From the NCBI RefSeq assembly GCF_014202945.1, contig NZ_JACHHW010000010.1, positions 1 through 64,000 on the forward strand: a stretch of DNA of 64,000 nt, written 5' to 3'. Positions 1-64,000 of this stretch are shown in pieces (the stretch's first letter is position 1; the number at the start of each line of letters is the position of its first letter). Below the pieces are notes generated by a model, which had not been told where the DNA came from, did not search any database, and worked only from the letters and a program-made list of their open reading frames with translations. The stretch is from Zhongshania antarctica (GTDB lineage Bacteria; Pseudomonadota; Gammaproteobacteria; Pseudomonadales; Spongiibacteraceae). The position numbers and the translations under genes are program-made.

Positions 1-498
1 ATCCAGATAAACAATGGGATACACCGCATCCAGCGGCCGCGACTGCCATTCAATCACTTCATCAATGACGGCATCGGTGACCTTGGATATGAGGCTCGCA
101 GACACGTCAGCCCCGTACATCTCTTTGAACGTCGCCACGATTTCCCGCGTGGTCATGCCTTGTGCATAGAGAAAGAGTATCTTGTCATCCATTGAGGTAA
201 AGCGTGTTTGGTGCTTTTTAACCAGTTGCGGCTCAAAATCACCGTATCGATCGCGCGGGGTATCGAGTTCAAATTGGCCGTCTTCAGTGCGCAAGGTCTT
301 ACGAGTAACGCCATTGCGGCTGTTCTCTGAGCTGGATTGTTCGTGCTTGTCGTAGCCTAAATGATCGTCTAGTTCAGCATTGAGTGCCGCTTCCACCGTC
401 ACTTTGGTGAGCATAGCCCTGAAATCAGAGAAATCTTTTTCAGTTTTTAGCGTTTTGGCCGCTTCGCGTGCAAAGGCTTCTAAGTCTTTTTTGTTCAT
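1..498 (-). CDS. IS256-family transposase, partial (N-terminal 166 residues)
   Basis: The frame is open from the ATG at 498 down to the window edge, so the C-terminal part lies outside. The start MNKKDLEAFA, the stretch with LDDHLGYDKH and a run of SRNGVTRKTL match the N-terminal half of IS256-type (Mutator-like) DDE transposases. The visible part ends at YPIVYLD, where the first catalytic Asp of the family is expected. The gene reads away from the truncated arsenite transporter, and the IS end lies between them at about 560. Whether the element is intact cannot be judged here. Confidence 0.88.
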   Translation of the reverse strand, partial: MNKKDLEAFAREAAKTLKTEKDFSDFRAMLTKVTVEAALNAELDDHLGYDKHEQSSSENSRNGVTRKTLRTEDGQFELDTPRDRYGDFEPQLVKKHQTRFTSMDDKILFLYAQGMTTREIVATFKEMYGADVSASLISKVTDAVIDEVIEWQSRPLDAVYPIVYLD

Positions 499-561
499 AA
501 TCTGTCTATCCTTCCCGTAAGGGGTTAATGATAGACAGTTACACAGACTTAATTACAGTCT
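499..561. mobile_element. Terminal region of the IS256-type element
   Basis: Between the transposase start and the first codons alignable to ACR3 lies an AT-rich stretch with GACAGTTACACAGACTTAAT followed by TACAGTC. This resembles the terminal inverted repeats of IS256-family elements. The exact end is inferred from where ACR3 similarity resumes, near 561. The second end lies outside the window, so the inverted repeat and target duplication cannot be confirmed. Confidence 0.6.
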
Positions 562-1508
562 CACTATTTCAGTGGTTCGCTTCCTTGGAAGTAGCGCACG
601 TCAATATTCCTGTCGCTATTTTCATTTGGGTGATGATTTACCCAATGATGATTCAAGTGGATTTTTCGTCCATCAAAGACGTGGGTAAAAGACCTAAAGG
701 ATTCTTACTAACCTTAGTCATTAATTGGCTAGTTAAACCGTTCAGCATGGCTCTGCTGGGCTGGTTTTTCTTTAGAGTAGTGTTTGCTGATTTAGTTGAT
801 CCGCAAACCGCGACTGAATATATCGCGGGCATGATTCTTTTGGGCGTTGCACCCTGCACCGCGATGGTTTTTGTTTGGAGCCATCTAACCAAAGGCGATG
901 CCAATTACACGTTAGTACAAGTGTCTATTAACGATGTGATTATGATTTTTGCGTTTGCACCTCTCACCGCGTTCCTGCTCGGAGTCAGCGATGTCATAGT
1001 GCCGTGGGGCACCTTATTGGTGTCCGTGGTGTTATATGTGGTCATCCCCCTTGTCGCGGGTATATTGACGCGGAAGGCACTCGACTCTAAGCAAAATCAT
1101 ACGAAGTTAAGTAACTTTATCGAAGGACTCAAGCCAATTTCTGTTGCCGGTTTGCTGGCTACCGTGGTGCTGCTATTTGGCTTTCAGGCCGAAACACTAT
1201 TAGCCAAACCTCTAGTCATCGTGCTGATTGCCATTCCATTACTGATACAAAGCTATGGAATTTTTGTCATCGCTTACGGTGCAGCTAAGGCCATGAAGTT
1301 GCCACATAACATTGCCGCTCCAGCCGCAATGATCGGTACATCCAATTTTTTTGAATTGGCGGTGGCCGTGGCAATTTCCTTATTTGGTTTGCAATCCGGT
1401 GCAGCCTTGGCAACGGTTGTAGGTGTTTTGGTAGAAGTGCCTGTGATGCTGACGTTGGTGGCTTTCGCTAACGGCACGCGCCACTGGTTTGATAAAGAGT
1501 TGGTATGA
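528..1508 (+). pseudogene. acr3: ACR3-type arsenite efflux permease, 5' end replaced by IS256
   Basis: From about residue 13 the translation matches ACR3 arsenite/H+ antiporters: [12 protein letters not shown], then [13 protein letters not shown], and the conserved [13 protein letters not shown] with its functional Cys. Nine or so hydrophobic segments remain. The family normally has about 30 more residues forming the first transmembrane helix. Here the first dozen residues ([12 protein letters not shown]) and the start codon come from the IS end. The product would therefore be an IS-ACR3 fusion missing helix 1, probably inactive, although expression from an IS promoter cannot be excluded. It was presumably part of an ars operon with the arsH remnant downstream. 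Confidence 0.85.
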
Positions 1509-1680
1509 TGAAAAATACTATGCCGAACTTTATGATCGAGTTGTTGATGTAATGGAGAAATTGGTGAAATTTACGCTACTGATTCGTGATCGCAGCGAAT
1601 ACTTGGTGGATCGCTATTCTGAACGCAAAGAATCTGCAGAAGAATTCCGCATGCGAATTGATCAACGCTCTATCTGAATA
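1489..1680 (+). pseudogene. arsH: arsH 3' remnant
   Basis: The open frame overlaps the end of acr3. Its residues from about 10 ([20 protein letters not shown], then [15 protein letters not shown]) look like the C-terminal tail of ArsH, an NADPH-dependent FMN reductase that oxidises organoarsenicals. A full ArsH is about 230 to 240 residues and only about 55 remain, without the flavodoxin fold, so it cannot work. The join to acr3 looks like an internal deletion. Identification rests on recalled family similarity of the tail. Confidence 0.6.
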
Positions 1681-1780
1681 GTTGAAATCGCCCCATATCT
1701 ACTATTATTTCTGAGTTAGCCATTTCTGAATGTGCAAAGCTGTAGCGTGCGTGGCGTTGACTTAATTTCCAGCCTTTGAA

Positions 1781-1860
1781 CGTCCGCTTTTTACCAGGCC
1801 AGGACATGCGACATGAAAAGCTATTACTAAGGCTCTAGTGTCACATTAGCGGTCAGTCGC
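1781..1860 (-). repeat. 80-bp dispersed element, copy A
   Basis: Read on the minus strand it begins GACTGACCGCTAATGTGAC (complement of 1840-1858, with GC just outside) and ends GGTAAAAAGCGGACG (complement of 1781-1795), with 44 bp between. The same two blocks with the same 44-bp spacing occur at 25375-25454 on the plus strand. The middle is poorly conserved. No coding sense was found. Confidence 0.55.
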
Positions 1861-1924
1861 AGATCGGACTTCCTTATCACGTGGCATAGGCAAGCTTTTA
1901 ATAGTGAGTGAATTAACTCTTAAG

Positions 1925-2323
1925 TTATTTTTGAGTCACCGACAAAGTTTGAAGAATTCCGCACTCTTTAACAGTGCTTTGACTGGCACAGCTATTTCGC
2001 AGCGCCATCAATTTGTCTTGAAGGTCTTGTAACTCATTTATTCGAAGTGCAACTTGCTCTATATGGCTATCAATCATTCTGTTCACATCCTCGCATCCCA
2101 TTCCCGGCTGCTGATTTAGCTCGATCAGCTGCCGAATTTCGGCAAGCGAAAGATCAAGGCTCCGACAATGCTTGATGAACTTTAGCTGATCTACCTTTGC
2201 CGAATCATACAAGCGAAAGTTACCGTCACTGCGCCGCAGCGAGGCCAACAGCTTTTCTTTTTCATAGTGCCGTATGGACTGCACAGAACACCCAGTTAAC
2301 TTGGCTAGCTCTCCAATTTTCAC
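1925..2323 (-). CDS. cadR: MerR-family metal-responsive regulator (CadR/PbrR-like)
   Basis: An N-terminal MerR winged helix (KIGELAKLTGCSVQSIRHYE, then LRRSDGNFRLYD) is followed by a long dimerisation helix. The metal-loop region holds Cys residues in PGMGCEDVN and NSCASQS, and KECGIL near the C-terminus, as in Cd/Pb/Zn sensors such as CadR, PbrR and ZntR. I chose the GTG at 2323: a GAGGTGAG ribosome site lies just upstream, the protein then starts at the usual VKIGEL, and the divergent promoter at 2341-2371 stays outside the coding region. A longer open frame reaches 2377 but would cover that promoter. It should control the adjacent CDF gene and possibly the czc operon. Confidence 0.85.
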   Translation of the reverse strand: MKIGELAKLTGCSVQSIRHYEKEKLLASLRRSDGNFRLYDSAKVDQLKFIKHCRSLDLSLAEIRQLIELNQQPGMGCEDVNRMIDSHIEQVALRINELQDLQDKLMALRNSCASQSTVKECGILQTLSVTQK

Positions 2324-2340
2324 CAATCTCACCTCAATGC

Positions 2341-2371
2341 TTGACTCTATAGTTACCATAGAGTTTAGGCT
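2341..2371 (+). promoter_or_regulatory. MerR-type operator-promoter for the CDF gene
   Basis: A -35 TTGACT (2341-2346) and a -10 TAGGCT (2366-2371) are 19 bp apart, the over-long spacer typical of MerR-regulated promoters. Between them is a perfect dyad ACTCTAT (2344-2350) / ATAGAGT (2358-2364) with a 7-bp centre, very like cadA/zntA/pbrA operators. It drives the gene at 2403 and sits in front of the divergent regulator. Confidence 0.88.
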
Positions 2372-2402
2372 AAGCATGATTTAAAGTAAAAGGAGCGGCG
2401 CA

Positions 2403-3293
2403 ATGACACTGACTGGCAACGGCCAACCTGCAGAGAATACCGATGATAAAGGTGCTATAAGCACCCTGCAGCCCGATAAAATCTACGTTAGCCAGTTTGT
2501 GGTTTCCAAGATGGACTGTCCTTCTGAGGAACGCATAATTCAGATGGCTCTAGAGGGCATGGAACCGGATGTGGTTCTAGAATTTGACACGCCCAACCGC
2601 ATGCTGAAGGTATTTCACAGTGGCAACCTTGTCGCCATACAGTCTCGTTTGGATTTGCTTAGCCTCGGCGCGAAAATTAAAGATACTCACAATTTAGACC
2701 ACGATGAACTGTCGCAAGTGATAGCTTCAGCAAAAGAGGCAAGTTTAAAAGAAGGTACCATCCTAAAATGGTTACTTGCGATTAACGCAACCATGTTTGT
2801 TGTTGAATTTTTGGTTGGGTGGTTGGCGCAATCTGCTGGGCTTATTGCAGACTCGCTAGATATGTTCGCTGACGCGACAATTTATGGCGTGGCACTCTAC
2901 GCAGTTGGCCACAGCGTCAAAAGGAAGCTGCAGGCTGCTCACCTTTCAGGCTGGTTGCAACTAGCGTTAGCTTTAGGTGCGCTAAGTGAAGTGATACGAC
3001 GATTTATGTTTGGCAGTGAACCTGCGTCCACTTTGATGATGAGCTTTGGTTTTATCGCTTTGATAGCCAACGTAATATGCCTAATTTTGATATCTAAAAG
3101 CAAAGATGATGGCGCACACATGAAGGCCAGCTGGATTTGCTCATCGAACGATGTGATCTCCAATGTGGGTATTATTTTAGCCGGCGTGCTTGTCGCAGCA
3201 ACAGGTTCGCGCTACCCTGACTTGCTGATTGGCTTGGTTATTTCCGTCATTGTGTTGCATGGCGCGCACCGAATTCTGAAGTTAAAAGCTTAA
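2403..3293 (+). CDS. Cation diffusion facilitator (CDF) metal exporter with N-terminal HMA-like domain
   Basis: Residues about 28-100 resemble a ferredoxin-like heavy-metal domain, with MDCPSEE at 37-43 where CxxC is common, so only one Cys is left. From about residue 118 come six hydrophobic segments with the CDF signature ADSLDMFADA (D150, D153, D157) and a second site in SSNDVISN. The family exports divalent cations (Zn, Cd, Co, Ni) from the cytoplasm by proton exchange. An AGGAG ribosome site precedes the ATG. It is transcribed from the MerR-type promoter just upstream. The metal cannot be named from sequence. Confidence 0.85.
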   Translation: MTLTGNGQPAENTDDKGAISTLQPDKIYVSQFVVSKMDCPSEERIIQMALEGMEPDVVLEFDTPNRMLKVFHSGNLVAIQSRLDLLSLGAKIKDTHNLDHDELSQVIASAKEASLKEGTILKWLLAINATMFVVEFLVGWLAQSAGLIADSLDMFADATIYGVALYAVGHSVKRKLQAAHLSGWLQLALALGALSEVIRRFMFGSEPASTLMMSFGFIALIANVICLILISKSKDDGAHMKASWICSSNDVISNVGIILAGVLVAATGSRYPDLLIGLVISVIVLHGAHRILKLKA

Positions 3294-3352
3294 ACAGTTC
3301 GGCGTTTCGAACGCTACCAGATACCAAACCGCATTCATTAAAAAGGTTAATT

Positions 3353-3691
3353 GTGACTAAACATTGGACATCTTATCTGCTGATAATACTGATTGCTTGC
3401 CAGTCAGTATTTGCTTTTGCGGATAACCATGACGTTCAAGACGCAAGTCCATTGGCTGTATTTGATCAAAGTGACATCACTCAAAACGAATTAATTGTTA
3501 AGCAGCTTAATACCAAAGATTCGACACATCTAGACAACTGCGACCACTGCGGTTTTTGTCATCATGGCCAGCTAGTTCCGGCACTCCTGTCATTTTCATC
3601 TGCTCCGAGCACTGTATTACTCAAAACCCAATATAATATGGCGATTCCTAACGACCCGCTATTCTCCTTCTACCGCCCTCCCAAAGTTTAA
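3353..3691 (+). CDS. Small secreted Cys/His-rich protein of the czc operon
   Basis: The gene starts with GTG, giving a signal peptide-like N-terminus (YLLIILIACQSVFAFA) and a mature part of about 88 residues. The centre holds a metal-ligand cluster, CDHCGFCHHG, at about 63-72. Small proteins of this kind (DUF2946-like) often precede RND metal-efflux genes, where they are thought to bind or sense periplasmic metal. I do not recognise a defined family with confidence. It lies about 70 bp before czcC on the same strand. Confidence 0.65.
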   Translation: MTKHWTSYLLIILIACQSVFAFADNHDVQDASPLAVFDQSDITQNELIVKQLNTKDSTHLDNCDHCGFCHHGQLVPALLSFSSAPSTVLLKTQYNMAIPNDPLFSFYRPPKV

Positions 3692-3774
3692 GCCTACGTT
3701 TTACTAATCTAACGACATTTCGGTTATTTCCGTAATGTTTAGCATGATTCCGTCTATTAAACGTGGATTTTTAC

Positions 3775-5115
3775 ATGGCTATTCGCTTTTTTATGCCTAC
3801 GAGATTCGTATGGCGCACGCAACACAGCTTTAAAAAGCTGGTGCTTTTATGTTTGTTTTTCGGCTGGCAAGTATCTTTTGCGCACGCTGAAGCTACAAAT
3901 AACTCCCTTACGCTCAATGCCGCACTTAAGCGTGCTATCGAGCTAAACCCGTCATTAAAGGTTTTTGAGTTTCGCAATTCTGCGCTAAGTGGGCAGATGC
4001 AAATTGCGGCGCTAAAACCTGCCTATGAGCTAGGAATTGACGCAGAAAACTTTTCTGGCGCAGATGAGCTCAGTGGGTTTGATGGCGCAGAACTTACCGT
4101 TTCGCTCTCCTCTGTTTTGGAAATGGGCGATAAACGCTCAGCGAGGCGGGGTATTGTTTCAAGTAGTCGCTCAGTGATCGATGCACAGCGACAAGTGGAA
4201 TCATTGGAATTATTAGGCGAAGTGACCCGCCGATATGTGGATGCGCTTGCTGCACAGGAGCAGGTTACCCTAGCGAGAGAAGCCAATAGGCTTGCCAATG
4301 AAACGCTTAATATCGTGAGACGGCGAGCCGAAGCTGGGGCAGCGCCTGAAGCAGAGGTGAAACGGGCACTCGCGGCTGCGTCACAGGCAGGCCTAACGCT
4401 ACAGTCCACCCAACAGCAGCTTAACTACTTAAAAGTTTCCCTCGCTGCGCTCTGGGGTAAAAAAACGCCTAATTTTGTGACACTTGAAGGTGATTTATAT
4501 CACTTTGGCACCGATATTGAGTTTGACTCGCTCTTCGCAAAAATGGAGAAGAATCCAGCAATCCTCATTTTTGCGGCTGAAGAGCGCCTCAAGGATGCCG
4601 AACTGCGCGTTGCCACAACACAGTCGAAAGCGGATGTCAGTTGGTCGCTAGGGGTGCGTCGATTTCAAGCAAACGATGATTCTGCACTGGTGGCCGGCTT
4701 CAGCATGCCACTGTTTTCCGGCAGAAGAAACACAGGGGCGGTCTCTGCCGCGCGTGCCCAGCGCAATGAAATCTATGTACAAAAAGAAGTGGCTTTACTG
4801 AGTATGCACACACAATTGTTCCGTGCATTCCACAATAGAAAGCAAGCAATTCTCGCGGCCAAAACACTACAAAGCACCATCATCCCTGCACTGCGAGATG
4901 CACTCAAAGAAACGCAAGCTGCCTATGAACGTGGGCGCTATGGCTATTTGGATTACGTGTCTGCACGGCAGGAATTACTGAATGCTCAGCGCACACTGAT
5001 CGAAGCGGCTGCGTCTGCACTCATTTATGGCGCCGAAATTGAACAGCTAACAGCAGAGCCCTTGTCCTCGACGCTCTATAGCGTATCAAGCGATTTCTCA
5101 GGAACAGTACAATGA
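3775..5115 (+). CDS. czcC: TolC-family outer-membrane channel of the RND metal efflux pump (CzcC)
   Basis: An N-terminal signal sequence (LVLLCLFFGWQVSFAHA) is followed by two outer-membrane efflux (OEP) repeats with long helices, for example SLTLNAALKRAIELNPSL near the start and YERGRYGYLDYVSARQELL near the end. CzcC forms the outer-membrane exit duct for CzcBA. I chose ATG at 3775; a GTG at 3763 would add four residues. The stop overlaps the next start (ATGA at 5112-5115), so translation is probably coupled with czcB. Confidence 0.9.
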   Translation: MAIRFFMPTRFVWRTQHSFKKLVLLCLFFGWQVSFAHAEATNNSLTLNAALKRAIELNPSLKVFEFRNSALSGQMQIAALKPAYELGIDAENFSGADELSGFDGAELTVSLSSVLEMGDKRSARRGIVSSSRSVIDAQRQVESLELLGEVTRRYVDALAAQEQVTLAREANRLANETLNIVRRRAEAGAAPEAEVKRALAAASQAGLTLQSTQQQLNYLKVSLAALWGKKTPNFVTLEGDLYHFGTDIEFDSLFAKMEKNPAILIFAAEERLKDAELRVATTQSKADVSWSLGVRRFQANDDSALVAGFSMPLFSGRRNTGAVSAARAQRNEIYVQKEVALLSMHTQLFRAFHNRKQAILAAKTLQSTIIPALRDALKETQAAYERGRYGYLDYVSARQELLNAQRTLIEAAASALIYGAEIEQLTAEPLSSTLYSVSSDFSGTVQ

Positions 5116-6047
5116 ATATATACGATACGATTAAAACACCCATTATTAATGCCATTTTCTACGCCACAATTTGTTTTTCAGCATTAGTCGCCCATGCCGA
5201 AAGTGGACATGGCGATGAAGAAGATCATGACGAGGGCCACATTGAACTCTCTCAAGAGCAAATGAAGCACGCGGGTATCGGCCTAGCCCAAGTTGGGCCT
5301 GGCGCAATTCGCGAGACATTAGCCGTTTACGGGGTTATTACGAGCAACGCGGAACAAACCCAAGCCGTCACAGCCCGCTATGACGGCGTCATCCGCGCCG
5401 TCAATAAAACCATTGGCGATAACGTCCGAAAAGGTGATGTGCTTGTCACTGTTGAGGCGAATGAAAGCTTAAAAACCTATCCTATTTATTCTGCACTTAA
5501 TGGTGTCATTAGTCAGCGCAACGCCAATATTGGCGAACAGACAAACGATAAGACACTGTTTGTTGTTGAAGATTACTCTAGCGTTTGGGTAGATCTTTCC
5601 GTGTTCCCCAAAGACATCGCCAAGCTCTCATTGGGGCAAACGGTAAGGATAAAAAGCACTAACCACGCCAGCACTGGCGAAGGGAGAATTATCTTTATTG
5701 CCACTCAGGGTAACCCTTCTAATCAAGCCACCACAGCGCGCGTCCTGCTGAACAATGTCGACAACCTATGGAAACCTGGACTTTTTGTTAATGCCGAAAT
5801 CACCCAAACAGAAACTGCTGCAGCCACTGTTATCGACAATGAAGCTGTGCAACTGATCGAAGGTGAAACCGTCATTTTCGTGAAAGGAGACGAAGGTTTT
5901 GAACCTCGCAATATCACCTTAGGTCGCACAGATGGCGAAGCCAGCGAAGTACTGCGTGGACTAAAAGTTGGCGAAACATATGTGATCAAAAATAGCTTTG
6001 TTTTGAAATCTGAAATGGGCAAGGAGGATGCTGAGCATGGACATTAA
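5112..6047 (+). CDS. czcB: Periplasmic adaptor (membrane fusion protein) of the RND pump, CzcB-like
   Basis: A signal peptide (ATICFSALVAHA) is followed by an acidic His-rich stretch (HGDEEDHDEGH) and a barrel-sandwich/lipoyl core: ARYDGVIRAVNKTIGDNVRKG, then SALNGVISQRNANIGEQ. A beta-barrel and a membrane-proximal domain follow. With 311 residues it is short for CzcB, lacking a long helical hairpin, as in some HME adaptors. It ends EDAEHGH, a His-rich tail. It overlaps czcC by 4 bp and is 89 bp from czcA. Confidence 0.9.
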   Translation: MNIYDTIKTPIINAIFYATICFSALVAHAESGHGDEEDHDEGHIELSQEQMKHAGIGLAQVGPGAIRETLAVYGVITSNAEQTQAVTARYDGVIRAVNKTIGDNVRKGDVLVTVEANESLKTYPIYSALNGVISQRNANIGEQTNDKTLFVVEDYSSVWVDLSVFPKDIAKLSLGQTVRIKSTNHASTGEGRIIFIATQGNPSNQATTARVLLNNVDNLWKPGLFVNAEITQTETAAATVIDNEAVQLIEGETVIFVKGDEGFEPRNITLGRTDGEASEVLRGLKVGETYVIKNSFVLKSEMGKEDAEHGH

Positions 6048-6136
6048 TCACATCCGCCGCACTGCGAACTCCAACCGCAGTTTTTGCCACCAGCACTACG
6101 TTATTTCGTGGTGCGAGACCGTAGTAGGGCCTCGCT

Positions 6137-9100
6137 ATGATCGATAAACTTATTCAATTTTCCATTGCCCGCCGTTGGCTGATCATGTTTTTTGCGCTCG
6201 CCATCAGTGCACTCGGTGTTTGGAATTATCAAAACCTACCCATCGATGCCGTACCCGATATCACCAATGTACAGGTACAAATTAATACAAGTGCACCCGG
6301 TTACTCACCGCTGGAAGTTGAGCAGCGTATTACCTACTTGGTCGAGCTGGCGATCACCGGTTTACCTTACGTAGAGAGTACCCGCTCTTTGTCGAGATAT
6401 GCGCTCTCTCAGGTCACCGTTGTATTTGAAAAAGGGACGGACATTTACTTTGCCCGCAACCTGATCAATGAACGTTTGCAACAGGCCAAAAGTGATATGC
6501 CCTCGGGCATTGAACCCGTGATGGGGCCAGTAGCGACCGGCCTCGGGGAGATTTTTCACTACGCGGTGCACGCAGACGACGATGCTCGACAGCCAAACGG
6601 CGAGAAATATGATGCGACTGCCTTGCGCACCTTGCAAGATTGGGTCATTCGTCCCCAGTTGCGCCTGGTCAATGGTGTGACGGAAATCAACACGATCGGA
6701 GGTTTTGAAAAAGAGTTTCACATCACTCCGACCCCTGCGCGACTATTAACCTTCGGCTTAAGCTTTGATGACTTGGTTGAGGCAATAGAAAAAAACAACG
6801 CCAATGTTGGTGCGGGTTACATTGAAAAAAATGGTGAGCAATATCTTATTCGCGCACCTGGACAAGTTGCGAACATTTCTGAAATTGAGACGATCATTGT
6901 CGCGCACAAAGACGGCATTCCGATAACGGTAGCCGATGTGGCCGACGTCGGTTTTGGCAAACAGCTCCGTACCGGCGCGGCAACCCTTGATGGGGAAGAA
7001 ACCGTACTCGGCACCGCCGTGATGCTGTTGGGCGGTAATAGTCGCAGTGTTTCAGAAGCGGTTTCCGCAAAACTGGTGGAAATCAATAAAACACTGCCCA
7101 AAGGGATCACCGCCGAGCCCGTCTATAACCGAACGGTACTCGTCGATAAAACCATTGCAACCGTACAGAAGAACCTGCTTGAAGGTGCGGTACTGGTTGT
7201 CGTTGTTTTATTAGTCATGCTCGGCAACGTCCGCGCCGCTTTACTCACTGCGATGGTCATTCCGCTGTCAATGCTAATGCTCATGACAGGTATGGTACAA
7301 GCCAAAGTCAGTGCCAACTTGATGAGCTTGGGGGCGCTCGATTTTGGTCTTATTGTCGACGGCGCAGTGATTATTGTTGAGAACTGCATACTAAGACTGG
7401 CTGGTAGGCAGCATCAACTCGGCCGCATACTCAAACTGGATGAACGCTTCCAAACCGTTTTCGCCGCGACACGGGAAGTTTTCACGCCAAGCTTGATCAG
7501 CGTTCTGGTGGTGATTTTAGTAAACTTGCCGATCCTCGCTCTCACCGGCGTAGAGGGGAAAATGTTTACGCCCATGGCCATGGCCGTGATCATCGCCTTA
7601 TTGTCGGCCTTGGTGCTGTCATTAACCTTTGTGCCCGCTGCAGTCGCACTGTTGCTCAGTGGTCATATTGAAGAAAAAGACAACATCATTGTTCGTCAAT
7701 CAAAACGGGTGTATACCCCAATTCTGGCGTGGGTACTCAAATTCCGTTTCAGCGTATTAGCTGGCGCGGTACTGCTAATCATCGCTGTTGGCGGATTGAC
7801 CACAAAAATGGGCACTGAGTTTATTCCAAACCTGGATGAAGGTGATATTGCCATTCAGGCTTTGCGTATTCCGGGCACCAGCCTTACCCAATCCCTCGAC
7901 ATGCAGTTTCGGCTTGAACGCGCCGTACTGGAAATACCGGAAGTAAAAACCTACTTCTCACGCGTCGGCACCGCAGAGGTTGCCAGTGATCCCATGGGGC
8001 CAAACATCTCTGATGGCTATGTGATGCTGAAAGATCGTGCAGACTGGCCCGACCCCGACAAGTCTAAAGCCCAACTGCTAGAAGATATCCGGCAAAAACT
8101 GATGCTCATTCCCGGTAACGCGTTCGAGATAAGCCAACCGATACAGCTTCGTTTTAATGAACTGATTTCAGGTGTTCGCTCAGACCTAGGCATTAAGATT
8201 TACGGCGACGATCTAGATCAGTTATTGAAATCAGGTTCTGATATTGCTACGGCGCTTAACGGAGTTGAGGGTGCTGAAGGCGTCAAAGTAGAGCAGGTTT
8301 CTGGTTTACCTATATTGTCGGTTGAAGCCAATCGACCGGCGCTATACCGCTACGGCCTTAATGTCGCTGATGTCCAAGAGGTATTAGCTGCTGCGACAGG
8401 TGGCGAAGAAGCCGGATTAATCTTTGAGGGCGACCAACGGTTTACCATCGTTGTACGGGTCGCGGAGGAAATCCGCAACGACTTGCGAGCGCTAGAACGG
8501 TTGCCGATACCACTCCCGCAAGGAGGCTACGTACCACTCAATGAAGTCGCCACGCTCACGCTGGCACCGGGGCCGAACCAAATTTCCCGCGAAAATGGTA
8601 AACGCCGCCTTGTCGTGAGTGCCAACGTACGGGGCCGGGATTTAGGTGGTTTTGTCGCCGATGTGCAATCTCAAATTGAACGAGAGGTGACCTTGCCGCC
8701 CGGCTACTGGCTGGAATACGGTGGCACGTTTGAGCAACTCCAATCCGCAACGGAGCGGTTAAGCCTCTTAGTACCCGTGACACTTGTCATGATTTTTGCC
8801 CTACTCATGATGACCTTTGGTTCTGCGAAAGATGCGGCACTCGTATTCAGCGGTGTGCCACTTGCGCTAACTGGCGGTGTCATTGCGCTTTGGCTGCGTG
8901 ATATCCCCTTGTCGATCACCGCAGGGGTTGGCTTCATTACGCTATGCGGTGTTTCGGTACTCACCGGCGTAATGATGGTCTCGGCGTTTAGAGATCAGCT
9001 GGAGCAGGGTAATGATATCGATTTATCGATCAAAGAAGGCGCGATGTTACGGCTACGGCCGATATTAATGGTCGCATTGGTAGCCGCGCTCGGATTTCTG

Positions 9101-9280
9101 CCGATGGCCCTCAACACCAGCACTGGTGCAGAAGTGCAGCGGCCACTCGCGACGGTGGTTATCGGGGGAATCATCTCCTCTACCCTATTAACCCTACTGG
9201 TTTTGCCCGGTTTATACCGTATGGCTTACCGCAAACCAAAAAACATCCCTGAGGGTGATGAGAGTCAAATGGCATCTTAA
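6137..9280 (+). CDS. czcA: Heavy-metal RND efflux transporter, CzcA-like
   Basis: At 1047 residues it has the normal length for HME-RND proteins: an N-terminal helix, a large periplasmic porter domain, helices 2-6, a second porter domain (from about 560) and helices 8-12. Helix 4 carries DFGLIVDGAVIIVEN, which fits the Co/Zn/Cd-type signature DFGx3DGAx3VEN rather than the Cu/Ag (CusA) pattern. It uses proton flow to drive divalent metals out through CzcB and CzcC. The second czcA in this window (13120-16227) is a diverged paralog. Confidence 0.93.
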   Translation: MIDKLIQFSIARRWLIMFFALAISALGVWNYQNLPIDAVPDITNVQVQINTSAPGYSPLEVEQRITYLVELAITGLPYVESTRSLSRYALSQVTVVFEKGTDIYFARNLINERLQQAKSDMPSGIEPVMGPVATGLGEIFHYAVHADDDARQPNGEKYDATALRTLQDWVIRPQLRLVNGVTEINTIGGFEKEFHITPTPARLLTFGLSFDDLVEAIEKNNANVGAGYIEKNGEQYLIRAPGQVANISEIETIIVAHKDGIPITVADVADVGFGKQLRTGAATLDGEETVLGTAVMLLGGNSRSVSEAVSAKLVEINKTLPKGITAEPVYNRTVLVDKTIATVQKNLLEGAVLVVVVLLVMLGNVRAALLTAMVIPLSMLMLMTGMVQAKVSANLMSLGALDFGLIVDGAVIIVENCILRLAGRQHQLGRILKLDERFQTVFAATREVFTPSLISVLVVILVNLPILALTGVEGKMFTPMAMAVIIALLSALVLSLTFVPAAVALLLSGHIEEKDNIIVRQSKRVYTPILAWVLKFRFSVLAGAVLLIIAVGGLTTKMGTEFIPNLDEGDIAIQALRIPGTSLTQSLDMQFRLERAVLEIPEVKTYFSRVGTAEVASDPMGPNISDGYVMLKDRADWPDPDKSKAQLLEDIRQKLMLIPGNAFEISQPIQLRFNELISGVRSDLGIKIYGDDLDQLLKSGSDIATALNGVEGAEGVKVEQVSGLPILSVEANRPALYRYGLNVADVQEVLAAATGGEEAGLIFEGDQRFTIVVRVAEEIRNDLRALERLPIPLPQGGYVPLNEVATLTLAPGPNQISRENGKRRLVVSANVRGRDLGGFVADVQSQIEREVTLPPGYWLEYGGTFEQLQSATERLSLLVPVTLVMIFALLMMTFGSAKDAALVFSGVPLALTGGVIALWLRDIPLSITAGVGFITLCGVSVLTGVMMVSAFRDQLEQGNDIDLSIKEGAMLRLRPILMVALVAALGFLPMALNTSTGAEVQRPLATVVIGGIISSTLLTLLVLPGLYRMAYRKPKNIPEGDESQMAS

Positions 9281-9373
9281 TGCTCCACCGTCTGGTCATA
9301 AGGCTGTGCATTACTTATGGCCAGACAAATGCTCAACCATAAATATCGCTCTACTAATTCATGGAGTACCGTT

Positions 9374-9694
9374 ATGAAACAAATCAAAGCATTTATACAC
9401 CATGTCAGATCCGCCATTGTAGTTGAAGCACTGCGCGATGCCGGCTATAAAAATTTAACCCTGCTAGATGTAAAGGGGACGCTAAAGTCACTAAACGAAT
9501 CCGAACAATCGTATTCAACAGATGCTGGTGTTGTTATTTCTGAGGTTCGAATCTCACTAGTCTGTGAGGATTCTCAAGTTGATGATGTCACTGGCATTAT
9601 TCGTACGGCTGGAAGAATTGGCCCAGATATCTCCGGCTGGGTTTATGTTAGCCACATAGAGCAAGCACTGCCAATTGGCGGGCCTAATAACTAA
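9374..9694 (+). CDS. PII-like signalling protein associated with a metal RND pump
   Basis: The 106-residue product from ATG 9374 has the ferredoxin-like PII fold pattern: MKQIKAFIHHVRSAIVVEALRDAG at the start, a variable T-loop-like middle, VVISEVRISLVCEDSQVDDV, then IIRTAGRIGPDISGWVYVSHIEQA. The upstream in-frame ATG at 9317 would add 19 residues unlike any PII. Canonical GlnB/GlnK uridylylation features are absent. A PII subgroup (PII-NG) is known next to CusA/CzcA-type genes. It lies directly after czcA and probably tunes pump activity; its ligand is unknown. Confidence 0.75.
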   Translation: MKQIKAFIHHVRSAIVVEALRDAGYKNLTLLDVKGTLKSLNESEQSYSTDAGVVISEVRISLVCEDSQVDDVTGIIRTAGRIGPDISGWVYVSHIEQALPIGGPNN

Positions 9695-10269
9695 CACTGA
9701 GATTTAACGAAAATATTTTATAGGGAGCTCGGTTATCAAGCGTCTTTCATTGCACTTTCGTTGTCTCAGATATATGACGAAACCTACGACCAAATCTAGT
9801 AGGACTGGCCGCAAAGGTTGCCGACGCGCTATTCTCAAGCCACAAAACCGTAGCAAGCACTAACAAATAAAGGCAAAAAAGGAGTTAGTCCAGCCTCTAA
9901 GTTTGCACCGGGCTACAAGCCCCTAAATACGGGGATACCAGTCCAGCCTCTAGGTGTCTCTGATGATCATCCCCCCCCCAGTTCGCGATTGAGAGAATAT
10001 TTTAGCAGTAGAGAAAATATTCTAAGTAATAAAAAAGGCCGCTTATTAGCGGCCTTTTTTATTACTTATCAGTTCATTACCAATATTTCTGCTTTTAATT
10101 TCCACAGCCCGATATTGGTATCTAGCGCCCCGCGCGGATCCGCATGCAGGGTGTTGTGAGGGCTGAGAGTTAGAGACCCTCGGCTACCCGATTATGCGAG
10201 TTTTCATGCGCCTATTTTGATGTTAGTTTAATTCCCTCGCTGAGCCGATACAAATAAGGTCTGCATGTT
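9695..10269. other. Intergenic region with a direct repeat, a C9 run and a terminator
   Basis: No convincing gene was found in these 575 bases. A 13-bp direct repeat AGTCCAGCCTCTA occurs at 9887-9899 and 9940-9952. Nine consecutive C bases lie at 9971-9979. The strong hairpin at 10024-10067 is listed separately. A 29-codon basic frame from the ATG at about 9773 has no support. Confidence 0.6.
10024..10067. terminator. Bidirectional intrinsic terminator
   Basis: A perfect 20-bp stem (10024-10043 with 10048-10067) closes a TATT loop. The GC core GGCCGCT/AGCGGCC is flanked by A6 on one side and T6 on the other, so it can stop transcription from either strand: the czc-PII operon from the left and the diguanylate cyclase from the right. 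Confidence 0.9.
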
Positions 10270-11232
10270 CTAACACACACTGCTTTTCTTTTCTTCGTAC
10301 ATTGCGGCATCAGCTTCCGCCACCATTTCTTCTAACGATTGCTCTTTATCATTTGAGAAGCACGCCACACCGGCACTGTATTCTATAAGGTAAGATTTGT
10401 TGATTGCCTTATTCATTGCGTCCATTTCTGTTTTAAATCGATCCAGAATTATCCCAATTTGTTCATCACTGGTATCTGTCAGCATGACAACAAACTCATC
10501 CCCACCCAATCTGCCAATTACATCACTCTCACGGAACACGCTGCGCATCACTTCTGCAAACTGCTTTAATGCAAAATCACCTTCATGATGCCCGAAATTA
10601 TCATTGATCGGTTTAAATTCATTAAGATCAAATAAAATAACTGACATTCGTATTTTTTTGCGTCGGCAGAACTTTTGGCTGTGTTCAGCCAGTGTAAGAA
10701 ATCCTCTCCGGTTAGAGATCAAGGTTAATTCATCCAGTGTTGCTAATTGAATTGATCTGATTTCTTGCTCAATCATGGCTCCCAAGTCATTTAATAGCTG
10801 CTTATCCTCTTCATTCAGATGCTTTGGCTTCGAGTCAATTAAACATAATGTGCCTAGGTTTATACCCTGCCTCAGCTTCAGCGGGTAACCTGCATAAAAA
10901 CGGATATTAGGCGCTCCGGTAACCAGAGGATTATCAGAAAAACGCACATCCTCAATCGCATTGGGAATAATGAATAAACCATCCTGGTTAATGGCATGGC
11001 CACAGAATGATATTTCGCGCGGCGTCTCAGATGCATCCAAACCTTGCGTGGATTTAAACCACTGCCTATCTTCATCAACAATGCTAACCAGCGAAATTTC
11101 AACGCCAAACATACGCTTGGCCATTCGGGTCACGCGATCAAATCGTTCTTCATGAGACGTATCAAGGATTTGGAGTGATCTTAATGCATGAAGCCTCTCT
11201 GCTTCATTGGCCGGAAATTCTGGCTTAATCAT
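10270..11232 (-). CDS. GAF-domain diguanylate cyclase
   Basis: Residues about 20-160 form a GAF-type sensor domain (EERFDRVTRMAKRMF, ISFCGHAI, FYAGYPLKL). Residues about 165-318 form a GGDEF domain with the intact active-site motif GGDEF at 243-247. The inhibitory I-site RxxD is also present (R234, D237), five residues before it. It should make cyclic di-GMP from GTP in response to a cytoplasmic ligand or redox signal. No membrane segment is visible. It stands alone and is not obviously linked to the metal operons. Confidence 0.9.
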   Translation of the reverse strand: MIKPEFPANEAERLHALRSLQILDTSHEERFDRVTRMAKRMFGVEISLVSIVDEDRQWFKSTQGLDASETPREISFCGHAINQDGLFIIPNAIEDVRFSDNPLVTGAPNIRFYAGYPLKLRQGINLGTLCLIDSKPKHLNEEDKQLLNDLGAMIEQEIRSIQLATLDELTLISNRRGFLTLAEHSQKFCRRKKIRMSVILFDLNEFKPINDNFGHHEGDFALKQFAEVMRSVFRESDVIGRLGGDEFVVMLTDTSDEQIGIILDRFKTEMDAMNKAINKSYLIEYSAGVACFSNDKEQSLEEMVAEADAAMYEEKKSSVC

Positions 11233-11417
11233 ACTGTTTCTTCTTTCTTAAAAACGTTACTTAAGTATAGTAATGTATGTGTCGAAGATCGATATAGCGG
11301 CTTATACTGACTAACCATTTAGGCTTCTTAACTACTGGCGCTCAAGGCGGGGAAGGCGTTTTGACCCAGGCAGATAGCCTATTTTCTTGACTATTTAAGT
11401 TAATAATGAGAAATTCG

Positions 11418-11438
11418 GCGACTGACCGCTATTGTGAC
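11418..11438 (+). repeat. Partial copy B of the dispersed element
   Basis: GACTGACCGCTATTGTGAC with GC just upstream matches the conserved block of the repeats at 1840-1860 and 25375-25395, with one substitution. The second block (GGTAAAAAGCGGACG) is absent here. It lies in the 290-bp gap between the diguanylate cyclase and the end of the DUF3147-like gene, where I see nothing else. Confidence 0.45.
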
Positions 11439-11522
11439 TTAGCGGATAAATCCCCACTTTTGTTTAATGCTTTGCTTATTAGCGGCCTTTTTCAATTACA
11501 AGCTTGCTAGCAAATAAGTAAT

Positions 11523-11870
11523 TCATCCAATAGCCGTCATTATCGCGCGGTGTACAAAGTAACCCACAACCAGCAAAAGCAAACCCGATATATAACTTTG
11601 CCAAAAGCCAAGATGAAACCGCTCAGCCAGTAAAAACGGCAGGAAGAATAAATATGAAATCGGCACGCCAAAAAGAATACTTTTGGCAAAGGTAATACTG
11701 GCTTGCGGATCTTTGTGTTCTATGTAAGAAAAAAACAAAGCTAAAATAGAAACCAGTGGTAGCGCGACAATAAAGCCCGCCAACACCGGCTTCTTATCCG
11801 AAAGCCACGACGCATAACCAATAACCGCTGCTGCAAGAATTAGCTTTGCGGCAAATATATAGGCTGTCAT
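11523..11870 (-). CDS. DUF3147-like small integral membrane protein
   Basis: The 115-residue protein has four hydrophobic segments (FAAKLILAAAVIGYASWL, VLAGFIVALPLVSILALFF, ILFGVPISYLFFLPFLL, YISGLLLLVVGYFVH). It is the last gene of the minus-strand metal operon, 10 bp after the DUF6488-like gene. A degraded copy of the same gene follows the second hupE at about 28330. Function is unknown; the genomic link with hupE suggests a role in metal handling. Confidence 0.75.
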   Translation of the reverse strand: MTAYIFAAKLILAAAVIGYASWLSDKKPVLAGFIVALPLVSILALFFSYIEHKDPQASITFAKSILFGVPISYLFFLPFLLAERFHLGFWQSYISGLLLLVVGYFVHRAIMTAIG

Positions 11871-11880
11871 AGGCTCACCT

Positions 11881-12228
11881 TTAGTTCACATCTTCGAACT
11901 TACCGCTGATGTTCGCATCAAATACTTTGCCTTCAGCCGACATCAGGATATAAAGTGCCCGCTCATCGCTAGGGTTAACAAGCTTTACGATAAAGTAGCC
12001 GGGCCCACTCTGGTAAATCGTTGCTGATTCAGCGTCTACTTTCGACCAGCTCTCAGGAACCTTGCCAAAGCCAAGCTGAGGATCGATGCCGGCAAAGCCT
12101 TGGGTGATTTCCGTTGCTATCACCAAAGCCTTTTGTTCGGTAATTGGCGCATGGCCATCTCCATGCGCCAATAGATTAGAGCTTATAAACAAACTTGCGA
12201 GTAAACACAGAGTAATTCGGAGTTTCAT
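11881..12228 (-). CDS. DUF6488-like periplasmic protein
   Basis: A Sec signal peptide (ITLCLLASLFISSNLLA) precedes the mature N-terminus HGDGHAPITEQ, a possible metal-binding stretch. The rest is a small globular domain with GFGKVPESW and LVNPSDERALYILMS. It lies 14 bp after hupE in the same operon. A paralog of equal length is at 28592-28939. Assignment to DUF6488 is from memory; no biochemical role is known to me. Confidence 0.72.
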   Translation of the reverse strand: MKLRITLCLLASLFISSNLLAHGDGHAPITEQKALVIATEITQGFAGIDPQLGFGKVPESWSKVDAESATIYQSGPGYFIVKLVNPSDERALYILMSAEGKVFDANISGKFEDVN

Positions 12229-12242
12229 ATTTTCACCTTTCT

Positions 12243-13118
12243 TTAGTGTCTGTGATAAGCGCCATCGCCGTGTTCATGGGGTGCTTCTTCCTGCGGTGAA
12301 GGCTGAGGAGTGATTATGCGCCGAGGATAGCGATCGAGAATATTTGCTTTCTCTTCCGCTGCCATATCTTCATGGATATGCGAGTGGTCATCGGTATTGA
12401 TCGGGAAATTATCGGCAAGCACTGTGTGCTGGTAGCCATGCAATTGATGCAGGAACAGCAAGCCACCTACGATGACCAACAATGTATTGGCCATTACATT
12501 AAAGCGTTTGAATGAGGCTGTTTTGCGCCACCCTGCCAGCAACACTAACATTGCGGTAAGCGCTGCGATTTGACCCAATTCGACACCGACGTTGAAAGCC
12601 AGGATTTTCATAACGATGCTGCCGTCCCCCATAGGCAATTCCTGCAGCCGAGTCGACAGACCAAAACCGTGAATCAAGCCAAAGCCAAACACCATCCACA
12701 TTAGATTAGGCGACGCCACGCCAAGATAACGTTTGAAGCCGTCGAGATTCTCGAAGCCCTTGTAACAAACGGTGAGTGCAATCACAGCATCAATCAAAAA
12801 GTAATTTGCCTGTACTGAGTAAAGCGTGGCAAACACGAGCGTTATCGAGTGACCCAAGGTAAACGCCGTGATGAACTTTACAATATCGGCAAAGCGGCTG
12901 AGAAAAAATATGACACCAAATAAGAAGAGCAGATGGTCATAGCCGGTAAGCATATGACCTGCTCCCAACAATATGTAATCTGGCAGACCAGCCTCAATTG
13001 CGCGCTGCTTATCTGCCTCAGACATGCCGTGGGCGAGCACATTCACGCTCGTGAACATCAACATTGCTACTGCTGCAATGAGGGCGTAAAAACGACCTGT
13101 AAACATTATTTTCTTCAC
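12243..13118 (-). CDS. hupE: HupE/UreJ-family membrane protein
   Basis: A signal peptide (VNVLA) is followed by HGMSEADKQRAIEAGLPDYI and about six membrane segments with HMLTGYDHLLFLFGV, FTLGHSIT and FGFGLIHGFG, the His-containing motifs of HupE/UreJ nickel/cobalt transporters. The C-terminal tail is His-rich (HSHIHEDM, HEHGDGAYHRH). I chose the GTG at 13118: GGAGC lies 8 bp upstream and the start matches the paralog at 29829. A longer frame reaches 13172 inside czcA. The start abuts the czcA stop (TAATGTG), so translation is probably coupled. Confidence 0.87.
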   Translation of the reverse strand: MKKIMFTGRFYALIAAVAMLMFTSVNVLAHGMSEADKQRAIEAGLPDYILLGAGHMLTGYDHLLFLFGVIFFLSRFADIVKFITAFTLGHSITLVFATLYSVQANYFLIDAVIALTVCYKGFENLDGFKRYLGVASPNLMWMVFGFGLIHGFGLSTRLQELPMGDGSIVMKILAFNVGVELGQIAALTAMLVLLAGWRKTASFKRFNVMANTLLVIVGGLLFLHQLHGYQHTVLADNFPINTDDHSHIHEDMAAEEKANILDRYPRRIITPQPSPQEEAPHEHGDGAYHRH

Positions 13119-13119
13119 A

Positions 13120-16100
13120 TTATGCTCCTTTATCGGCGCGGTGCAGCATCCGGTACAAGGACGGCAGCACAAACAAGGTCAGCAGTGTCGACGACAAAAT
13201 ACCGCCAATCACCACGGTCGCTAGGGGGCGCTGCACCTCGGAACCTATCCCCGTGTTTAAAGCCATTGGTACAAAGCCCAAGGACGCAACCAGCGCAGTG
13301 GTAATGACAGGCCGCAGACGAGTCAGCGCGCCTTCGATAATCGCTGGCTCTAGACCTAGACCATCACGGCGCAGCTCTCTAATAAACGACACCATCACCA
13401 AGCCGTTCAGTATTGCGATACCGGATAGAGCGATAAAGCCCACTGCTGCGGAGATGGAAAAAGGTATATCTCTAAACACCAGCGCTAAGATTCCACCGGT
13501 AAGTGCGAGTGGCACACCGCTGAATATAATCATTGCGTCTTTTAACGAACCAAGTGCTAACAATAAGAGACCGATAATCATGAGCAGAGTCACAGGTACA
13601 ACCACGGCCAGTCGCTGCGAAGCGGATTGCAAGGTTTGATAGGTACCACCGTATTCCACCCAATAGCCTGCTGGCAGTGTTACTTGCGATTCAATGGTTT
13701 CCTTCACATCACTGACAAAGCTGCCAAGATCACGTCCCCGAACGTTCGCAGTCACCACCACGCGGCGTTTACCGTTCTCGCGATTTACCTGATTCAGCCC
13801 CGTCGTCAGCCCAATATCCACCAACTCTTTCAGCGGCACATAGCCACCACCAGATATTTGAATGGGAAGTGAGCCCAACTGGTCAATATCATTGCGTCGG
13901 TCTTCCGGTAGCCGCACAACAATCTCGGCGCGGCGATCACCCTCGTAGAAGAATCCCGCGCCCTGACCACCCATTGCCGTGGCAACTTGATCTTGCAGGG
14001 TATTCAGCTCAACACCATATTGGCCTAGGGCGTACTGTTTAGGCTTAAGCGTCAACATGGATAAACCCGTGGTCTGCTCCATCTGGATATCGACAATGTC
14101 ATCCACTGAGCCGATGACATTTTGAATTTCTCCACCAAGGGTTTCGAGCTGCGATAAATCATCACCGAATATCTTAATAGCTAACTCGGCACGCACGCCT
14201 GACAACAGCTCGTTAAAGCGCATCTGTATCGGCTGAAGAAATTCATAGCGATTACCCGGCACGGGTTCCACCAACGCCGCGAGTTCTTCCACAATCTGGT
14301 TTTTAGGCTTACTCGGATCGGGCCACTGATCGCGCGGTTTTAGGATAATGAAATTATCTGCCACACTCGGCGGAACTGCATCAGTCGCAACATCGGCAGT
14401 ACCGATCTTGGCAAATACCCGCTCTACTTCAGGCATGGTCTTAATAGCGGCTTCCAATGTTTCCTGTAAGGCTACCGCCTGACTAAGCGAGGTGCCCGGA
14501 ATTCTAAGTGCGTGCATCGCGATATCACCTTCATCGAGATTTGGCACAAACTCACTGCCCAAGCGACTGGCCAAGCCAGCACATACAACAAGTAATACCA
14601 ACGCAGCTGCAACCACTGTGCCACGCATAGCGATGGCTTTGCGCAGCAGCCGACCGTAAAGGTTTTTTGTTGCATCAAATGCGCGATTCTCTTTTTCGAC
14701 TACCGGCCCCTTAAACAGCATGGCGATTGCCGCGGGGACAAAGGTGATGGACAGTAGCATTGCGGCACTCAGAGCAATGACCACCGTCATGGCCATGGGG
14801 TGGAACATTTTGCCCTCTACACCGGTTAAGGAGAAAATCGGCAAATACACTGCTGTAATAATAAACACGCCAAACAGTGCGGGCCGTATCACCTCTTTGG
14901 TGGCGCTATACACAACATCTAAGCGCTCATTCAGCGACAAGGTCTGCTTGTCGCTGGCAAGACCCAAACGGCGCAAACAGTTCTCCACGATGATAATGGC
15001 GCCGTCTACGAGTAAACCGAAATCCAATGCACCCAAGCTCATCAGGTTTGCACTAACACCGCTACGTACCATGCCAGTAATAGTCATTAGCATGGCGACC
15101 GGAATAACCGCAGCCGTCAGTAGGGCAGCGCGCACATTGCCTAACAGTAAGAATAAAATAACGATAACCAGCAATGCACCTTCTAGCAGATTGGTCGTTA
15201 CGGTCTTCAGAGTTTTATCCACTAGGCCGGTGCGATCGTATACCGCCGTCGCGGTAATGCCTGCTGGCAAACTCGACTTAATTTCCTCAAGCCGTTCACC
15301 GACCGCTTTGGCAACGGTACGGCTGTTTTCGCCAACGAGCATAAATACCGTGCTCATGACGACCTCGCGACCGTTTTGGGTGGCCGCACCCGTACGCAGT
15401 TCCTTGCCTTCGCCAACAGTCGCAACATCACCAACACGCAGTGGCTGACCATCAAGCGTTTTGATTACAATCCTACTAATATCAGCAAGCGTTTCGGCTT
15501 GCCCCGGAATACGTAACAGCCACTGCGAGCCTTTTTGCTCAACAAAGCCAGCCCCACGGTTTTGATTATTGTCGGCAACCGCATCGATCAGCTCTTGCTG
15601 CGAGATACCATAGGCGAGCATTTTTTCAGGTTGCAGACCAATTAAGACTTCCCGTTTGTAACCGCCAATAGGGTTTACTTCAACCACACCGGGCACACGC
15701 AATAGCTGGGGGCGAATAATCCAATCATGTGCTGAGCGCAAATCCGTTGGCGTAATCAGCTTGCCATCGGCGTCGGTCGCACCCGGTTCAGCGTCCACGG
15801 TGAACATGAAGATTTCACCCAGCCCCGTCGCAATCGGCCCAAGCTCCGGCTCCAGTCCTATTGGCAATTTTGCCCGCACGTTGCCAAGTCTTTCGTTCAC
15901 CAGCTGACGTGCAAAATAAATATCGGTGTCATCACCAAAGATTACCGTGACTTGGGAAAGTCCGTAGCGAGAAACAGATCGGGTGTACTTCAGCTCGGGC
16001 AGGCCTGCCATCGATGTTTCAATAGCGTAGGTAACGCGTTGCTCGATTTCCAGCGGCGTGTAGCCTGGCGCTTCAGTGTTAATTATGACCTGAACATTGG

Positions 16101-16227
16101 TGATATCGGGAACGGCATCAATCGGCAGTCGGTTGAAATTCCATAAACCCAGACCACAAAGCGCAAGCACGGCGGCCATCACCACACCGCGCCGCGCTAG
16201 GGAAAATTGTATAATTGCATCAAGCAT
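13120..16227 (-). CDS. czcA: Heavy-metal RND efflux transporter, CzcA-like (second copy)
   Basis: The 1035-residue protein has the full HME-RND layout with twelve membrane helices and two porter domains. Helix 4 reads DFGLLVDGAIIIVEN, again the Co/Zn/Cd-type pattern with one Val-to-Ile change. It is clearly homologous to the czcA at 6137 but diverged along its whole length, so it is an old paralog and not a recent copy. It is 10 bp after czcB and its stop touches the hupE start. Pairing with hupE suggests nickel, cobalt or zinc, but this is inference. Confidence 0.93.
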   Translation of the reverse strand: MLDAIIQFSLARRGVVMAAVLALCGLGLWNFNRLPIDAVPDITNVQVIINTEAPGYTPLEIEQRVTYAIETSMAGLPELKYTRSVSRYGLSQVTVIFGDDTDIYFARQLVNERLGNVRAKLPIGLEPELGPIATGLGEIFMFTVDAEPGATDADGKLITPTDLRSAHDWIIRPQLLRVPGVVEVNPIGGYKREVLIGLQPEKMLAYGISQQELIDAVADNNQNRGAGFVEQKGSQWLLRIPGQAETLADISRIVIKTLDGQPLRVGDVATVGEGKELRTGAATQNGREVVMSTVFMLVGENSRTVAKAVGERLEEIKSSLPAGITATAVYDRTGLVDKTLKTVTTNLLEGALLVIVILFLLLGNVRAALLTAAVIPVAMLMTITGMVRSGVSANLMSLGALDFGLLVDGAIIIVENCLRRLGLASDKQTLSLNERLDVVYSATKEVIRPALFGVFIITAVYLPIFSLTGVEGKMFHPMAMTVVIALSAAMLLSITFVPAAIAMLFKGPVVEKENRAFDATKNLYGRLLRKAIAMRGTVVAAALVLLVVCAGLASRLGSEFVPNLDEGDIAMHALRIPGTSLSQAVALQETLEAAIKTMPEVERVFAKIGTADVATDAVPPSVADNFIILKPRDQWPDPSKPKNQIVEELAALVEPVPGNRYEFLQPIQMRFNELLSGVRAELAIKIFGDDLSQLETLGGEIQNVIGSVDDIVDIQMEQTTGLSMLTLKPKQYALGQYGVELNTLQDQVATAMGGQGAGFFYEGDRRAEIVVRLPEDRRNDIDQLGSLPIQISGGGYVPLKELVDIGLTTGLNQVNRENGKRRVVVTANVRGRDLGSFVSDVKETIESQVTLPAGYWVEYGGTYQTLQSASQRLAVVVPVTLLMIIGLLLLALGSLKDAMIIFSGVPLALTGGILALVFRDIPFSISAAVGFIALSGIAILNGLVMVSFIRELRRDGLGLEPAIIEGALTRLRPVITTALVASLGFVPMALNTGIGSEVQRPLATVVIGGILSSTLLTLFVLPSLYRMLHRADKGA

Positions 16228-16237
16228 GGGACGTCCT

Positions 16238-17470
16238 TTAGTGGTCGTGTGAAGCGCCAGATTTTTCGATATCGGCCTTGATGATGAAGCTGTTGTCGGT
16301 AACGTATTCAGTTCCCGGCTTTAGCCCACCTAAGACCTCAACCCATTCGCCAGCCTCGCGACCGAGCTCTAGCATGCGCACTTCGTATTGATCGCCCACT
16401 TTGGCGTAGACCACGGTGAAATCCCGGAAGCTTTGCAGTGCCTTCCGCTTTACCGCAAGCGGCACTTCATAGCGAGCCACTTCGACATCGCCGCGAATAA
16501 AGCTCCCCGCTGGCAGCGCAAGATTGCTGGCATCAACACTAACCCTGATGTCTGCAGATTGATCGGCATTCAGCAGCGGAGAAATCCACTGCACCTCGCC
16601 TTCACCAATGACGTCCATCGTATCGTTGCGCAACTGCACGCTGTTGTTTAGCGCAATTCGACGCCGGTCGTCAGGGTAGGCTTTGAGTAAAACCACTTGG
16701 CGGGAACGATCAACAATACTCACCAGCGCGCGACCAGCAGTCGCTTCGCCGATATTGACCGGCAGGGCCGCAATTTCACCGGCAATATCGGCGCGCAACA
16801 CATAGGATTTCAGGCTTTCGTTACTCTCGATACTCATCAACGGAGTGCCCGCTTTCACCTGCTGACCTAAGCTAACGTGAATGGCTTTAATCACACCGTC
16901 GAAACGGGCACTTAACTGCGTTAAAGCATTGGTATCGGCTACCAGTCGACCGAAGAGCGGCAGCTGCTCGACGAGCACTTGTGAACGCGCAGTACCAGTG
17001 GTGATACCCATGGCGTCAGCAACATCGTCATTAATCCGAGTTCGCCCTTCAAAATTATCGTACTGCCACTCATAGCGCTTATCGCCGTAAGCCGCATTAA
17101 GCGTAACGAGAAAAGAATGTGGCTCGACTATTTCCATATCACCGCGCAAAAAATCGTCTTGCGGCCTGAAATTGATTTGATCGTCGCCATCACCGAGGCG
17201 CCCCAAAGTAACGCTCACCTTGACGTTTTCTGGCGGCAATGCCTCGCCACCTTGACTTGCCCAGACACGAAACTCAGGCGGTACGCCGGTCTCGAAGATT
17301 GCCAATTCAATCGCGAAATCACCCTCGCGCAACATACGCCCTCGGTGCGGGCCTTTTTCAGGTTCAATTTCCTGGACTTCGGCGCCAACGGCGAGTGCAG
17401 CGCTACTTAAGCTCATTAATAGCGAGACAAGCATACTGACGATTAACGATCGTTTTACTGAATTACTCAT
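16238..17470 (-). CDS. czcB: Periplasmic adaptor of RND pump, CzcB-like (long form)
   Basis: A signal peptide (MLVSLLMSLSSAALA) precedes an extra N-terminal beta domain (about 30-140, with EKGPHRGRML), which the first czcB lacks. The barrel-sandwich core follows (SARFDGVIKAIHVSLGQQVKAG; IAGEIAALPVNIGEA), and the protein ends KSGASHDH. This N-terminal domain is common in CzcB-type adaptors and may bind metal. Length is 410 residues. It overlaps czcC by 4 bp (ATGA). Confidence 0.9.
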   Translation of the reverse strand: MSNSVKRSLIVSMLVSLLMSLSSAALAVGAEVQEIEPEKGPHRGRMLREGDFAIELAIFETGVPPEFRVWASQGGEALPPENVKVSVTLGRLGDGDDQINFRPQDDFLRGDMEIVEPHSFLVTLNAAYGDKRYEWQYDNFEGRTRINDDVADAMGITTGTARSQVLVEQLPLFGRLVADTNALTQLSARFDGVIKAIHVSLGQQVKAGTPLMSIESNESLKSYVLRADIAGEIAALPVNIGEATAGRALVSIVDRSRQVVLLKAYPDDRRRIALNNSVQLRNDTMDVIGEGEVQWISPLLNADQSADIRVSVDASNLALPAGSFIRGDVEVARYEVPLAVKRKALQSFRDFTVVYAKVGDQYEVRMLELGREAGEWVEVLGGLKPGTEYVTDNSFIIKADIEKSGASHDH

Positions 17471-18774
17471 GGATTTACCTCATCGTTGCCCAACAGTGGC
17501 AAACCGGTTAGACGTTCAATTTCGACGCGTGTGAGCTGTGCTTTAAACTGGCTATCTAATAAATGACTGCGTGTCGCGAGCAATTCCTGCTGCACCCCGC
17601 GCCAATCTTGGTAGCTGTACCGGCCAAGCTGGTAGGCGTTACGGGCTTCTTTCTGGGCTTGTTCAAGCGTTGGAATAATTTGCTCACGCAGTGCGCCAAC
17701 CACATGCTGCGCGTGCTGAAACTCTTGAAGCAAAACATACAAGCGCGCTTCCAGCGCTAATTGCACTGCGTCAACATCAGCACGATAAGCATCACGCTCC
17801 GCAGCTAAAGCGGCTATACGTCCGCTATTACGCTGTTCCCCCCCTAAGGGCACGGTAAAGCCAGCCACTAAGGCGTAGTCGTCGGTATTTTCAAAACGCC
17901 TTACACCGGTTGAGAACTGCCACCTGGACTGGGCTTCCGTTTTCGCTAAAGCGATTTCGGATTGCGCCACTCGCTCTTGGCTGAGTAGTTTCCGTACACG
18001 CGGATGACTGCTTAGATGCTGCGCCAGATCCTCGTAATTCAATCTATCCGTGGCTATTGCAAGCGAGCCGGAAGCAGTTTCAAAATCGGGTTCGCGGGCA
18101 TTCCACTGGGTCGCCAACATCCGCTTAGCGCCGCGAATTTCATGATCTAAATCTTCCAAGGCGATATCTGCCCGCGCCAGCTCAGCCTCGGCCCGAAGTT
18201 TGTCAGCGAGCAGCGATTTGCCTGCATCCATGCGTTTTGACAGTTCTTTTACAACTGATTCCGCTTGCGCTCTTGCGGCTGTAGCGAGCTCTTTACGCTG
18301 CTGATATACGACTACGGTGAGAAATTTCCGGGCGGTCTCGGCGGCCACATCCAGAGTCTTTATCGCTTGCTCATCGCTAATCACCTGTTTTTGCACGTCA
18401 GCGCTACGTCCGCGTTGCTCCAGTAAGTCGCCCTCTAAAATCCAACTAATACTGAGCGTCGACTGAAGGCTGTCGGCGCCACTGTAATCGCCGGATCCAA
18501 AGCCATCCTCAACACTTAAGCCAAGCTGGGGGCGATTGCCGACCCGTGCCTGCTGCGCCATTCCATCGGCAGCAGCGCGACGGTAGTTAAAGGCTTGGAG
18601 CTCTGGGTGTTTAGCAAAGCTTCGTTGGATGGCCTCGTTTAATGTTAAGGATTTCTCGGCCACAGAGGCCGTCGACATAGTCAGCAATAACGGAATTAGA
18701 ATAAGCGTTTTATGCCAAAAAAACCGATTCACAATCGGTTTTTTTGGCATTCGAAACGGACTAAAAGCATGCAT
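17467..18774 (-). CDS. czcC: TolC-family outer-membrane channel, CzcC-like (second copy)
   Basis: Two OEP repeats are visible, starting at SLTLNEAIQRSFAKHPELQAF and ending near YQLGRYSYQDWRGVQQELL. The signal region is KTLILIPLLLTMSTASVA. The ATG at 18774 has GAGG 8 bp upstream. Codons 9 to 21 form a perfect 18-bp hairpin ending in T7 that looks like an intrinsic terminator (see the entry at 18712). It is 9 bp after the M56 peptidase gene and so reads as the third gene of the BlaI-M56-czcCBA-hupE operon. Confidence 0.88.
   Translation of the reverse strand: MHAFSPFRMPKKPIVNRFFWHKTLILIPLLLTMSTASVAEKSLTLNEAIQRSFAKHPELQAFNYRRAAADGMAQQARVGNRPQLGLSVEDGFGSGDYSGADSLQSTLSISWILEGDLLEQRGRSADVQKQVISDEQAIKTLDVAAETARKFLTVVVYQQRKELATAARAQAESVVKELSKRMDAGKSLLADKLRAEAELARADIALEDLDHEIRGAKRMLATQWNAREPDFETASGSLAIATDRLNYEDLAQHLSSHPRVRKLLSQERVAQSEIALAKTEAQSRWQFSTGVRRFENTDDYALVAGFTVPLGGEQRNSGRIAALAAERDAYRADVDAVQLALEARLYVLLQEFQHAQHVVGALREQIIPTLEQAQKEARNAYQLGRYSYQDWRGVQQELLATRSHLLDSQFKAQLTRVEIERLTGLPLLGNDEVNP
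18712..18750 (-). terminator. Terminator-like hairpin inside the 5' end of czcC
   Basis: An 18-bp perfect stem (18712-18729 with 18733-18750) has a 3-nt loop. On the minus strand the core ACCGATT/AATCGGT is preceded by A7 and followed by T7, the layout of an intrinsic terminator. It encodes residues 9-21 of czcC. It could attenuate transcription between the regulatory pair and the pump genes, with translating ribosomes melting it. Confidence 0.6.
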
Positions 18775-18783
18775 AAATAAGCC

Positions 18784-19737
18784 TCAATGACTAAAAATTG
18801 CTTCAATCGCATGATGATAACTGTCTACGCTCAAAAGGCAGGAAGCCAAAAGTACGCACAGAAATACAACAAACAAGGATAAGGGGAAACCGCGGCCTGG
18901 TTCAGACCTCAGCTGATAATGAACGCGCGCTTCAATTTCAGACGCATAGAAATGACAAGACAAGGGACTGGGAAATTGCTGTTGATTTCGCGACAAACGG
19001 CATAGTTTTATCACGGTACTAGCAACTGTGGTGCCACCCGATCCGCCTCCAGCCGCATAATCATCTGCAGCCAGCTCCAGGCATAAAGAAAATTCGCGGC
19101 GTAACCGGTGGCTAATGACTGGCAGATAAAACGCGGCAAGAAAGGAAAAAGACCACTTCCGTAAAGGGTCAAGCCGCAGCTGGTGGGCGAGTTCATGGCG
19201 AGAAACGATGTCATTTTCAGCCGCAGATAATTGTGCCTGCAAGGCAGGACTGATGAAAACTTTAGGCCGGAAAAGACCAGCGGTGAACGCATAAATCACC
19301 GTAGAGCCCAAACTACTATTTTTAGTAAAACCATCAAGGCTAAGCAGCGCACCAAGGGCAGACCGATGCTTAAGCAATTGGTGAGTATGACGAACTATCG
19401 CTAGGAAAAACGTCGCGGCAAATAGAAGTACCAGCACGCTATGCCAGCTATAAAAGTTGAAAACATTAATATGGTGCCAATGGGTAAGCGCCAAGAACCA
19501 CGAGGGCATAGCAACGGCAGAATCGGGCATCAGCACAACGCTTGTAACGCTTAGAGCAACAAGCCAAGGGATCAAAACAAATGACCACAACACCCATTGG
19601 CGAGCGCCTGCGGATAGTTTGACTCGCCACCGCTCAGTAGTTCGAAAAACTAAAGAAAGAATTAGGGCGCAATAGAAAAACACCGATGCGGCAATAAACA
19701 CGCTATTTAGGGTAATTGCATAGCCGCCGACAAGCAT
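18784..19737 (-). CDS. M56-family (BlaR1-like) membrane metallopeptidase
   Basis: Four or so N-terminal hydrophobic segments precede a cytoplasmic zinc-protease motif HELAH at 181-185, with the third ligand in ELAAD (E221). A further hydrophobic segment lies near the C-terminus (FVVFLCVLLASCLLS). In BlaR1/MecR1 this enzyme leads to cleavage of the BlaI/MecI repressor. Here the extracellular penicillin-binding sensor is missing (317 residues in all). It follows the BlaI-like gene by 2 bp and precedes czcC, so it probably senses metal or envelope stress. Confidence 0.85.
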   Translation of the reverse strand: MLVGGYAITLNSVFIAASVFFYCALILSLVFRTTERWRVKLSAGARQWVLWSFVLIPWLVALSVTSVVLMPDSAVAMPSWFLALTHWHHINVFNFYSWHSVLVLLFAATFFLAIVRHTHQLLKHRSALGALLSLDGFTKNSSLGSTVIYAFTAGLFRPKVFISPALQAQLSAAENDIVSRHELAHQLRLDPLRKWSFSFLAAFYLPVISHRLRREFSLCLELAADDYAAGGGSGGTTVASTVIKLCRLSRNQQQFPSPLSCHFYASEIEARVHYQLRSEPGRGFPLSLFVVFLCVLLASCLLSVDSYHHAIEAIFSH

Positions 19738-19739
19738 TC

Positions 19740-20120
19740 TTATTTCCCCGATTTATCGCTGGCGCGGCGCTGATCAATAAGCGATTCCAATGCCTGCAAT
19801 TGCGTTTCGGTCATTTCTGCTGATAGTGAACTAAACGCAGCCAGTAGCGTGTCTTCACTATCAGTGTAGTCGGCAGCGACCTCGCGCACCAACCGAGCCA
19901 GAAAAGTATCTTTGCCCATAGCTGCGCGATAAATAAAGGCATGACCTGACTTATTGCGAAACAAAAGCTTCTTTTTATATAAGCGATCAAGGGTACTTTG
20001 GATCGTGTTCAACGTCCTTACTGTATCATCCGCTAGCTCGCGATGTACCCGCTTGGCGTCTGCTTCATCAGTATCCCAAAAATACTGAAGAACTGACTTT
20101 TCCAAATTTCCCAATTGCAT
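19740..20120 (-). CDS. BlaI/MecI/CopY-family transcriptional repressor
   Basis: The 126-residue protein starts LGNLEKSVLQYFWDTDEADAK and has the winged-helix segment TLNTIQSTLDRLYKKKLL of the BlaI family, followed by a C-terminal dimerisation region (TDSEDTLLAAFSSLSAEMT). It heads the operon with an M56 peptidase and the czc genes, and is expected to repress the operon until the peptidase removes it. I could not identify a convincing BlaI operator in the short upstream gap. Confidence 0.87.
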   Translation of the reverse strand: MQLGNLEKSVLQYFWDTDEADAKRVHRELADDTVRTLNTIQSTLDRLYKKKLLFRNKSGHAFIYRAAMGKDTFLARLVREVAADYTDSEDTLLAAFSSLSAEMTETQLQALESLIDQRRASDKSGK

Positions 20121-20155
20121 GCCACATTCGACCTAGAGTTGCATAAGACTGCCAT

Positions 20156-20202
20156 AGTGCCTGCGATAAAACCGATCGTCAATCGGTTTTATCGCAGGCA
20201 CT
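20156..20202. terminator. Intrinsic terminator after the methyltransferase gene
   Basis: A perfect 21-bp inverted repeat (20156-20176 with 20182-20202) has a CGTCA loop and an AAAACCGAT/ATCGGTTTT apex. It separates the methyltransferase gene from the BlaI-headed operon, both on the minus strand. The apex sequence resembles that of the hairpin inside czcC. Confidence 0.75.
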
Positions 20203-20369
20203 GCAATGGAGACGACGGGTTAACAGGGCAAATAGACGCGGAAACGCTTGAATATGGCTGGTTAAAACAATAAATCCCCCGCTATACATAACATGGATAA
20301 ATTCAAGCCTGGCCGACCAATTTTCACAGATGACGAGCGCACTGAATTTAGTTTGGACGATTGGCCGTA

Positions 20370-20987
20370 TCAATTTGTCCGCTTGAAATGACAATAAATG
20401 AAACGCTGCATTTTTCCTATGGGCGTCTGGTGCAATTCCTCTTCGTGGCCCAATAATTCAAACTGCGCGCCTAATTCGGCGTGTAAGGTGCTTGGCGAAT
20501 AACGACGCACAGGCAGGCCGCTGCATTGTTCAGGGCCATCTTCGGAAAAAGTCGCAATGATCACGTGCCCACCTAATTTCACGCTATCTAAAACTGCCTC
20601 GACATAGCGGCGCCTATCCGCGCCCTCTATCAGAAAGTGGAATACCGCACGGTCATGCCATAAGTCGATACCCTGAGCCGGAAGGAGGTAGTGAAAGATA
20701 TTTCGTTCAATCCATTGTACTTTTTTTGAAGCTTCTCCTAGTCGTTTTTTGGCCGCGTTAAGTGCCGCCCCAGATAGATCCATAACAGTTACATTAGTAA
20801 AATTATTTTCCAGCAATGAATCTACAAGTGTCGAAGCACCGCCGCCGACATCGATTATTTGTGCCGTTTTATCAAGATTGATTTGCTGAATAATGTGCAG
20901 AGAATAGGAAGCGTGGGCCTGAAACCAACTTACCGAGTTCGTTGACATTGTTGTGTATACCGCCTCCCAATGCGCTTTAGTGTTCAT
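20370..20987 (-). CDS. SAM-dependent class I methyltransferase
   Basis: From the ATG at 20985-20987 (GAGGGGG upstream) the product is 205 residues, starting MNTKAHWEAVYTTMSTNSVSWF. The SAM-binding motif is IIDVGGGASTLVDSLL, followed by the acidic motif VTVMDLSG and WHDRAVFHFL. The family includes small-molecule methyltransferases of the thiopurine/tellurite type (TPMT/TehB-like). A longer frame reaches 21077 without a ribosome site. The substrate is unknown; a role in metalloid methylation would suit the island but is a guess. Confidence 0.82.
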   Translation of the reverse strand: MNTKAHWEAVYTTMSTNSVSWFQAHASYSLHIIQQINLDKTAQIIDVGGGASTLVDSLLENNFTNVTVMDLSGAALNAAKKRLGEASKKVQWIERNIFHYLLPAQGIDLWHDRAVFHFLIEGADRRRYVEAVLDSVKLGGHVIIATFSEDGPEQCSGLPVRRYSPSTLHAELGAQFELLGHEEELHQTPIGKMQRFIYCHFKRTN

Positions 20988-21084
20988 AAAGGCCCCCTCA
21001 TCGAATTTTAAAAACTCTTTTGGCGCACTACCTTCAAGTAAATACCCATCCGTACAACTATATCTCGCGCTTACCAATATTCAC

Positions 21085-22413
21085 TTAGTTAAACGTTTTT
21101 GAAACCGCCAGAGTTATTTCGTTGCGCTGGTAGCTATAAGCATCAAAGTTGGAGTCGTTATTCCAATGCGTCGCTTCAAGCCTTGTCGACCAGCCGCGAC
21201 TGAGCTGATAGCGAACGCCGACTTGAGTACTCCAGCGCTTATCGTCCCTTTCCGCCTCTAAAGCGCCCGCGCGAATTTCTTGCTCGTCATAGCGACTTAT
21301 ACGGTAATCACCCGAAAACTCGGCAGTTAGGTTTGTAACCAGAGGTAAGCTAGCGTGCAGAGAAAACGTATGTTGCAGCGGTGACGCACTAAAGCGCTCA
21401 CTTATCGCACCAGTACTATCGGTGGTAATTAATTGATTGCGATCATTAAGATTCAACTCATAGCCAACACGCCAACGCAGCGACGCGAAAGTGTCGTTGT
21501 AGCGCATGCGCAGTTGCATTCGCTCGCCTGATAAATAGTCATAGCCGTTGCCATCGTCGCCGTTGACCGTTTCCAGCGCGATACGGGTATCAATATACGC
21601 GGACGGCAACGAATATTGTGCATTTAACGCAGCGTTGATGCTGTTCTGAATGGTATCGCCACCAATGTCGAGTTGGCTTGCCGTTAATTGATAGTCTAGG
21701 CGCCATGCGCGCAGCAACTGTATATACCCTACACCAATACCCAGATTGGTGGCGTCTTCATCATTCACGTCAGCGTAGCGTCGAATATAGCCAGTGCCAC
21801 TGATGTAGCCACCTTGCTTCGCATCGCCGCCAAAATGATACCGGCCGTACAAGAGCGTACCTAAGAAATTGTCGCCATCACGCTCCACCGCGAGGTTACT
21901 CGTTTCATCGACCAGCTGTGGATTGCTGTCGTTACCAACAAGAGCTTCTAAATAAACGATGTACGGGACGATGGCGCTGTCGCGCAAACCCAGCTTACGT
22001 TCTGCAAGTCGCCGCAGTGTTTCCGTCGTGGCAATATTCCGTGACTTTTCAAACCACTTTGCAGCATCGGCTTGATTCCCACGCTTTTCTTCGACGAGGC
22101 CCATATTGTAATAACTCAGCGAGGCCAACTTTTCTGAACGGCTAGCCTCTCCAAATGCGGTGAGGGCTGCTGAATAACGACCTTGCTTGAAATAGGCCAC
22201 GCCAAGATTATGGTAGAGTGCGGCGGAGGTTTTACCGGCTTTTTTAGCTTGTAGGAAGCGCTCTACTGCTTGGGCGTAGTCCCCGGCTTTAGACGAGACC
22301 ACACCCTGTTTAAATGCATCATTCGCTGTGGTCGAGGCGAATACAGAATGAGGCGACATTGCCGCGATGGCGATGGCCAACGCTGCGAAATACTTCGGTG
22401 AGGTCAACGGCAT
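21085..22413 (-). CDS. TPR plus beta-barrel outer-membrane protein (Slam/DUF560-like architecture)
   Basis: A signal peptide (AALAIAIAAMSPHSVFA) is followed by TPR repeats at about 30-150 (for example AALYHNLGVAYFKQGRYSAAL and LSYYNMGLVEEKRGNQADAA). From about 150 to the C-terminus alternating strands form a beta-barrel ending in LAVSKTFN, with a terminal aromatic two residues from the end. The segment VGNDSNPQLV at the junction resembles the start of barrels in Slam-type translocators. It lies behind the sigma/anti-sigma genes and two small secreted proteins, so it may export or display them. The family call is uncertain. Confidence 0.65.
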   Translation of the reverse strand: MPLTSPKYFAALAIAIAAMSPHSVFASTTANDAFKQGVVSSKAGDYAQAVERFLQAKKAGKTSAALYHNLGVAYFKQGRYSAALTAFGEASRSEKLASLSYYNMGLVEEKRGNQADAAKWFEKSRNIATTETLRRLAERKLGLRDSAIVPYIVYLEALVGNDSNPQLVDETSNLAVERDGDNFLGTLLYGRYHFGGDAKQGGYISGTGYIRRYADVNDEDATNLGIGVGYIQLLRAWRLDYQLTASQLDIGGDTIQNSINAALNAQYSLPSAYIDTRIALETVNGDDGNGYDYLSGERMQLRMRYNDTFASLRWRVGYELNLNDRNQLITTDSTGAISERFSASPLQHTFSLHASLPLVTNLTAEFSGDYRISRYDEQEIRAGALEAERDDKRWSTQVGVRYQLSRGWSTRLEATHWNNDSNFDAYSYQRNEITLAVSKTFN

Positions 22414-22442
22414 AGTACATCCTCAATCACTTATTATAATAA

Positions 22443-22488
22443 AAACACCGCGACCGAGATTGCGGTGTTTCGCTACACAAGTGTAGCG
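22443..22488 (-). terminator. Two adjacent hairpins between the small secreted gene and the barrel gene
   Basis: AAACACCGC (22443-22451) pairs with GCGGTGTTT (22462-22470), and immediately after CGCTACAC (22471-22478) pairs with GTGTAGCG (22481-22488). On the minus strand the second-read stem is followed by a T-rich run (GTTTTTATT), so it can act as an intrinsic terminator or attenuator before the barrel gene. Confidence 0.6.
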
Positions 22489-22519
22489 TGAAATTTCTTA
22501 GTAGCATCGCTATTATACG

Positions 22520-22843
22520 CTAGCGATTATTCTGTGGGCTTGGCACGTTTATATCTGGGCGATTACTTTGGCCACCACCATTTTCTCTGGCATCTTGTGA
22601 ACGCTGGGCACCCTGCTGGCTGCCTTGCTGGCGCGCTTGATTGGAGTTTTCCATGCCATTACCCGAATTGTCACGGGCTTGTTCAGCCGCCTGGATAGGC
22701 AATGATATTTCATTAATAAAGCTGTCTTCTGAGAAGGCTTCATTTTCAATAATGGTTAATGTAACGTCCAATTCCTCGGCTGCATATGAGGGCAGAGCAA
22801 CGAGATAAAGAAAAGTTGGCAATAGTAATAGGCGCATTTTCAT
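22520..22843 (-). CDS. Small secreted NQARQ-motif protein 1
   Basis: A clear Sec signal peptide (LLLLPTFLYLVALPSYA) is followed by a mature chain of about 85 residues. The C-terminal half is rich in Gln, Asn, Gly and Arg and contains GME-x2-NQARQ-x-G and then ARENGG. The same pattern occurs in the next protein upstream (22899-23339). No Cys, no domain I recognise, and probably disordered. It is transcribed with, or after attenuation from, the sigma factor operon. Confidence 0.7.
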   Translation of the reverse strand: MKMRLLLLPTFLYLVALPSYAAEELDVTLTIIENEAFSEDSFINEISLPIQAAEQARDNSGNGMENSNQARQQGSQQGAQRSQDARENGGGQSNRPDINVPSPQNNR

Positions 22844-22857
22844 AATCGAAATCCTCT

Positions 22858-22887
22858 AAAAGAAAAGTGGCGCGCAATGCGCACCAC
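22858..22887 (-). terminator. Hairpin with U-run after small secreted protein 2
   Basis: GTGGCGCGC and GCGCACCAC (22867-22887) form a GC-rich stem with G-T pairs; on the minus strand it is followed by TTTTCTTTT. It lies just after the stop at 22899 and before the ATG at 22843, so it can terminate or attenuate between the two small secreted genes. Confidence 0.6.
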
Positions 22888-22898
22888 GCTTCTATATC

Positions 22899-23339
22899 TT
22901 AACGTTCAGGGCGACCACCGGGACGATTAGTTGCGGCTTCTGGAGCCTCTGGACGGTTAGTTGCCGCTTCTGGTGCATCGGGACGTCCGCCATTATTGCG
23001 GGCTTGTTCTGCACGCTCACGACCAAAATCAGCGCCACGCTGGCGGGCTTGATTCGCAGTTTCCATGCCTTTTGCAGAGCTCAAGCGACCTTGCTCAGAT
23101 GCTGAGGCAGGTAGGGCGAGCATCCGCTCTTCGGAAGCCATTTCTTCGTCTTCGACTGCTTCCATGGTGCCGTCATCTTCTACTTCTACAACGGTATTGT
23201 CATCAGTAGACTCTACCACCGTGCTGTCGTCAGCTGTTGTTTCAACTGGATCAGTAGTTGATTCCTCTTGAGCATAGGAAATAAGGGGCAAGGCAGTAAG
23301 TCCAAGAGCAAGTGCAAATATAGTCAGTGTGTTTTTCAT
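22899..23339 (-). CDS. Small secreted acidic NQARQ-motif protein 2
   Basis: I chose ATG at 23337-23339, giving the signal peptide MKNTLTIFALALGLTALPLI; an upstream in-frame start at 23357 would add six residues. The mature N-terminal half is very acidic and Thr/Val-rich (TTADDSTVVESTDD, VEVEDDGTMEAVEDEE). The C-terminal half contains GME-x2-NQARQ-x-G, ARNNGG and a short tandem repeat PEAATNRP. The NQARQ/NGG block is shared with the neighbouring 22520-22843 protein. Function unknown. Confidence 0.7.
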   Translation of the reverse strand: MKNTLTIFALALGLTALPLISYAQEESTTDPVETTADDSTVVESTDDNTVVEVEDDGTMEAVEDEEMASEERMLALPASASEQGRLSSAKGMETANQARQRGADFGRERAEQARNNGGRPDAPEAATNRPEAPEAATNRPGGRPER

Positions 23340-23365
23340 ATTAATTACCTCTAACATTATGGCGC

Positions 23366-24043
23366 TTAGGCCGTAAACCCACGGGTGGCGCGCAAAGTCG
23401 CACCTGCAGGGTATGAGTGCGTATCGGCCTGAATGCCAATGCGCATGATTTGATGTTTACCGCTGTGTTCGATACGAAGTACTAACTCAGTGTTCAAATT
23501 GTCTTTGTTGGCGATAAGCGGAAGCGTTAGCCGGTTGTCGCCTTTTTGTAGTGATGCAGTCCAACGTAGCTCGCGCTGATCAGGGTAGCCCGCTAATTGC
23601 ACTCCGTCGGGGAGCTCCAATGTCAAAACCGCATCGTTCATCGTCGATAAACTGGAAAGCGCGAACGTGACATCTTTGGCTTCAGCAAACGTTAGCGATA
23701 CCCACTGCTGCTTAACTCCGTCATCATCACTAAAAGGCGCATTGCTTGAGCGGTCCAGAAATAGCGCCCCGGTAATGGCCAAACACAGCAGTGATGCGGC
23801 TATGCCGAACTGCAGAGCACCGCTGCGCTTTTTGATGGGTGCCCCTAATAAAATTGGTAATGCCTCAGGCATTTTTGGCGCCGACAATTGGCTTAGCGCC
23901 GCGATAATGCGCTGCGCACGTTTTGCCTCAGCCTGACATCTTGCGCAGCTATCTAAATGATCCTCGAACGCTTTTAGCTGCACTGCGGATAATTCTCCGT
24001 CCAGCCAGTTGTCGAGTTGATTGTCGCAAATATCGCAGTTCAT
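23366..24043 (-). CDS. Zinc-finger anti-sigma factor
   Basis: The N-terminus has the ZAS/zf-HC2 motif: C3, C6, then H29-x3-C33-x2-C36 within a helical cytoplasmic domain. One membrane segment is at about 77-96 (LQFGIAASLLCLAITGALFL). The periplasmic part of about 125 residues is beta-rich (VLTLELPDGVQLAGYPDQREL, LPLIANKDNLNTELVLRIEH). It should hold the ECF sigma factor encoded just upstream until a periplasmic signal arrives. An ECF-type promoter overlaps the end of the sigma gene directly ahead of it. Confidence 0.88.
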   Translation of the reverse strand: MNCDICDNQLDNWLDGELSAVQLKAFEDHLDSCARCQAEAKRAQRIIAALSQLSAPKMPEALPILLGAPIKKRSGALQFGIAASLLCLAITGALFLDRSSNAPFSDDDGVKQQWVSLTFAEAKDVTFALSSLSTMNDAVLTLELPDGVQLAGYPDQRELRWTASLQKGDNRLTLPLIANKDNLNTELVLRIEHSGKHQIMRIGIQADTHSYPAGATLRATRGFTA

Positions 24044-24065
24044 AATTTGTCCTCTTACCCTTTAC

Positions 24066-24090
24066 ACGACTGAGGTGCTTAAAAGGTTGC
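24066..24090 (-). promoter_or_regulatory. ECF-type promoter ahead of the anti-sigma gene
   Basis: On the minus strand GCAACC (24085-24090) and CGT (24066-24068) are separated by 16 bp, the -35 and -10 layout of ECF promoters. It lies in the last codons of the sigma gene. The block GATGCAACCTTTT is identical to the one upstream of the sigma gene, which supports autoregulation by the same factor. Confidence 0.65.
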
Positions 24091-24633
24091 ATCAACCAGA
24101 AAAAAACGAAGTGATTTTCTCGCGCGGTGAAGTCGTGACTTCAATGTGCCGAGTGGCTCCTGCAGAATATTTTCCAGTTCAGTCAATGACATACCCTCAA
24201 CATCATGCAAAATCACAAGGTCTCTTTGGTTCACGGGAAGTGATTCCAGCGCAGTTTGCAATTGTTGTTGGAGTTGCTCATTTTGCGCCTGGTCGGCGGG
24301 GCCCGCAGCGCTATCCACTAGTTGGTCAGTAAAATCTGTGTCGTCAGCGCTGGTGATGGTTGAAAACGTCACCGGCTGCAACTTGGTACGGCGATAACCG
24401 TCGACAAAAAGGTTGTAGAGCGAACGTTTTAACCATGTTTGCGGGGAATCGAGCTTGTCCAGCTGATTAGGCTTGCTTAAAAATTTCGCTGCGAGTTCTT
24501 GAATTAAGTCTTCGCTGTCCGCTTGATTACCGGACAGACGGAAAGCCATCCGGTAAAGATCGGGTAAGTGGCTATTCAAGATGTCGTCTGCGGATGATCT
24601 CGACTTGCGCCGCCAAGACAGAATATTTGCCAT
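24079..24633 (-). CDS. ECF-type RNA polymerase sigma factor
   Basis: The 184-residue protein has sigma region 2 at about 18-85 (LPDLYRMAFRLSGNQADSEDLIQE, then TWLKRSLYNLFVDGYRR) and region 4 at about 125-178 (LESLPVNQRDLVILHDVEGMSLTELENIL, then GTLKSRLHRARKSL). Regions 1.1 and 3 are absent, as in ECF factors. It is 35 bp ahead of its anti-sigma factor. It is expected to activate its own promoter and the cassette downstream. Confidence 0.92.
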   Translation of the reverse strand: MANILSWRRKSRSSADDILNSHLPDLYRMAFRLSGNQADSEDLIQELAAKFLSKPNQLDKLDSPQTWLKRSLYNLFVDGYRRTKLQPVTFSTITSADDTDFTDQLVDSAAGPADQAQNEQLQQQLQTALESLPVNQRDLVILHDVEGMSLTELENILQEPLGTLKSRLHRARKSLRFFLVDATF

Positions 24634-24710
24634 AAAAGCAGTAAACCCAGTTGTTATGATTGCGCCGATTAAGCTTACTTGACTGTTTTGCGCTAGCTTA
24701 TATCACTATC

Positions 24711-24735
24711 ACGAATGAGATAGGCAAAAGGTTGC
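24711..24735 (-). promoter_or_regulatory. ECF-type promoter of the sigma factor gene
   Basis: GCAACC (24730-24735) and CGT (24711-24713) on the minus strand are 16 bp apart, followed by a 78-bp leader to the sigma start. It shares GATGCAACCTTTT and a CGTG -10 with the promoter at 24066-24090. Confidence 0.65.
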
Positions 24736-24919
24736 ATCAAATTTAACGAAAATCGCTTATGGGCTGGCTGGCTTTCCATCCCGGCTATTGCGCCGCCATC
24801 ATCCGCCCCGCGCTAGACAAAAGCTTGGAAGATGCTAACAGAGGCGGTGGTACAAAAACCGGGGGCTAGCGTCACGTCGCTTAGGATATCAATGGTATAC
24901 GCTAAAGTGCCAAGCCTCA

Positions 24920-25090
24920 GCCTCAGTACACCCGAGGGCAAACACACGGTATGTCTTGCAAAAAAGGAAGCAATTAGCAAGGATTACACTATCTAAAAAA
25001 TACATTACCCAGAGCGACTAATTAGGCCCTAGGTTTGCGAATTGAATAGCGTAATTTTCCATAATTGTTTTCCTTATTGCAAGACATACC
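24920..25090. mobile_element. MITE-like element, copy 1
   Basis: GGTATGTCTTGCAA starting at 24948 and its reverse complement ending at 25090 are terminal inverted repeats that continue as AAGGAA/TTCCTT and imperfectly further in. That defines a 143-bp non-coding unit. A stretch of 120 bp from 24920 recurs with substitutions at 27887-28014. No transposase is inside. No target duplication could be seen. Confidence 0.55.
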
Positions 25091-25158
25091 TGGTGGGCAC
25101 TTTGCTCAATAAAATCCGATTTTGATACGGCAATCCGTTGGCACACAAGAAATAGATT

Positions 25159-25180
25159 CCTCACTTCGGTGAGGTTTTTT
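25159..25180 (+). terminator. Small terminator hairpin
   Basis: CCTCAC and GTGAGG enclose a TTCG tetraloop-type sequence and are followed by TTTTTT on the plus strand. It is well formed but has no obvious upstream gene on that strand, so it may belong to a small RNA or to the mobile element remnant. Confidence 0.55.
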
Positions 25181-25374
25181 GTGCAGCGTTAATCATCAGG
25201 TTTAAATTCCTACTTTGAGTTGTGGATATTATTTATCCAAAGAACAGTAGCTATTGATACTCGCGCTTCCCTATTACTTTGTCCCTCTGATCAAAGCTCG
25301 GGCCTATGGGTTAAAAAATCAACGTGTTAATAGGAAAGGCTCTACGACTCAAAAGCCTTGACGACTTGGGCACA

Positions 25375-25454
25375 GCGACTGACCGCTAATGTGACGCAAG
25401 AGCCAGACACCTTAGCGGTCAGGCTGTATTTCTTTAACCGGTAAAAAGCGGACG
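25375..25454 (+). repeat. 80-bp dispersed element, copy C
   Basis: It begins GC plus GACTGACCGCTAATGTGAC (25377-25395) and ends GGTAAAAAGCGGACG (25440-25454), with 44 bp between, exactly the arrangement of the inverted copy at 1781-1860. The internal part also repeats TTAGCGGTCA. No coding sense found. Confidence 0.55.
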
Positions 25455-25652
25455 GCCAAACACACACAATCCAATAAAGGTCGTAGGTTTTCATAGAGGC
25501 GATCATAATACTTCTAGCCAGGTGACCAAATTCACTATGCCACTACACCATGCTTGGAAGCACCTGGAGTACTAATAAACAGATTCCGATTGCGCTTCTT
25601 CTTAGCGACAAATATTTAAGTAAAGTAGATGTATGTACTGTGGGTCGGCGGT

Positions 25653-26516
25653 TCAGCTAATACGCTTGAACGGTGCTAGCATTTGTGAAATATAAGCTAC
25701 GGGATAATCCGGCGCGGTTCCGATGCCCAGATCTTCTGAACGGATAACTCTCTCCTTGTCATAGTACGCAGTGCCTAAGAGATGATCCGTTAATGTTGTG
25801 AATAGACCGAAGTTGACATCGCCTTCTTTTGCCGTATTCAGGTGGTGGAAGCGATGAACTTGATTGATAGCTAGAACAGATCTGAGCGGCCCTGCGAAAT
25901 AGGCAACATTGGAATGTTGCAGTAACAACTGGATAACCACCGCAACAACCAGCAGCAGTAAGACTTCTTGTGGAGCGCCCATCAAGAGTAGCGGGGCAGT
26001 ACCTGCAAGGGTTTCAATAGTTTGATGCAAGGGGTGTTTCATCAGACCGTTAAACCCATACATACGTTTCACGCTATGATGTACTGCATGTAGCTGCCAC
26101 AGCGCGCTGTACCTATGACTGGCGTAATGTGCCAGTGTAATACCTATATCGGCTATGATCACCGCCAACAACACTTGCAACCACAGCGGTGCGTAGGAGG
26201 GCCAAATTGAATTAAATGGGATAAAACTAGCAATGATTGGGACACTTAATACGCCGACAATACTCAGTGATTCATTGACTAAAGCATGAATAACATCACG
26301 CCCCGAGTCTGCTTGAGGCTTGTTGAATTCGGGACTAAATGGCATCCATTGTTCAATTAAGAACGACACAGCGATGAGTAAGCCAACCCATGCAACCAAG
26401 GCTAATTTCGAATAATCTTGTTCTGCCATATAAATAGCAAAGCCATTTCCTACGATCAGAAAGAAAGGCAAGTAAAGGACTTTGACAAACATTTCCAATG
26501 TGCTTTTCATATGCAA
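25653..26516 (-). CDS. Sterol desaturase / fatty acid hydroxylase superfamily protein
   Basis: An integral membrane protein of 287 residues with the three di-iron histidine clusters HYASH, HAVHH and HRFHH, in the usual order and spacing. Such enzymes hydroxylate or desaturate lipids using O2 and a di-iron centre. The start could be the first ATG at 26516 or the second, two codons on. It is preceded by an AraC-type regulator on the same strand, 65 bp away, which may control it. The substrate is unknown. Confidence 0.85.
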   Translation of the reverse strand: MHMKSTLEMFVKVLYLPFFLIVGNGFAIYMAEQDYSKLALVAWVGLLIAVSFLIEQWMPFSPEFNKPQADSGRDVIHALVNESLSIVGVLSVPIIASFIPFNSIWPSYAPLWLQVLLAVIIADIGITLAHYASHRYSALWQLHAVHHSVKRMYGFNGLMKHPLHQTIETLAGTAPLLLMGAPQEVLLLLVVAVVIQLLLQHSNVAYFAGPLRSVLAINQVHRFHHLNTAKEGDVNFGLFTTLTDHLLGTAYYDKERVIRSEDLGIGTAPDYPVAYISQMLAPFKRIS

Positions 26517-26581
26517 AAGTTCCCAGAGCTACAGAGTGCTTAGTTTGTCATTTTTAAATGGCGGCGCATTGAACGAAAAAG

Positions 26582-27337
26582 CTATTTCTGTAGCAGAAGT
26601 TGCTTAATAGTTGTAGCGCTTACGCCAAATGCCTGCGTAACAGCTCGGCAGAAGTGGGCCTGATCAGAAAAGCCAGATAAAAATGCTGCATCGGTAAGGG
26701 GCATCTGCCGCGATAGTTCAAATCCGACCAGTAGTTTAAGCCACTTTCTGTAACTGCGTAATGGCATGCCTGTTTGCTCTGTAAACCAATGAGAGAATCT
26801 GCTGGGTGAGAGATGTAGCAAACTCGATAAGGTTTTCTGCGTAGTATTGTTGCCGCTACTAATATCATCTTTAAGTGCTGCCAAAATGATATTCAATCGC
26901 TCGTCTGGAGTGTCACTGAATTGACAGCGACATTGTTTGTCGAAGCTAATCAACGCTCCCTGGAGGTTCTTTGCTTTAGCAAAGCGCATTACATACGCGG
27001 ATGAAATTTCTTCATTCAGTACGGATATAGACCATTCCTCTACGGCTATCTGCGGTAGCAGTGTTTTACAAAAATCATGTGTTGGGTCAATATAGATGCA
27101 TAATACATGTGCGGTTTCTAGTTGATGAATGGTACCCGCAGGTATCCATAGCCCGCGTTCGAAATATCGTGTTTTGTCAGATCGAAGCGCTATTGGTTCT
27201 TCTAGACCAATAGCGATTTGATGAGCCCAATGCCGGTGAGGTTTGTTGTCGCCCGAGGCGCCAAGAAATACCCCCATGCCTGCAGTTATGGCCACCGACC
27301 CTAACCAAGGCTGTGATGAAATTTGATTTTCATGCAT
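26582..27337 (-). CDS. AraC-family transcriptional regulator
   Basis: An N-terminal cupin-like sensor (HRHWAHQIAIGLEEPI, WIPAGTIHQLET) is followed by a C-terminal double helix-turn-helix (LSSLLHLSPSRFSHWFTEQTG, then LTDAAFLSGFSDQAHFCRAVTQAFG). Length is 251 residues. It is upstream of the hydroxylase at 25653 in the same direction and probably regulates it. Confidence 0.88.
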   Translation of the reverse strand: MHENQISSQPWLGSVAITAGMGVFLGASGDNKPHRHWAHQIAIGLEEPIALRSDKTRYFERGLWIPAGTIHQLETAHVLCIYIDPTHDFCKTLLPQIAVEEWSISVLNEEISSAYVMRFAKAKNLQGALISFDKQCRCQFSDTPDERLNIILAALKDDISSGNNTTQKTLSSLLHLSPSRFSHWFTEQTGMPLRSYRKWLKLLVGFELSRQMPLTDAAFLSGFSDQAHFCRAVTQAFGVSATTIKQLLLQK

Positions 27338-27642
27338 TTTTTCGAGTCCTCAGTGCCTATCGTTGCCCCAATATTTCGCTTCGGTATCTTTAATATAATC
27401 GTTGAGGGGCGGCGTAAATTGCTAAATTTATATAACCGCTAGCATCCGCCTTCAGCAGAATAATTCTAATGGATCAGCAAACCTTAATGTTTGAACTCCA
27501 CCCCAATTCAATTACAGTGGCCGACTGTAAATTGAAATTCACGCAGCTTCCATTGTAATACGATATTTCGGAGGGTAACTTGCTGCGAACTTATAATAAT
27601 GTCGAGTAGCCTTAACTACCCGGCCAGCGTTAAACAGTAATT
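27338..27642. other. Intergenic region without recognised content
   Basis: These 305 AT-rich bases separate the AraC gene from the cusA remnant. I see no gene, repeat or hairpin that I can support. Confidence 0.5.
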
Positions 27643-27912
27643 TTATTGGGATTCGATAGTCGCCCCACCTCTTTTAGAAGTTTGCTTCCAGATCACGAAC
27701 AACGCAGGAAAAACCACTAAGACCATAATGAGCGAGGTCGCAACCCCGCCCACCATCGGCGCGGCGACCCATTTCATTAGATCAGCGCTACTGCCATTGC
27801 TGAGCATGATCGGCACTAAGCCCATGAGCAATGCGAGCCCGGTCATTAATTTGGGACGTAGCCGCTTGGCTACACCGTCGACTACTGCCTCAGTCCACCC
27901 GAGGGCAAACAC
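27643..27912 (-). pseudogene. cusA: C-terminal remnant of a CusA-type RND transporter
   Basis: About 80 codons match the end of HME-RND proteins: AVVDGVAKRLRPKLMTGLAL, then LVPIMLSNGSSADLMKWVAA and GGVATSLIMVLVVFPALFVI, that is the last two membrane helices. The wording is closer to CusA (Cu/Ag) than to the two CzcA proteins of this window. Everything upstream is missing; homology stops at about 27890 where the MITE-like repeat begins. It is non-functional. Confidence 0.8.
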
Positions 27913-28014
27913 ACTGTATGTCTTGCAAAAAGGGAATCAATTGCGCAGGATTACGCTATCGCACACATACATTATCAAGAGACTAATTAGTCGCTCTGGG
28001 TATTTTTGTTTGCG
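27887..28014. repeat. MITE-like element, copy 2 (one end lost)
   Basis: This 128-bp segment matches 24920-25039, including CACCCGAGGGCAAACACAC, GTATGTCTTGCAA and ACTAATTAG. The right inverted repeat present in copy 1 is not found here. It sits exactly where the cusA remnant breaks off. Confidence 0.55.
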
Positions 28015-28324
28015 CTGATATTGGCTATTTTTGCCGTTAGCCGCACGCCAGTAACTTTTTGATTTTTATCATAGTATTCTGTCTAACGGTATATCAGTGG
28101 ATTCTCTATCGGTACAGCCTCCGGAAAAGCACGCAGACTGGGGGACGAGGCTTCACCTCTAACGATACTTCGGGATCCGCAATTCTCACTAGAGAGCGAC
28201 ACTTTGTCACTAGTGATGATCCCGAAGGCCGCTAATTAGCGGCCTTTTTACTTTTCAACAATCAATATGAGCAAGGGGTTCAGCTGATCGGCTTTCAGTC
28301 ACAATGATGCCCAGCTTGCTAGAG
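28015..28324. other. Intergenic region with a terminator
   Basis: No gene is seen. The stretch ends with the hairpin at 28225-28246 and contains TCACTAGTGA at about 28208. A short plus-strand transcript ending at that hairpin is possible but unsupported by a promoter I can defend. Confidence 0.4.
28225..28250 (+). terminator. Intrinsic terminator
   Basis: AAGGCCGCTAA and TTAGCGGCCTT (28225-28246) form an 11-bp perfect stem without loop bases of their own, followed by TTTA on the plus strand. The core GGCCGCT/AGCGGCC is the same as in the terminator at 10024-10067. Confidence 0.65.
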
Positions 28325-28583
28325 AACGAGCCAATCAGCTAGTAAAAACGGCAGGAAAAATAAATAAGAAATCGGCACGCCAAAGAGAATGCTTTTGGCA
28401 AAGGTGATACTGGCCTGCGGATCTTTGTGTTCTAGGTACGAAAACAGCAGAGCTAAAATAGAAACTAATGGTAGCGCAACAATAAAACCCGCCAACACTA
28501 TTTTTTATCCGATAACCACGACGGATAGCCAATAACCAACGCGGCGAGAAATATCTTTGCGACAAAGATATAGCCTGCTATAG
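28325..28583 (-). pseudogene. Degraded DUF3147-like gene (second copy)
   Basis: On the minus strand this stretch aligns to the intact gene at 11523-11870: AGFIVALPLVSILAL and ITFAKSILFGVPISYLFFLPFLL are recovered in successive frames. The start codon position reads ATA instead of ATG, a deletion shifts the frame after SDKK, and homology ends at about 28330, losing the last third. It follows the second DUF6488-like gene, as in the intact operon. Confidence 0.75.
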
Positions 28584-28591
28584 ACTCACCG

Positions 28592-28939
28592 TTAATTTAC
28601 GCCGTCAAACTTACCACTGGTATTCACATCATAAACTTCGCCCTCAGCGGACATCAGGATATAGAGTGCGCTCTCTTCATTCGGATTTACAACTTTGATG
28701 ATACGATAGCCATCGCCACTCTCAAAAATTGTCGCAGCCTCATTACTGATACTTGCCCAGCTCGCAGGTACTTTGCCAAAGCCAAGTTGGGGGTCGATAT
28801 TGGCAAAACCCTGAACAATTTGCGTTGCGATAACCAACGCTTTTTGTTCGGTAACTGGCACATGACCACTGCCATGCGCCAGTAGATTTGAGCTTATAAA
28901 CAAGCTTGCAAGTAAACACAGGGTAACTCGGTATTTCAT
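28592..28939 (-). CDS. DUF6488-like periplasmic protein (second copy)
   Basis: The 115-residue product has the same length as the copy at 11881 and is largely identical to it: signal peptide LCLLASLFISSNLLA, mature start HGSGHVPVTEQKALVIAT, and GFGKVPASW. Differences are spread along the protein and the frame is intact, so it may still be functional. It is 14 bp after the second hupE. Confidence 0.72.
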   Translation of the reverse strand: MKYRVTLCLLASLFISSNLLAHGSGHVPVTEQKALVIATQIVQGFANIDPQLGFGKVPASWASISNEAATIFESGDGYRIIKVVNPNEESALYILMSAEGEVYDVNTSGKFDGVN

Positions 28940-28953
28940 TTTTTCACCTTTAT

Positions 28954-29829
28954 TTAGTGGCTGTGGTAAGCACCATCGCCGTGTTCATGTGGGCCGTCTT
29001 CCTGCGGTGAAGGTTGAGGCGTAATTATGCGCCGCGGATAGTGATCGAGGACATTTGATTTCGCTTCCATCACCATATCTTCATGGATATGGGCGTGATC
29101 ATCGCTATTAATCGGGAAGTCATCAGCAAACACGGTGTGCTGGTAGCCGTGTAGCTGATGTAGAAAAAGCAGCCCGCCAATAATGATTAGCAATGTATTG
29201 GCCATAACACTAAAGCGCTTGAAAGAGGCAGTTTTACGCCACCCGACTAACAGCACCAACATTACGGTGAGTGCCACGATCTGCCCGACTTCGACACCGA
29301 CGTTGAAAGCCAGTATTTTCATAACGATACTGCCCTCGCCCATGGGCAGCTGTTGCAGCCGCGTAGACAAGCCAAAACCGTGAATCAAACCAAAGCCAAA
29401 CACCATATACATCACGTTTGGCGAGTTCACACCAAAATAGCGTTTAAAACCGTCTAGGTTCTCGAAGCCCTTGTAGCAGACGGTCAGCGCGATAACGGCA
29501 TCAATCAGGAAGTAATTTGCCTGCACGAAATAAAGCGTGGCAAAGACCAGCGTAATCGAGTGACCCACAGTGAACGCCGTAATGAATTTTACAATATCGC
29601 TAAAGCGGCTGAGAAAGAAGATAACACCAAATAGGAACAGCAAGTGATCATAGCCCGTAAGCATATGACCGGCACCTAACAATATGTAATCTGGTAGGCC
29701 AGCCTCAATTGCGCGCTGTTTATCTGCCTCAGACATACCGTGGGCGAGCACATTCACGCTAGTGAACATAATCGTCGCCAATGCAGCAATCAAGGCGTAA
29801 AACCGCGCTGTAAACAGCGTTTTCTTCAC
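28954..29829 (-). CDS. hupE: HupE/UreJ-family membrane protein (second copy)
   Basis: The 291-residue protein is a close paralog of the one at 12243, sharing HMLTGYDHLLFLFGV, GHSITLVFATLY and FGFGLIHGFG and the His-rich tail (HAHIHEDM, HEHGDGAYHSH). It starts with GTG at 29829 and keeps the upstream GGAGCATAAT. In copy 1 that stretch is the end of czcA; here the similarity stops within about 20 bp, so no czcA remains. Predicted role: nickel/cobalt or related metal transport. Confidence 0.87.
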   Translation of the reverse strand: MKKTLFTARFYALIAALATIMFTSVNVLAHGMSEADKQRAIEAGLPDYILLGAGHMLTGYDHLLFLFGVIFFLSRFSDIVKFITAFTVGHSITLVFATLYFVQANYFLIDAVIALTVCYKGFENLDGFKRYFGVNSPNVMYMVFGFGLIHGFGLSTRLQQLPMGEGSIVMKILAFNVGVEVGQIVALTVMLVLLVGWRKTASFKRFSVMANTLLIIIGGLLFLHQLHGYQHTVFADDFPINSDDHAHIHEDMVMEAKSNVLDHYPRRIITPQPSPQEDGPHEHGDGAYHSH

Positions 29830-30058
29830 ATTATGCTCCTTTATTGTTGATTTGCACTTAATACTGATCCAGGATTTTGGACCTTAAAATGACTTTCTCG
29901 GAGTAGCACTTTTGCGATCTAATTAAATACTTACAGGTAGGTAACAGGATCAAGCTATCTTGCGAATTTAAGTCTTAAATGGCGCAAAATTAAATACTAT
30001 TCAACAGGCATGCAAACTACCGTATTCTATATGAAATAAGAACTACTACGAGTAATCG

Positions 30059-30934
30059 ATGAAAACGCGTGATGTCTTTTCGTGGTCTATCTTTCCGGTG
30101 ACGGTCGCCGTCGTGCTGCTGGGTGGGGTTTGGGCAATCGATGCCGGCCATGCTCCAAGCCTAGTCGCTGGTATCGGAACATTTGTAAGCGTGGCACTGG
30201 TGGTAACATTAGAGCGCATACTGCCTTACCGCAAAGAATGGAATCAATCCCAAGGTGACCAGCGCGCAGACTTGCTGTACCTGCCTAGCTATTTCGGCAT
30301 TAACGCGCTGGTACAACCCGTCGTTGCCGCTGGCATTGTGTTGGGTGGTGCCTGGTTGTCGAATGCGCTAGGCATGGGTCTATGGCCCTCGGAGTGGCCA
30401 CTGCTCGCTCAGTTTCTATTGGCCTGCATAGTTGTGGAGTTTTTCGATTACTGGCCTCACCGCTGGCTACACGAAGTACCTTTCCTATGGCGCTTCCACG
30501 CCATTCACCACAACCCCAAAAGGTTGTACTGGCTGAATGCAACGCGAGCGCATTTTGGTGAAGTCGTGTTTCGCGGCATCTTTAACGCCGTTCCGCTGGC
30601 ACTGGCAGGGGCAAGCGCAGAAGTATTAGCATTGGTGGGACTGGCGAACTCACTACTGGGCCTATTCCAGCATGCGAACATCAATTTTAAAATGGGCCCT
30701 TTGACTTGGATCTTCAGCGTAGGCGAAATGCATCGCTGGCATCATTCACTGAAAATATCTGAGGCGAATCATAATTACGGCAGTAACTTCCTGTTTTGGG
30801 ATGTGGTGTTTGGCACCCGATTCCGTGATGCAGAAAAATCTGGTCCGGAACAGCTAGGAATAGAAGATGACACTATCCCCGCCAGCTGGCGGGCGCAGCT
30901 GTGGGTGCCGTTCAAAGGGCATAAAAATGATTAA
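30059..30934 (+). CDS. Sterol desaturase / fatty acid hydroxylase superfamily protein
   Basis: A 291-residue membrane protein with the di-iron motifs HRWLH, HAIHH and HRWHH, plus a further His pair in ANHNYG. Four or more hydrophobic segments flank them. It differs substantially from the protein at 25653 and is not a recent duplicate. It is on the plus strand, with the thioesterase gene about 60 bp downstream; a lipid-modifying role is likely but the substrate is unknown. Confidence 0.85.
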   Translation: MKTRDVFSWSIFPVTVAVVLLGGVWAIDAGHAPSLVAGIGTFVSVALVVTLERILPYRKEWNQSQGDQRADLLYLPSYFGINALVQPVVAAGIVLGGAWLSNALGMGLWPSEWPLLAQFLLACIVVEFFDYWPHRWLHEVPFLWRFHAIHHNPKRLYWLNATRAHFGEVVFRGIFNAVPLALAGASAEVLALVGLANSLLGLFQHANINFKMGPLTWIFSVGEMHRWHHSLKISEANHNYGSNFLFWDVVFGTRFRDAEKSGPEQLGIEDDTIPASWRAQLWVPFKGHKND

Positions 30935-30997
30935 TGAAGGGGGCCTGTTGATTTGTACTTAATGCGGGCCCAGTTTTACACTTTTAAAATGAATTAG

Positions 30998-31453
30998 ATG
31001 TCCGGAGAATCTCTCTTGCAAGATCCATTTAAAGTACTGGTTAGAATTCGCTATTCCGACTGCGATGCCCAAGGTGTTATGTTTAATGCTCGCTACGGGG
31101 AATATGTCGACGTCGCGGTGACTGAATTTTATCGACAGGTCTTCGGTGGTTATCAGGCAATACTGGATATGGGTATTGATAGCCAGGTAGTGTCCTTATT
31201 AATCGAGTGGAAATCTCCCTGCACCTTCGACGACGTGGTCGCAATTAGCATTGACGACATCACCTTGGGGAAAACATCGTATACGATTCAATTGCGGTTT
31301 AGCGATGTTGAAACGCAACGAGAAATCGCCAGCGCAAAAATCGTATACGTTATGGTGACGGCGAATGAGTATCAGAAAATCGATATGCCTGATGATTTTC
31401 GCGCGGCGTTGACTCAACCCCAGCCTTGCACCGTCAATTTAGCAGGCGTCTAG
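30998..31453 (+). CDS. Acyl-CoA thioesterase, hotdog fold (4HBT family)
   Basis: The 151-residue protein has the 4-hydroxybenzoyl-CoA thioesterase-type motif: VRIRYSDCDAQGVMFNARYGEYV with the conserved Asp (D after CDAQG context) and a later TSYTIQLRFSDVET strand. It hydrolyses acyl-CoA esters. It lies between a hydroxylase and a luciferase-like oxidoreductase on the same strand. The specific acyl group cannot be predicted. Confidence 0.85.
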   Translation: MSGESLLQDPFKVLVRIRYSDCDAQGVMFNARYGEYVDVAVTEFYRQVFGGYQAILDMGIDSQVVSLLIEWKSPCTFDDVVAISIDDITLGKTSYTIQLRFSDVETQREIASAKIVYVMVTANEYQKIDMPDDFRAALTQPQPCTVNLAGV

Positions 31454-31546
31454 CCTGTTAGCTATACGGTCTTTTTAAAATAAAAAGCAAGTAGGCGGCA
31501 TCGCGTTAGTTCAAAATAATTTTAATAAAAAATAATAGGCCCTAAT

Positions 31547-32419
31547 ATGCGCTTTGTACTATCTACGTCGTTTAGCAGCGTCACTGACTTAAAGAAAATA
31601 GCGATCTCAGCAGATGAATGCGGCTGGGAGGCAATGTCATTTTCAGATCATGTGGTAAATCCAGAACAACTGAACACACCCTACCCCTACACCGAAGATG
31701 GCGAGCGTCGCTGGCAGTCCTTCACCGACTGGCCCGACCCATGGGTAATGATTGGCGCCTTAGCCAGTATCACTACTCGCTTAAAATTCACCAATAATAT
31801 ATTTGTACTGCCAATGCGGAATCCGTTTTTGGTCGCCAAGGCAATAAGCACTGCCGCCATCATTTCTGACAACCGAGTCATTCCCGCAATCGGCGTTGGC
31901 TGGTCAAAAGATGAGTTTGAACTGCTACAGCAAGACTTTCACACACGGGGCAAGCGGGCCGATGAGATGATCGAGATCATGCGCCTGCTGTGGACTGGAA
32001 AGTTTGTTGAATATAACGGCCAGCACTATCAATTTCCGCCACTTGAAATGAATCCAGCCCCCAGCGCCTATATCCCAATATGGGTAGGCGGTATTAGCGA
32101 GGCCGCTATGCGCCGCGCGGCAAGAGTCGGCGATGGTTGGGTAAGCGACCTGCAAACCAGCGAAGATATCTTAGCGAGCATTGCTAAGATACAGGTATAC
32201 CGAAGAGAATATGGACGCGACAAACGGCCTTTTTCAGTAATGGCGACGCCTTCAGACGCCTTCACACCTGACGCCTATAAACGCTTAGAAGAAGGTGGCG
32301 TAAGCCATATCTTAACCCAACCCTGGCACTTCTATCACGGCGATACCCAGGACGTAGCCAAGAAGATTGACGGCGTAAAACGTTACGCCGACGATTATAT
32401 TGCCGCGCTCTATCGCTAA
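31547..32419 (+). CDS. Luciferase-like (LLM class) flavin/F420-type oxidoreductase
   Basis: A 290-residue TIM-barrel protein of the bacterial luciferase-like monooxygenase family: FSDHVVNPEQ, LKFTNNIFVLPMRNP, AIGVGWSKDEFELL, and PIWVGGISEAAMRRAARVGDGW. It resembles the TIGR03619 subgroup annotated as F420-dependent, although F420 use in gammaproteobacteria is uncertain and FMN is equally possible. It probably acts on a hydrophobic substrate together with neighbouring lipid genes. Confidence 0.85.
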   Translation: MRFVLSTSFSSVTDLKKIAISADECGWEAMSFSDHVVNPEQLNTPYPYTEDGERRWQSFTDWPDPWVMIGALASITTRLKFTNNIFVLPMRNPFLVAKAISTAAIISDNRVIPAIGVGWSKDEFELLQQDFHTRGKRADEMIEIMRLLWTGKFVEYNGQHYQFPPLEMNPAPSAYIPIWVGGISEAAMRRAARVGDGWVSDLQTSEDILASIAKIQVYRREYGRDKRPFSVMATPSDAFTPDAYKRLEEGGVSHILTQPWHFYHGDTQDVAKKIDGVKRYADDYIAALYR

Positions 32420-32794
32420 GGACGCGAAGCCCAATTCTCGCCAGACGCTATAATGCTATATGGTGCCGGGGGCTGGCCTTACCATGTACCATGCTCCTCG
32501 ATCACAAACGACTGCTCCGGCCAAAGATAAAACGGTGTGATACCAGCGTTTGCGTCGCGCTCAAAACGAGGCCCCTAACCGCTTGCGCAGCTCATCAAAA
32601 TGACGCGCCAGATCTGCTTAGTATCCACCCCCGCCTCCGCTTTTCCTGTCCCGCCATCTACGCCACCGAATACCCACTAAACGTTTATTATTTGTACTAT
32701 TAGGCATAGGATGGCATGTTACGTTATTCAGTACTCAGACCGTTGACCACAAAGGCGGCTGCACTATCTCGACAATTACAGTATAGGGGGCACA
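32420..32794. other. Intergenic region without recognised content
   Basis: In these 375 bases a 70-codon frame (32491-32703) is open but lacks a ribosome site and any family likeness, so I do not call it. No hairpin or repeat was found. Confidence 0.5.
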
Positions 32795-34228
32795 ATGAAC
32801 AATTTGGCGGAAGCTCAACCCATCCAACAGGCATCACGTATTGCACAGGTTTTCGAGACCCAGCGCACAGCGTCACGGCGCGCGCCCTACCCTAGCGTAC
32901 AGGAACGAATTCAACATATTGATAAACTCGCCGCCCTACTGGAAAAAAATCAAGACGCGATCGCCAGCGCGATTTCGACTGATTTCGGCAACCGCCCCAG
33001 CCAAGAATCCAAGGTCTTGGAGATTTTTGGCCTGATCAGTGGCTGCAACTACACTCGAAAGCGCCTGAAAAAATGGATGAAGCCCCAGAAGCGCCACGTC
33101 GGGCTTGCCTTCTTCGGCGCAAAAAACACCGTCATCCCTCAGCCCAAGGGCGTTATTGGTATTGTTACCCCGTGGAATTACCCGCTGTTCCTCGCCCTGA
33201 GCCCGGCAATTAGCGCGCTGGCGGCAGGTAATCGCTGTATTATTAAAATGGCATCTAACTCGCAAACCTTGGCGAGACTGATGGAAAAATTAATCAGCGA
33301 AGAGTTTGACGATAGTGTGCTCGCCGTTGTCGCGGGGGTTTCGGCCCACGAGTTTACCCATCTCCCGTGGGATCACCTAGTTTTCACCGGTTCAGCGGCC
33401 ACCGCGAAAACCGTTATGGAAACCGCCGCTAAATACCTGACGCCGGTCACCCTCGAGCTAGGTGGCAAATCGCCCACCATCGTTGCCGACGACTTTGATA
33501 TTAAAGTCGCTGCCGACCGCCTACTATTTGGTAAATTTTTGAATGCCGGGCAAACCTGCGTAGCACCAGATTACGTGTTTATTCCCCGCAACAAAGTTGA
33601 CGCCTTTATTGATGCGGCGAAAACCGTGGTTAAACAACGCTACCCTAATCTGAGCAGCGCCGACTACACATCGATTATTGACGAAAAAGCCTATCAGCGA
33701 CTGAATAAAACACTGGAAGATGCCACTAGCAAAGGTGCCCGTGCCGTCAACCTAATGGATCAAACCACCAACGACGACGCATCGCGAAAGTTAGCGCCTC
33801 ACCTCGTGTGCGATGTAAACGCCGACATGTTGATTATGCAGGACGAGATTTTTGGCCCGCTGCTGCCCATTAAACCCTATGACAATATCGAAGACGTTAT
33901 TGCCTATATAAACGCCAACGAACGGCCATTAGCACTTTATTTATACAGCAACAAAAAGGCGGTTCAAGAGCAGGTCATTTACAACACCCTGTCCGGCGGC
34001 ATGTGCATCAATGACAGCGTGGTGCACGTAGCACAGCACGACATGCCCTTTGGTGGCGTTGGCAACAGTGGCATGGGGCACTACCACGGCCACGAGGGCT
34101 TTATTGAGTTTTCAAAAATGCGGCCGATCTTTAAACAGGGACCAATGAGTGCGCTGCTCATGATGGCACCACCGTACGGTGCCACCTTCGACAAAATGTA
34201 TAAGCTGATGTTGAAATTTAAACTCTAA
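32795..34228 (+). CDS. calB: Coniferyl-aldehyde-dehydrogenase-type aldehyde dehydrogenase
   Basis: The 477-residue protein carries the aldehyde dehydrogenase signatures: FTGSAATAKTVME (cofactor loop), LELGGKSPTIV with the catalytic Glu, and GQTCVAPDYVF with the catalytic Cys. The N-terminal SRRAPYPSVQERI and the C-terminal FGGVGNSGMGHYHGHEGF match the CalB/coniferyl aldehyde dehydrogenase subgroup. It oxidises aldehydes to acids with NAD(P)+. GGGGC precedes the ATG. Real substrates may be fatty or aromatic aldehydes. Confidence 0.88.
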   Translation: MNNLAEAQPIQQASRIAQVFETQRTASRRAPYPSVQERIQHIDKLAALLEKNQDAIASAISTDFGNRPSQESKVLEIFGLISGCNYTRKRLKKWMKPQKRHVGLAFFGAKNTVIPQPKGVIGIVTPWNYPLFLALSPAISALAAGNRCIIKMASNSQTLARLMEKLISEEFDDSVLAVVAGVSAHEFTHLPWDHLVFTGSAATAKTVMETAAKYLTPVTLELGGKSPTIVADDFDIKVAADRLLFGKFLNAGQTCVAPDYVFIPRNKVDAFIDAAKTVVKQRYPNLSSADYTSIIDEKAYQRLNKTLEDATSKGARAVNLMDQTTNDDASRKLAPHLVCDVNADMLIMQDEIFGPLLPIKPYDNIEDVIAYINANERPLALYLYSNKKAVQEQVIYNTLSGGMCINDSVVHVAQHDMPFGGVGNSGMGHYHGHEGFIEFSKMRPIFKQGPMSALLMMAPPYGATFDKMYKLMLKFKL

Positions 34229-34289
34229 TTACACTATCTTTGGGCGCCCCAAGCAGTTGCGAGGGGCGCCAACACCACAAGGAATTTAT

Positions 34290-34433
34290 ATGACAATTAC
34301 CTTAGACATCATTCCGATTATTTCTATTGCCGCCGGCGTAGCGATTTTGGTCAAGCCGCGCCTGCTAAACTATATTGTTGCTGGCTATTTAATTGCTATT
34401 GGCTTAATCGACCTGTTAAACCTGCATATTTAA
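34290..34433 (+). CDS. DUF3096-like small membrane protein
   Basis: A 47-residue frame with AAGGA 8 bp before the ATG. It has two hydrophobic segments, DIIPIISIAAGVAILVKPRLL and YIVAGYLIAIGLIDLL, joined by the short PRLLNYIV turn typical of DUF3096 proteins. It follows the aldehyde dehydrogenase by 61 bp on the same strand. Function unknown. Confidence 0.7.
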   Translation: MTITLDIIPIISIAAGVAILVKPRLLNYIVAGYLIAIGLIDLLNLHI

Positions 34434-34522
34434 ATAGTGGCATTTGGGGCGGAGTAAAACCTCAGCACAAAGAGCTACTGTACTTTCGCCCACCAAAATT
34501 GTAAAAAACCAAGCACAAGCCA

Positions 34523-35416
34523 TCACGAATGAACATTACCGACACTTACGATTTTCGCTGAAATTGTCGACCGCCCAAACGCAACTAAACCCGCACCAAA
34601 CACGTACATAGTTAGCCCGTATACCATCGACGGAATCGCCATTTCCTGCGAGCCAAGAATAGTGGTTGCGACTAGAATGCCGATAGTGCTATTTTTTATG
34701 CCAAGCTCCACCGCAATGGCCAATTGGTCCGGCTTTGCCACGCCAACAATACGCGCAATGCCTAAGCCTGCGCCAATCCCCAAGATGTTAAGCAATATGC
34801 AAGCAGGGCCCGCTTGAATCAGTAGTCCTAGAAGCTGATCACGCAAACCGTAAGAGATAATGACGATTAAACTCAGCAGCACCACAGCGCCAAAGGCATT
34901 AAATTTCTTCTCTGAACGGACCGCAAAAATTGGCGCCCTTGCTCGAATAAGCATACCTATACCCGTCGGCAGTAAAACGATCACCACCAGCATGACAATA
35001 GTATCGACAACCGGCATGGTGACATTGGCAGACCGACCAAGCTGCCAACTCAATGCCTGATTCACTAATAGCGGCAAAGTCATAATCGTCGCGATACTGG
35101 CAACGGCAGTAACTACAATAGAGAGCGCCACATTGCCTCTGGCTAAATAGGTAATAACATTCGATGTTGCGCCACCGGGACAGGCCGCAAGTATCACCAG
35201 ACCAACGGCAATAGCGGGAGATAAGCCCAAGGCCCACGCCACCAAAAAGCCAAGTGCCGGTAAAACCAGCAACTGCCCGACGCTACCCGCTATCGCGGCC
35301 CGAGGATGATGTGCCTCTTTTACAAAATCTTTAACGGTTAAGCCGAGCCCCATACCAATCATGATGATAAAAAGAGAAACGGGTAAACCAATATCGATAA
35401 ACACACTTTGCGCCAT
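34523..35416 (-). CDS. BASS-family (bile acid:sodium symporter-like) transporter
   Basis: A 297-residue protein with about nine hydrophobic segments. The family motifs are ILAACPGGATSNVITYLARGNVALS in the first half and ELGIKNSTIGILVATTILG in the second. BASS proteins couple sodium entry to uptake of organic anions such as bile acids, pyruvate or pantoate. Here it may import an organic acid used by the neighbouring catabolic genes. It is transcribed alone on the minus strand. Confidence 0.88.
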   Translation of the reverse strand: MAQSVFIDIGLPVSLFIIMIGMGLGLTVKDFVKEAHHPRAAIAGSVGQLLVLPALGFLVAWALGLSPAIAVGLVILAACPGGATSNVITYLARGNVALSIVVTAVASIATIMTLPLLVNQALSWQLGRSANVTMPVVDTIVMLVVIVLLPTGIGMLIRARAPIFAVRSEKKFNAFGAVVLLSLIVIISYGLRDQLLGLLIQAGPACILLNILGIGAGLGIARIVGVAKPDQLAIAVELGIKNSTIGILVATTILGSQEMAIPSMVYGLTMYVFGAGLVAFGRSTISAKIVSVGNVHS

Positions 35417-35573
35417 CGTTTTTCTTCCTTATTGTTGTAATAAAATACGCTAGGCCAGCAGTTTAGGCTTAAACATGCCATTTATCTGTTACAAAGATGA
35501 CAGTTTTTCCTAATTCATCGACTTATTTAAACTCCAGACAACTTGTGTGGTGCGCCTCAGCGATGGCATTTAA

Positions 35574-36536
35574 TTAGCTCGTCTCAGTCACCCAGCGCTG
35601 CACATCGAGCCACAAATGCTCTGCAAGATCGGCGTCATCGGCTTCGGCACTCGCCGCGCTAAGCTGCCGATCACAATAATAGCCCCCCGAGCTTAATATC
35701 GCCTTGTCAGCGGTAGCGCAGTGAATTTGAGTTTGCGCGCCCTGGCTTGCCGTTTTCAAAAACAGCTTTTCGATGGGCGCTAGAGCGCTGCGCACCTTTT
35801 CAATAATACCAGTGCCTGCAAGGCCTTTGCCGGCCACATTGGTGTATACCGCGCCGGGATGCAGGCAGTAGCTGCTAATGCCGTGTTGTGCGAAGTGTGC
35901 GTCTATGCTGCGCGTTAAATGCACCAGCCCCAGTTTGGATTGCCCGTAAGCATTCCAGGAGTTATAGGGCCGCTGCGGCGTAAAAAACTCAGTATTAAGA
36001 CCTTTGCTATGCAGCTGCGAAACCACGGTCACTACGCGGCTATCGCCAGAAATTGCCGCCGACGTTTTGAGAAGCGGCAGTAGACGGTATGTGAGATGCG
36101 CGGTGCCCAAATAATTAACCCGCCACTGAATTTCAAAGCCATCAGCGCTGCGCTGCGGCGACGTCCACCTCGACATCAGATCGAGATGAATACCCGCATT
36201 ATTAATGAGTACATCTAAAGGTAAGGCCTTGGCTTCGTAAGCTCGCAGGAAACCTTCGACCGAGCTGAACTGCGACAAATCCAAATCAAAAGCGTGAATA
36301 TTTTGATGGAAGCGAGCAGCCAATTGCTCGCGCAACGCTGCCGCAATTGCCTCGCTATTATTGCGCACCGTTATCGAAACCACCGCGCCCTGCGCGAGTA
36401 ACTGCAAGGCCGTGGCAAACCCTAAGGAACCCAAGGCGCACCCTGTCACAATAAAATGACGACACTCTAGGTCGGTAGGCTCAGCCATATTAATGCCGCC
36501 GATAATGCCCTGAATTCTACTTAACAAGCCACTCAT
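35574..36536 (-). CDS. Short-chain dehydrogenase/reductase (retinol/protochlorophyllide reductase-like)
   Basis: A Rossmann fold begins at about residue 28 with TGCALGSLGFATALQLL, an altered glycine-rich loop (TGxxxGxxG). Other SDR signatures are LDVLINNAGIHLD, VVTVVSQLHSKG with the catalytic Ser, and YGQSKLGLVHL with Tyr and Lys. It therefore should be an active NAD(P)-dependent oxidoreductase. Length is 320 residues. The substrate is unknown. Confidence 0.85.
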   Translation of the reverse strand: MSGLLSRIQGIIGGINMAEPTDLECRHFIVTGCALGSLGFATALQLLAQGAVVSITVRNNSEAIAAALREQLAARFHQNIHAFDLDLSQFSSVEGFLRAYEAKALPLDVLINNAGIHLDLMSRWTSPQRSADGFEIQWRVNYLGTAHLTYRLLPLLKTSAAISGDSRVVTVVSQLHSKGLNTEFFTPQRPYNSWNAYGQSKLGLVHLTRSIDAHFAQHGISSYCLHPGAVYTNVAGKGLAGTGIIEKVRSALAPIEKLFLKTASQGAQTQIHCATADKAILSSGGYYCDRQLSAASAEADDADLAEHLWLDVQRWVTETS

Positions 36537-36987
36537 AATATTTCCCGGTCATACCCCGCCTGAATTGACCAAGCCGTTCGCGAAGCACTTAGGGCCGCTG
36601 ACTCAAGAGGCGTGTTCAGCTTACACAAAGATCTATAGGGTACCACCGATATTCTTACTTCAGTTTAATCGACTAGCAGTAATCAAATATTCAATATCGG
36701 ACTTAGGACTAGTTTTAATTTTTCGATTGCAACACTGCCAGTCTACTACGCGGTTTAAATTTCATTCCATCCACTAGATGGACGACACTGGACGTGACCT
36801 TATCGCTAATTATCACTATAAAACTTAATCTACCCAGCCACGCAAGTGTTGTTAACGTTCCGGCGAAAGTTTCATATGACGGTAAAGCGATAAAACCAAC
36901 CGCCCTAATGTGCCACCATAAAGACCAGCTGTAGCCCCAAGAAAACCGAATACCAATTCATTTTGGCGACGATCATTAAAATCAATA
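36537..36987. other. Intergenic region without recognised content
   Basis: This 451-bp stretch lies between the acyl-CoA synthetase stop and the SDR start on the minus strand. The open frame at 36565-36777 on the plus strand shows no family likeness or ribosome site and is not called. Confidence 0.5.
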
Positions 36988-38811
36988 TTAGTAGCCGTGC
37001 TGACCATCAATGATCGCTTGATAAAACGTTTTATCTAAAATCTCGTAAGCATTAGCGCGAGGCGTCAAGACGTAAACCACGTCGTCAAATTCATTAATGT
37101 TATAGGACTGCTTACGCAAATTCGCCTTGAATAACTTAAATGTCACGGTCGTCTCCGCGGCCGGCTGTATTCGCACAAAGACAGGCCGTGCAAAGGCTGG
37201 CATTTCACTCACCACAAAACGAGAAAATTCCTCAGAGTCGAACTCCACCCCTGGCTTAAGGGTAATTGCCGCCATTCCCGCACGCCCCTCGACACCCGGA
37301 ATCTGCACCCCATACACATTGGCGATGTCAACCTGCGCATTACTATTCAGCGTTTCCCCCACTTCATTGGTGGACACATTCTCAGAGCGCCAACGAAAGG
37401 TGTCACCCAATCTATCGACGAATTCATAATGCGCAAGACCTACCGAAAAACCCACATCAATTTGTTTAATGACATCCCCGGTATTAAACCAACGATCGTT
37501 CTCTTTTCTAACTCCAGACAGTATTTTACTATTAGAGGCTTTTTTATCGTTATAGCCATCGAACTTAAAACGATTGTCAATTTTCATTAGAAGCACACCA
37601 GGCTCCCCTTTTTTTACTTCGACTAACTTCCCCTTCTTATCGCGAATCATTTCATCCGCATCAAAGTCATACTGAATTAGCAAAATATCGGCCGACGTCG
37701 TACCAATTGTTTTTTCCTTGTTGAGCAAATTAATAAAAATAGCGTTGCCTTCGCTCGAACCGTACATTTCACTGATTCGCGGTATTTTGAAGCGTTTGCG
37801 AAACACGTCCCACACATCGGGGCGCAAACCATTACCCACCATGGTTTGAATAGGGTTGTTAAGCTCGTCGGGGGATGTTTTTTGCATCGCTAAATACCGG
37901 CACAGCTCACCGACATATACGAACAAGGTAGTTTGATGCTCCTGAACCTCTGACCAAAATTGACTGGCGGAGAAGCGTCGCCGTAAAAATATCGATGCCC
38001 CAGAATACAGACTGGTACCGACCCCTGGGCCTAAGCCAGTAAAGTGGTAGAGCGGCAAACAAAGATAAATCCGATCCGTCTGCTTGGCACGAAACGCAAT
38101 GCGAGAATAGGGTTCTGCCGCCGACAGGTAACGACGATGTAAAATTAGCGCGGCCTTGGGCAGGCCAGTTGTACCTGAAGTGAGGATATAGCAGGCCTTT
38201 TCACCAGCACGAATATCGAGTGTTTCAGGCAAGTTGTCTGCGGGCATTTGATCCAAGGTGGCCATCACATCCACTGCCCATACCGGTGCTTTGGATTGAT
38301 GATCCGCCTCGCCCACGCCAGGACTCAGCCCCTCATCCCTAACCCAGATAAAATCATTATCACTTAGCGGAAGCTCATCTTTAACTTCGGCAATACTCTC
38401 TATGAGCTCTTCGCCGACGATACACTTTATGGAATTGGTTATATTAATACAGTGAATCAGTGCACGACCCTTCAAGCTGGTATTTATCAAGCCTGTAGCG
38501 GCACCCAGTTTAGCCAGTGCGATGAAGCAGGCCAGCATTTCAATGCGGTTATCCATCAAAAGACCAACGCAGTCGCCCCGTTTCACACCGCGTCCTTTTA
38601 AGGCATGCGCAAAACGATTCACTAGATCATTAAACTCTCCCCAGCTTAATTCTCGGCCTTCAAAAATAATAGCGGGCTTCGTTTCATAGCGTTTTGCTGT
38701 TTCTTGAAAAAGGCGACCTAAAGATTTTTTATCATCGTCTTTTGGTGGTCTAAACGTCAGGGCCGGCAGTACCGAAACAAAGTCTCGCATTACTCTAGAA
38801 AACTCGTTCAT
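36988..38811 (-). CDS. Long-chain acyl-CoA synthetase (FATP/FadD6-like)
   Basis: A 607-residue AMP-forming enzyme. The AMP-binding loop is YILTSGTTGLPKAALILH; ISEMYGSSEGN and FNTGDVI follow in the expected order; the C-terminal FRWRSENVSTNEVGE marks the fatty-acid-transport-protein (FATP, FadD6) subgroup. It activates long- or very-long-chain acids, including steroid-derived or branched acids in some bacteria, to CoA thioesters with ATP. It is separated by 450 bp from the SDR gene. Confidence 0.9.
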   Translation of the reverse strand: MNEFSRVMRDFVSVLPALTFRPPKDDDKKSLGRLFQETAKRYETKPAIIFEGRELSWGEFNDLVNRFAHALKGRGVKRGDCVGLLMDNRIEMLACFIALAKLGAATGLINTSLKGRALIHCINITNSIKCIVGEELIESIAEVKDELPLSDNDFIWVRDEGLSPGVGEADHQSKAPVWAVDVMATLDQMPADNLPETLDIRAGEKACYILTSGTTGLPKAALILHRRYLSAAEPYSRIAFRAKQTDRIYLCLPLYHFTGLGPGVGTSLYSGASIFLRRRFSASQFWSEVQEHQTTLFVYVGELCRYLAMQKTSPDELNNPIQTMVGNGLRPDVWDVFRKRFKIPRISEMYGSSEGNAIFINLLNKEKTIGTTSADILLIQYDFDADEMIRDKKGKLVEVKKGEPGVLLMKIDNRFKFDGYNDKKASNSKILSGVRKENDRWFNTGDVIKQIDVGFSVGLAHYEFVDRLGDTFRWRSENVSTNEVGETLNSNAQVDIANVYGVQIPGVEGRAGMAAITLKPGVEFDSEEFSRFVVSEMPAFARPVFVRIQPAAETTVTFKLFKANLRKQSYNINEFDDVVYVLTPRANAYEILDKTFYQAIIDGQHGY

Positions 38812-39322
38812 AGTTCAATATCTCTTGTTTTTATTTAGTCGCTTAACATCGTCTCTTATAAAGACAGCAGCCTTGGCGAAATTAACCCTCTGTTATTGTA
38901 ATAGAGCAAAGGCCGTCTCATTTAAGCTGATGATCTCATGACGGCTCAGAGATCGATAGTGCATTGAGACCGAGGGCCCACACTCACCATTTATACTAAG
39001 CATTTTCGTTCAACGTTAAATTGTAAACATCAACGCTGGTTTTCCGACCTGCCAGATAGTGACTAATTGCAGTTTTGTCGACATCAACGCACCTAGCTAG
39101 ATGTCACCCCAGATAAACTAAAACCTGAAGCGTCGCCAGATTCAACGTTACTGGGGTTAGTAACCCTTCGATATCCCTTTCTATAAATGGTAATAGTACC
39201 CAAGCGCAACTTGTGAATGACGAAATCTGCCCTATATTGGAAGGAAGGCTATGGAGAACGCTTTCTGCTTAAAGCACTCTGCTTGCTCGACGTAAATAAT
39301 AATCATAAAAGGGAAGGTATCT
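38812..39322. other. Intergenic region between divergent acyl-CoA synthetase and TonB receptor genes
   Basis: A 511-bp region that must hold both promoters. I could not identify a defendable promoter or operator. The frame starting at 39217 overlaps the receptor start in another frame and is not called. Confidence 0.5.
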
Positions 39323-41929
39323 ATGTCCTATGTCGAAAAACTAAAATTACCCGTTGGGGTCTGCTTGGTAGCACTCGCCGCGAGCGATATTTATGCGCAA
39401 AGTACGAATGCCGCAGGAAAGACGCTAGAAATTGAAGAGGTGGTGGTATTAGGGTCTCGCAAACCCGGCCGAACCGCAGTAGACATGCCGGTTCCCGTCG
39501 ACTCGCTGGGCGCAGATACCCTCCGCCAAACAGGCCAAACTGAAGTGGGTCGAATGCTCCAGTCGGTTGCGCCATCATTCAATTTTTCCAGCTCGTCGAT
39601 TAGCGACGGCACGGATGCGCTTAGGCCTGCCACCTTGCGCGGCCTAGGCCCAGATCAAACCTTGGTGCTCATCAACGGCAAGCGGCGGCACACCAGCGCC
39701 CTGATTCACGTCAACACCTCCGTGGGCCGAGGCACCTCGGGGGTAGACATGAATGCCGTGCCTGGTGCCGCCATCAAGCGAATTGAGGTGCTACGCGACG
39801 GCGCTGCCGCGCAGTACGGCTCAGACGCCATTGCTGGCGTCATTAATATCGTACTCAGTGACGAACCCGAAGCGGGCCGCATTGGCGTCTCGTACGGTGA
39901 GTATTCCGAAGGTGACGGTACGACCTACAACCTCGACCTCTCCAAAGGTCTCGCCCTAGGTGATCGCGGGTTTATCAACGCAACCTTAAATTACCGAGAT
40001 CGCGGTTCAACTAATCGCGCCGGACTCAGCGGTCAATGCCAGTATTTAGCCGGGTGCGATGCGAACAACGATGGCACCATCAGTTCAGGTTCGGACCCTG
40101 ATGGAATAGACGAAGCCTCCGATCCACGGGAAGCGACCTTCCCGCGGCAGAATTTCAGAATTGGCGACGCCGAGTCAGAACAGTTAGCCGTAATACTCAA
40201 TTCCGCCTACCAACTGGAATCCGGCGAGCTCTATGGCTTTGTTACTTACTCAGACCGCGAAAGCACCTCGGGGGGCTTCTATCGCCGCGCCAATCAAACA
40301 GATAACAACCCAACCTTGGCAGACGGCGAAGCCTTTGCGCCCAACGGCTTCCTTCCGTTAATTAACACCCAAATAGATGATTTCTCCGCCAATCTGGGCT
40401 ACCGGCAAGAACTCAGCAATGATGTAACGATGGATGTGTCTTACACCATAGGCTGGAACGACTTTGCCTTTTATATCAGCAATTCCGTCAATGCCTCCTA
40501 CATCAACGAATTGCGCTACGGGCAGAATCTCAGCGATGCCGAGATTCGCGCCAGCGCGTCGCGGACCGCCGATGCCGGTGAACTAAGCCTTGGCTTGCAA
40601 ACCATCAACCTCGATTTCACTCAACAACTTGGCGCCTGGAGCCTAGCCTGGGGCGCAGAATTGCGCCGTGATGATTATGAAATTAAGGCCGGCGATAAAT
40701 ACTCATACTTTGACTACGACACAGATGCCAGCGGCGCATCAATGTATGCCGCCGATGCCGCTGCTGGCATTCAGGTATTTCCAGGCTTCCAACCTGGCAA
40801 CGAACTGAATGAAAGCCGCGATGTATGGTCACTATACGCCGATACCGAATATGAAATTTCTGACGCCTGGCTGGCCAGTGGTGCGCTGCGCTACGACAAC
40901 TACGACGATTTTGGCGGCACGGTTAACTTCAAGCTCGCCAGCAGTTTCCGCGCAACGGACAGAGTAAGCTTTAGGGGCGCGGCGAGTACCGGTTTTCGCG
41001 CACCCTCAATGCAACAGCAGTACTTCAACAATATAAGTACTCAGTTTGTCTCTGACGGCATGGGCGGGCTAACAGCACAAGAGCGCGGTACCTTCCGTAA
41101 CGACAGCACTGTAGCCAAAGCCATTGGTATTCCTGAGCTAAAAGAAGAGGAGTCGGTTAACCTGAGCTTAGGGGTGGTATTAGAGCCAGTCGACGCATTA
41201 ACCATCACCATAGACGCCTACCAAATCGATATTAAAGACCGCATCGTCTTAAGTGGTGGCTTAAGCTCCTCTCTTGGCGATCCCAACCTGACCGCCGCAT
41301 TAGCCGCAGCGGGTGCAAGCAGTGCCCAGTTCTTCCTCAATGGCGCCGACACCGAGACCAGCGGGGTAGATATTGTTAGCACCTACGCCATGGCTGCTGG
41401 CGCGGGTGATTTAGCCATCTCATTTGCGGCTAACTTTACTGAGACTGAAGTAACAAAAGTGTTTGCCGGTGGCGGACTCGCAACGCTCAACACCTCAGAC
41501 GTTTTTAGCAAACAGGACATTTCCATTATTGAGGAATGGCAGCCCAAAGACCGCATCAACCTCAGCTTTAATTACTCACTTGAGCGCTTCACTGCCGTAC
41601 TCGCCTTTAATCGCTACGGCGAGTACACCGTGTGTGAAGGGTCTTGCACCGGCGCCGCAAACCGGCAGACCTTTAGCTCAAAAGTGTTAACAGATGTCAA
41701 TTTAAGCTACCGCCTAAAAGACGATGTAACGATTAATGTGGGGGGCAATAATATTCTCGACGAAACACCCGACAGAAACCGAATCGGCCAGAGCCGTGCC
41801 GGTACCATAGCCGACAGTAACGGCAATGTGTTTGTCAGCTCGCCGGGCGTATTTCAATACTCCCGCCGATCCGCTCCATTTGGCTTTAATGGAGCGTATT
41901 TCTTTGCCGGTGTGGTTTATGACTTTTAG
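39323..41929 (+). CDS. TonB-dependent outer-membrane receptor
   Basis: An 868-residue protein with a signal peptide (VGVCLVALAASDIYAQ), a TonB-box-like segment (TLEIEEVVVLGSRK), a plug domain (about 55-175, with IKRIEVLRDGAAAQYGSDAIAGVINI) and a beta-barrel ending in FFAGVVYDF with a terminal Phe. GGGAAGG precedes the ATG. It imports a ligand that is too large or scarce for porins, using TonB energy. The ligand is unknown; neighbouring lipid genes suggest an organic compound instead of iron. Confidence 0.92.
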   Translation: MSYVEKLKLPVGVCLVALAASDIYAQSTNAAGKTLEIEEVVVLGSRKPGRTAVDMPVPVDSLGADTLRQTGQTEVGRMLQSVAPSFNFSSSSISDGTDALRPATLRGLGPDQTLVLINGKRRHTSALIHVNTSVGRGTSGVDMNAVPGAAIKRIEVLRDGAAAQYGSDAIAGVINIVLSDEPEAGRIGVSYGEYSEGDGTTYNLDLSKGLALGDRGFINATLNYRDRGSTNRAGLSGQCQYLAGCDANNDGTISSGSDPDGIDEASDPREATFPRQNFRIGDAESEQLAVILNSAYQLESGELYGFVTYSDRESTSGGFYRRANQTDNNPTLADGEAFAPNGFLPLINTQIDDFSANLGYRQELSNDVTMDVSYTIGWNDFAFYISNSVNASYINELRYGQNLSDAEIRASASRTADAGELSLGLQTINLDFTQQLGAWSLAWGAELRRDDYEIKAGDKYSYFDYDTDASGASMYAADAAAGIQVFPGFQPGNELNESRDVWSLYADTEYEISDAWLASGALRYDNYDDFGGTVNFKLASSFRATDRVSFRGAASTGFRAPSMQQQYFNNISTQFVSDGMGGLTAQERGTFRNDSTVAKAIGIPELKEEESVNLSLGVVLEPVDALTITIDAYQIDIKDRIVLSGGLSSSLGDPNLTAALAAAGASSAQFFLNGADTETSGVDIVSTYAMAAGAGDLAISFAANFTETEVTKVFAGGGLATLNTSDVFSKQDISIIEEWQPKDRINLSFNYSLERFTAVLAFNRYGEYTVCEGSCTGAANRQTFSSKVLTDVNLSYRLKDDVTINVGGNNILDETPDRNRIGQSRAGTIADSNGNVFVSSPGVFQYSRRSAPFGFNGAYFFAGVVYDF

Positions 41930-41982
41930 TCGCGGTTAAAACCCTAATGACACGCCCACAACAAGGTGGGCGCATCTGACAC

Positions 41983-42030
41983 CACCAATAAAAAAGGCGA
42001 ACTGATCTCAGTTCGCCTTTTTTATTGGTG
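41983..42030. terminator. Intrinsic terminator after the TonB receptor
   Basis: A perfect 23-bp inverted repeat (41983-42005 with 42008-42030) has a GC core GGCGAACTGA and A6/T6 flanks, 54 bp after the receptor stop. Confidence 0.9.
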
Positions 42031-42183
42031 CTCCACGCCGTGCCGCGAGCCATTACCACACCTCCCTCTAGCGCTGAACTGAGGTATTTCAAACCGCTAA
42101 TTCGTGTAGCTAGTCGCTAAGCCCACTTCAGCGAGCTAGAATGGAGACAAGCACTAACCGATACCAGCACGCATTAAGAGCCT

Positions 42184-42414
42184 ATGATTAGCCAAGCCAA
42201 AAACAAACTACTCGCCAAATACCGAACGCGCATCCGCGAGGCTGCGATCACCAACGCCAAGAAACAATTGGCGATGAAAGGCATCACAGCCGGTGAATTG
42301 GGCGCCGACGAGCTGGAGATTCTAGTCCACGATGAAGAAGTAAAGCTGCGGGGCAAGCTGAGGAATTACAGTCTTGCCGCGCTGATTGCCGCCCTCACCC
42401 TAGGTCACTTTTAA
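42184..42414 (+). CDS. Small hypothetical protein, first gene of a three-gene operon
   Basis: The 76-residue protein is basic at the N-terminus (AKNKLLAKYRTRIREAA), has a helical acidic middle (GELGADELEILVHDEE) and a short hydrophobic C-terminus (YSLAALIAALTLGHF) that could anchor it in the membrane. Its stop overlaps the next start (TAATG at 42412-42416). I do not recognise the family. Confidence 0.6.
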   Translation: MISQAKNKLLAKYRTRIREAAITNAKKQLAMKGITAGELGADELEILVHDEEVKLRGKLRNYSLAALIAALTLGHF

Positions 42415-42854
42415 TGTTGATGCCTTTATTGCGCAGCGGCGTGCTGTATGTGATTTGGCGACGACATATTCGCCAGCGCGCACTCGGTATAATCGTTACC
42501 GTACTGGCGATTTTGGCGGTGAACTTAATTCACACTGAAGCCTTCGCATTCTTTAAAGCAACAGAGCGGCTAGAGCTAGCACCGCTGGCTTTTTACTTCC
42601 GCTGGCTGGGTTGGTTGTTGGCGGGAATCGGCTATTTATGGTTTGTGGAACGCAAAATTGCCAAGGCCAGCAAAGCAGATCGCGTGCAAAAAAATGGCGC
42701 GGGTAAATCTCCACGCCAAGAAAATAAAGCTGCGAAAAATACGCTTATAGAGCAACACGACGGTTTCGACGCCCTGCGTAATAACACGCCGTTGCGCTCC
42801 CGGTCAGAAATAATGCTGGAACGAAAGAAACGTGACAAATCAGAAGGAGCTTAA
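42414..42854 (+). CDS. Hypothetical membrane protein
   Basis: The 146-residue protein has two hydrophobic segments (LGIIVTVLAILAVNLIHTEAF and LAFYFRWLGWLLAGIGYLWFV) followed by a basic Lys-rich cytoplasmic tail. It overlaps the first gene by one base and the third by 23 bases, so the three are translated together. No family recognised. Confidence 0.6.
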   Translation: MLMPLLRSGVLYVIWRRHIRQRALGIIVTVLAILAVNLIHTEAFAFFKATERLELAPLAFYFRWLGWLLAGIGYLWFVERKIAKASKADRVQKNGAGKSPRQENKAAKNTLIEQHDGFDALRNNTPLRSRSEIMLERKKRDKSEGA

Positions 42855-43566
42855 ATCAATCTTCGAAAGCTGGGACGAGCGCGATATAAGCATTCTGGCT
42901 ATTCTCTGCGACCTTGACGAAGACACCACTTCTGTAACGGCAATCACCGAGCAAATACGCTGGCTATACAACTCCCGTGCAAGACACAGCATCAAACGCA
43001 ATTTTAAGCGTGTTGTGAGGCAACATGCCAGCGAGGATATGCCTTGCCCAAGCTACGAGGTTTTATTGGCTGGCGCGGCAAAAAAGCTTGGCATCCATAA
43101 GCACTGCACATCAACAGATGATTACGAGCGCTATATTCCCCAGGCTGTTATCGTCGCTGCACTAGCAAGAATGAACCCGCCGCAACGAGACCGATTTTTT
43201 ACCGAAAAATTTAATGCCACACCGATGTGGGAGGCTGCTGGGGTGAAAAGCCGCGAAATTGGTGGCCTGCGCACAGCCGCCAGTGTATTGGCGCTAGCCA
43301 ATGCCTCGGGCTATGCGGTGTACGCTGGCGCCACCACAGCACTTGGTTTTGCGACCCATGCGGTTGGCATTACCCTACCCTATGCCGCTTACACAGGATT
43401 GTCGGCAACCATTGCGCAGCTTATTGGCCCACCCGGCTGGCTGGCACTCGCCACCTATGGATTCTTTAAAGTAACCGGTACCGATTGGAATAAATTAATG
43501 CCGGTGCTGTTAACAATAATCGCAACAAAGAGCCGCCATGAAATTCTGGCTCGCCACCAGGTATAA
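42832..43566 (+). CDS. YaaW/UPF0174-like protein
   Basis: From a GTG start the 244-residue product has a helical N-terminal half and a C-terminal Ala/Gly-rich hydrophobic region (LANASGYAVYAGATTALGFATH, then ATIAQLIGPPGWLALATYGFF) reminiscent of the YaaW/UPF0174 family. Molecular function of that family is unknown. It closes the small operon beginning at 42184 and is followed by a terminator. Confidence 0.6.
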   Translation: MTNQKELKSIFESWDERDISILAILCDLDEDTTSVTAITEQIRWLYNSRARHSIKRNFKRVVRQHASEDMPCPSYEVLLAGAAKKLGIHKHCTSTDDYERYIPQAVIVAALARMNPPQRDRFFTEKFNATPMWEAAGVKSREIGGLRTAASVLALANASGYAVYAGATTALGFATHAVGITLPYAAYTGLSATIAQLIGPPGWLALATYGFFKVTGTDWNKLMPVLLTIIATKSRHEILARHQV

Positions 43567-43581
43567 AAATTCAATCCAAAA

Positions 43582-43609
43582 AAAACCAGCCCTATAGAAG
43601 GCTGGTTTT
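43582..43609. terminator. Intrinsic terminator between convergent genes
   Basis: AAAACCAGCC (43582-43591) pairs with GGCTGGTTTT (43600-43609). It lies between the YaaW-like gene and the lipoprotein gene, which converge, and has A/T runs suited to both strands. Confidence 0.85.
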
Positions 43610-43669
43610 CTGCAAACAACATTATAAGTGAAGCCAATACTCGATATATTAGCCTTACACATTCAAGTC

Positions 43670-44971
43670 TTATTTGCGGATGGTTGAAATCTCATCGAAG
43701 GTAACACCCTCTTTCACGGTAATTGCGCGAAATGAACGAGAACCCGGAAAATGCACACGTTTAGCAGTATACGCGCGGCTATCGCCGTCATTACCTTCGT
43801 CGTAACGATTCAGTTCTTGCGCAGTACATAGCGGCAGCGCTGCACAGGGCAAGGTTGAATCACCGCTAGAATCATTATCAGCAAAGCTGCGAACTTTTGT
43901 CGTTGGCTCACCAACCTCACATGCACGACTAATATAGTCCGAACCGACTCGCACATAATCGGAATCACGGAACGTGTATTCATACCCAGCTTCAACTGCT
44001 GAGTCGCAATAGCTAACCGTCATCTTAGTATCAAGAATTTTTCCGCTTAGATCGAAGCGATAATCTGCGAAAGCGATGTGATAGGTCAACATGTTTGAAC
44101 CCTCGCCGGTATATGCAGTTGCATAGCCAGTGCCCGCCGGCTGACTAATAGTCACCCGACTCGCACCTGTACCGTATGACCGATTCAGCTCGCCGTAGCT
44201 GCAAGACGTATCCTCACAGCTCAATGGATTGCCAATACGACTCATAAAGTCAGTTACCAGAAGCGTTTCCGATAACGCTGTTACACCACAAAACTCGTCG
44301 ACTACAGTCTCGTTGATTACCACGGTGTTGTCGCCACCAAACTCGTAGGTAGCGCGCAAAGTCTCATTAGGACAGCGCGTGCTTTCAATTAAAGAATACA
44401 CCGTAGTTCCAGCTAGCTCTTTACCTTTGCCCTCGAATGCGGGGTCCTCAAACGATTGCTTAGTGTGCTGTTCAGCTTCTTCTGCAGACTTTAGCGCAGT
44501 ATTTGAATTCTCTTGAACAAACTGGGTAACAGCTTGGTCGTTTTCAAAAGCAGCAGTATCTTGGGAAAAGTTAAGTACTGCAGTGGTTTCAGGCAGATTG
44601 ATAGTAGAGGTATCACCATCAGTATCAACCGTAAGTAGTAAGCGCACAATATTGATAGCAAGATCAGGATTCCCGTCTTTACCAATCAAATCAAACGGGG
44701 TAATTACAGATGCGCCAGGCACGGCATCAAAATCATTACCAAACAATGTAAAGGTAACTGATTCGCCTTCATTGTATTCGAACTCGCCCAGATTATTTGT
44801 CACACCACTTTTTGATCCGGTTTTGTACGCTAGGCCAGCAACACGTGAATCAATAAAAACACCCTTAAGGCTTTGTGAAGGGCCATCTACTGCCGATGTC
44901 GACTCACCGCCACCGCCACCACAAGCAGCCAGCACTAACGATGTAGCAAGGACTACAAACTTTACATTCAT
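43670..44971 (-). CDS. Putative secreted lipoprotein with a Gly-rich lipobox
   Basis: I chose the ATG at 44971, giving MNVKFVVLATSLVLAAC with a lipobox LAAC followed by GGGGGES; the longer frame to 45079 has no ribosome site and would spoil the signal. The mature protein (about 415 residues) starts with a domain containing GVFIDSRVAGLAYKTGS and GVTNNLGEFEYNEGESVTF, a repeat-like beta motif found in several surface lipoproteins. The C-terminal half holds about ten Cys residues, suggesting disulfides. Function unknown. Confidence 0.75.
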   Translation of the reverse strand: MNVKFVVLATSLVLAACGGGGGESTSAVDGPSQSLKGVFIDSRVAGLAYKTGSKSGVTNNLGEFEYNEGESVTFTLFGNDFDAVPGASVITPFDLIGKDGNPDLAINIVRLLLTVDTDGDTSTINLPETTAVLNFSQDTAAFENDQAVTQFVQENSNTALKSAEEAEQHTKQSFEDPAFEGKGKELAGTTVYSLIESTRCPNETLRATYEFGGDNTVVINETVVDEFCGVTALSETLLVTDFMSRIGNPLSCEDTSCSYGELNRSYGTGASRVTISQPAGTGYATAYTGEGSNMLTYHIAFADYRFDLSGKILDTKMTVSYCDSAVEAGYEYTFRDSDYVRVGSDYISRACEVGEPTTKVRSFADNDSSGDSTLPCAALPLCTAQELNRYDEGNDGDSRAYTAKRVHFPGSRSFRAITVKEGVTFDEISTIRK

Positions 44972-45344
44972 ATTTTTCTTTATCACGCACAATTCTCCAT
45001 ATAAATACCACCAGTGAGCCTCACATGCATCCATGTACGTTTGATTCACACCTTCCAAAGTAAACACACAACTGCACAAAAATTAATCAGCATGCAGTTG
45101 GTGCGAGCGGGGATAGTATCAAAGATACTCACTGGGTCAATTTTTTTATAAGCAGACGCTATAAATATAAGGATTTATGTACTAATTTTAGATTCGACAC
45201 TGGGCACCGAATGCTCGCAACAGCAGATTGGCGTAGCATTACCACCATGCATCTTGGCACTCACACATTGAAACTCAAAAAAGAAGATGACTGAAGACGC
45301 CTCAAGCACAGGCAAGCCTAAATACGTAGTGACACAGATAGTTT
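44972..45344. other. Intergenic region upstream of the lipoprotein gene
   Basis: This stretch holds no recognised gene. A short inverted repeat AGTATC-AAA-GATACT lies at 45115-45129, about 145 bp upstream of the lipoprotein start, and could be an operator, but the evidence is only its symmetry. Confidence 0.4.
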
Positions 45345-45950
45345 TTAACAATCCTTAGCACTAGGCACAGCACTCACATGCAATGCTGATTTAACTCTTG
45401 GCCGCAGCATCTTCCCAGCCGCTTCAGGCGAACCCGTTAACCATTGATCAATATGTTCTGCGTCGATTAATAGCGGGGTTCGCGCGTGAACCCAGTCAAT
45501 ATCCGTTGCCGCAGCAGTCGTAATGATCGTAAAGGTCTCAAGCTTTAATTCTGCTTGTTGCCACGTCTCCCAAAGCCCGCCAAATAAAATCGCATCGCCG
45601 TCTTCTCGCGACAATCGATGACATTGCTTGTCACCCTCAATTACTGGCCACTCAAAATACGCCGAGGCGGGAATAATACACCGCTGAGATTGACGCCAAG
45701 CATCGCGGAATGTCGGTTTCTCCGCGATCGTTTCAGCTCGCGCATTAAATGTCGCGAACTTTAATTTTGGATCATTGGACCAGCGTGGGATAAGAGACCA
45801 CCTGCGCAGTGCGTAACCTCGGGCATCCAGGGTTGCTGCCATATCGGTCGGCCGAATATTGATTCGACTAATATCGTTAGCGGGCCAATCAGCCAAAAGC
45901 GCCGCCCATTGATGCATCGCGATACCGTGCTGTTCAAATGCGCCGCACAT
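45345..45950 (-). CDS. yedK: SOS response-associated peptidase family protein (YedK/HMCES)
   Basis: The 201-residue protein starts MCGAF, leaving Cys2 as the N-terminal residue that cross-links to abasic sites. Other conserved elements are IRPTD, FATFNARAET, RCIIPASAYFEW and the His motif VHARTPLLI. HMCES/YedK shields abasic sites in single-stranded DNA by a reversible thiazolidine link. The LysR gene downstream (46165-47067) is separate. Confidence 0.9.
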   Translation of the reverse strand: MCGAFEQHGIAMHQWAALLADWPANDISRINIRPTDMAATLDARGYALRRWSLIPRWSNDPKLKFATFNARAETIAEKPTFRDAWRQSQRCIIPASAYFEWPVIEGDKQCHRLSREDGDAILFGGLWETWQQAELKLETFTIITTAAATDIDWVHARTPLLIDAEHIDQWLTGSPEAAGKMLRPRVKSALHVSAVPSAKDC

Positions 45951-46164
45951 TCACTCACCTGCGTTTGGATTTAAATTGCGATGATAGTTAACAACCTACC
46001 TAGCCGCCATAGGCGAGAAACTAGGTAGATCGAGATTAAGTTAATTAAACAACCGCTCAACTTCATCACGTCCAATACTGCGCATTCTAACGCGGCCTTC
46101 CCGTCACAAAGACTACTTTAAATATAGCGCAGCGTGCTATTTTCGGCCTCAGAGAAAGTTGACC

Positions 46165-47067
46165 TTAGTTTATGGCCGCGACCCGCGCCAAAACATCCCG
46201 AACCCACTGCTGCGCTGGGTCATGATCCAAGCGTGGATGCCAAGCGGCAATCACGTCTAGCGCGGGCATTTCGGCAGCAATATGAATTTCGCGAAGATCA
46301 CTCGCAATCATCGCCAATAACCGCCGGGGAATCATCGCCACCAAATCACCGCCGGCCAAAAGTCGCGGCAGAATGGCAAAGCTGGGCGAGGTCACTGCGA
46401 TCTTTTGCATTATCGGGGAATCAATCAAACCTCGATATAGCGGCCCTTCGAAAGCAAAGCCCGTTGGCGACACAATAACTTGGTCGTAACGCATAAACTG
46501 CTTGGCCGATACGCTTTTGGATTTAAGCGGATGGTCGCGACCGACCACGCCAACGTAGTCGTCCCGAAAAAGCTGCCGACTGCAAAAATCCGCAGCCAAT
46601 TCCTGGGGAAACGTCAGCACCAAATCCAGTTCACCTCGCCGCATCCGCGCCGTCGCCTCCTCAGCGCTCAGATCGTAAATAGCTATTTTCACTTTAGGTG
46701 ACAGCGCTCGAACTGCCTTTACGAAAGGCGCCAGCAATGCAATTTGCAAGTAGTCGTTAGCAGACACCGAAAAGGTGAACTCGGCTTGATCAGGCCTAAA
46801 CTCCGGCGGTTTGATCAAGGTTTGCGCGTCATTGAGTAAGCGCTTTATCGATGGCCGCAACGCCTCGGCGCGCGCCGTTGGAATAAGCCCGCGCTGGGCA
46901 CGGATAAACAGGGGGTCGTCAAATAACTCCCGCAGTTTTTGCAAGGTATAGCTGACACTGGGCTGGGTAACGTGCAGGCGCTTTGCCGCGAGGGAAACGC
47001 TGCATTCGTCCAGCAGTACATCAAGCACTTTTAGCAGATTGAGGTCGGCCCTCAATATATCAGTCAT
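46165..47067 (-). CDS. LysR-family transcriptional regulator
   Basis: The 300-residue protein has an N-terminal winged helix (LNLLKVLDVLLDECSVSLAA, then VTQPSVSYTLQKLRELFDDPLF) and a substrate-binding domain from about 90. It diverges from the molybdopterin oxidoreductase at 47169 with 101 bp between, and so probably regulates it. The wording FSVSANDYLQIALLAPFV is like NodD/LeuO-type LysR members. Confidence 0.9.
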   Translation of the reverse strand: MTDILRADLNLLKVLDVLLDECSVSLAAKRLHVTQPSVSYTLQKLRELFDDPLFIRAQRGLIPTARAEALRPSIKRLLNDAQTLIKPPEFRPDQAEFTFSVSANDYLQIALLAPFVKAVRALSPKVKIAIYDLSAEEATARMRRGELDLVLTFPQELAADFCSRQLFRDDYVGVVGRDHPLKSKSVSAKQFMRYDQVIVSPTGFAFEGPLYRGLIDSPIMQKIAVTSPSFAILPRLLAGGDLVAMIPRRLLAMIASDLREIHIAAEMPALDVIAAWHPRLDHDPAQQWVRDVLARVAAIN

Positions 47068-47168
47068 ATTTATATCTTTTATAAAAACTCACAATTTGTC
47101 TTATACCAAAAGTCGCCCTATATTTCATCTATATTGCGCGCCCCTGCCAAACACGTCGAGACCACAGC

Positions 47169-49355
47169 ATGACAATCCGAACCGAGCAACCGTCGATTTG
47201 CAGAATGTGCCATGCGGCCTGCCCCATCACAGTTGAGATGGAAGACGGCAAGCCGATAAAGGTCACTGGCAACAAGGCCAGCCCAACATACCACGCCTTC
47301 TGTTGCAGTCGCGGCCAAGCCTCGGTTGAGCATATTAACCACCCAGACCGGCTACTCAGCTCAATGAAACGCCAAGCCGACGGCAGCTTCGCGCCCATCG
47401 GGATTGAGCAGGCAATGGATGAAATCGCTGACAAAATAAAAGCACTTATCGATGCCAATGGCCCAAGGTCATTGGCCGCTTATTTTGGCACTTACTCCGG
47501 CCCCTACCCCGCCGCGCCGCCCATGCTGGGGTCGCTGGTTGCGTCGCTGGGCTCGCCGATGATTTTCGCCAGCGCCACCATAGACCAACCGGGCAAAGAC
47601 ATCGCCAACGCCATGCTAGGGCAATGGAAAGCGGGGCCTCAGGCCTTTGCCGACGCCGATGTATGGCTGATGCTAGGCGGCAACCCACTGGTGTCAATTG
47701 CCGGCGGAATTCCCAGCCAGAACCCCGCTAGGCGCCTAACCGACAAATTAAAAGACGGCATGAAGCTCATTGTTATTGACCCTCGGCGCAGCGAAACGGC
47801 GGCAAGAGCACATATTCACTTGCGCCCAACCCCTGGCGAAGATAGTAGCCTGCTGGCAGCAATGCTCCACGTCATTATTAATGAGTCGCTTTACGACGCC
47901 GCATTTGTCGCCGACAACGTCGCTGGCTTCGCCGCGCTGGCCGCCGCCGTTGAAGTCTTTTCTCCGGCCTTTGCCGCAGCAAGAGCCGACGTACCCGAAC
48001 AGCAAATTATCGACGCCGCACGCTTGTTCGCCACTGCCAAACGCGGCGTAGCCACAGGCTTAACAGGTGCCAATATGTCCGGCCACAGCTCCCTCGTCGA
48101 ATATTTAATGTTATGTATGAATACCCTGTGCGGCCGATTTGTTCGCGCAGGCGAAGCCGTCGCCAACCCCGGCGTATTGCTGCCTAGAGCCACTCCAGTA
48201 GCCGAAGCGGTCGCGCCAGCTGCTTACGCAAACCTTGGAGAGAAGCTGCGGGTGCGCGGTTTGGCCCAAAGCGCCAGCGGCATGCCCACCGCCGCACTGG
48301 CCGACGAAATTCTGCTGGAAGGCGAAGGCCAAGTAAAAGCCCTAATTATTAATGGCGGCAACCCCGTCGCTGCATGGCCAGACCAAGAGAAAACGGTTGC
48401 GGCAATGAAGGCGCTGGAATTGCTCGTCCACGTCGACATTAAAATGTCGGCCACGGCGAAACTAGCCGACTATATTATCGCCCCCAAGGTAAGCTTTGAG
48501 GTGCCAACGATGTCACTAGCAGTTGAGCAGCTCGAAAACTTCTCTTACCACTGGGGTTTGTGCGAGCCCTTCGGCATGTACGCTCCAGCGCTTGTAGAGC
48601 CACCAGCAGGCTCAGATTTAATCGAGGAGTGGGAGTTTTACTACGGCCTCGCCCAACGCCTCGATATCGGCTTGTTCGCCTACTCCTTAGAATCCAAGAC
48701 CGCCACTGCCCGGGAAGGTCGTGACTTTGTCATGTTCGATATGGTCAACAAACCGACCACTGACGAAGTCTTTGAGATACTGAGCAATCGCTCACGTATT
48801 CCACTTACAGAGGTTAAGCAACATCCTAACGGCGCACTCTTTCCAGAAGCGATTATTGCACAAGCCAGAAGCCAAGATTGCGACGCGCGCTTAGACATCG
48901 GTAACACCGACATGATGGCTGAACTGGCCACAGTGCAACACGAAACAACCGGCCTCGCGGGCTATCCGTACAAGCTCGTGTGCCGTCGCATGAAGAATGC
49001 CTACAACTCGTCGCTGCGGGATTTGCCTAAGCTTGTTAAAACCAAACGCCCTTACAATCCTGCATTTATGCACCCCGATGACCTCGACGAGCTAGGTGTC
49101 GGCGAGGGCGAAAATATTGTAATAACGTCTATTCATGGTGAAATTATCGGCATAGCCAATGCAGACAAAACCCTTAAGCGCGGCATATTGTCAATGGCCC
49201 ACGCCTTTGGCGATGTAGAGCAGGACGACCGTAACGGTAGTTTATTTTCCAACGGCAGCAGCACCTCAAGACTGGTCAGCACCAACGACAGTTATGACCG
49301 TTTCTCAGGTATGCCGCGCATGAGTGCACTGCCGATTAAAATATGTAAACACTAG
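47169..49355 (+). CDS. Molybdopterin-dependent oxidoreductase with [4Fe-4S] site
   Basis: The 728-residue protein has the N-terminal iron-sulfur motif C11-x2-C14-x3-C18 and C45/C46. MGD-binding regions follow (DADVWLMLGGNPLVS, LIVIDPRRSETAARAHIHLRP, NGGNPVAAWPDQ) and a C-terminal MopB domain (FMHPDDLDELGVGEGE). It belongs to the DMSO-reductase superfamily close to formate dehydrogenase-like or assimilatory proteins. No twin-arginine signal or membrane subunit is seen, so it is probably cytoplasmic. Its substrate is unknown. Confidence 0.85.
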   Translation: MTIRTEQPSICRMCHAACPITVEMEDGKPIKVTGNKASPTYHAFCCSRGQASVEHINHPDRLLSSMKRQADGSFAPIGIEQAMDEIADKIKALIDANGPRSLAAYFGTYSGPYPAAPPMLGSLVASLGSPMIFASATIDQPGKDIANAMLGQWKAGPQAFADADVWLMLGGNPLVSIAGGIPSQNPARRLTDKLKDGMKLIVIDPRRSETAARAHIHLRPTPGEDSSLLAAMLHVIINESLYDAAFVADNVAGFAALAAAVEVFSPAFAAARADVPEQQIIDAARLFATAKRGVATGLTGANMSGHSSLVEYLMLCMNTLCGRFVRAGEAVANPGVLLPRATPVAEAVAPAAYANLGEKLRVRGLAQSASGMPTAALADEILLEGEGQVKALIINGGNPVAAWPDQEKTVAAMKALELLVHVDIKMSATAKLADYIIAPKVSFEVPTMSLAVEQLENFSYHWGLCEPFGMYAPALVEPPAGSDLIEEWEFYYGLAQRLDIGLFAYSLESKTATAREGRDFVMFDMVNKPTTDEVFEILSNRSRIPLTEVKQHPNGALFPEAIIAQARSQDCDARLDIGNTDMMAELATVQHETTGLAGYPYKLVCRRMKNAYNSSLRDLPKLVKTKRPYNPAFMHPDDLDELGVGEGENIVITSIHGEIIGIANADKTLKRGILSMAHAFGDVEQDDRNGSLFSNGSSTSRLVSTNDSYDRFSGMPRMSALPIKICKH

Positions 49356-49422
49356 TTTTATTAAAAACACAGCTGAGTAAGGACATTGCCAAGCCCATCG
49401 TACGCACAATACATTTTCAATT

Positions 49423-49459
49423 AGCCACTCATTAGTAACACTACTAACGAGCGGCTTTC
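49423..49459 (+). terminator. Probable intrinsic terminator after the molybdopterin oxidoreductase
   Basis: AGCC-x-CTC-x-TTAGTA pairs with TACTAA-x-GAG-x-GGCT across two mismatches and is followed by TTTC. It lies 68 bp after the stop. The stem is imperfect, hence moderate confidence. Confidence 0.5.
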
Positions 49460-49642
49460 TGAAAAGATCGCTCTACGCGCCAGTGCTGCACTCGATAATT
49501 GGGGAACAATGCTGAGATTTCAGCACCGTCCGAACAGTGGAAGCATATTCACGACGATAAAAAATGGTCGGCAACACCGATATAAAGTGAAGTAAGCCGC
49601 CAACTTAGGGTAAGTTGCTAGCTCGCCGCTAGCGCCATGATG

Positions 49643-49999
49643 TTAACGGTTCAGTATTTCATCTTTAACGCTGTTGGCTATCTTAGCGACTTCGCCAATA
49701 TCACTGGCAGCGACACCAAGCTCCTCTAGAGTGAGCGCCAAGTTTTCGACGACGGCATTAAAATGTTCGTCGTTCAATCCCAAATGAAGATGTGCCTTAC
49801 GCATGTCTAGACCTGAGTATTCGCTGGGCCCGCCAAATGCCATTGTTAAGAATTTTTTCTGTTTATTCGCTTGGGCGAACATATCAAGATTGTCGAAATA
49901 GCCCGCTATTCGATCATCCGCAATAACTTTTTCATAAAACACATCTACCGCTTTATCTACTGCAGGCTCACCGCCTATCCGCTCATACAACGTGGTCAC
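49643..49999 (-). CDS. Group I truncated hemoglobin
   Basis: The 118-residue protein starts TTLYERIGGEPAVDKAVDVFY and has the proximal heme His in KAHLHLGL (H70), with the GGPSEYSG segment typical of trHbN. Such proteins bind O2 and NO and often act as NO dioxygenases. It is divergent from an NsrR-type regulator and shares the NsrR operator at 50025-50049, 25 bp upstream of its start, so nitric oxide should induce it. Confidence 0.9.
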   Translation of the reverse strand: MTTLYERIGGEPAVDKAVDVFYEKVIADDRIAGYFDNLDMFAQANKQKKFLTMAFGGPSEYSGLDMRKAHLHLGLNDEHFNAVVENLALTLEELGVAASDIGEVAKIANSVKDEILNR

Positions 50000-50024
50000 T
50001 GAGCCACTCCTCTATTAGAAAAAT

Positions 50025-50049
50025 AAAGATGCATTTTTAATGCATCTTT
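50025..50049. promoter_or_regulatory. NsrR operator
   Basis: A perfect dyad AAAGATGCATT (50025-50035) / AATGCATCTTT (50039-50049) with a TTT centre matches the NsrR binding consensus. It lies between the truncated hemoglobin (minus) and nsrR (plus), so it can repress both until NO destroys the iron-sulfur cluster of NsrR. Confidence 0.88.
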
Positions 50050-50108
50050 TAAAGGTGTAGAATACATGCACATTTAACTCGCGTAAACCCCCTCGGACTC
50101 ACGATTAC

Positions 50109-50543
50109 ATGCAGCTCACCAAGCAAACTGATTTTGCCTTTCGAATTCTGCTCTATCTCGGCCAGCTACCCGAAGGTGAGCTCGCCAATATTAAGGTGAT
50201 ATGCGCTTTCTACGACATCTCTCAAAACCACATCGCCAAAGTCGTTGTGAAATTAACCAAACTTGGCTATCTAAGCTCGGTACGAGGTCATGGCGGCGGT
50301 ATTCGCTTAGCGATCTCACCAAGTGCAATTAATCTAGCAAACGTCATTGCCGATTTTGAAACCACGCTAAAGCCTGTCAATTGCGATAGTCCACCCTGCA
50401 AGATCACCTCCAGTTGCCAACTGAAGGGCCTGCTCTTTGAAGCAACAAATGCCTTTATGGATACCATGCGTCAACGCACTCTCGCGGATCTGCTTCCAGA
50501 CGCAGCGACAAACAATGAGAATCTCGCCGTGGAAATCAAATAA
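50109..50543 (+). CDS. nsrR: NsrR, NO-sensing Rrf2-family repressor
   Basis: A 144-residue Rrf2 protein with winged helix (MQLTKQTDFAFRILLYLG, then ISQNHIAKVVVKL and VRGHGGGIRLA). The three cluster cysteines are C92, C97 and C103, the spacing seen in Escherichia coli NsrR. It binds the dyad 60 bp upstream and loses DNA binding when NO attacks its iron-sulfur cluster. Its stop overlaps the HPP gene start (TAATG). Confidence 0.93.
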   Translation: MQLTKQTDFAFRILLYLGQLPEGELANIKVICAFYDISQNHIAKVVVKLTKLGYLSSVRGHGGGIRLAISPSAINLANVIADFETTLKPVNCDSPPCKITSSCQLKGLLFEATNAFMDTMRQRTLADLLPDAATNNENLAVEIK

Positions 50544-51484
50544 TGGGACTACAGCAATTTATTGGTATTCAAGCGCGCTCGTCAGTAGATGAAAAAATCA
50601 TTGCCAGCGTTGGCGCAATACTCAGCATTTGCGCCGTGTTTTTTGTAAGCGACTGGCTGACAAACGGCACACTGGCGATGACCTTGCTCCCCTCTATGGG
50701 TGCATCTGCGGTTTTATTGCTGGCAGTACCCCACGGTACTCTGTCGCAACCCTGGCCCTTGTTTGGCGGCCACGTATTGTCTGCCGGCGCAGGCGTTGTT
50801 TGCGCGCTCACCATAAATAATATCTATTTTGCCGCAGGTTGCTCGGTAGGACTTGCCATATTAACTATGCACGTTTTTCGGTGCATTCACCCACCAGGTG
50901 GTGCCACGGCGCTCGTTGCTGTTGTTGGTGGTGACGCAATTCATAATTTGGGTTTCAGCTTTTTATTATTCCCCACCTTAATCAATTGCATCATCATTTT
51001 CTCATTCTCAATTATTTTTAATAATTTATTTCATTGGCGCCGCTACCCATCCAGTCTTATGAAATATGACAAATCTATGTACAGTCCAGAAACCTCAAAC
51101 ATTCATGTTCGTCATATCCAGCTCGCCATGGAATCATTAGACGAAGTCATTGATATTGCGCCAGAACAAATAAAATACATTATCGACAAAGCCGATGAAT
51201 TAATGCTCAGTGAATCCCAAGCGAATTTCAATATTGTTATCGGCGGGCTTTACACCAACGGCGCAGCGGGGCAAGCGTGGTCGGTACGGAGGGTTATCGA
51301 CATTTCCAACCACAGCAGCCCTGCTAAAAAAATGATTATGTACAAAACCGTCGACGGCGCAGGCAAGGGGAAAAATGGCAGTGGTCTATTATATGAATTT
51401 AAAGATTGGGCCAAAGAAGTAATGAAGCCTGTCAAAAAAGCTCCTGCGCCCCAAGACAAAAACCTCAGCGGCCCACCTCGTTAG
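50543..51484 (+). CDS. HPP-family membrane protein (candidate nitrite transporter)
   Basis: The 313-residue protein has the family motif HPPGGATALVAVVGG and four to five hydrophobic segments in the first 180 residues; a cytoplasmic tail of about 130 residues follows, without CBS domains that I can see. Plant and cyanobacterial HPP proteins transport nitrite. Overlap with nsrR and shared NsrR control suggest it handles nitrite or a related product of NO metabolism. Confidence 0.85.
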   Translation: MGLQQFIGIQARSSVDEKIIASVGAILSICAVFFVSDWLTNGTLAMTLLPSMGASAVLLLAVPHGTLSQPWPLFGGHVLSAGAGVVCALTINNIYFAAGCSVGLAILTMHVFRCIHPPGGATALVAVVGGDAIHNLGFSFLLFPTLINCIIIFSFSIIFNNLFHWRRYPSSLMKYDKSMYSPETSNIHVRHIQLAMESLDEVIDIAPEQIKYIIDKADELMLSESQANFNIVIGGLYTNGAAGQAWSVRRVIDISNHSSPAKKMIMYKTVDGAGKGKNGSGLLYEFKDWAKEVMKPVKKAPAPQDKNLSGPPR

Positions 51485-51521
51485 CAGTGGACCACTGACT
51501 GCATTACTTTTAATTTACACA

Positions 51522-52343
51522 CTATCTAGCAAGTTGCTTTCTGGTAAATTGAATACCCTGCTGCTCCGCTCCGCCAGCCAAAACATAGGTAGCGAAGTGA
51601 CCAAGAAATTTGACAGTATGGCTCTCTACAGTCACCTCTTTCGCGGCAAGCGCAGCAGCCATCAAATTCATTTGCTCTATCTCTACCAACTTATCCCACT
51701 CGCCATGGTATAAAAATACCGGTGGTGAGTTGCTAACGACATGATTCACCGGCGATGCATTTTGCCACGCCGCTTTAGCGTCGCTCATGGGTTTGCCAAT
51801 GAGCTTAAATACCAACGGCGAATTTGGCCACTTGGTCAGATCAGCCGGGGTTCCACCAGCAACGATACTACTCAAATAAGGCGGTTGCTGCCTGTCGAGG
51901 CCCGCCATCAAAATAAGATGTGCACCCGCCGAATAGCCCCAACCAGAAATTTGCTGTGGGTTTATTTGGTATTTCCCAGCATTGGCATAGAGCCACTCCA
52001 GCGCCGCAGAAACATCATTGACTTGGGCGGGATGACGATCATCCGGCGCCAAGCGATAGGTGATGTTAAACACCACAAAACCCGCGTTTGCCAGCTTCTT
52101 ACTCACTCCCTCCATATCGCCACTACGGTTAGTCCAGCCGCCACCATGCACCACAACAACGGCGGGTTTTAAACCTGGCGAGCTAGGGATATAAAGGTCG
52201 CCGCCTAGCTGCTGCGTGTCTATCGTTTTGTATATTACATTCTGCTGGTAGGCATACTCACTACCGCCCTTAAATTTGCTACCCGCACATGCGGCAACAA
52301 AGAGTGTCGCAATGCTAAAGATAAACAATTTCATAAATAACAC
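51522..52343 (-). CDS. Alpha/beta hydrolase lipoprotein (carboxylesterase-like)
   Basis: An N-terminal lipoprotein signal (FIFSIATLFVAAC) is followed by an alpha/beta hydrolase fold of the BD-FAE/acetyl-esterase type: VVVVHGGGWTNRSGD (oxyanion hole HGGG), GWGYSAGAHLILMAG (nucleophile GYSAG), a late Asp in HGEWDKLVE and His in FLGHFATY. It should hydrolyse short esters at the outer or inner membrane face. It stands alone. Confidence 0.85.
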   Translation of the reverse strand: MLFMKLFIFSIATLFVAACAGSKFKGGSEYAYQQNVIYKTIDTQQLGGDLYIPSSPGLKPAVVVVHGGGWTNRSGDMEGVSKKLANAGFVVFNITYRLAPDDRHPAQVNDVSAALEWLYANAGKYQINPQQISGWGYSAGAHLILMAGLDRQQPPYLSSIVAGGTPADLTKWPNSPLVFKLIGKPMSDAKAAWQNASPVNHVVSNSPPVFLYHGEWDKLVEIEQMNLMAAALAAKEVTVESHTVKFLGHFATYVLAGGAEQQGIQFTRKQLAR

Positions 52344-52692
52344 TCGCCGTTAATGTTTCGCTCGCCCTGCTACGCCCCCAAATCAGGTAGCGTAAATTCT
52401 CTCGGACATTGTACGCGTTAAGCGTCATTGTGGATGTTTTCAGCTGCCGCGCCAACGAATAATTCCGATGCAGAGTCACTATAAACATACTAGTTTGCGA
52501 CAAAGCGTATTAGTGATCTTAAAGCCAATAAGCCCAGCGACCTACATGAGCTTTTGATCATTACTAGAAATTGGCACTACGACGCCTGGAATTAGGTGAG
52601 CTACATTCAACGCCAAGAATCTGTACTAAACCGCAAAGCACTGCCTATACTCAGCTCATAAAACCCAGAAGCCAAACCTAACGGAGACGCCG
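52344..52692. other. Intergenic region without recognised content
   Basis: 349 bp between the divergent hydrolase and gss genes. I see no gene or defendable regulatory site beyond the GGAG ribosome site ahead of gss. Confidence 0.5.
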
Positions 52693-54588
52693 TTGAGCAA
52701 TATCCCAAACACCACCCAGCCCTTTGGAGTCTTACTTGGCTATGCGCCAGGCGGCGTCCCAGCCTATTCCTCGGATTACGATTCGGCGTCGACCACCGAC
52801 TACCCAAAACGCAGTTCATACCGCAGTTATATCGACGGCGTGTATATGGGCTACAAATGGCAATGTGTCGAGTTTGCTCGGCGCTGGATGTATATCAATT
52901 ATGGCTATATTTTTGATGACGTGGCGATGGCCTACGATATTTTTGACTTACGCTCTGTGCGTCACTTAGCCAGCAATAATCGCTTACCCCTAAACGCCTT
53001 TCGCAATGGCAGCAAGTCTCACCCAGTACTGGGCAGCCTGCTCATCTGGCAAGAAGGTGGCGAGTTTGAAGACACCGGCCATGTCGCGGTAGTGACCGAA
53101 GTTAAACCAAATTACATTCGCATTGCCGAGCAAAATGTTGGGCACGGGCAGTGGCAAGAAGGACAAGATTATGCGCGAGAACTCAGTGCAAAAACCACCG
53201 CAGACGGTGAGTACTGGGTAAAGTGCTCCTACGGCGATGCCGAAATCCTCGGTTGGATGACACAGACTGACGACACCCGACACGCTGAACCACGCCCGGC
53301 AAAAAACACCGCCCTGAGTGCCATTAAGAGCCGCCACGCTGACGCCAGTAGCGCCCCCCGCAGGTCGTGGCTAAACATGGCCAATAATGACGAAGCTGCC
53401 TTCGTTGAGATGATGGGCGGTCATTTTTTAACAACGAGCGCCGCGGATCAATCTCGTTACTTTTTATTATCAAAAACCGCCATTGATGACCTGGAATACG
53501 CCACCAATGAACTGCACGGCTTGTTTATGCACGCCACCGACTACGTTCTTTGCCACGATGACTTACTGGCCAAATTTAATTTGCCCAAGGCGGTATTACC
53601 CAAAATTCGACAGTCTTGGGACAATCGTTTAAATCAACTGATTACCAGCCGTTTTGACTTTGCCCAAACCGCCGATGGGCTCAAAGTTTACGAATACAAT
53701 TGTGATTCGGCGTCCTGCTATATGGAGGCGGGCAAGGTTCAGGGGAAATGGGGTCAGCACTACCAGCTGACTGACAGCGAGGATGCAGGCAAAGCCTTGT
53801 TTCACGACCTCAGCCGCGCTTGGGAGAAGAGCCACGCAAAGGGCTTAGTGCATATATTGCGAGACCATGACCCCGAGGAGGAATACCACGCGCTCTTTAT
53901 ACAGCAGACGCTTGAAGCAGCCGGCATAGCTAGCAAGATCATTATTCAACTCGAGGGACTCGCGTGGGACAAGCAAGGCACTATTCGCGATCAAGATGGC
54001 GAGGCCGTCAACTGGGTGTGGAAAACCTGGTCCTGGGAAACCGCCTTAGACCAAATTCGCGCCGAATGCGAAGATGACGCCAGCCATGCCGTATTTGAAC
54101 CCCAGTGGTCGCTCGGCAAGCCACTGCGCTTATCCGATGTATTGTTGCGCAAAAACATCATGGTTTTTGAGCCGCTGTGGACACTCATTCCCAGCAACAA
54201 GGCGATATTGCCAGTATTGTGGCAATTATTCCCCAATCACCCATTACTACTGAATTCGGCGTTTGAATTAACCGACGAGTTAAAAACCACTGGCTATGTT
54301 GAAAAACCGATTGTTGGCCGCTGCGGCGCTAACATCGCGCTATTCGATCGAGACCAGCAATTACTTGAAGCAACCAGCGGCGGCTTTGCCCAGCAGGAAA
54401 AAATATATCAACAGTTTTACCCCCTGCCAAAAGTCGACAAGTATTACACGCAGGTTTGCACTTTTACGGCATCTGGGGTGTATGCCGGTAGCTGCGTACG
54501 GGTAGACACGTCCATGGTAATCAATAAAAACAGCGACTGTATGCCGCTGCGTTATATTAGTGACAAGGCCTTTCTCAATGATGGCTAA
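52693..54588 (+). CDS. gss: Bifunctional glutathionylspermidine amidase/synthetase
   Basis: From a TTG start (GGAG upstream) the 631-residue product aligns from its first residues with E. coli Gss (about 619 residues): FGVLLGYAPGGVPAYSSDYD and YMGYKWQCVEFARRWMY with the amidase Cys at position 58. The first about 200 residues form the CHAP-type amidase domain, and the remainder the ATP-grasp synthetase (YEYNCDSASCYMEAGKVQ; KPIVGRCGANI). It makes and breaks glutathionylspermidine, a redox buffer. The YghU gene next to it mirrors the E. coli gene order. Confidence 0.93.
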   Translation: MSNIPNTTQPFGVLLGYAPGGVPAYSSDYDSASTTDYPKRSSYRSYIDGVYMGYKWQCVEFARRWMYINYGYIFDDVAMAYDIFDLRSVRHLASNNRLPLNAFRNGSKSHPVLGSLLIWQEGGEFEDTGHVAVVTEVKPNYIRIAEQNVGHGQWQEGQDYARELSAKTTADGEYWVKCSYGDAEILGWMTQTDDTRHAEPRPAKNTALSAIKSRHADASSAPRRSWLNMANNDEAAFVEMMGGHFLTTSAADQSRYFLLSKTAIDDLEYATNELHGLFMHATDYVLCHDDLLAKFNLPKAVLPKIRQSWDNRLNQLITSRFDFAQTADGLKVYEYNCDSASCYMEAGKVQGKWGQHYQLTDSEDAGKALFHDLSRAWEKSHAKGLVHILRDHDPEEEYHALFIQQTLEAAGIASKIIIQLEGLAWDKQGTIRDQDGEAVNWVWKTWSWETALDQIRAECEDDASHAVFEPQWSLGKPLRLSDVLLRKNIMVFEPLWTLIPSNKAILPVLWQLFPNHPLLLNSAFELTDELKTTGYVEKPIVGRCGANIALFDRDQQLLEATSGGFAQQEKIYQQFYPLPKVDKYYTQVCTFTASGVYAGSCVRVDTSMVINKNSDCMPLRYISDKAFLNDG

Positions 54589-54636
54589 GCCGCCGCCCCA
54601 ATGGCATTGAATGGCCTCGGAGCCGGGTTTACGCCC

Positions 54637-55479
54637 CTATTTAAAATCTTCCGCACTGTGACGTTCTGCCATTTGCTTGTCTTCATCGCCCCACAGGCGA
54701 TTTACCCGGCGGCCACGCTGTACGGCGGGGCGCTCGGCAATAAGATTCGCCCAGCGTAAAACATGGGTATACGAGGCCACATCAAGAAACTCCGCGGCCT
54801 CATACAAATAACCCTGCACCAGCGCGCCGTACCACGGGTAAGCCCCCATATCGGCAATGGTGTAGTTGTCGCCACACAAGAAAGTATTCGCGGCAAGATG
54901 CTTATCTAAAACATCTAACTGACGCTTAACTTCCATCGCGTAACGGTCGATGGGGTACTGATATTTCTCTGGTGCATAAGCGTAAAAATGACCAAAGCCG
55001 CCACCTAAAAATGGCGCGCTGCCCATATGCCACATTAGCCACGATTGGCAGGCGGCGCGTTCGGCCGCATCCTTAGGATAAAAAGCGTCATATTTTTCAG
55101 CTAAGTACAATAAAATCGCGCCCGACTCAAAAATCCGGATTGGCGGACTTACACTGCGATCCATTAACGCCGGTATTTTCGAGTTAGGGTTAATATCAAC
55201 AAAGTCACTACCGAACTGGTCGCCGTCGGAAATCATAATTGAGTAGGCATCGTATTCGGCGTCGCTAATACCCAGTTCAAGTAACTCCTCGAGCATGATT
55301 GTCACCTTCACGCCATTGGGTGTAGCCAGGGAATAAAGCTGTAAACCATGCTCACCGACTGGCAGCACCTTGTCATGGGTAGCGCCGGAAATTGGCCGAT
55401 TAATATTACTAAAACGGCCGCCACTCTGATTCTCCCACTTCCAAACGGCAGGTGGGGTATATATTGTCGACTCTGACAT
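54637..55479 (-). CDS. yghU: YghU-type glutathione transferase (disulfide-bond oxidoreductase)
   Basis: A 280-residue protein starting MSESTIYTPPAVWKWENQSG, the typical YghU start; a longer frame to 55500 exists. The thioredoxin-like part runs from QLYSLATPNGVKVTIMLEE to IFESGAILLYLAEKYDAFYP and is followed by a helical C-terminal domain (WHMGSAPFLGGGFGHFYAYAPEKYQYP). YghU binds two glutathiones and reduces disulfides. It converges with gss. Confidence 0.9.
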   Translation of the reverse strand: MSESTIYTPPAVWKWENQSGGRFSNINRPISGATHDKVLPVGEHGLQLYSLATPNGVKVTIMLEELLELGISDAEYDAYSIMISDGDQFGSDFVDINPNSKIPALMDRSVSPPIRIFESGAILLYLAEKYDAFYPKDAAERAACQSWLMWHMGSAPFLGGGFGHFYAYAPEKYQYPIDRYAMEVKRQLDVLDKHLAANTFLCGDNYTIADMGAYPWYGALVQGYLYEAAEFLDVASYTHVLRWANLIAERPAVQRGRRVNRLWGDEDKQMAERHSAEDFK

Positions 55480-55693
55480 TTTCTTTGGCTCCCATTGCAT
55501 TGCTTATGGCTAAATTCCCATTCAGCATGGTACAGCGCTGCAAAGCAATAAGGCAATTAGCCGCAGTTACTGCCCAGCAATACTGCTATCGCGCGCCATT
55601 ACTGTCTGAAAAGTTTAATACAAACGCATTCAGCCCTAGTGTGTAAACTGCGACCATGGTATAAAAATCACTACTTAAAATAAGAGACCTACT

Positions 55694-56983
55694 ATGTCGG
55701 TTACTTTTAGCGCGAACAAAATCAGTCGGCGTATATTTAGAGCACCCGAGTTATCCCCAGCCGCGACCAGCCCCCTCACCATCGACCCCGCAGAGCAGGC
55801 CGCGAACGGCGCCGACATCGAGGCTATTTGGGCCAGCGCAGGAGCCTTTCATTCCAGCGGCATGCACCCCATGGTCAGCATGTGCCTGCGCCACAAAGGC
55901 AAAACTGTGCTGCATCGCAGCATCGGACAGGCCCGGGGCGTAAATGGCGCCGAAGCCGTTGGCGCTCAATTAGACACACCCGTATGTTTATTCTCAGCGT
56001 CCAAAGTCGTTAGCGCGGTATTAATCCATAAGCTTGCCGAAGATGGCTTACTCGACCTGCTAAATCCGGTCAGCTATTACATTCCCGCCTTCGCCCAAAA
56101 CGGCAAGGCCGGCATCTCCATATACCAGCTATTAGCACATCGCGCGGGCGTACCTGGTGTCCCGCCGGGAACCTCACCAAGCGTGCTGTTTGATCATCAA
56201 GAATCATTGCGCCTAATATGCGAGCAACCGCCACTCGACATCGACGGCCGTATACTTGCGTATCACGCGATTACAGGTGGCATTATTGCAACCGAGCTGG
56301 TCAGGGTCTGCACTGGCCTGAGCATGAACGAATACCTCGACCAAGTTATTCGCAAACCGATGGGCTTTAAATCCTTCACCTTCGGTATGCCCAAAAGTAG
56401 TCGCGGCACCGAAGCGCACAACTACAGCAGCGGCTTAGCCAATATCTCCCTTGTCGGTAAGCACCTAGAGAAAATACTTGGCGCCGATGTCGATACCGTC
56501 GTCGCGCTTTCGAATACTGACGATTTTCTTGGCGCCATTATTCCGTCTGGAAATTTATACGCAAACGCCGATGAAGCCTGTCAGTTTTTTCAAATGTTGC
56601 TTCAACAGGGACAATGGCAAGGCAAGCAAATACTGTCACCGCTGTCGGTGTACCGTTTAACTGCAGAGGCATCCCGTCCTCAGCATGATCGGTCGCTAAT
56701 TATTCCCATGCGCTACAGCGCAGGTGCCATGTTAGGTGGCCGCGTAATGGGGCTGTATGGCCGCAATACACCTTACGCCTTTGGCCATTTAGGTTTTTCT
56801 AATATATTGTGCTGGGCAGACCCACAGCGCGACATTTCCGTAGCGGTACTCAATAATGGCAAACCAGTCATTGGCAGCCATATATTTAGCCTGCTTGGAT
56901 TAATGGAAAATATTCGCAAAAATTTCCCCCAGAAAGACGATATGTCTGCATGGAGCGGCAATTTTGGCCAACACGAACATTAA
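55694..56983 (+). CDS. Class C beta-lactamase-like serine hydrolase
   Basis: The 429-residue protein has the nucleophile motif S101-A-S-K104 and a Tyr motif in HNYSS, consistent with the serine hydrolase/penicillin-binding superfamily (EstB or DD-peptidase-like). RNTPYAFGHLGFSNILCWADP holds the third motif (HLGF). No classical signal peptide is visible, so it is probably a cytoplasmic esterase. It stands alone and converges with the EamA transporter gene. Confidence 0.85.
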   Translation: MSVTFSANKISRRIFRAPELSPAATSPLTIDPAEQAANGADIEAIWASAGAFHSSGMHPMVSMCLRHKGKTVLHRSIGQARGVNGAEAVGAQLDTPVCLFSASKVVSAVLIHKLAEDGLLDLLNPVSYYIPAFAQNGKAGISIYQLLAHRAGVPGVPPGTSPSVLFDHQESLRLICEQPPLDIDGRILAYHAITGGIIATELVRVCTGLSMNEYLDQVIRKPMGFKSFTFGMPKSSRGTEAHNYSSGLANISLVGKHLEKILGADVDTVVALSNTDDFLGAIIPSGNLYANADEACQFFQMLLQQGQWQGKQILSPLSVYRLTAEASRPQHDRSLIIPMRYSAGAMLGGRVMGLYGRNTPYAFGHLGFSNILCWADPQRDISVAVLNNGKPVIGSHIFSLLGLMENIRKNFPQKDDMSAWSGNFGQHEH

Positions 56984-56997
56984 GTAATCGCAGGGTC

Positions 56998-57032
56998 AAA
57001 ACGTGAACAGCTGCATAGGCTGTCCACGTTTT
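56998..57032. terminator. Intrinsic terminator between convergent genes
   Basis: AAAACGTG-A-ACAGC pairs with GCTGT-C-CACGTTTT across one mismatch, closing a 7-nt loop. It lies 15 bp after the serine hydrolase stop and 20 bp beyond the EamA stop, with A/T runs for both strands. Confidence 0.85.
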
Positions 57033-57053
57033 CTACGCCACTACAGCCAAATT

Positions 57054-57941
57054 CTATGGCGATACCATTTTTGGCGCTCGCCAAAAATTTTGATGTATCG
57101 CCAGCGCGACGAGTATCAAACCGGCCCCCGCCATCATTAGCAGCGATACTGACTCGTCGGCGACGAGCACGCCGATCGCCATCGCTAAAATCGGTGTAAT
57201 AAACGGGATAAGTGAAACCGTTTCCACCGCCAAATTTTTAAGCAGCGAATAATAAGCAACAAACCCCACCAAAGACCCAAACAGCGACAAATACAGCAAA
57301 GACCCCAGCGAGGTTGAACTCAGGCTAAGAGGCTCAATGCCGAACCAAAAAATCCAGCTCAGCGCCATCCCCGGCAAGGCAAAGGCCATGGCGCCCAGCG
57401 CTTGTTCAGTAGGCTCTACGGCCATTTGGGCATTGAGTTTTTTCACCCATAAGGCGCTAACTGAGAACAAGCAATTCGATACCAGCATTAAACTAATACC
57501 CAAATAGCTACCGGCAGTTACAGTCGCCTTATCAAAAAAGATACATGCCAAGCCGCCCAGCGCTAAACCAATGCCCAGCAATTTTCGCGGCTGCAGCATA
57601 TTTTCGCCGAGAATTGGCTTGGCCAATACCGCTGTAAAAAACGGCGTTAGGCCAAACAGCAGGGCAATTAAGCCCGACGAAATACTCTGCGCCGCGATGT
57701 ATACCAATGCCATATTGGGGAATAAGCTAATCGACGCTGCAGCATAAAGTTTCCAGTGGCGACGAATAGCCAATCCGGCATAACCGCCAATAGTACAAAT
57801 GAGACTGCCCACCATAAATGCCAAAGCAATACGCAGCGTCAGCCCCGCTATCGGGGTAAGGGAATCGCCGCCCAATTTAATCGCCAGCGGCGTAGTTGCC
57901 CAAATGGCAATAACCAGTAAATAGGTGAAACGTACAAGCAT
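57054..57941 (-). CDS. EamA-family (DMT superfamily) transporter
   Basis: The 295-residue protein has ten hydrophobic segments in two EamA repeats: VIAIWATTPLAIKLGGDSL at the start and LFGSLVGFVAYYSLLKNLAVE plus PFITPILAMAIGVLVADE in the second. Family members export amino acids or metabolites; the substrate cannot be read from sequence. It is transcribed alone. Confidence 0.88.
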   Translation of the reverse strand: MLVRFTYLLVIAIWATTPLAIKLGGDSLTPIAGLTLRIALAFMVGSLICTIGGYAGLAIRRHWKLYAAASISLFPNMALVYIAAQSISSGLIALLFGLTPFFTAVLAKPILGENMLQPRKLLGIGLALGGLACIFFDKATVTAGSYLGISLMLVSNCLFSVSALWVKKLNAQMAVEPTEQALGAMAFALPGMALSWIFWFGIEPLSLSSTSLGSLLYLSLFGSLVGFVAYYSLLKNLAVETVSLIPFITPILAMAIGVLVADESVSLLMMAGAGLILVALAIHQNFWRAPKMVSP

Positions 57942-57990
57942 TGTGCTGTCCTTGCATACTTGCCGTAGATTTCTGCTGGGCCTAAAACGA

Positions 57991-58022
57991 CAAAGGCCGC
58001 AGCGGAATGTCTGCGGCCTTTG
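57991..58022. terminator. Intrinsic terminator downstream of the DUF2894 operon
   Basis: CAAAGGCCGCAG (57991-58002) and CTGCGGCCTTTG (58011-58022) form a perfect 12-bp stem with an 8-nt loop. It lies 221 bp beyond the DUF2894 stop and just upstream of the EamA gene on the same strand, so it probably isolates the two. Confidence 0.75.
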
Positions 58023-58242
58023 AATAATGTTGTTTTAAATCGGTTTACATCATTGCTCGGCCACACCCCAACGCGCCCAGCGCACAACTAATTTGTGCTG
58101 GACCGAGGCAAACATGGCGGGACAAATGAAAGGCATTAAATTTGAACTCGTAATAAGAATGCGCGTGCCAAATTATAGTAAAAGAAAAACATTAATCGAG
58201 GCAAGTCATATTTAGCAATGGCGAGCTTTGCCCGCATCGCGA

Positions 58243-58971
58243 CTATACAGACTTTTTCTTGGCCTTTGCGCGGCTGCCTACCCGGCTGTTTTTCTTGTCT
58301 GCTTTGGTACTCGCCGCAGTGTCCAACTGCTCTACCCAAAACAAGGTATCAAGATACGCCACGTAGCGATTTAAATAATGCGGAGAGATGTCGCGCATTA
58401 TGCTCAGGGCTTTAATTGCCAGCATTTGCGGATTAAGTGGGCCAGGGCTTTCCGGCCCTTCCGCTATGGCGAGTTCAACACGCTTTTCTGCCGCGCGGCG
58501 CTGCTGATGCACTCGCAAACTTTGACTGGATTTTAAGGGCTTAACCGCGACATCAACATTATCTGAAAGCGGCTCAGCGGCCGCTTCGGTGCCGAGTGAG
58601 GACGCAAATAATGCGCCCTGTAGCAGCTCACCCTCTTGATCTTGCAGTTGTTGTTCAAAATCACTCGCACCCACAGTCGGGCGGGTTTGGCTAGCGTCCA
58701 GCGCTCGGCGCAACGCCGCTAAAGACGCGACAGTGGCGGTGCCTGGGCGCGATTTAATTGCTTTATTATCGGCTCGGTTTGCGCCGCGGCTAGCCAAGTA
58801 ATCGGCTAAAGAAGCTGCACTTTTTTCAGTAAGTCGCTGCCCCAGCGGCTGCCGCGAACCGTGTGCGCGCAATGCCAACGCTTCAATGTAACGAAAGCGT
58901 ACCGGGTCAAATTGGTCGGCTCCCGCCGTCCGCAGTTCACTGATTTTATGGATGAGCGCGTCGCTATTCAT
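58243..58971 (-). CDS. DUF2894-like protein, last gene of the motor-like operon
   Basis: I chose ATG at 58969-58971, giving a 242-residue product starting MNSDALIHKISELRTAGADQ; a longer frame runs into the OmpA gene. The start FDPVRFRYIEALALRAHGSRQ fits DUF2894. The middle is low-complexity and Ala/Gln-rich, the C-terminus (MLAIKALSIMRDISPHYLNRYVAYLDTLFWVEQL) is helical and ends in a very basic tail. Soluble, no enzyme motif. It is 7 bp after the OmpA-like gene. Function unknown. Confidence 0.78.
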   Translation of the reverse strand: MNSDALIHKISELRTAGADQFDPVRFRYIEALALRAHGSRQPLGQRLTEKSAASLADYLASRGANRADNKAIKSRPGTATVASLAALRRALDASQTRPTVGASDFEQQLQDQEGELLQGALFASSLGTEAAAEPLSDNVDVAVKPLKSSQSLRVHQQRRAAEKRVELAIAEGPESPGPLNPQMLAIKALSIMRDISPHYLNRYVAYLDTLFWVEQLDTAASTKADKKNSRVGSRAKAKKKSV

Positions 58972-58978
58972 GGCGTGT

Positions 58979-59635
58979 TCACGGCCCTGAGCTGAGGGCG
59001 GCTTTGTCGCCAGAAACCCGTGGCACTGGTGCCATTTCCACTCGCCGGTTTTGCGAACGGCTCTCACTGTCGGCATTCGCCACCACCGGCTGCTGGGCGC
59101 CAAACGCCGCCGCAAACACCATACTCGGTGGCATACCCTCTTCGATTAAAGCGCGAGTTACCGTCAAGGCGCGCTGCGCAGACAGCTCCCAGTTATCGCT
59201 AAAGTGCAGATTTCCCTGCTGAATTGGCAGATCGTCAGTAAAGCCGCTGACCATTAATAGCTGCTCACTGTCGGTCAAATACACTTGCAGCGGCGCCCGC
59301 AAAGTATGGAGCAGCGCCCGCCCCTCCTCTTGCAGTTCAGCCGAGTTTAAAGAAAACAACACACTGCCGCTGATACCAATGCGGCCATCGCGCAAGGTCA
59401 CTCGCCCGGTCGCCAAGGGGTCGGCAAGGGCCGCCTCCAAGGCCTGACGACGCTGCTCGGCCACTTCGCGTTTTTGGATTTCCTGCTCTAGGGTTTGCGA
59501 TAATTCCAGCTGAAAACCCAAGGTCCACACCAGCAGGAGAACAAACACCCCAACAAGGCCGGTCATTAAGTCGCCAAAGATCGCCCAGATCGGCGGCTCT
59601 TGATCTAAGCCGTCGTCCAGCTCTGAAATACTCAC
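58979..59635 (-). CDS. MotB/OmpA-like protein with one membrane helix
   Basis: The 218-residue protein has a single membrane helix at about 16-41 with Asp22 in GDLMTGLVGVF, which matches the proton-binding Asp of MotB/ZorB/ExbD-type stators. A short helical linker (SQTLEQEIQKREVAEQRRQALEA) precedes an OmpA-like peptidoglycan-binding domain (about 88-205) with VLFSLNSAELQEEG, VSGFTDDLPI and QNRRVEMAP. It overlaps the DUF802 gene by 4 bp, so the two are translated in a fixed ratio and should form a complex. Confidence 0.85.
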   Translation of the reverse strand: MSISELDDGLDQEPPIWAIFGDLMTGLVGVFVLLLVWTLGFQLELSQTLEQEIQKREVAEQRRQALEAALADPLATGRVTLRDGRIGISGSVLFSLNSAELQEEGRALLHTLRAPLQVYLTDSEQLLMVSGFTDDLPIQQGNLHFSDNWELSAQRALTVTRALIEEGMPPSMVFAAAFGAQQPVVANADSESRSQNRRVEMAPVPRVSGDKAALSSGP

Positions 59636-61734
59636 GCCCGCTCACCCGCTTGGGCAACCGCCTTGCCACTGAGCTGCTGTAACTGACTGATAATATCTTG
59701 CTGAGACAACATATTGTGGTCGATAATTTCCCGCGCCTGAGCAACGTAATAGGCCATTTGCTCATCACTGCGCTCGGTGCTACTGCTCAGGGCTGATTCA
59801 ATCGAGGCCATGGTGCCAATAAGGCTATTATTAGACTCACTAAACAAGGCCACCGCCGTGCTAAACGCCTCGCCTAAGCTGGCCAACTCAGCACTACTGC
59901 CCTCAAAGTGATTGATAATTTCAGCGAGTTTACCGGTTTCATCACTCACTTTATCAGTAAAGCGACTGCCGATATTGTCGAGTAATTCGGCGGAATTTTT
60001 CAAAATATTTTCGGCGGCTTCGCGCTGACCTGCCGCAGAAGCGTGTAACGACTCAGACAGGCTGTTGAGCTGCAGCAGTAATTCGCTGCGCTCTTTCAGC
60101 AAGCTATTGTCGCGTTCAATATTGTCGCTCATTTCCGCTCGCAATTTCGTCATGAGCTCGGCGGCAATTCGCGGGGTTTCTGACGCCGATTCAATCAATC
60201 TAGCCATCGGCTCTTCTAAGGCATTGGCCAAGGTCGCCAAGTGCTGGGCTACCGCCCCTTGTAATTCTGCCAAGCGCGCAACGGCCGCCTCGCCGCGACG
60301 CTCTTCAACATCCCGAAGGCTGCCCAGCTCAGTCTTCAGAGTATTAGCCAGCTCAGCCATACGCTGCTGATAGTCTTTCAACCATTTGTCTTCGCTGGCG
60401 ATACGAGCTTGAGTGAGCTGCTCGGAGGTCTTAACTAGGTCGCGGAACTCCGCCACCACTTCTTGAGAACCGCTGTGTGCATTACTCGCCAACTGCGCTG
60501 CACTGTCGCGCAATAAGTCGGCGCTGTGATTAAACACGGCTGACCAGTTTTCTAAACGCGCCTGCTCAGCCGCCTGCTGCCGCGCCAAGCCGTCACTGCT
60601 CACCTGATTAAAGGTATCTAATAGCGAACTGGTCGCTGCGCTAAACTGCGTGTTAAACGCACCCAGGCCATCATCGATCTTCGCAAGCAAGCGCTCGCTG
60701 CTGGCTTGCTGATCGGCTATGCCCTGCTGCCAGGCAGTATTAAGCTCCTCCGCTGTTTTAACAAACTGGCCGCCCAAACCGTCTAAATGTGCTTCGGCGC
60801 TCGCACTGAGCTGCCGCTGGGTCTGCTGTAACTCGCGACTAATATCCTGCGCAAACGCCTGCACCACCGGAGCGATATTCTCACCCGCCAAGCGTCCGCT
60901 GTCGGCTAGGCTTTGCTTTAAGGAATTGTCTACCGACTGCGCCAACTCGCGGTACTGGGCTTGCGCAGCGGCGTGAAACTGTTGCTGTCCCGCGATGAGC
61001 TTATTACCTAAGTCGTCGCTCATTTGGCCGAGCCGACTTGCCAATTCACTAAGCTGCTGAGCAACCTCCGGCAGGGCTGCCGCTTGCTGCTGCATCGCGG
61101 TATAGCTTTTACTGCGCTGATGACTAAGTGAGTAATGTTTAAACACCGAGCGCATCCGACTGTCTAGCTGTCGCGACACCTGCAGTCGCTCGCGTCGACT
61201 CAGCGTCGAAATAAAGCCCAACATCGCCGAGGCACTAACCCCAGCAACCGACGTGGCAAAGGCCATACCCAAGCCCTTGATTGGCGCCGCTAAGCCGGTG
61301 CGAATAGCTTCGAGCTCGGTGGTGCCCTCCAGCGCCAACACCGCACCTTTCAAGGTATCGACCATGCCAATAAAGGTGCCCAACAAACCCAGCATCACCA
61401 GCAAGCCGATCAAATATGGCGTCAGCACTGGGGCAGGCAAGCCAACATACTCACCCTGAATCCGCTGACCAACCGCATTGCGCAACACCGCCGGCACTTT
61501 GGCCAACCATTTATCCAAATCATCAACCGCGTCGCCCGCCGCGTTCAGCGAGGCATCTAGGGCACAGCTTGCCTGCTGATAGCGCACTAGCTCGGCAAAA
61601 CCGACTGTATAGGCAAAGGCAATTAATAGGGTGACACCCAGCGCTAATAAATTGCTACCAACAAAAGCAGACGCCATCCACAGAACTATAATTGCGCCTA
61701 AAACAAAGGCGACTATCGACAGAGTTCTCGTCAT
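59632..61734 (-). CDS. MotA/TolQ-like protein with long helical tail (DUF802)
   Basis: The 700-residue protein has membrane helices at about 5-24, 29-50, 103-127 and 150-178, with TolQ/MotA-type sequences IGLLVMLGLLGTFIGMVD and GLGMAFATSVAGVSASAMLG. After about 190 comes a 500-residue predicted helical, Gln/Ala/Ser-rich region with many heptads, projecting into the cytoplasm. This is the design of ZorA, the motor subunit of Zorya systems, though DUF802 proteins also occur in non-defence operons. It overlaps the DUF3348 gene by 4 bp. Confidence 0.82.
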   Translation of the reverse strand: MTRTLSIVAFVLGAIIVLWMASAFVGSNLLALGVTLLIAFAYTVGFAELVRYQQASCALDASLNAAGDAVDDLDKWLAKVPAVLRNAVGQRIQGEYVGLPAPVLTPYLIGLLVMLGLLGTFIGMVDTLKGAVLALEGTTELEAIRTGLAAPIKGLGMAFATSVAGVSASAMLGFISTLSRRERLQVSRQLDSRMRSVFKHYSLSHQRSKSYTAMQQQAAALPEVAQQLSELASRLGQMSDDLGNKLIAGQQQFHAAAQAQYRELAQSVDNSLKQSLADSGRLAGENIAPVVQAFAQDISRELQQTQRQLSASAEAHLDGLGGQFVKTAEELNTAWQQGIADQQASSERLLAKIDDGLGAFNTQFSAATSSLLDTFNQVSSDGLARQQAAEQARLENWSAVFNHSADLLRDSAAQLASNAHSGSQEVVAEFRDLVKTSEQLTQARIASEDKWLKDYQQRMAELANTLKTELGSLRDVEERRGEAAVARLAELQGAVAQHLATLANALEEPMARLIESASETPRIAAELMTKLRAEMSDNIERDNSLLKERSELLLQLNSLSESLHASAAGQREAAENILKNSAELLDNIGSRFTDKVSDETGKLAEIINHFEGSSAELASLGEAFSTAVALFSESNNSLIGTMASIESALSSSTERSDEQMAYYVAQAREIIDHNMLSQQDIISQLQQLSGKAVAQAGERA

Positions 61735-62549
61735 TTTTGTGTTTCTACCTCTACTTCTAGTACTTCCAACAGGCCCATTACGGGCATGAGACGCAACTCT
61801 AGTTCGGCCAGTAATAAGCCCTGCATTTCGGTGAAAAAGTTATCGAGCCAAGCGCCTTTCTGCATCCACAGCGCTGGGCTGTCACTCATCAATTCTGGCT
61901 CTAACTCCAGCTTCAAACCAGTGTCATCTGCGGCGCTGCGTTGAGCTTCTTGTACTGCGCGGTATTGCTGGTTCAAATAATAAAACCGCTGAGCCAATAA
62001 GCGCGGAATACTCGCAAATACCTTGCGGGTATAGTCGCCCAGCTTATCGGCGAGACTACGGTCCAATTCGGCCAATTGCGCTAATTGTGGTGACTGTCCG
62101 GCAAGCGCCTCTTGCAGCTGTCGACGCAACACCAGTACCCGATGATCGAGCTGACTTTGATGTAAATTATAAAAGCGCTGATACGCTTGAAAGCCAGCTT
62201 CTGGGTCCGCCAAGGTTTCGGCATTGGCGCGCGGTAGTATAAACGGCGCGGAGCTGTCTTGGCCTTCATGCAGTTCGGTAATAAAGCTATTAAGAATAAA
62301 GGCCAACATTTCAGCCCGGCTGGTTAAAAAGCTGCTTTTGAGTGCCGACACATCGCTTGTGGCTGGCGTAAACTCAAGCTTTTGCAGGCCCCGCAGCGAC
62401 TCAGCAAGGGCAATAGAGCCCGACAGATCAATTAGCTGGCCTAGCTTTTCAGCAAAATTCTTGTGGCTCAACTCGGCATTCCCTAGCGCCAATTCGCTGA
62501 GGACTGCCTGTAAGCGCGAGCTTTTTACTGAAACCGAATTCATAGTCAC
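61731..62549 (-). CDS. DUF3348-like protein, first gene of the motor-like operon
   Basis: The 272-residue protein is soluble and almost all helical (NFAEKLGQLIDLSGSIALAES, RAEMLAFILNSFITELH, LAQRFYYLNQQYRAVQEAQ). No catalytic motif is apparent. The match to DUF3348 and its place ahead of DUF802 and OmpA-like genes recall a conserved gammaproteobacterial gene order. It overlaps the DUF802 start by 4 bp and probably works with the motor pair. Confidence 0.78.
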   Translation of the reverse strand: MTMNSVSVKSSRLQAVLSELALGNAELSHKNFAEKLGQLIDLSGSIALAESLRGLQKLEFTPATSDVSALKSSFLTSRAEMLAFILNSFITELHEGQDSSAPFILPRANAETLADPEAGFQAYQRFYNLHQSQLDHRVLVLRRQLQEALAGQSPQLAQLAELDRSLADKLGDYTRKVFASIPRLLAQRFYYLNQQYRAVQEAQRSAADDTGLKLELEPELMSDSPALWMQKGAWLDNFFTEMQGLLLAELELRLMPVMGLLEVLEVEVETQK

Positions 62550-62816
62550 CTTTATTATCGTGCCCGCATTCAGACCACTTTAAACACCGCCAGGCCAAGA
62601 TACCCTATCGCGAGCCACGTAAGCCGACACGAAGCCCAATAGCAAGAAGATACCGCCCAGCAAGAAAATTGTGCTTATGACGGCCCCACAGGCTTTTTTA
62701 CTTTGCGGCCAATTATCGCTAATTCGCGCCGATATTCAAGGATTGTGGCTGTATCTACCAAAACTGCCGTATAAACAACATGCGGCAGTTAGGCTCTGCA
62801 CCCAGCAATACTCGAT

Positions 62817-63587
62817 TTAACGCCCGTAGGTTTGCTGTAAATAAGCGAGGATATCTGTCGACTCGAACATCCCAACACCGGTATTCATATCGACTAAGTA
62901 AGGCACCTGAGAGCGGCCAGTTAATTCGCTCAGGCGAATACGGTTTGGGCTACTAATTGGCGCGTCAGGAAAAAACTTGGCGCGCACCTGAGGCGGTCCC
63001 ATTTCTTGCCAGCGCGATTTGGCAAAATTACGCAGGCGATACGGGATTTCTAACTCGCACAATAATTCACGCACTGGCCGCGAATAAGGGCTAGATTCAA
63101 AGCTATAGAGTTCAAGGGGCTGAGTCGGTGCCTCAGCATTTTTCGCATACATTCCACGCGCGCGACCAACAGAGCGGTACGCTGTGGCCAACATAGAACT
63201 GGCGACAGCGACCTGCCTGCCAAACCCTTTAGTGCCAGGCACTTTACCACCACCATAATATTTATAAAGATGGGCGATAATATCTGCCGACTCCACTATC
63301 GCGTCGCCCGTATTGGGATCGACCAGCAGCGGAAATTGGCTAACACCACTGATATCCAGCGCGGTGGGGCGAAAGCGCATACCACCCTTAGGGCAAGGAT
63401 AAATCATGGCATCAACATCTAATTCACTCAGTACTTCGCGCACCAAGCGGCAATACGGGCAGCCTTCAATATCGTAGAGTTCAAGTAGCTTTTCCGGCTG
63501 TTTCGCACCCCGTGAAAATGCCGTGCTTCCCCGCCATGCGCGGACACTGCTGGCGAGAATAGAGGTAGTAAAATCAAGCGCATTCAT
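62817..63587 (-). CDS. Tandem thioredoxin-fold protein (two GST-N/glutaredoxin-like domains)
   Basis: The 256-residue protein carries two successive GST N-terminal-type domains. The first (about 35-112) has an intact CPYC active site (EGCPYCRLVREVLSELDV). The second (about 158-254) has SPYS instead (ESSPYSRPVRELLCELEI), so its redox centre is lost and it may bind glutathione only. Both keep the cis-Pro motif (SQFPLLVD; SQVPYLVD) and the ES(A/T)DI step. No C-terminal helical GST domain is present. Confidence 0.8.
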   Translation of the reverse strand: MNALDFTTSILASSVRAWRGSTAFSRGAKQPEKLLELYDIEGCPYCRLVREVLSELDVDAMIYPCPKGGMRFRPTALDISGVSQFPLLVDPNTGDAIVESADIIAHLYKYYGGGKVPGTKGFGRQVAVASSMLATAYRSVGRARGMYAKNAEAPTQPLELYSFESSPYSRPVRELLCELEIPYRLRNFAKSRWQEMGPPQVRAKFFPDAPISSPNRIRLSELTGRSQVPYLVDMNTGVGMFESTDILAYLQQTYGR

Positions 63588-63715
63588 AGCTGGAGATCCT
63601 AGGCAAATACGTTAAGTTAGCACAAGACCAATATGGCTGTGACGGATACCCCGCGCTCGACAGGCAGTGCGATGCGCCTGCAAACTGGGGAGGGGGTAGT
63701 TGGTAAGGCGCAGAA

Positions 63716-64000
63716 TTATTCAGAGAAATCTGGAGTCAAGGTATAGGCCTTTTCCGCAGAAGATTCGTAACGCCATTCTTCTGTATCGCTATTGCGACTA
63801 TTGCGGTCATCCCGGTCAGTGTAACGCGGCGCGGCAACCGCCATCGGCGGATTGCGATCTAGGCTACGACCATTTTCCACATTGAGTTGCTTGTCGCGCT
63901 TAATTGCGGCAACCACCGTTCCGGTCACTAATTCAAAAATTTCGGTGCGATCATCGCGGTCAAATAAGTCGCCCTTCTCGGTAGAGCCAATGGTCGCGAC
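63716..64000 (-). CDS. 3' end of an unrecognised gene
   Basis: The frame is open from the window edge to the stop at 63716, giving 94 C-terminal residues. It begins VATIGSTEKGDLFDRDDRTE, then IFELVTGTVVAAIKRDKQLN, and ends in a polar Arg/Asp/Asn-rich tail. Internal GTG codons exist but nothing suggests a start within this stretch. I do not recognise the family. Confidence 0.5.
   Translation of the reverse strand, partial: VATIGSTEKGDLFDRDDRTEIFELVTGTVVAAIKRDKQLNVENGRSLDRNPPMAVAAPRYTDRDDRNSRNSDTEEWRYESSAEKAYTLTPDFSE

Follow-up and report, generated by a model that had tools for sequence, protein, structure and literature searches.

The window analysed here is a stretch of 64,000 nucleotides of Zhongshania antarctica DNA, the minus strand of which carries five open reading frames between positions 21085 and 24735. 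ORF coordinates and Pfam matches confirm both the gene set and the gene order given in the initial annotation, with the following features:

24710..24736, minus strand: candidate ECF promoter upstream of the sigma factor gene, TGCAACCTTTT-N12-CGTG (family consensus found de novo)
24079..24633, minus strand: ECF sigma factor, 184 aa (Pfam Sigma70_r2, 47.0 bits; Sigma70_r4_2, 54.0 bits)
24065..24091, minus strand: another candidate ECF promoter, located where the sigma gene ends and shortly ahead of the anti-sigma gene
23366..24043, minus strand: zinc-finger (ZAS-type) anti-sigma factor (zf-HC2 at residues 3-37)
22899..23357, minus strand: small secreted protein 1 (ORF; motif HMM E 2e-3, segment in the training set)
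23106..23189, minus strand: motif towards the N-terminus of small protein 1, hand-counted as residues 51-78 when translation begins at 23339
22867..22887, minus strand: terminator-like hairpin in the gap between the two small genes
22520..22843, minus strand: small secreted protein 2, 107 aa (ORF; motif HMM E 4e-9, segment in the training set)
22694..22780, minus strand: corresponding N-terminal motif in small protein 2, hand-counted as residues 22-50
22430..22500, minus strand: pair of hairpins in the gap from small gene 2 to the barrel gene, with a T run after the second
21085..22413, minus strand: TPR and beta-barrel outer-membrane protein, 442 aa (Pfam TPR_2, BBP2_2, SlipAM)
21994..22326, minus strand: presumed periplasmic TPR domain, residues 30-140
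21091..21963, minus strand: 14-stranded barrel domain, residues 151-441

The upstream promoter reaches the very end of the interval originally annotated.

The sigma factor consists of regions 2 and 4 only, as is the case for ECF sigmas, and from its adjacency we infer that the next gene encodes the cognate anti-sigma factor. The latter matches zf-HC2 with 33.4 bits and carries the HxxxCxxC zinc finger of ZAS proteins, with C3, H29, C33, and C36 invariant in both of our alignments (A2, 11 rows; A7, 39 rows). In its structural model (pLDDT 78.3), helices at 3-51 and an Ig-like beta-sandwich at 114-207 flank a low-confidence stretch (71-109), in which a hydrophobic segment can be discerned by eye around residues 77-96. 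This agrees with the zinc-finger anti-sigma with a membrane helix and a beta-rich periplasmic domain of the initial annotation. A fold search with the beta-sandwich returned generic Ig-like matches only, so that no ligand can be proposed for it. The pair resembles other ECF sigmas with zinc-binding membrane anti-sigmas in domain make-up, in having a promoter before its own gene, and in the GGAAC-type -35 element usual for ECF sigmas; it differs from them in that its genes are linked to those of a TPR-barrel and of a family of secreted proteins. The combination of sigma, membrane anti-sigma, and outer-membrane barrel also recalls FecI/FecR/FecA. However, the FecA-type partner is a TonB-dependent 22-strand receptor, whereas the cassette has zf-HC2 instead of FecR and a 14-strand TPR-barrel; FecR-type signalling was rejected, as none of the cassette proteins matched a FecR, plug, or TonB-receptor family in Pfam. 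A second cassette in one genome (L305 in G557) has an anti-sigma-like protein seemingly devoid of the zinc finger. Beside the sigma gene, 26 of 90 loci carry a DUF4382-like gene of the envelope lipoprotein type; no cassette-type promoter was found near the single DUF4382 gene of the window's genome in the promoter scan.

For small protein 1, the ATG at 23339, preceded by GAGGT, is the likelier start and gives a product of 146 aa, in which an acidic stretch of ~27 residues separates the signal peptide from the motif; in small protein 2 the motif directly follows the presumed signal peptide. Neither protein matched a Pfam family at E≤10, and a PDB sequence search yielded a single match (E 0.038). 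Across cassettes, the small proteins share a layout of constant head and variable tail. The head is a motif of ~30 residues at or near the mature N-terminus, with the pattern D-L-D-x-T-M-x-V-V ... I-x-L-P, and is preceded by a hydrophobic stretch in all 81 proteins compared and by an AxA site, under a crude rule, in only 48 of them. The tails, 48-239 aa long and highly variable also in composition, look disordered; they are mostly acidic (D+E 28%; pI <5 in 69% of the 81), although a pI >8 in 17% indicates that acidity is not universal. With an HMM of the motif (E<0.01), we obtained 111 matches among 10,351 ORFs, all located within 6 kb of a barrel gene on its strand and none elsewhere; these include the training set, as the 38 training segments come from the same loci. 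In a held-out set, a motif protein was found in 53 of 57 strong loci of a named-genome scan, some species of which are also among the training loci. One further gene (L300), on a contig of genome G653 other than that of the cassette, combines the motif (23.0 bits; E 1e-7, computed in a small set of ORFs) with a promoter bearing one mismatch.

An alternative explanation is that the small proteins are acidic, disordered periplasmic stress proteins, acting as metal or ion buffers or as chaperones, and that the barrel is a co-regulated porin with which they make no contact. The Cys-free, aromatic-poor, and largely acidic tails agree with this, as does the DUF4382-like neighbour of the sigma gene, but a conserved N-terminal motif beside a variable tail would be left unexplained, and so would the pairing of small protein and barrel at loci with no adjacent sigma (described below). 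We regard this explanation as very unlikely.

Besides TPRs, the window's barrel protein matches BBP2_2 (PF10082; 35.4 bits against a cut-off of 23.7, over the C-terminal third of the profile) and SlipAM (23.5 bits against 22), with weak matches to EpsL and a PEP-CTERM outer-membrane protein far below cut-offs. An AlphaFold2 model (pLDDT 90.5, pTM 0.71) places seven helices at residues 30-140, followed at 151-441 by 14 long strands as we counted them from its list of elements. Among 52 family members, TPR_2 is found in all and TPR_Slam (PF24575) in 10; at E≤0.01, BBP2_2 is the barrel family matched by most (29/52), with SlipAM at 6/52. Aligned by hhalign with eight PF04575 hits, the cassette barrel gave a probability of 99.95% (E 1.1e-36, 283 of 292 columns), compared to 6.4% for the reversed control; these eight are not verified Slams but environmental matches scoring 20-35 bits, in one case slightly below the cut-off, and four rows (the window, one cassette, L316, and L318) were excluded from the set. 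At the level of sequence profiles, then, homology to PF04575 (Slam-like) barrels runs along the entire cassette barrel. In fold comparisons, the top Foldseek hit was BcsC and the best matches by VIA were the porins CymA and OmpG; a solved Slam was absent among the 50 fold matches listed from both, a list too short for concluding that none would match. The TPR fold is generic, with no binding residues identified in it, and a peptide-binding signature considered in TPR conservation was dropped, since the conserved Asn of each repeat belongs to the ordinary TPR consensus.

The BBP2_2 matches in most members, the sub-cut-off EpsL and PEP-CTERM matches, and BcsC as the top Foldseek hit could also be read as signs of a PgaA/BcsC/EpsL-like porin exporting polysaccharides or small molecules, with the small proteins as periplasmic accessories. 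PgaA and BcsC barrels have 16 strands, though, and not the 14 of our model, and no glycosyltransferase or polysaccharide synthase was present among the neighbours scanned beside the cassette (8 + 4 genes between 9.3 and 27.4 kb). Unlike the BBP2_2/EpsL putative porins, the cassette barrel also has a TPR domain and is linked to a secreted protein and a sigma factor. A polysaccharide porin as such was rejected on the scanned neighbours and the strand number, and we consider export of this kind distinctly unlikely.

Gene neighbourhoods were compared over 151 loci. The counts omit 26 of these, in which the barrel match is weak (E>1e-60); some species are represented twice, through the genome search and the named-genome scan, making the loci partly non-independent. 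In 114 strong inner loci (the window's included; barrel starting >2.6 kb from the locus start), sigma and anti-sigma genes occur within 6 kb of the barrel in 112, and a motif small protein (E<0.01) in 102. The other 12 (L047, L048, L148, L149, L150, L164, L171, L173, L185, L188, L221, and L237) have a diverged small ORF accepted by eye, L237 alongside L188 and not from its own reading. Thus, the small proteins, suggested in the initial annotation to form part of a five-gene set, do accompany homologous barrels, and the set holds as a conserved unit. The same four gene kinds are kept together in many distantly related bacteria, recurring in many families in a nearly constant order, and the window's gene set is therefore not a chance neighbourhood; this co-occurrence shows that the predicted sigma, anti-sigma, secreted-type protein, and TPR-barrel travel as one unit. 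The reciprocal search agrees: the anti-sigma profile gave 34 matches in 32 of 381 genomes, and 32 of these matches, spread over 30 of the genomes, lie within barrel cassettes. When 79 cassettes are compared, the pairwise distances of sigma, anti-sigma, small protein, and barrel are correlated (Spearman 0.40-0.66, with maxima of 0.13-0.19 under permutation), as joint vertical descent alone would also produce.

In a further 11 strong loci the barrel begins no more than 2.6 kb from the locus start, and 7 of these, most at contig starts, are without sigma and anti-sigma. At 23 of the 26 weak-barrel loci there is no sigma, anti-sigma, or motif protein; L244 and L261 have all three, and L250 has sigma and anti-sigma only. 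Three distant TPR-barrels (L151, L152, and L153) yielded no cassette gene. From 49 barrel matches listed, the window, 35 others, and L305 were examined, the remaining 12 being mostly weaker or partial. In Desulfobacteraceae (L217, L220, and L221) the order is permuted to barrel-sigma-anti-sigma-small protein. Two loci, L145 (motif E 2e-5) and L185 (E 0.5, by eye), retain small protein and barrel with no adjacent sigma or anti-sigma, and two genomes, G195 and G131, retain sigma, anti-sigma, and a diverged small protein (by eye only) with no adjacent barrel. The small protein is the common denominator of these partial cassettes, three of the four having been judged by eye. The barrel was matched at E≤1e-20 in 42 of 369 genomes drawn from Gammaproteobacteria, most but not all of which were checked for the cassette, and on these matches it is widespread in that class. 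Sampling at the level of the phylum turned up 4 genomes among 299 (a total not broken down by class), each from the window's own order, and plasmids gave no match to the operon. The view that no named system has this set stands, in that no description of the cassette was found in the literature that could be searched.

De novo searching, against shuffles that preserved base composition only, identified a candidate family promoter, GGAACC-N16-CGTG, which is present in the window as two copies of a GCAACC variant and recurs across cassettes before sigma and/or before anti-sigma. The dyad GGAAC-N17-CGTG occurred in 21 loci; CATCT-N19-GCCT, close behind at 20 loci, was taken as probable sigma coding sequence because 120 bases after the start were included. 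Thinning of 117 loci by 12-mer sharing left 90, and in 56 of these a site lies, as in the window, at the sigma 3' end just before anti-sigma; out of 105 same-strand sites, 22 are elsewhere in the loci and 5 between the anti-sigma start and the barrel. The site scan found none in the three Desulfobacteraceae loci, L145, or L185.

Hairpins between the genes were proposed earlier to set expression ratios. Two regions of the window are unusually stable (22844-22905, z -3.1; 22430-22540, z -3.05), the former listed as terminator-like and the latter passing our own looser rule. As such, the number of terminators is unremarkable, with 10 sites between 20300 and 25700 against 6.2 (sd 2.5) expected. 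Between the small gene and the barrel they are enriched (0.8 loci expected from shuffles), but only 11 of 77 loci have one.

The initial annotation also pointed to Slam (type XI) translocators, with the small proteins as possible cargo. Its architectural part is upheld by the barrel model and the PF04575 homology: the cassette barrel has the N-terminal TPR domain (AF2 helices; TPR_2 in every member) followed by a 14-stranded barrel of DUF560 type, and a putative cargo gene adjoins it. Membership as stated is not supported, because the small proteins lack the lipobox (1/81 with a lipobox-like pattern, none with a Cys in or after the motif) and, judging from the absence of Pfam matches for the window's two and from F+W+Y of 1% in the 81 tails, also the 8-stranded barrel at the C-terminus; plain Slam membership was rejected. 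Some Slam substrates, e.g. hemophilin, are not lipidated, and the missing lipobox is not decisive alone. In the cassette, the recognition element instead appears to be N-terminal, and dedicated ECF sigma and anti-sigma genes are present. Lipobox and C-terminal barrel are the cargo features given in PMC5449769, which reports a neighbouring cargo with an N-terminal lipobox at about 52% of 353 Slams. The word 'sigma' is absent from the accessible main text of two Slam papers (PMC8406197, PMC12282271); as far as their text was available, a paper on Slam and Skp (PMC9090332) and a review of ECFs (PMC8103513) hold nothing on the cassette, the latter naming TPR only for ECF42.

The reading we favour, at about even chances, is that the cassette provides a Slam-like route of export under sigma control, and that the disordered proteins it would export carry a docking tag at the N-terminus. 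In such a self-regulated circuit, an envelope signal would release the sigma factor, which would transcribe its own operon from the two GCAACC-N16-CGTG promoters, and Sec would carry the small proteins across the inner membrane. The conserved segment at or near the mature N-terminus would serve as a tag for docking to the barrel protein, whose periplasmic TPR domain would probably recognise it, while the variable, mostly acidic tail would be a passenger passing through, or displayed by, the 14-stranded barrel, as in Slam with its lipoproteins; a constant head with a variable tail fits a tag and its passenger. Where present, a terminator-like hairpin before the barrel gene would make cargo outnumber barrel. 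The small protein might also report back to the anti-sigma factor, which is possible because two genomes keep it with sigma and anti-sigma and no adjacent barrel; these genomes also count against export, in that the small protein may act with anti-sigma instead of the barrel. Taken further, the TPR-barrel could recognise a short N-terminal tag on disordered passengers in an undescribed export route whose transit is read by the anti-sigma factor, coupling export to transcription, so that cargo accumulated in the periplasm switches sigma on or off; we think this version unlikely.

The same two genomes would also suit a surface-sensing role, in which, instead of being released, the small protein would plug the barrel or be threaded into it and would signal the status of the outer membrane to the anti-sigma beta-sandwich. 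RcsF is threaded through porins, FecA signals to FecR, and CymA, the best-matching barrel fold, has its own N-terminus in the lumen. By analogy with these, and given the near-constant presence of sigma and anti-sigma (112/114), such sensing is conceivable, if rather doubtful: L145 and L185 keep small protein and barrel together with no sigma or anti-sigma adjacent, the tails vary in a manner more cargo-like than sensor-like, and at L300 a motif protein exists away from the cassette.

If export by the Slam-like route is true, the Slam/type XI architecture would gain a second class of cargo, one with a dedicated sigma factor in control and with its address in a short tag near the mature N-terminus, not in a folded barrel at the C-terminus. 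It would also explain what a family of small proteins is for, the two in the window being without a Pfam match, and, as the passengers look disordered and vary freely, the tag could be useful for display or secretion of chosen sequences. The cassette is directly testable, because its carriers include named Marinobacter strains.

A genome-wide scan of 25 cassette-bearing genomes gave 30 promoter sites, compared to 10 for the reversed pattern, with none in 6 of the 25. By our own sorting, 21 sites are in or beside cassettes and 9 elsewhere, the latter as a group being therefore at background level. Five of these precede nothing sensible (L276, L278, L290, L291, and L295), two stand before larger genes (a beta-propeller at L282 and DUF6748 at L299), and two before secreted low-complexity genes, at L297 and, together with the motif, at L300.

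The five genes that the initial annotation had claimed for the minus strand are all present there, as judged from open reading frames and Pfam domains:

24079-24633, minus strand, ECF sigma factor
23366-24043, minus strand, zinc-finger anti-sigma factor
22899-23357, minus strand, small secreted protein 1 (more likely starting at an internal ATG, 23339)
22520-22843, minus strand, small secreted protein 2
21085-22413, minus strand, TPR-barrel protein of 442 aa

When the window's barrel protein was used as query against 145 genomes (its own and 144 relatives), ten further full-length relatives were recovered, at 20-29% identity. The co-occurrence check proposed in the initial annotation came out in favor of the set, as sigma factor, anti-sigma factor, one or two small proteins and barrel were found in conserved order around 10/10 of these relatives. 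A barrel profile (E<=1e-20) matched in 34 of 390 genomes of the order, three of these matches being distant and with no cassette found around them, and in 42 of 369 genomes of the class. Carriers in the named-genome scan include many Marinobacter records, Candidatus Thiodiazotropha, Chromatiales, Halospina and Desulfobacteraceae. Within the window's own genus, just 1 of 17 other genomes holds a full-length barrel relative, ~20% identical, and the distribution is therefore patchy.

We then considered 151 loci (60 wider loci, 80 from named genomes, the window and the first ten relatives), which contain 125 strong barrels (E<1e-60), 114 of them starting >2.6 kb from the locus start. Sigma and anti-sigma genes lie within 6 kb on the same strand in 112 of these 114; in the other two, L145 and L185, the barrel and a small protein occur without either. 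Three Desulfobacteraceae loci have the order barrel, sigma, anti-sigma, small protein. On this comparative evidence, the cassette is a conserved unit. In the reverse direction, an anti-sigma profile run against 381 genomes of the order gave 34 matches in 32 genomes, of which 32 matches in 30 genomes were barrel cassettes. The other two (genomes G195 and G131) comprise sigma, anti-sigma and, by eye, a diverged small protein with no adjacent barrel; the G131 sigma gene is truncated by the contig end. Given these contents and those of L145 and L185, the small protein is the only part retained in both barrel-less and sigma-less versions.

The small proteins appear to form a single family. By eye they share a ~30-residue motif, D-L-D-x-T-M-x-V-V ... 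I-x-L-P, which usually starts the mature protein. A profile built from 38 such segments taken out of the 151 loci and run over their 10,351 ORFs gave 111 matches at E<0.01 (training segments included), all on the barrel's strand and <=6 kb from it. Motif proteins were thereby detected in 102 of the 114 strong inner loci and in 53/57 strong named-genome loci unused for profile building, albeit with some species also represented in training. In each of the other 12 inner loci, a small ORF was accepted by eye as having the motif in a weaker version. In 81 small proteins from the thinned set, a hydrophobic stretch always precedes the motif (81/81), an AxA is recognised by a crude rule in 48/81, and a lipobox-like pattern occurs once. 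The tails C-terminal to the motif, with a median length of 92 residues (range 48-239), contain 28% D+E, 1% F+W+Y and no Cys, with pI <5 in 69% and >8 in 17%, and from their sequence we judge them to be low-complexity and disordered. A second segment, A..G-x-x-x-A-N-x-A-R, was noted by eye in the tails of both window copies and several relatives.

Slams combine a TPR domain with a predicted 14-stranded barrel, and their cargo carries an eight-stranded barrel and often a lipobox (PMC5449769); the description has since been widened to type XI secretion (PMC8406197, PMC12282271), of which clusters 1 and 3 have been studied, cluster 3 reportedly having the known cargo domain only rarely (PMC12282271). 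The barrel of the cassette is of the Slam type. The four cassette proteins diverge together in distance comparisons, and their secreted member joins a constant head to a tail that varies freely. Most simply read, the motif would act as a tag and the tail as a passenger that the barrel would export, while a dedicated sigma factor would set expression. The window and 10 more of the 77 loci have a terminator-like hairpin that would keep the barrel below its cargo. Two barrel-less genomes that keep the small protein, and the almost constant presence of the sigma factor, leave room for a rival reading in which the small protein would be part of a sensor. The word "sigma" is absent from the main texts of PMC8406197 and PMC12282271, and no description of the cassette was found in open-licence literature (titles and abstract beginnings of the papers listed for the feature combination, DUF4382 and PF10082); an earlier mention, for example in ECF classification tables, is possible.

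Promoter-like elements were sought in 90 thinned loci by tallying dyads of five plus four bases around the start of sigma, with composition-preserving shuffles. The top dyad, GGAAC-N17-CGTG, was present in 21 loci versus 6 for the best shuffle; a second, reaching 20 loci, is probably coding sequence. In the window the element takes the form GCAACCTTTT-N12-CGTG. One copy lies upstream of sigma and a second at the sigma gene's 3' end, within a direct repeat of 31 bp (81%; expectation in the window, 0.01 matches). The two copies are the only matches to TGCAAC-N17-CGTGWNA in the window's genome, a pattern derived from those same copies. Of the 90 loci, 56 have such a site where sigma ends, ahead of the anti-sigma gene, 22 have one upstream of sigma, and 12 have both; on the same strand, another 22 sites are located elsewhere and 5 fall between anti-sigma and barrel. 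The background in 952 kb is 17 sites on the opposite strand and 8 in reversed sequence. Nine of the 17 adjoin the sigma start, six of those nine loci having a divergent DUF4382-like gene there, so some opposite-strand sites may be genuine. A DUF4382 lipoprotein-like gene lies near sigma in 26/90 loci (e.g. L040, L041, L043, L039/L293) and is divergent in 24; in L293 (genome G116) the element precedes it.

L305 (genome G557, contig C19) is a second full cassette within one genome, with an anti-sigma-like protein seemingly devoid of the zinc finger and an extremely acidic small protein. Barrel genes appear interrupted in L165/L219 and L244/L245 (the match contains a stop, or occupies two reading frames in Marinobacter salarius), and the cassette may decay. 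In L044 (6574-7323) and L139 (4170-5057, reversed), an extra Ala/Ser-rich, secreted-looking protein with no recognisable motif lies between anti-sigma and motif protein. A secreted-looking 256-aa protein with DADGN-like repeats (L301, 5815-6585, minus strand) adjoins a barrel-less cassette and has a promoter-like site upstream. L300 (genome G653, contig C3, ~567976), on a different contig from the cassette, combines an ECF promoter (1 mismatch) with an N-terminal motif (23.0 bits), making it a candidate orphan cargo gene.

On one side of the window cassette lies a methyltransferase gene, followed by a BlaI/M56 pair and an RND efflux set; on the other lies the gene of an OlsE-like fatty-acid hydroxylase. 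These neighbours were not seen as common to relatives in an unsystematic reading by eye of the ORFs around their loci. At 11881-20120 (minus strand), the tripartite efflux set consists of an AcrB-type pump, a HlyD-type adaptor and an OEP channel. An M56 BlaR1-like peptidase (under the Pfam cut-off) and a BlaI/CopY-type repressor come before it, HupE/UreJ-like and DUF6488 genes after it, and the whole is possibly a protease-controlled metal efflux unit.
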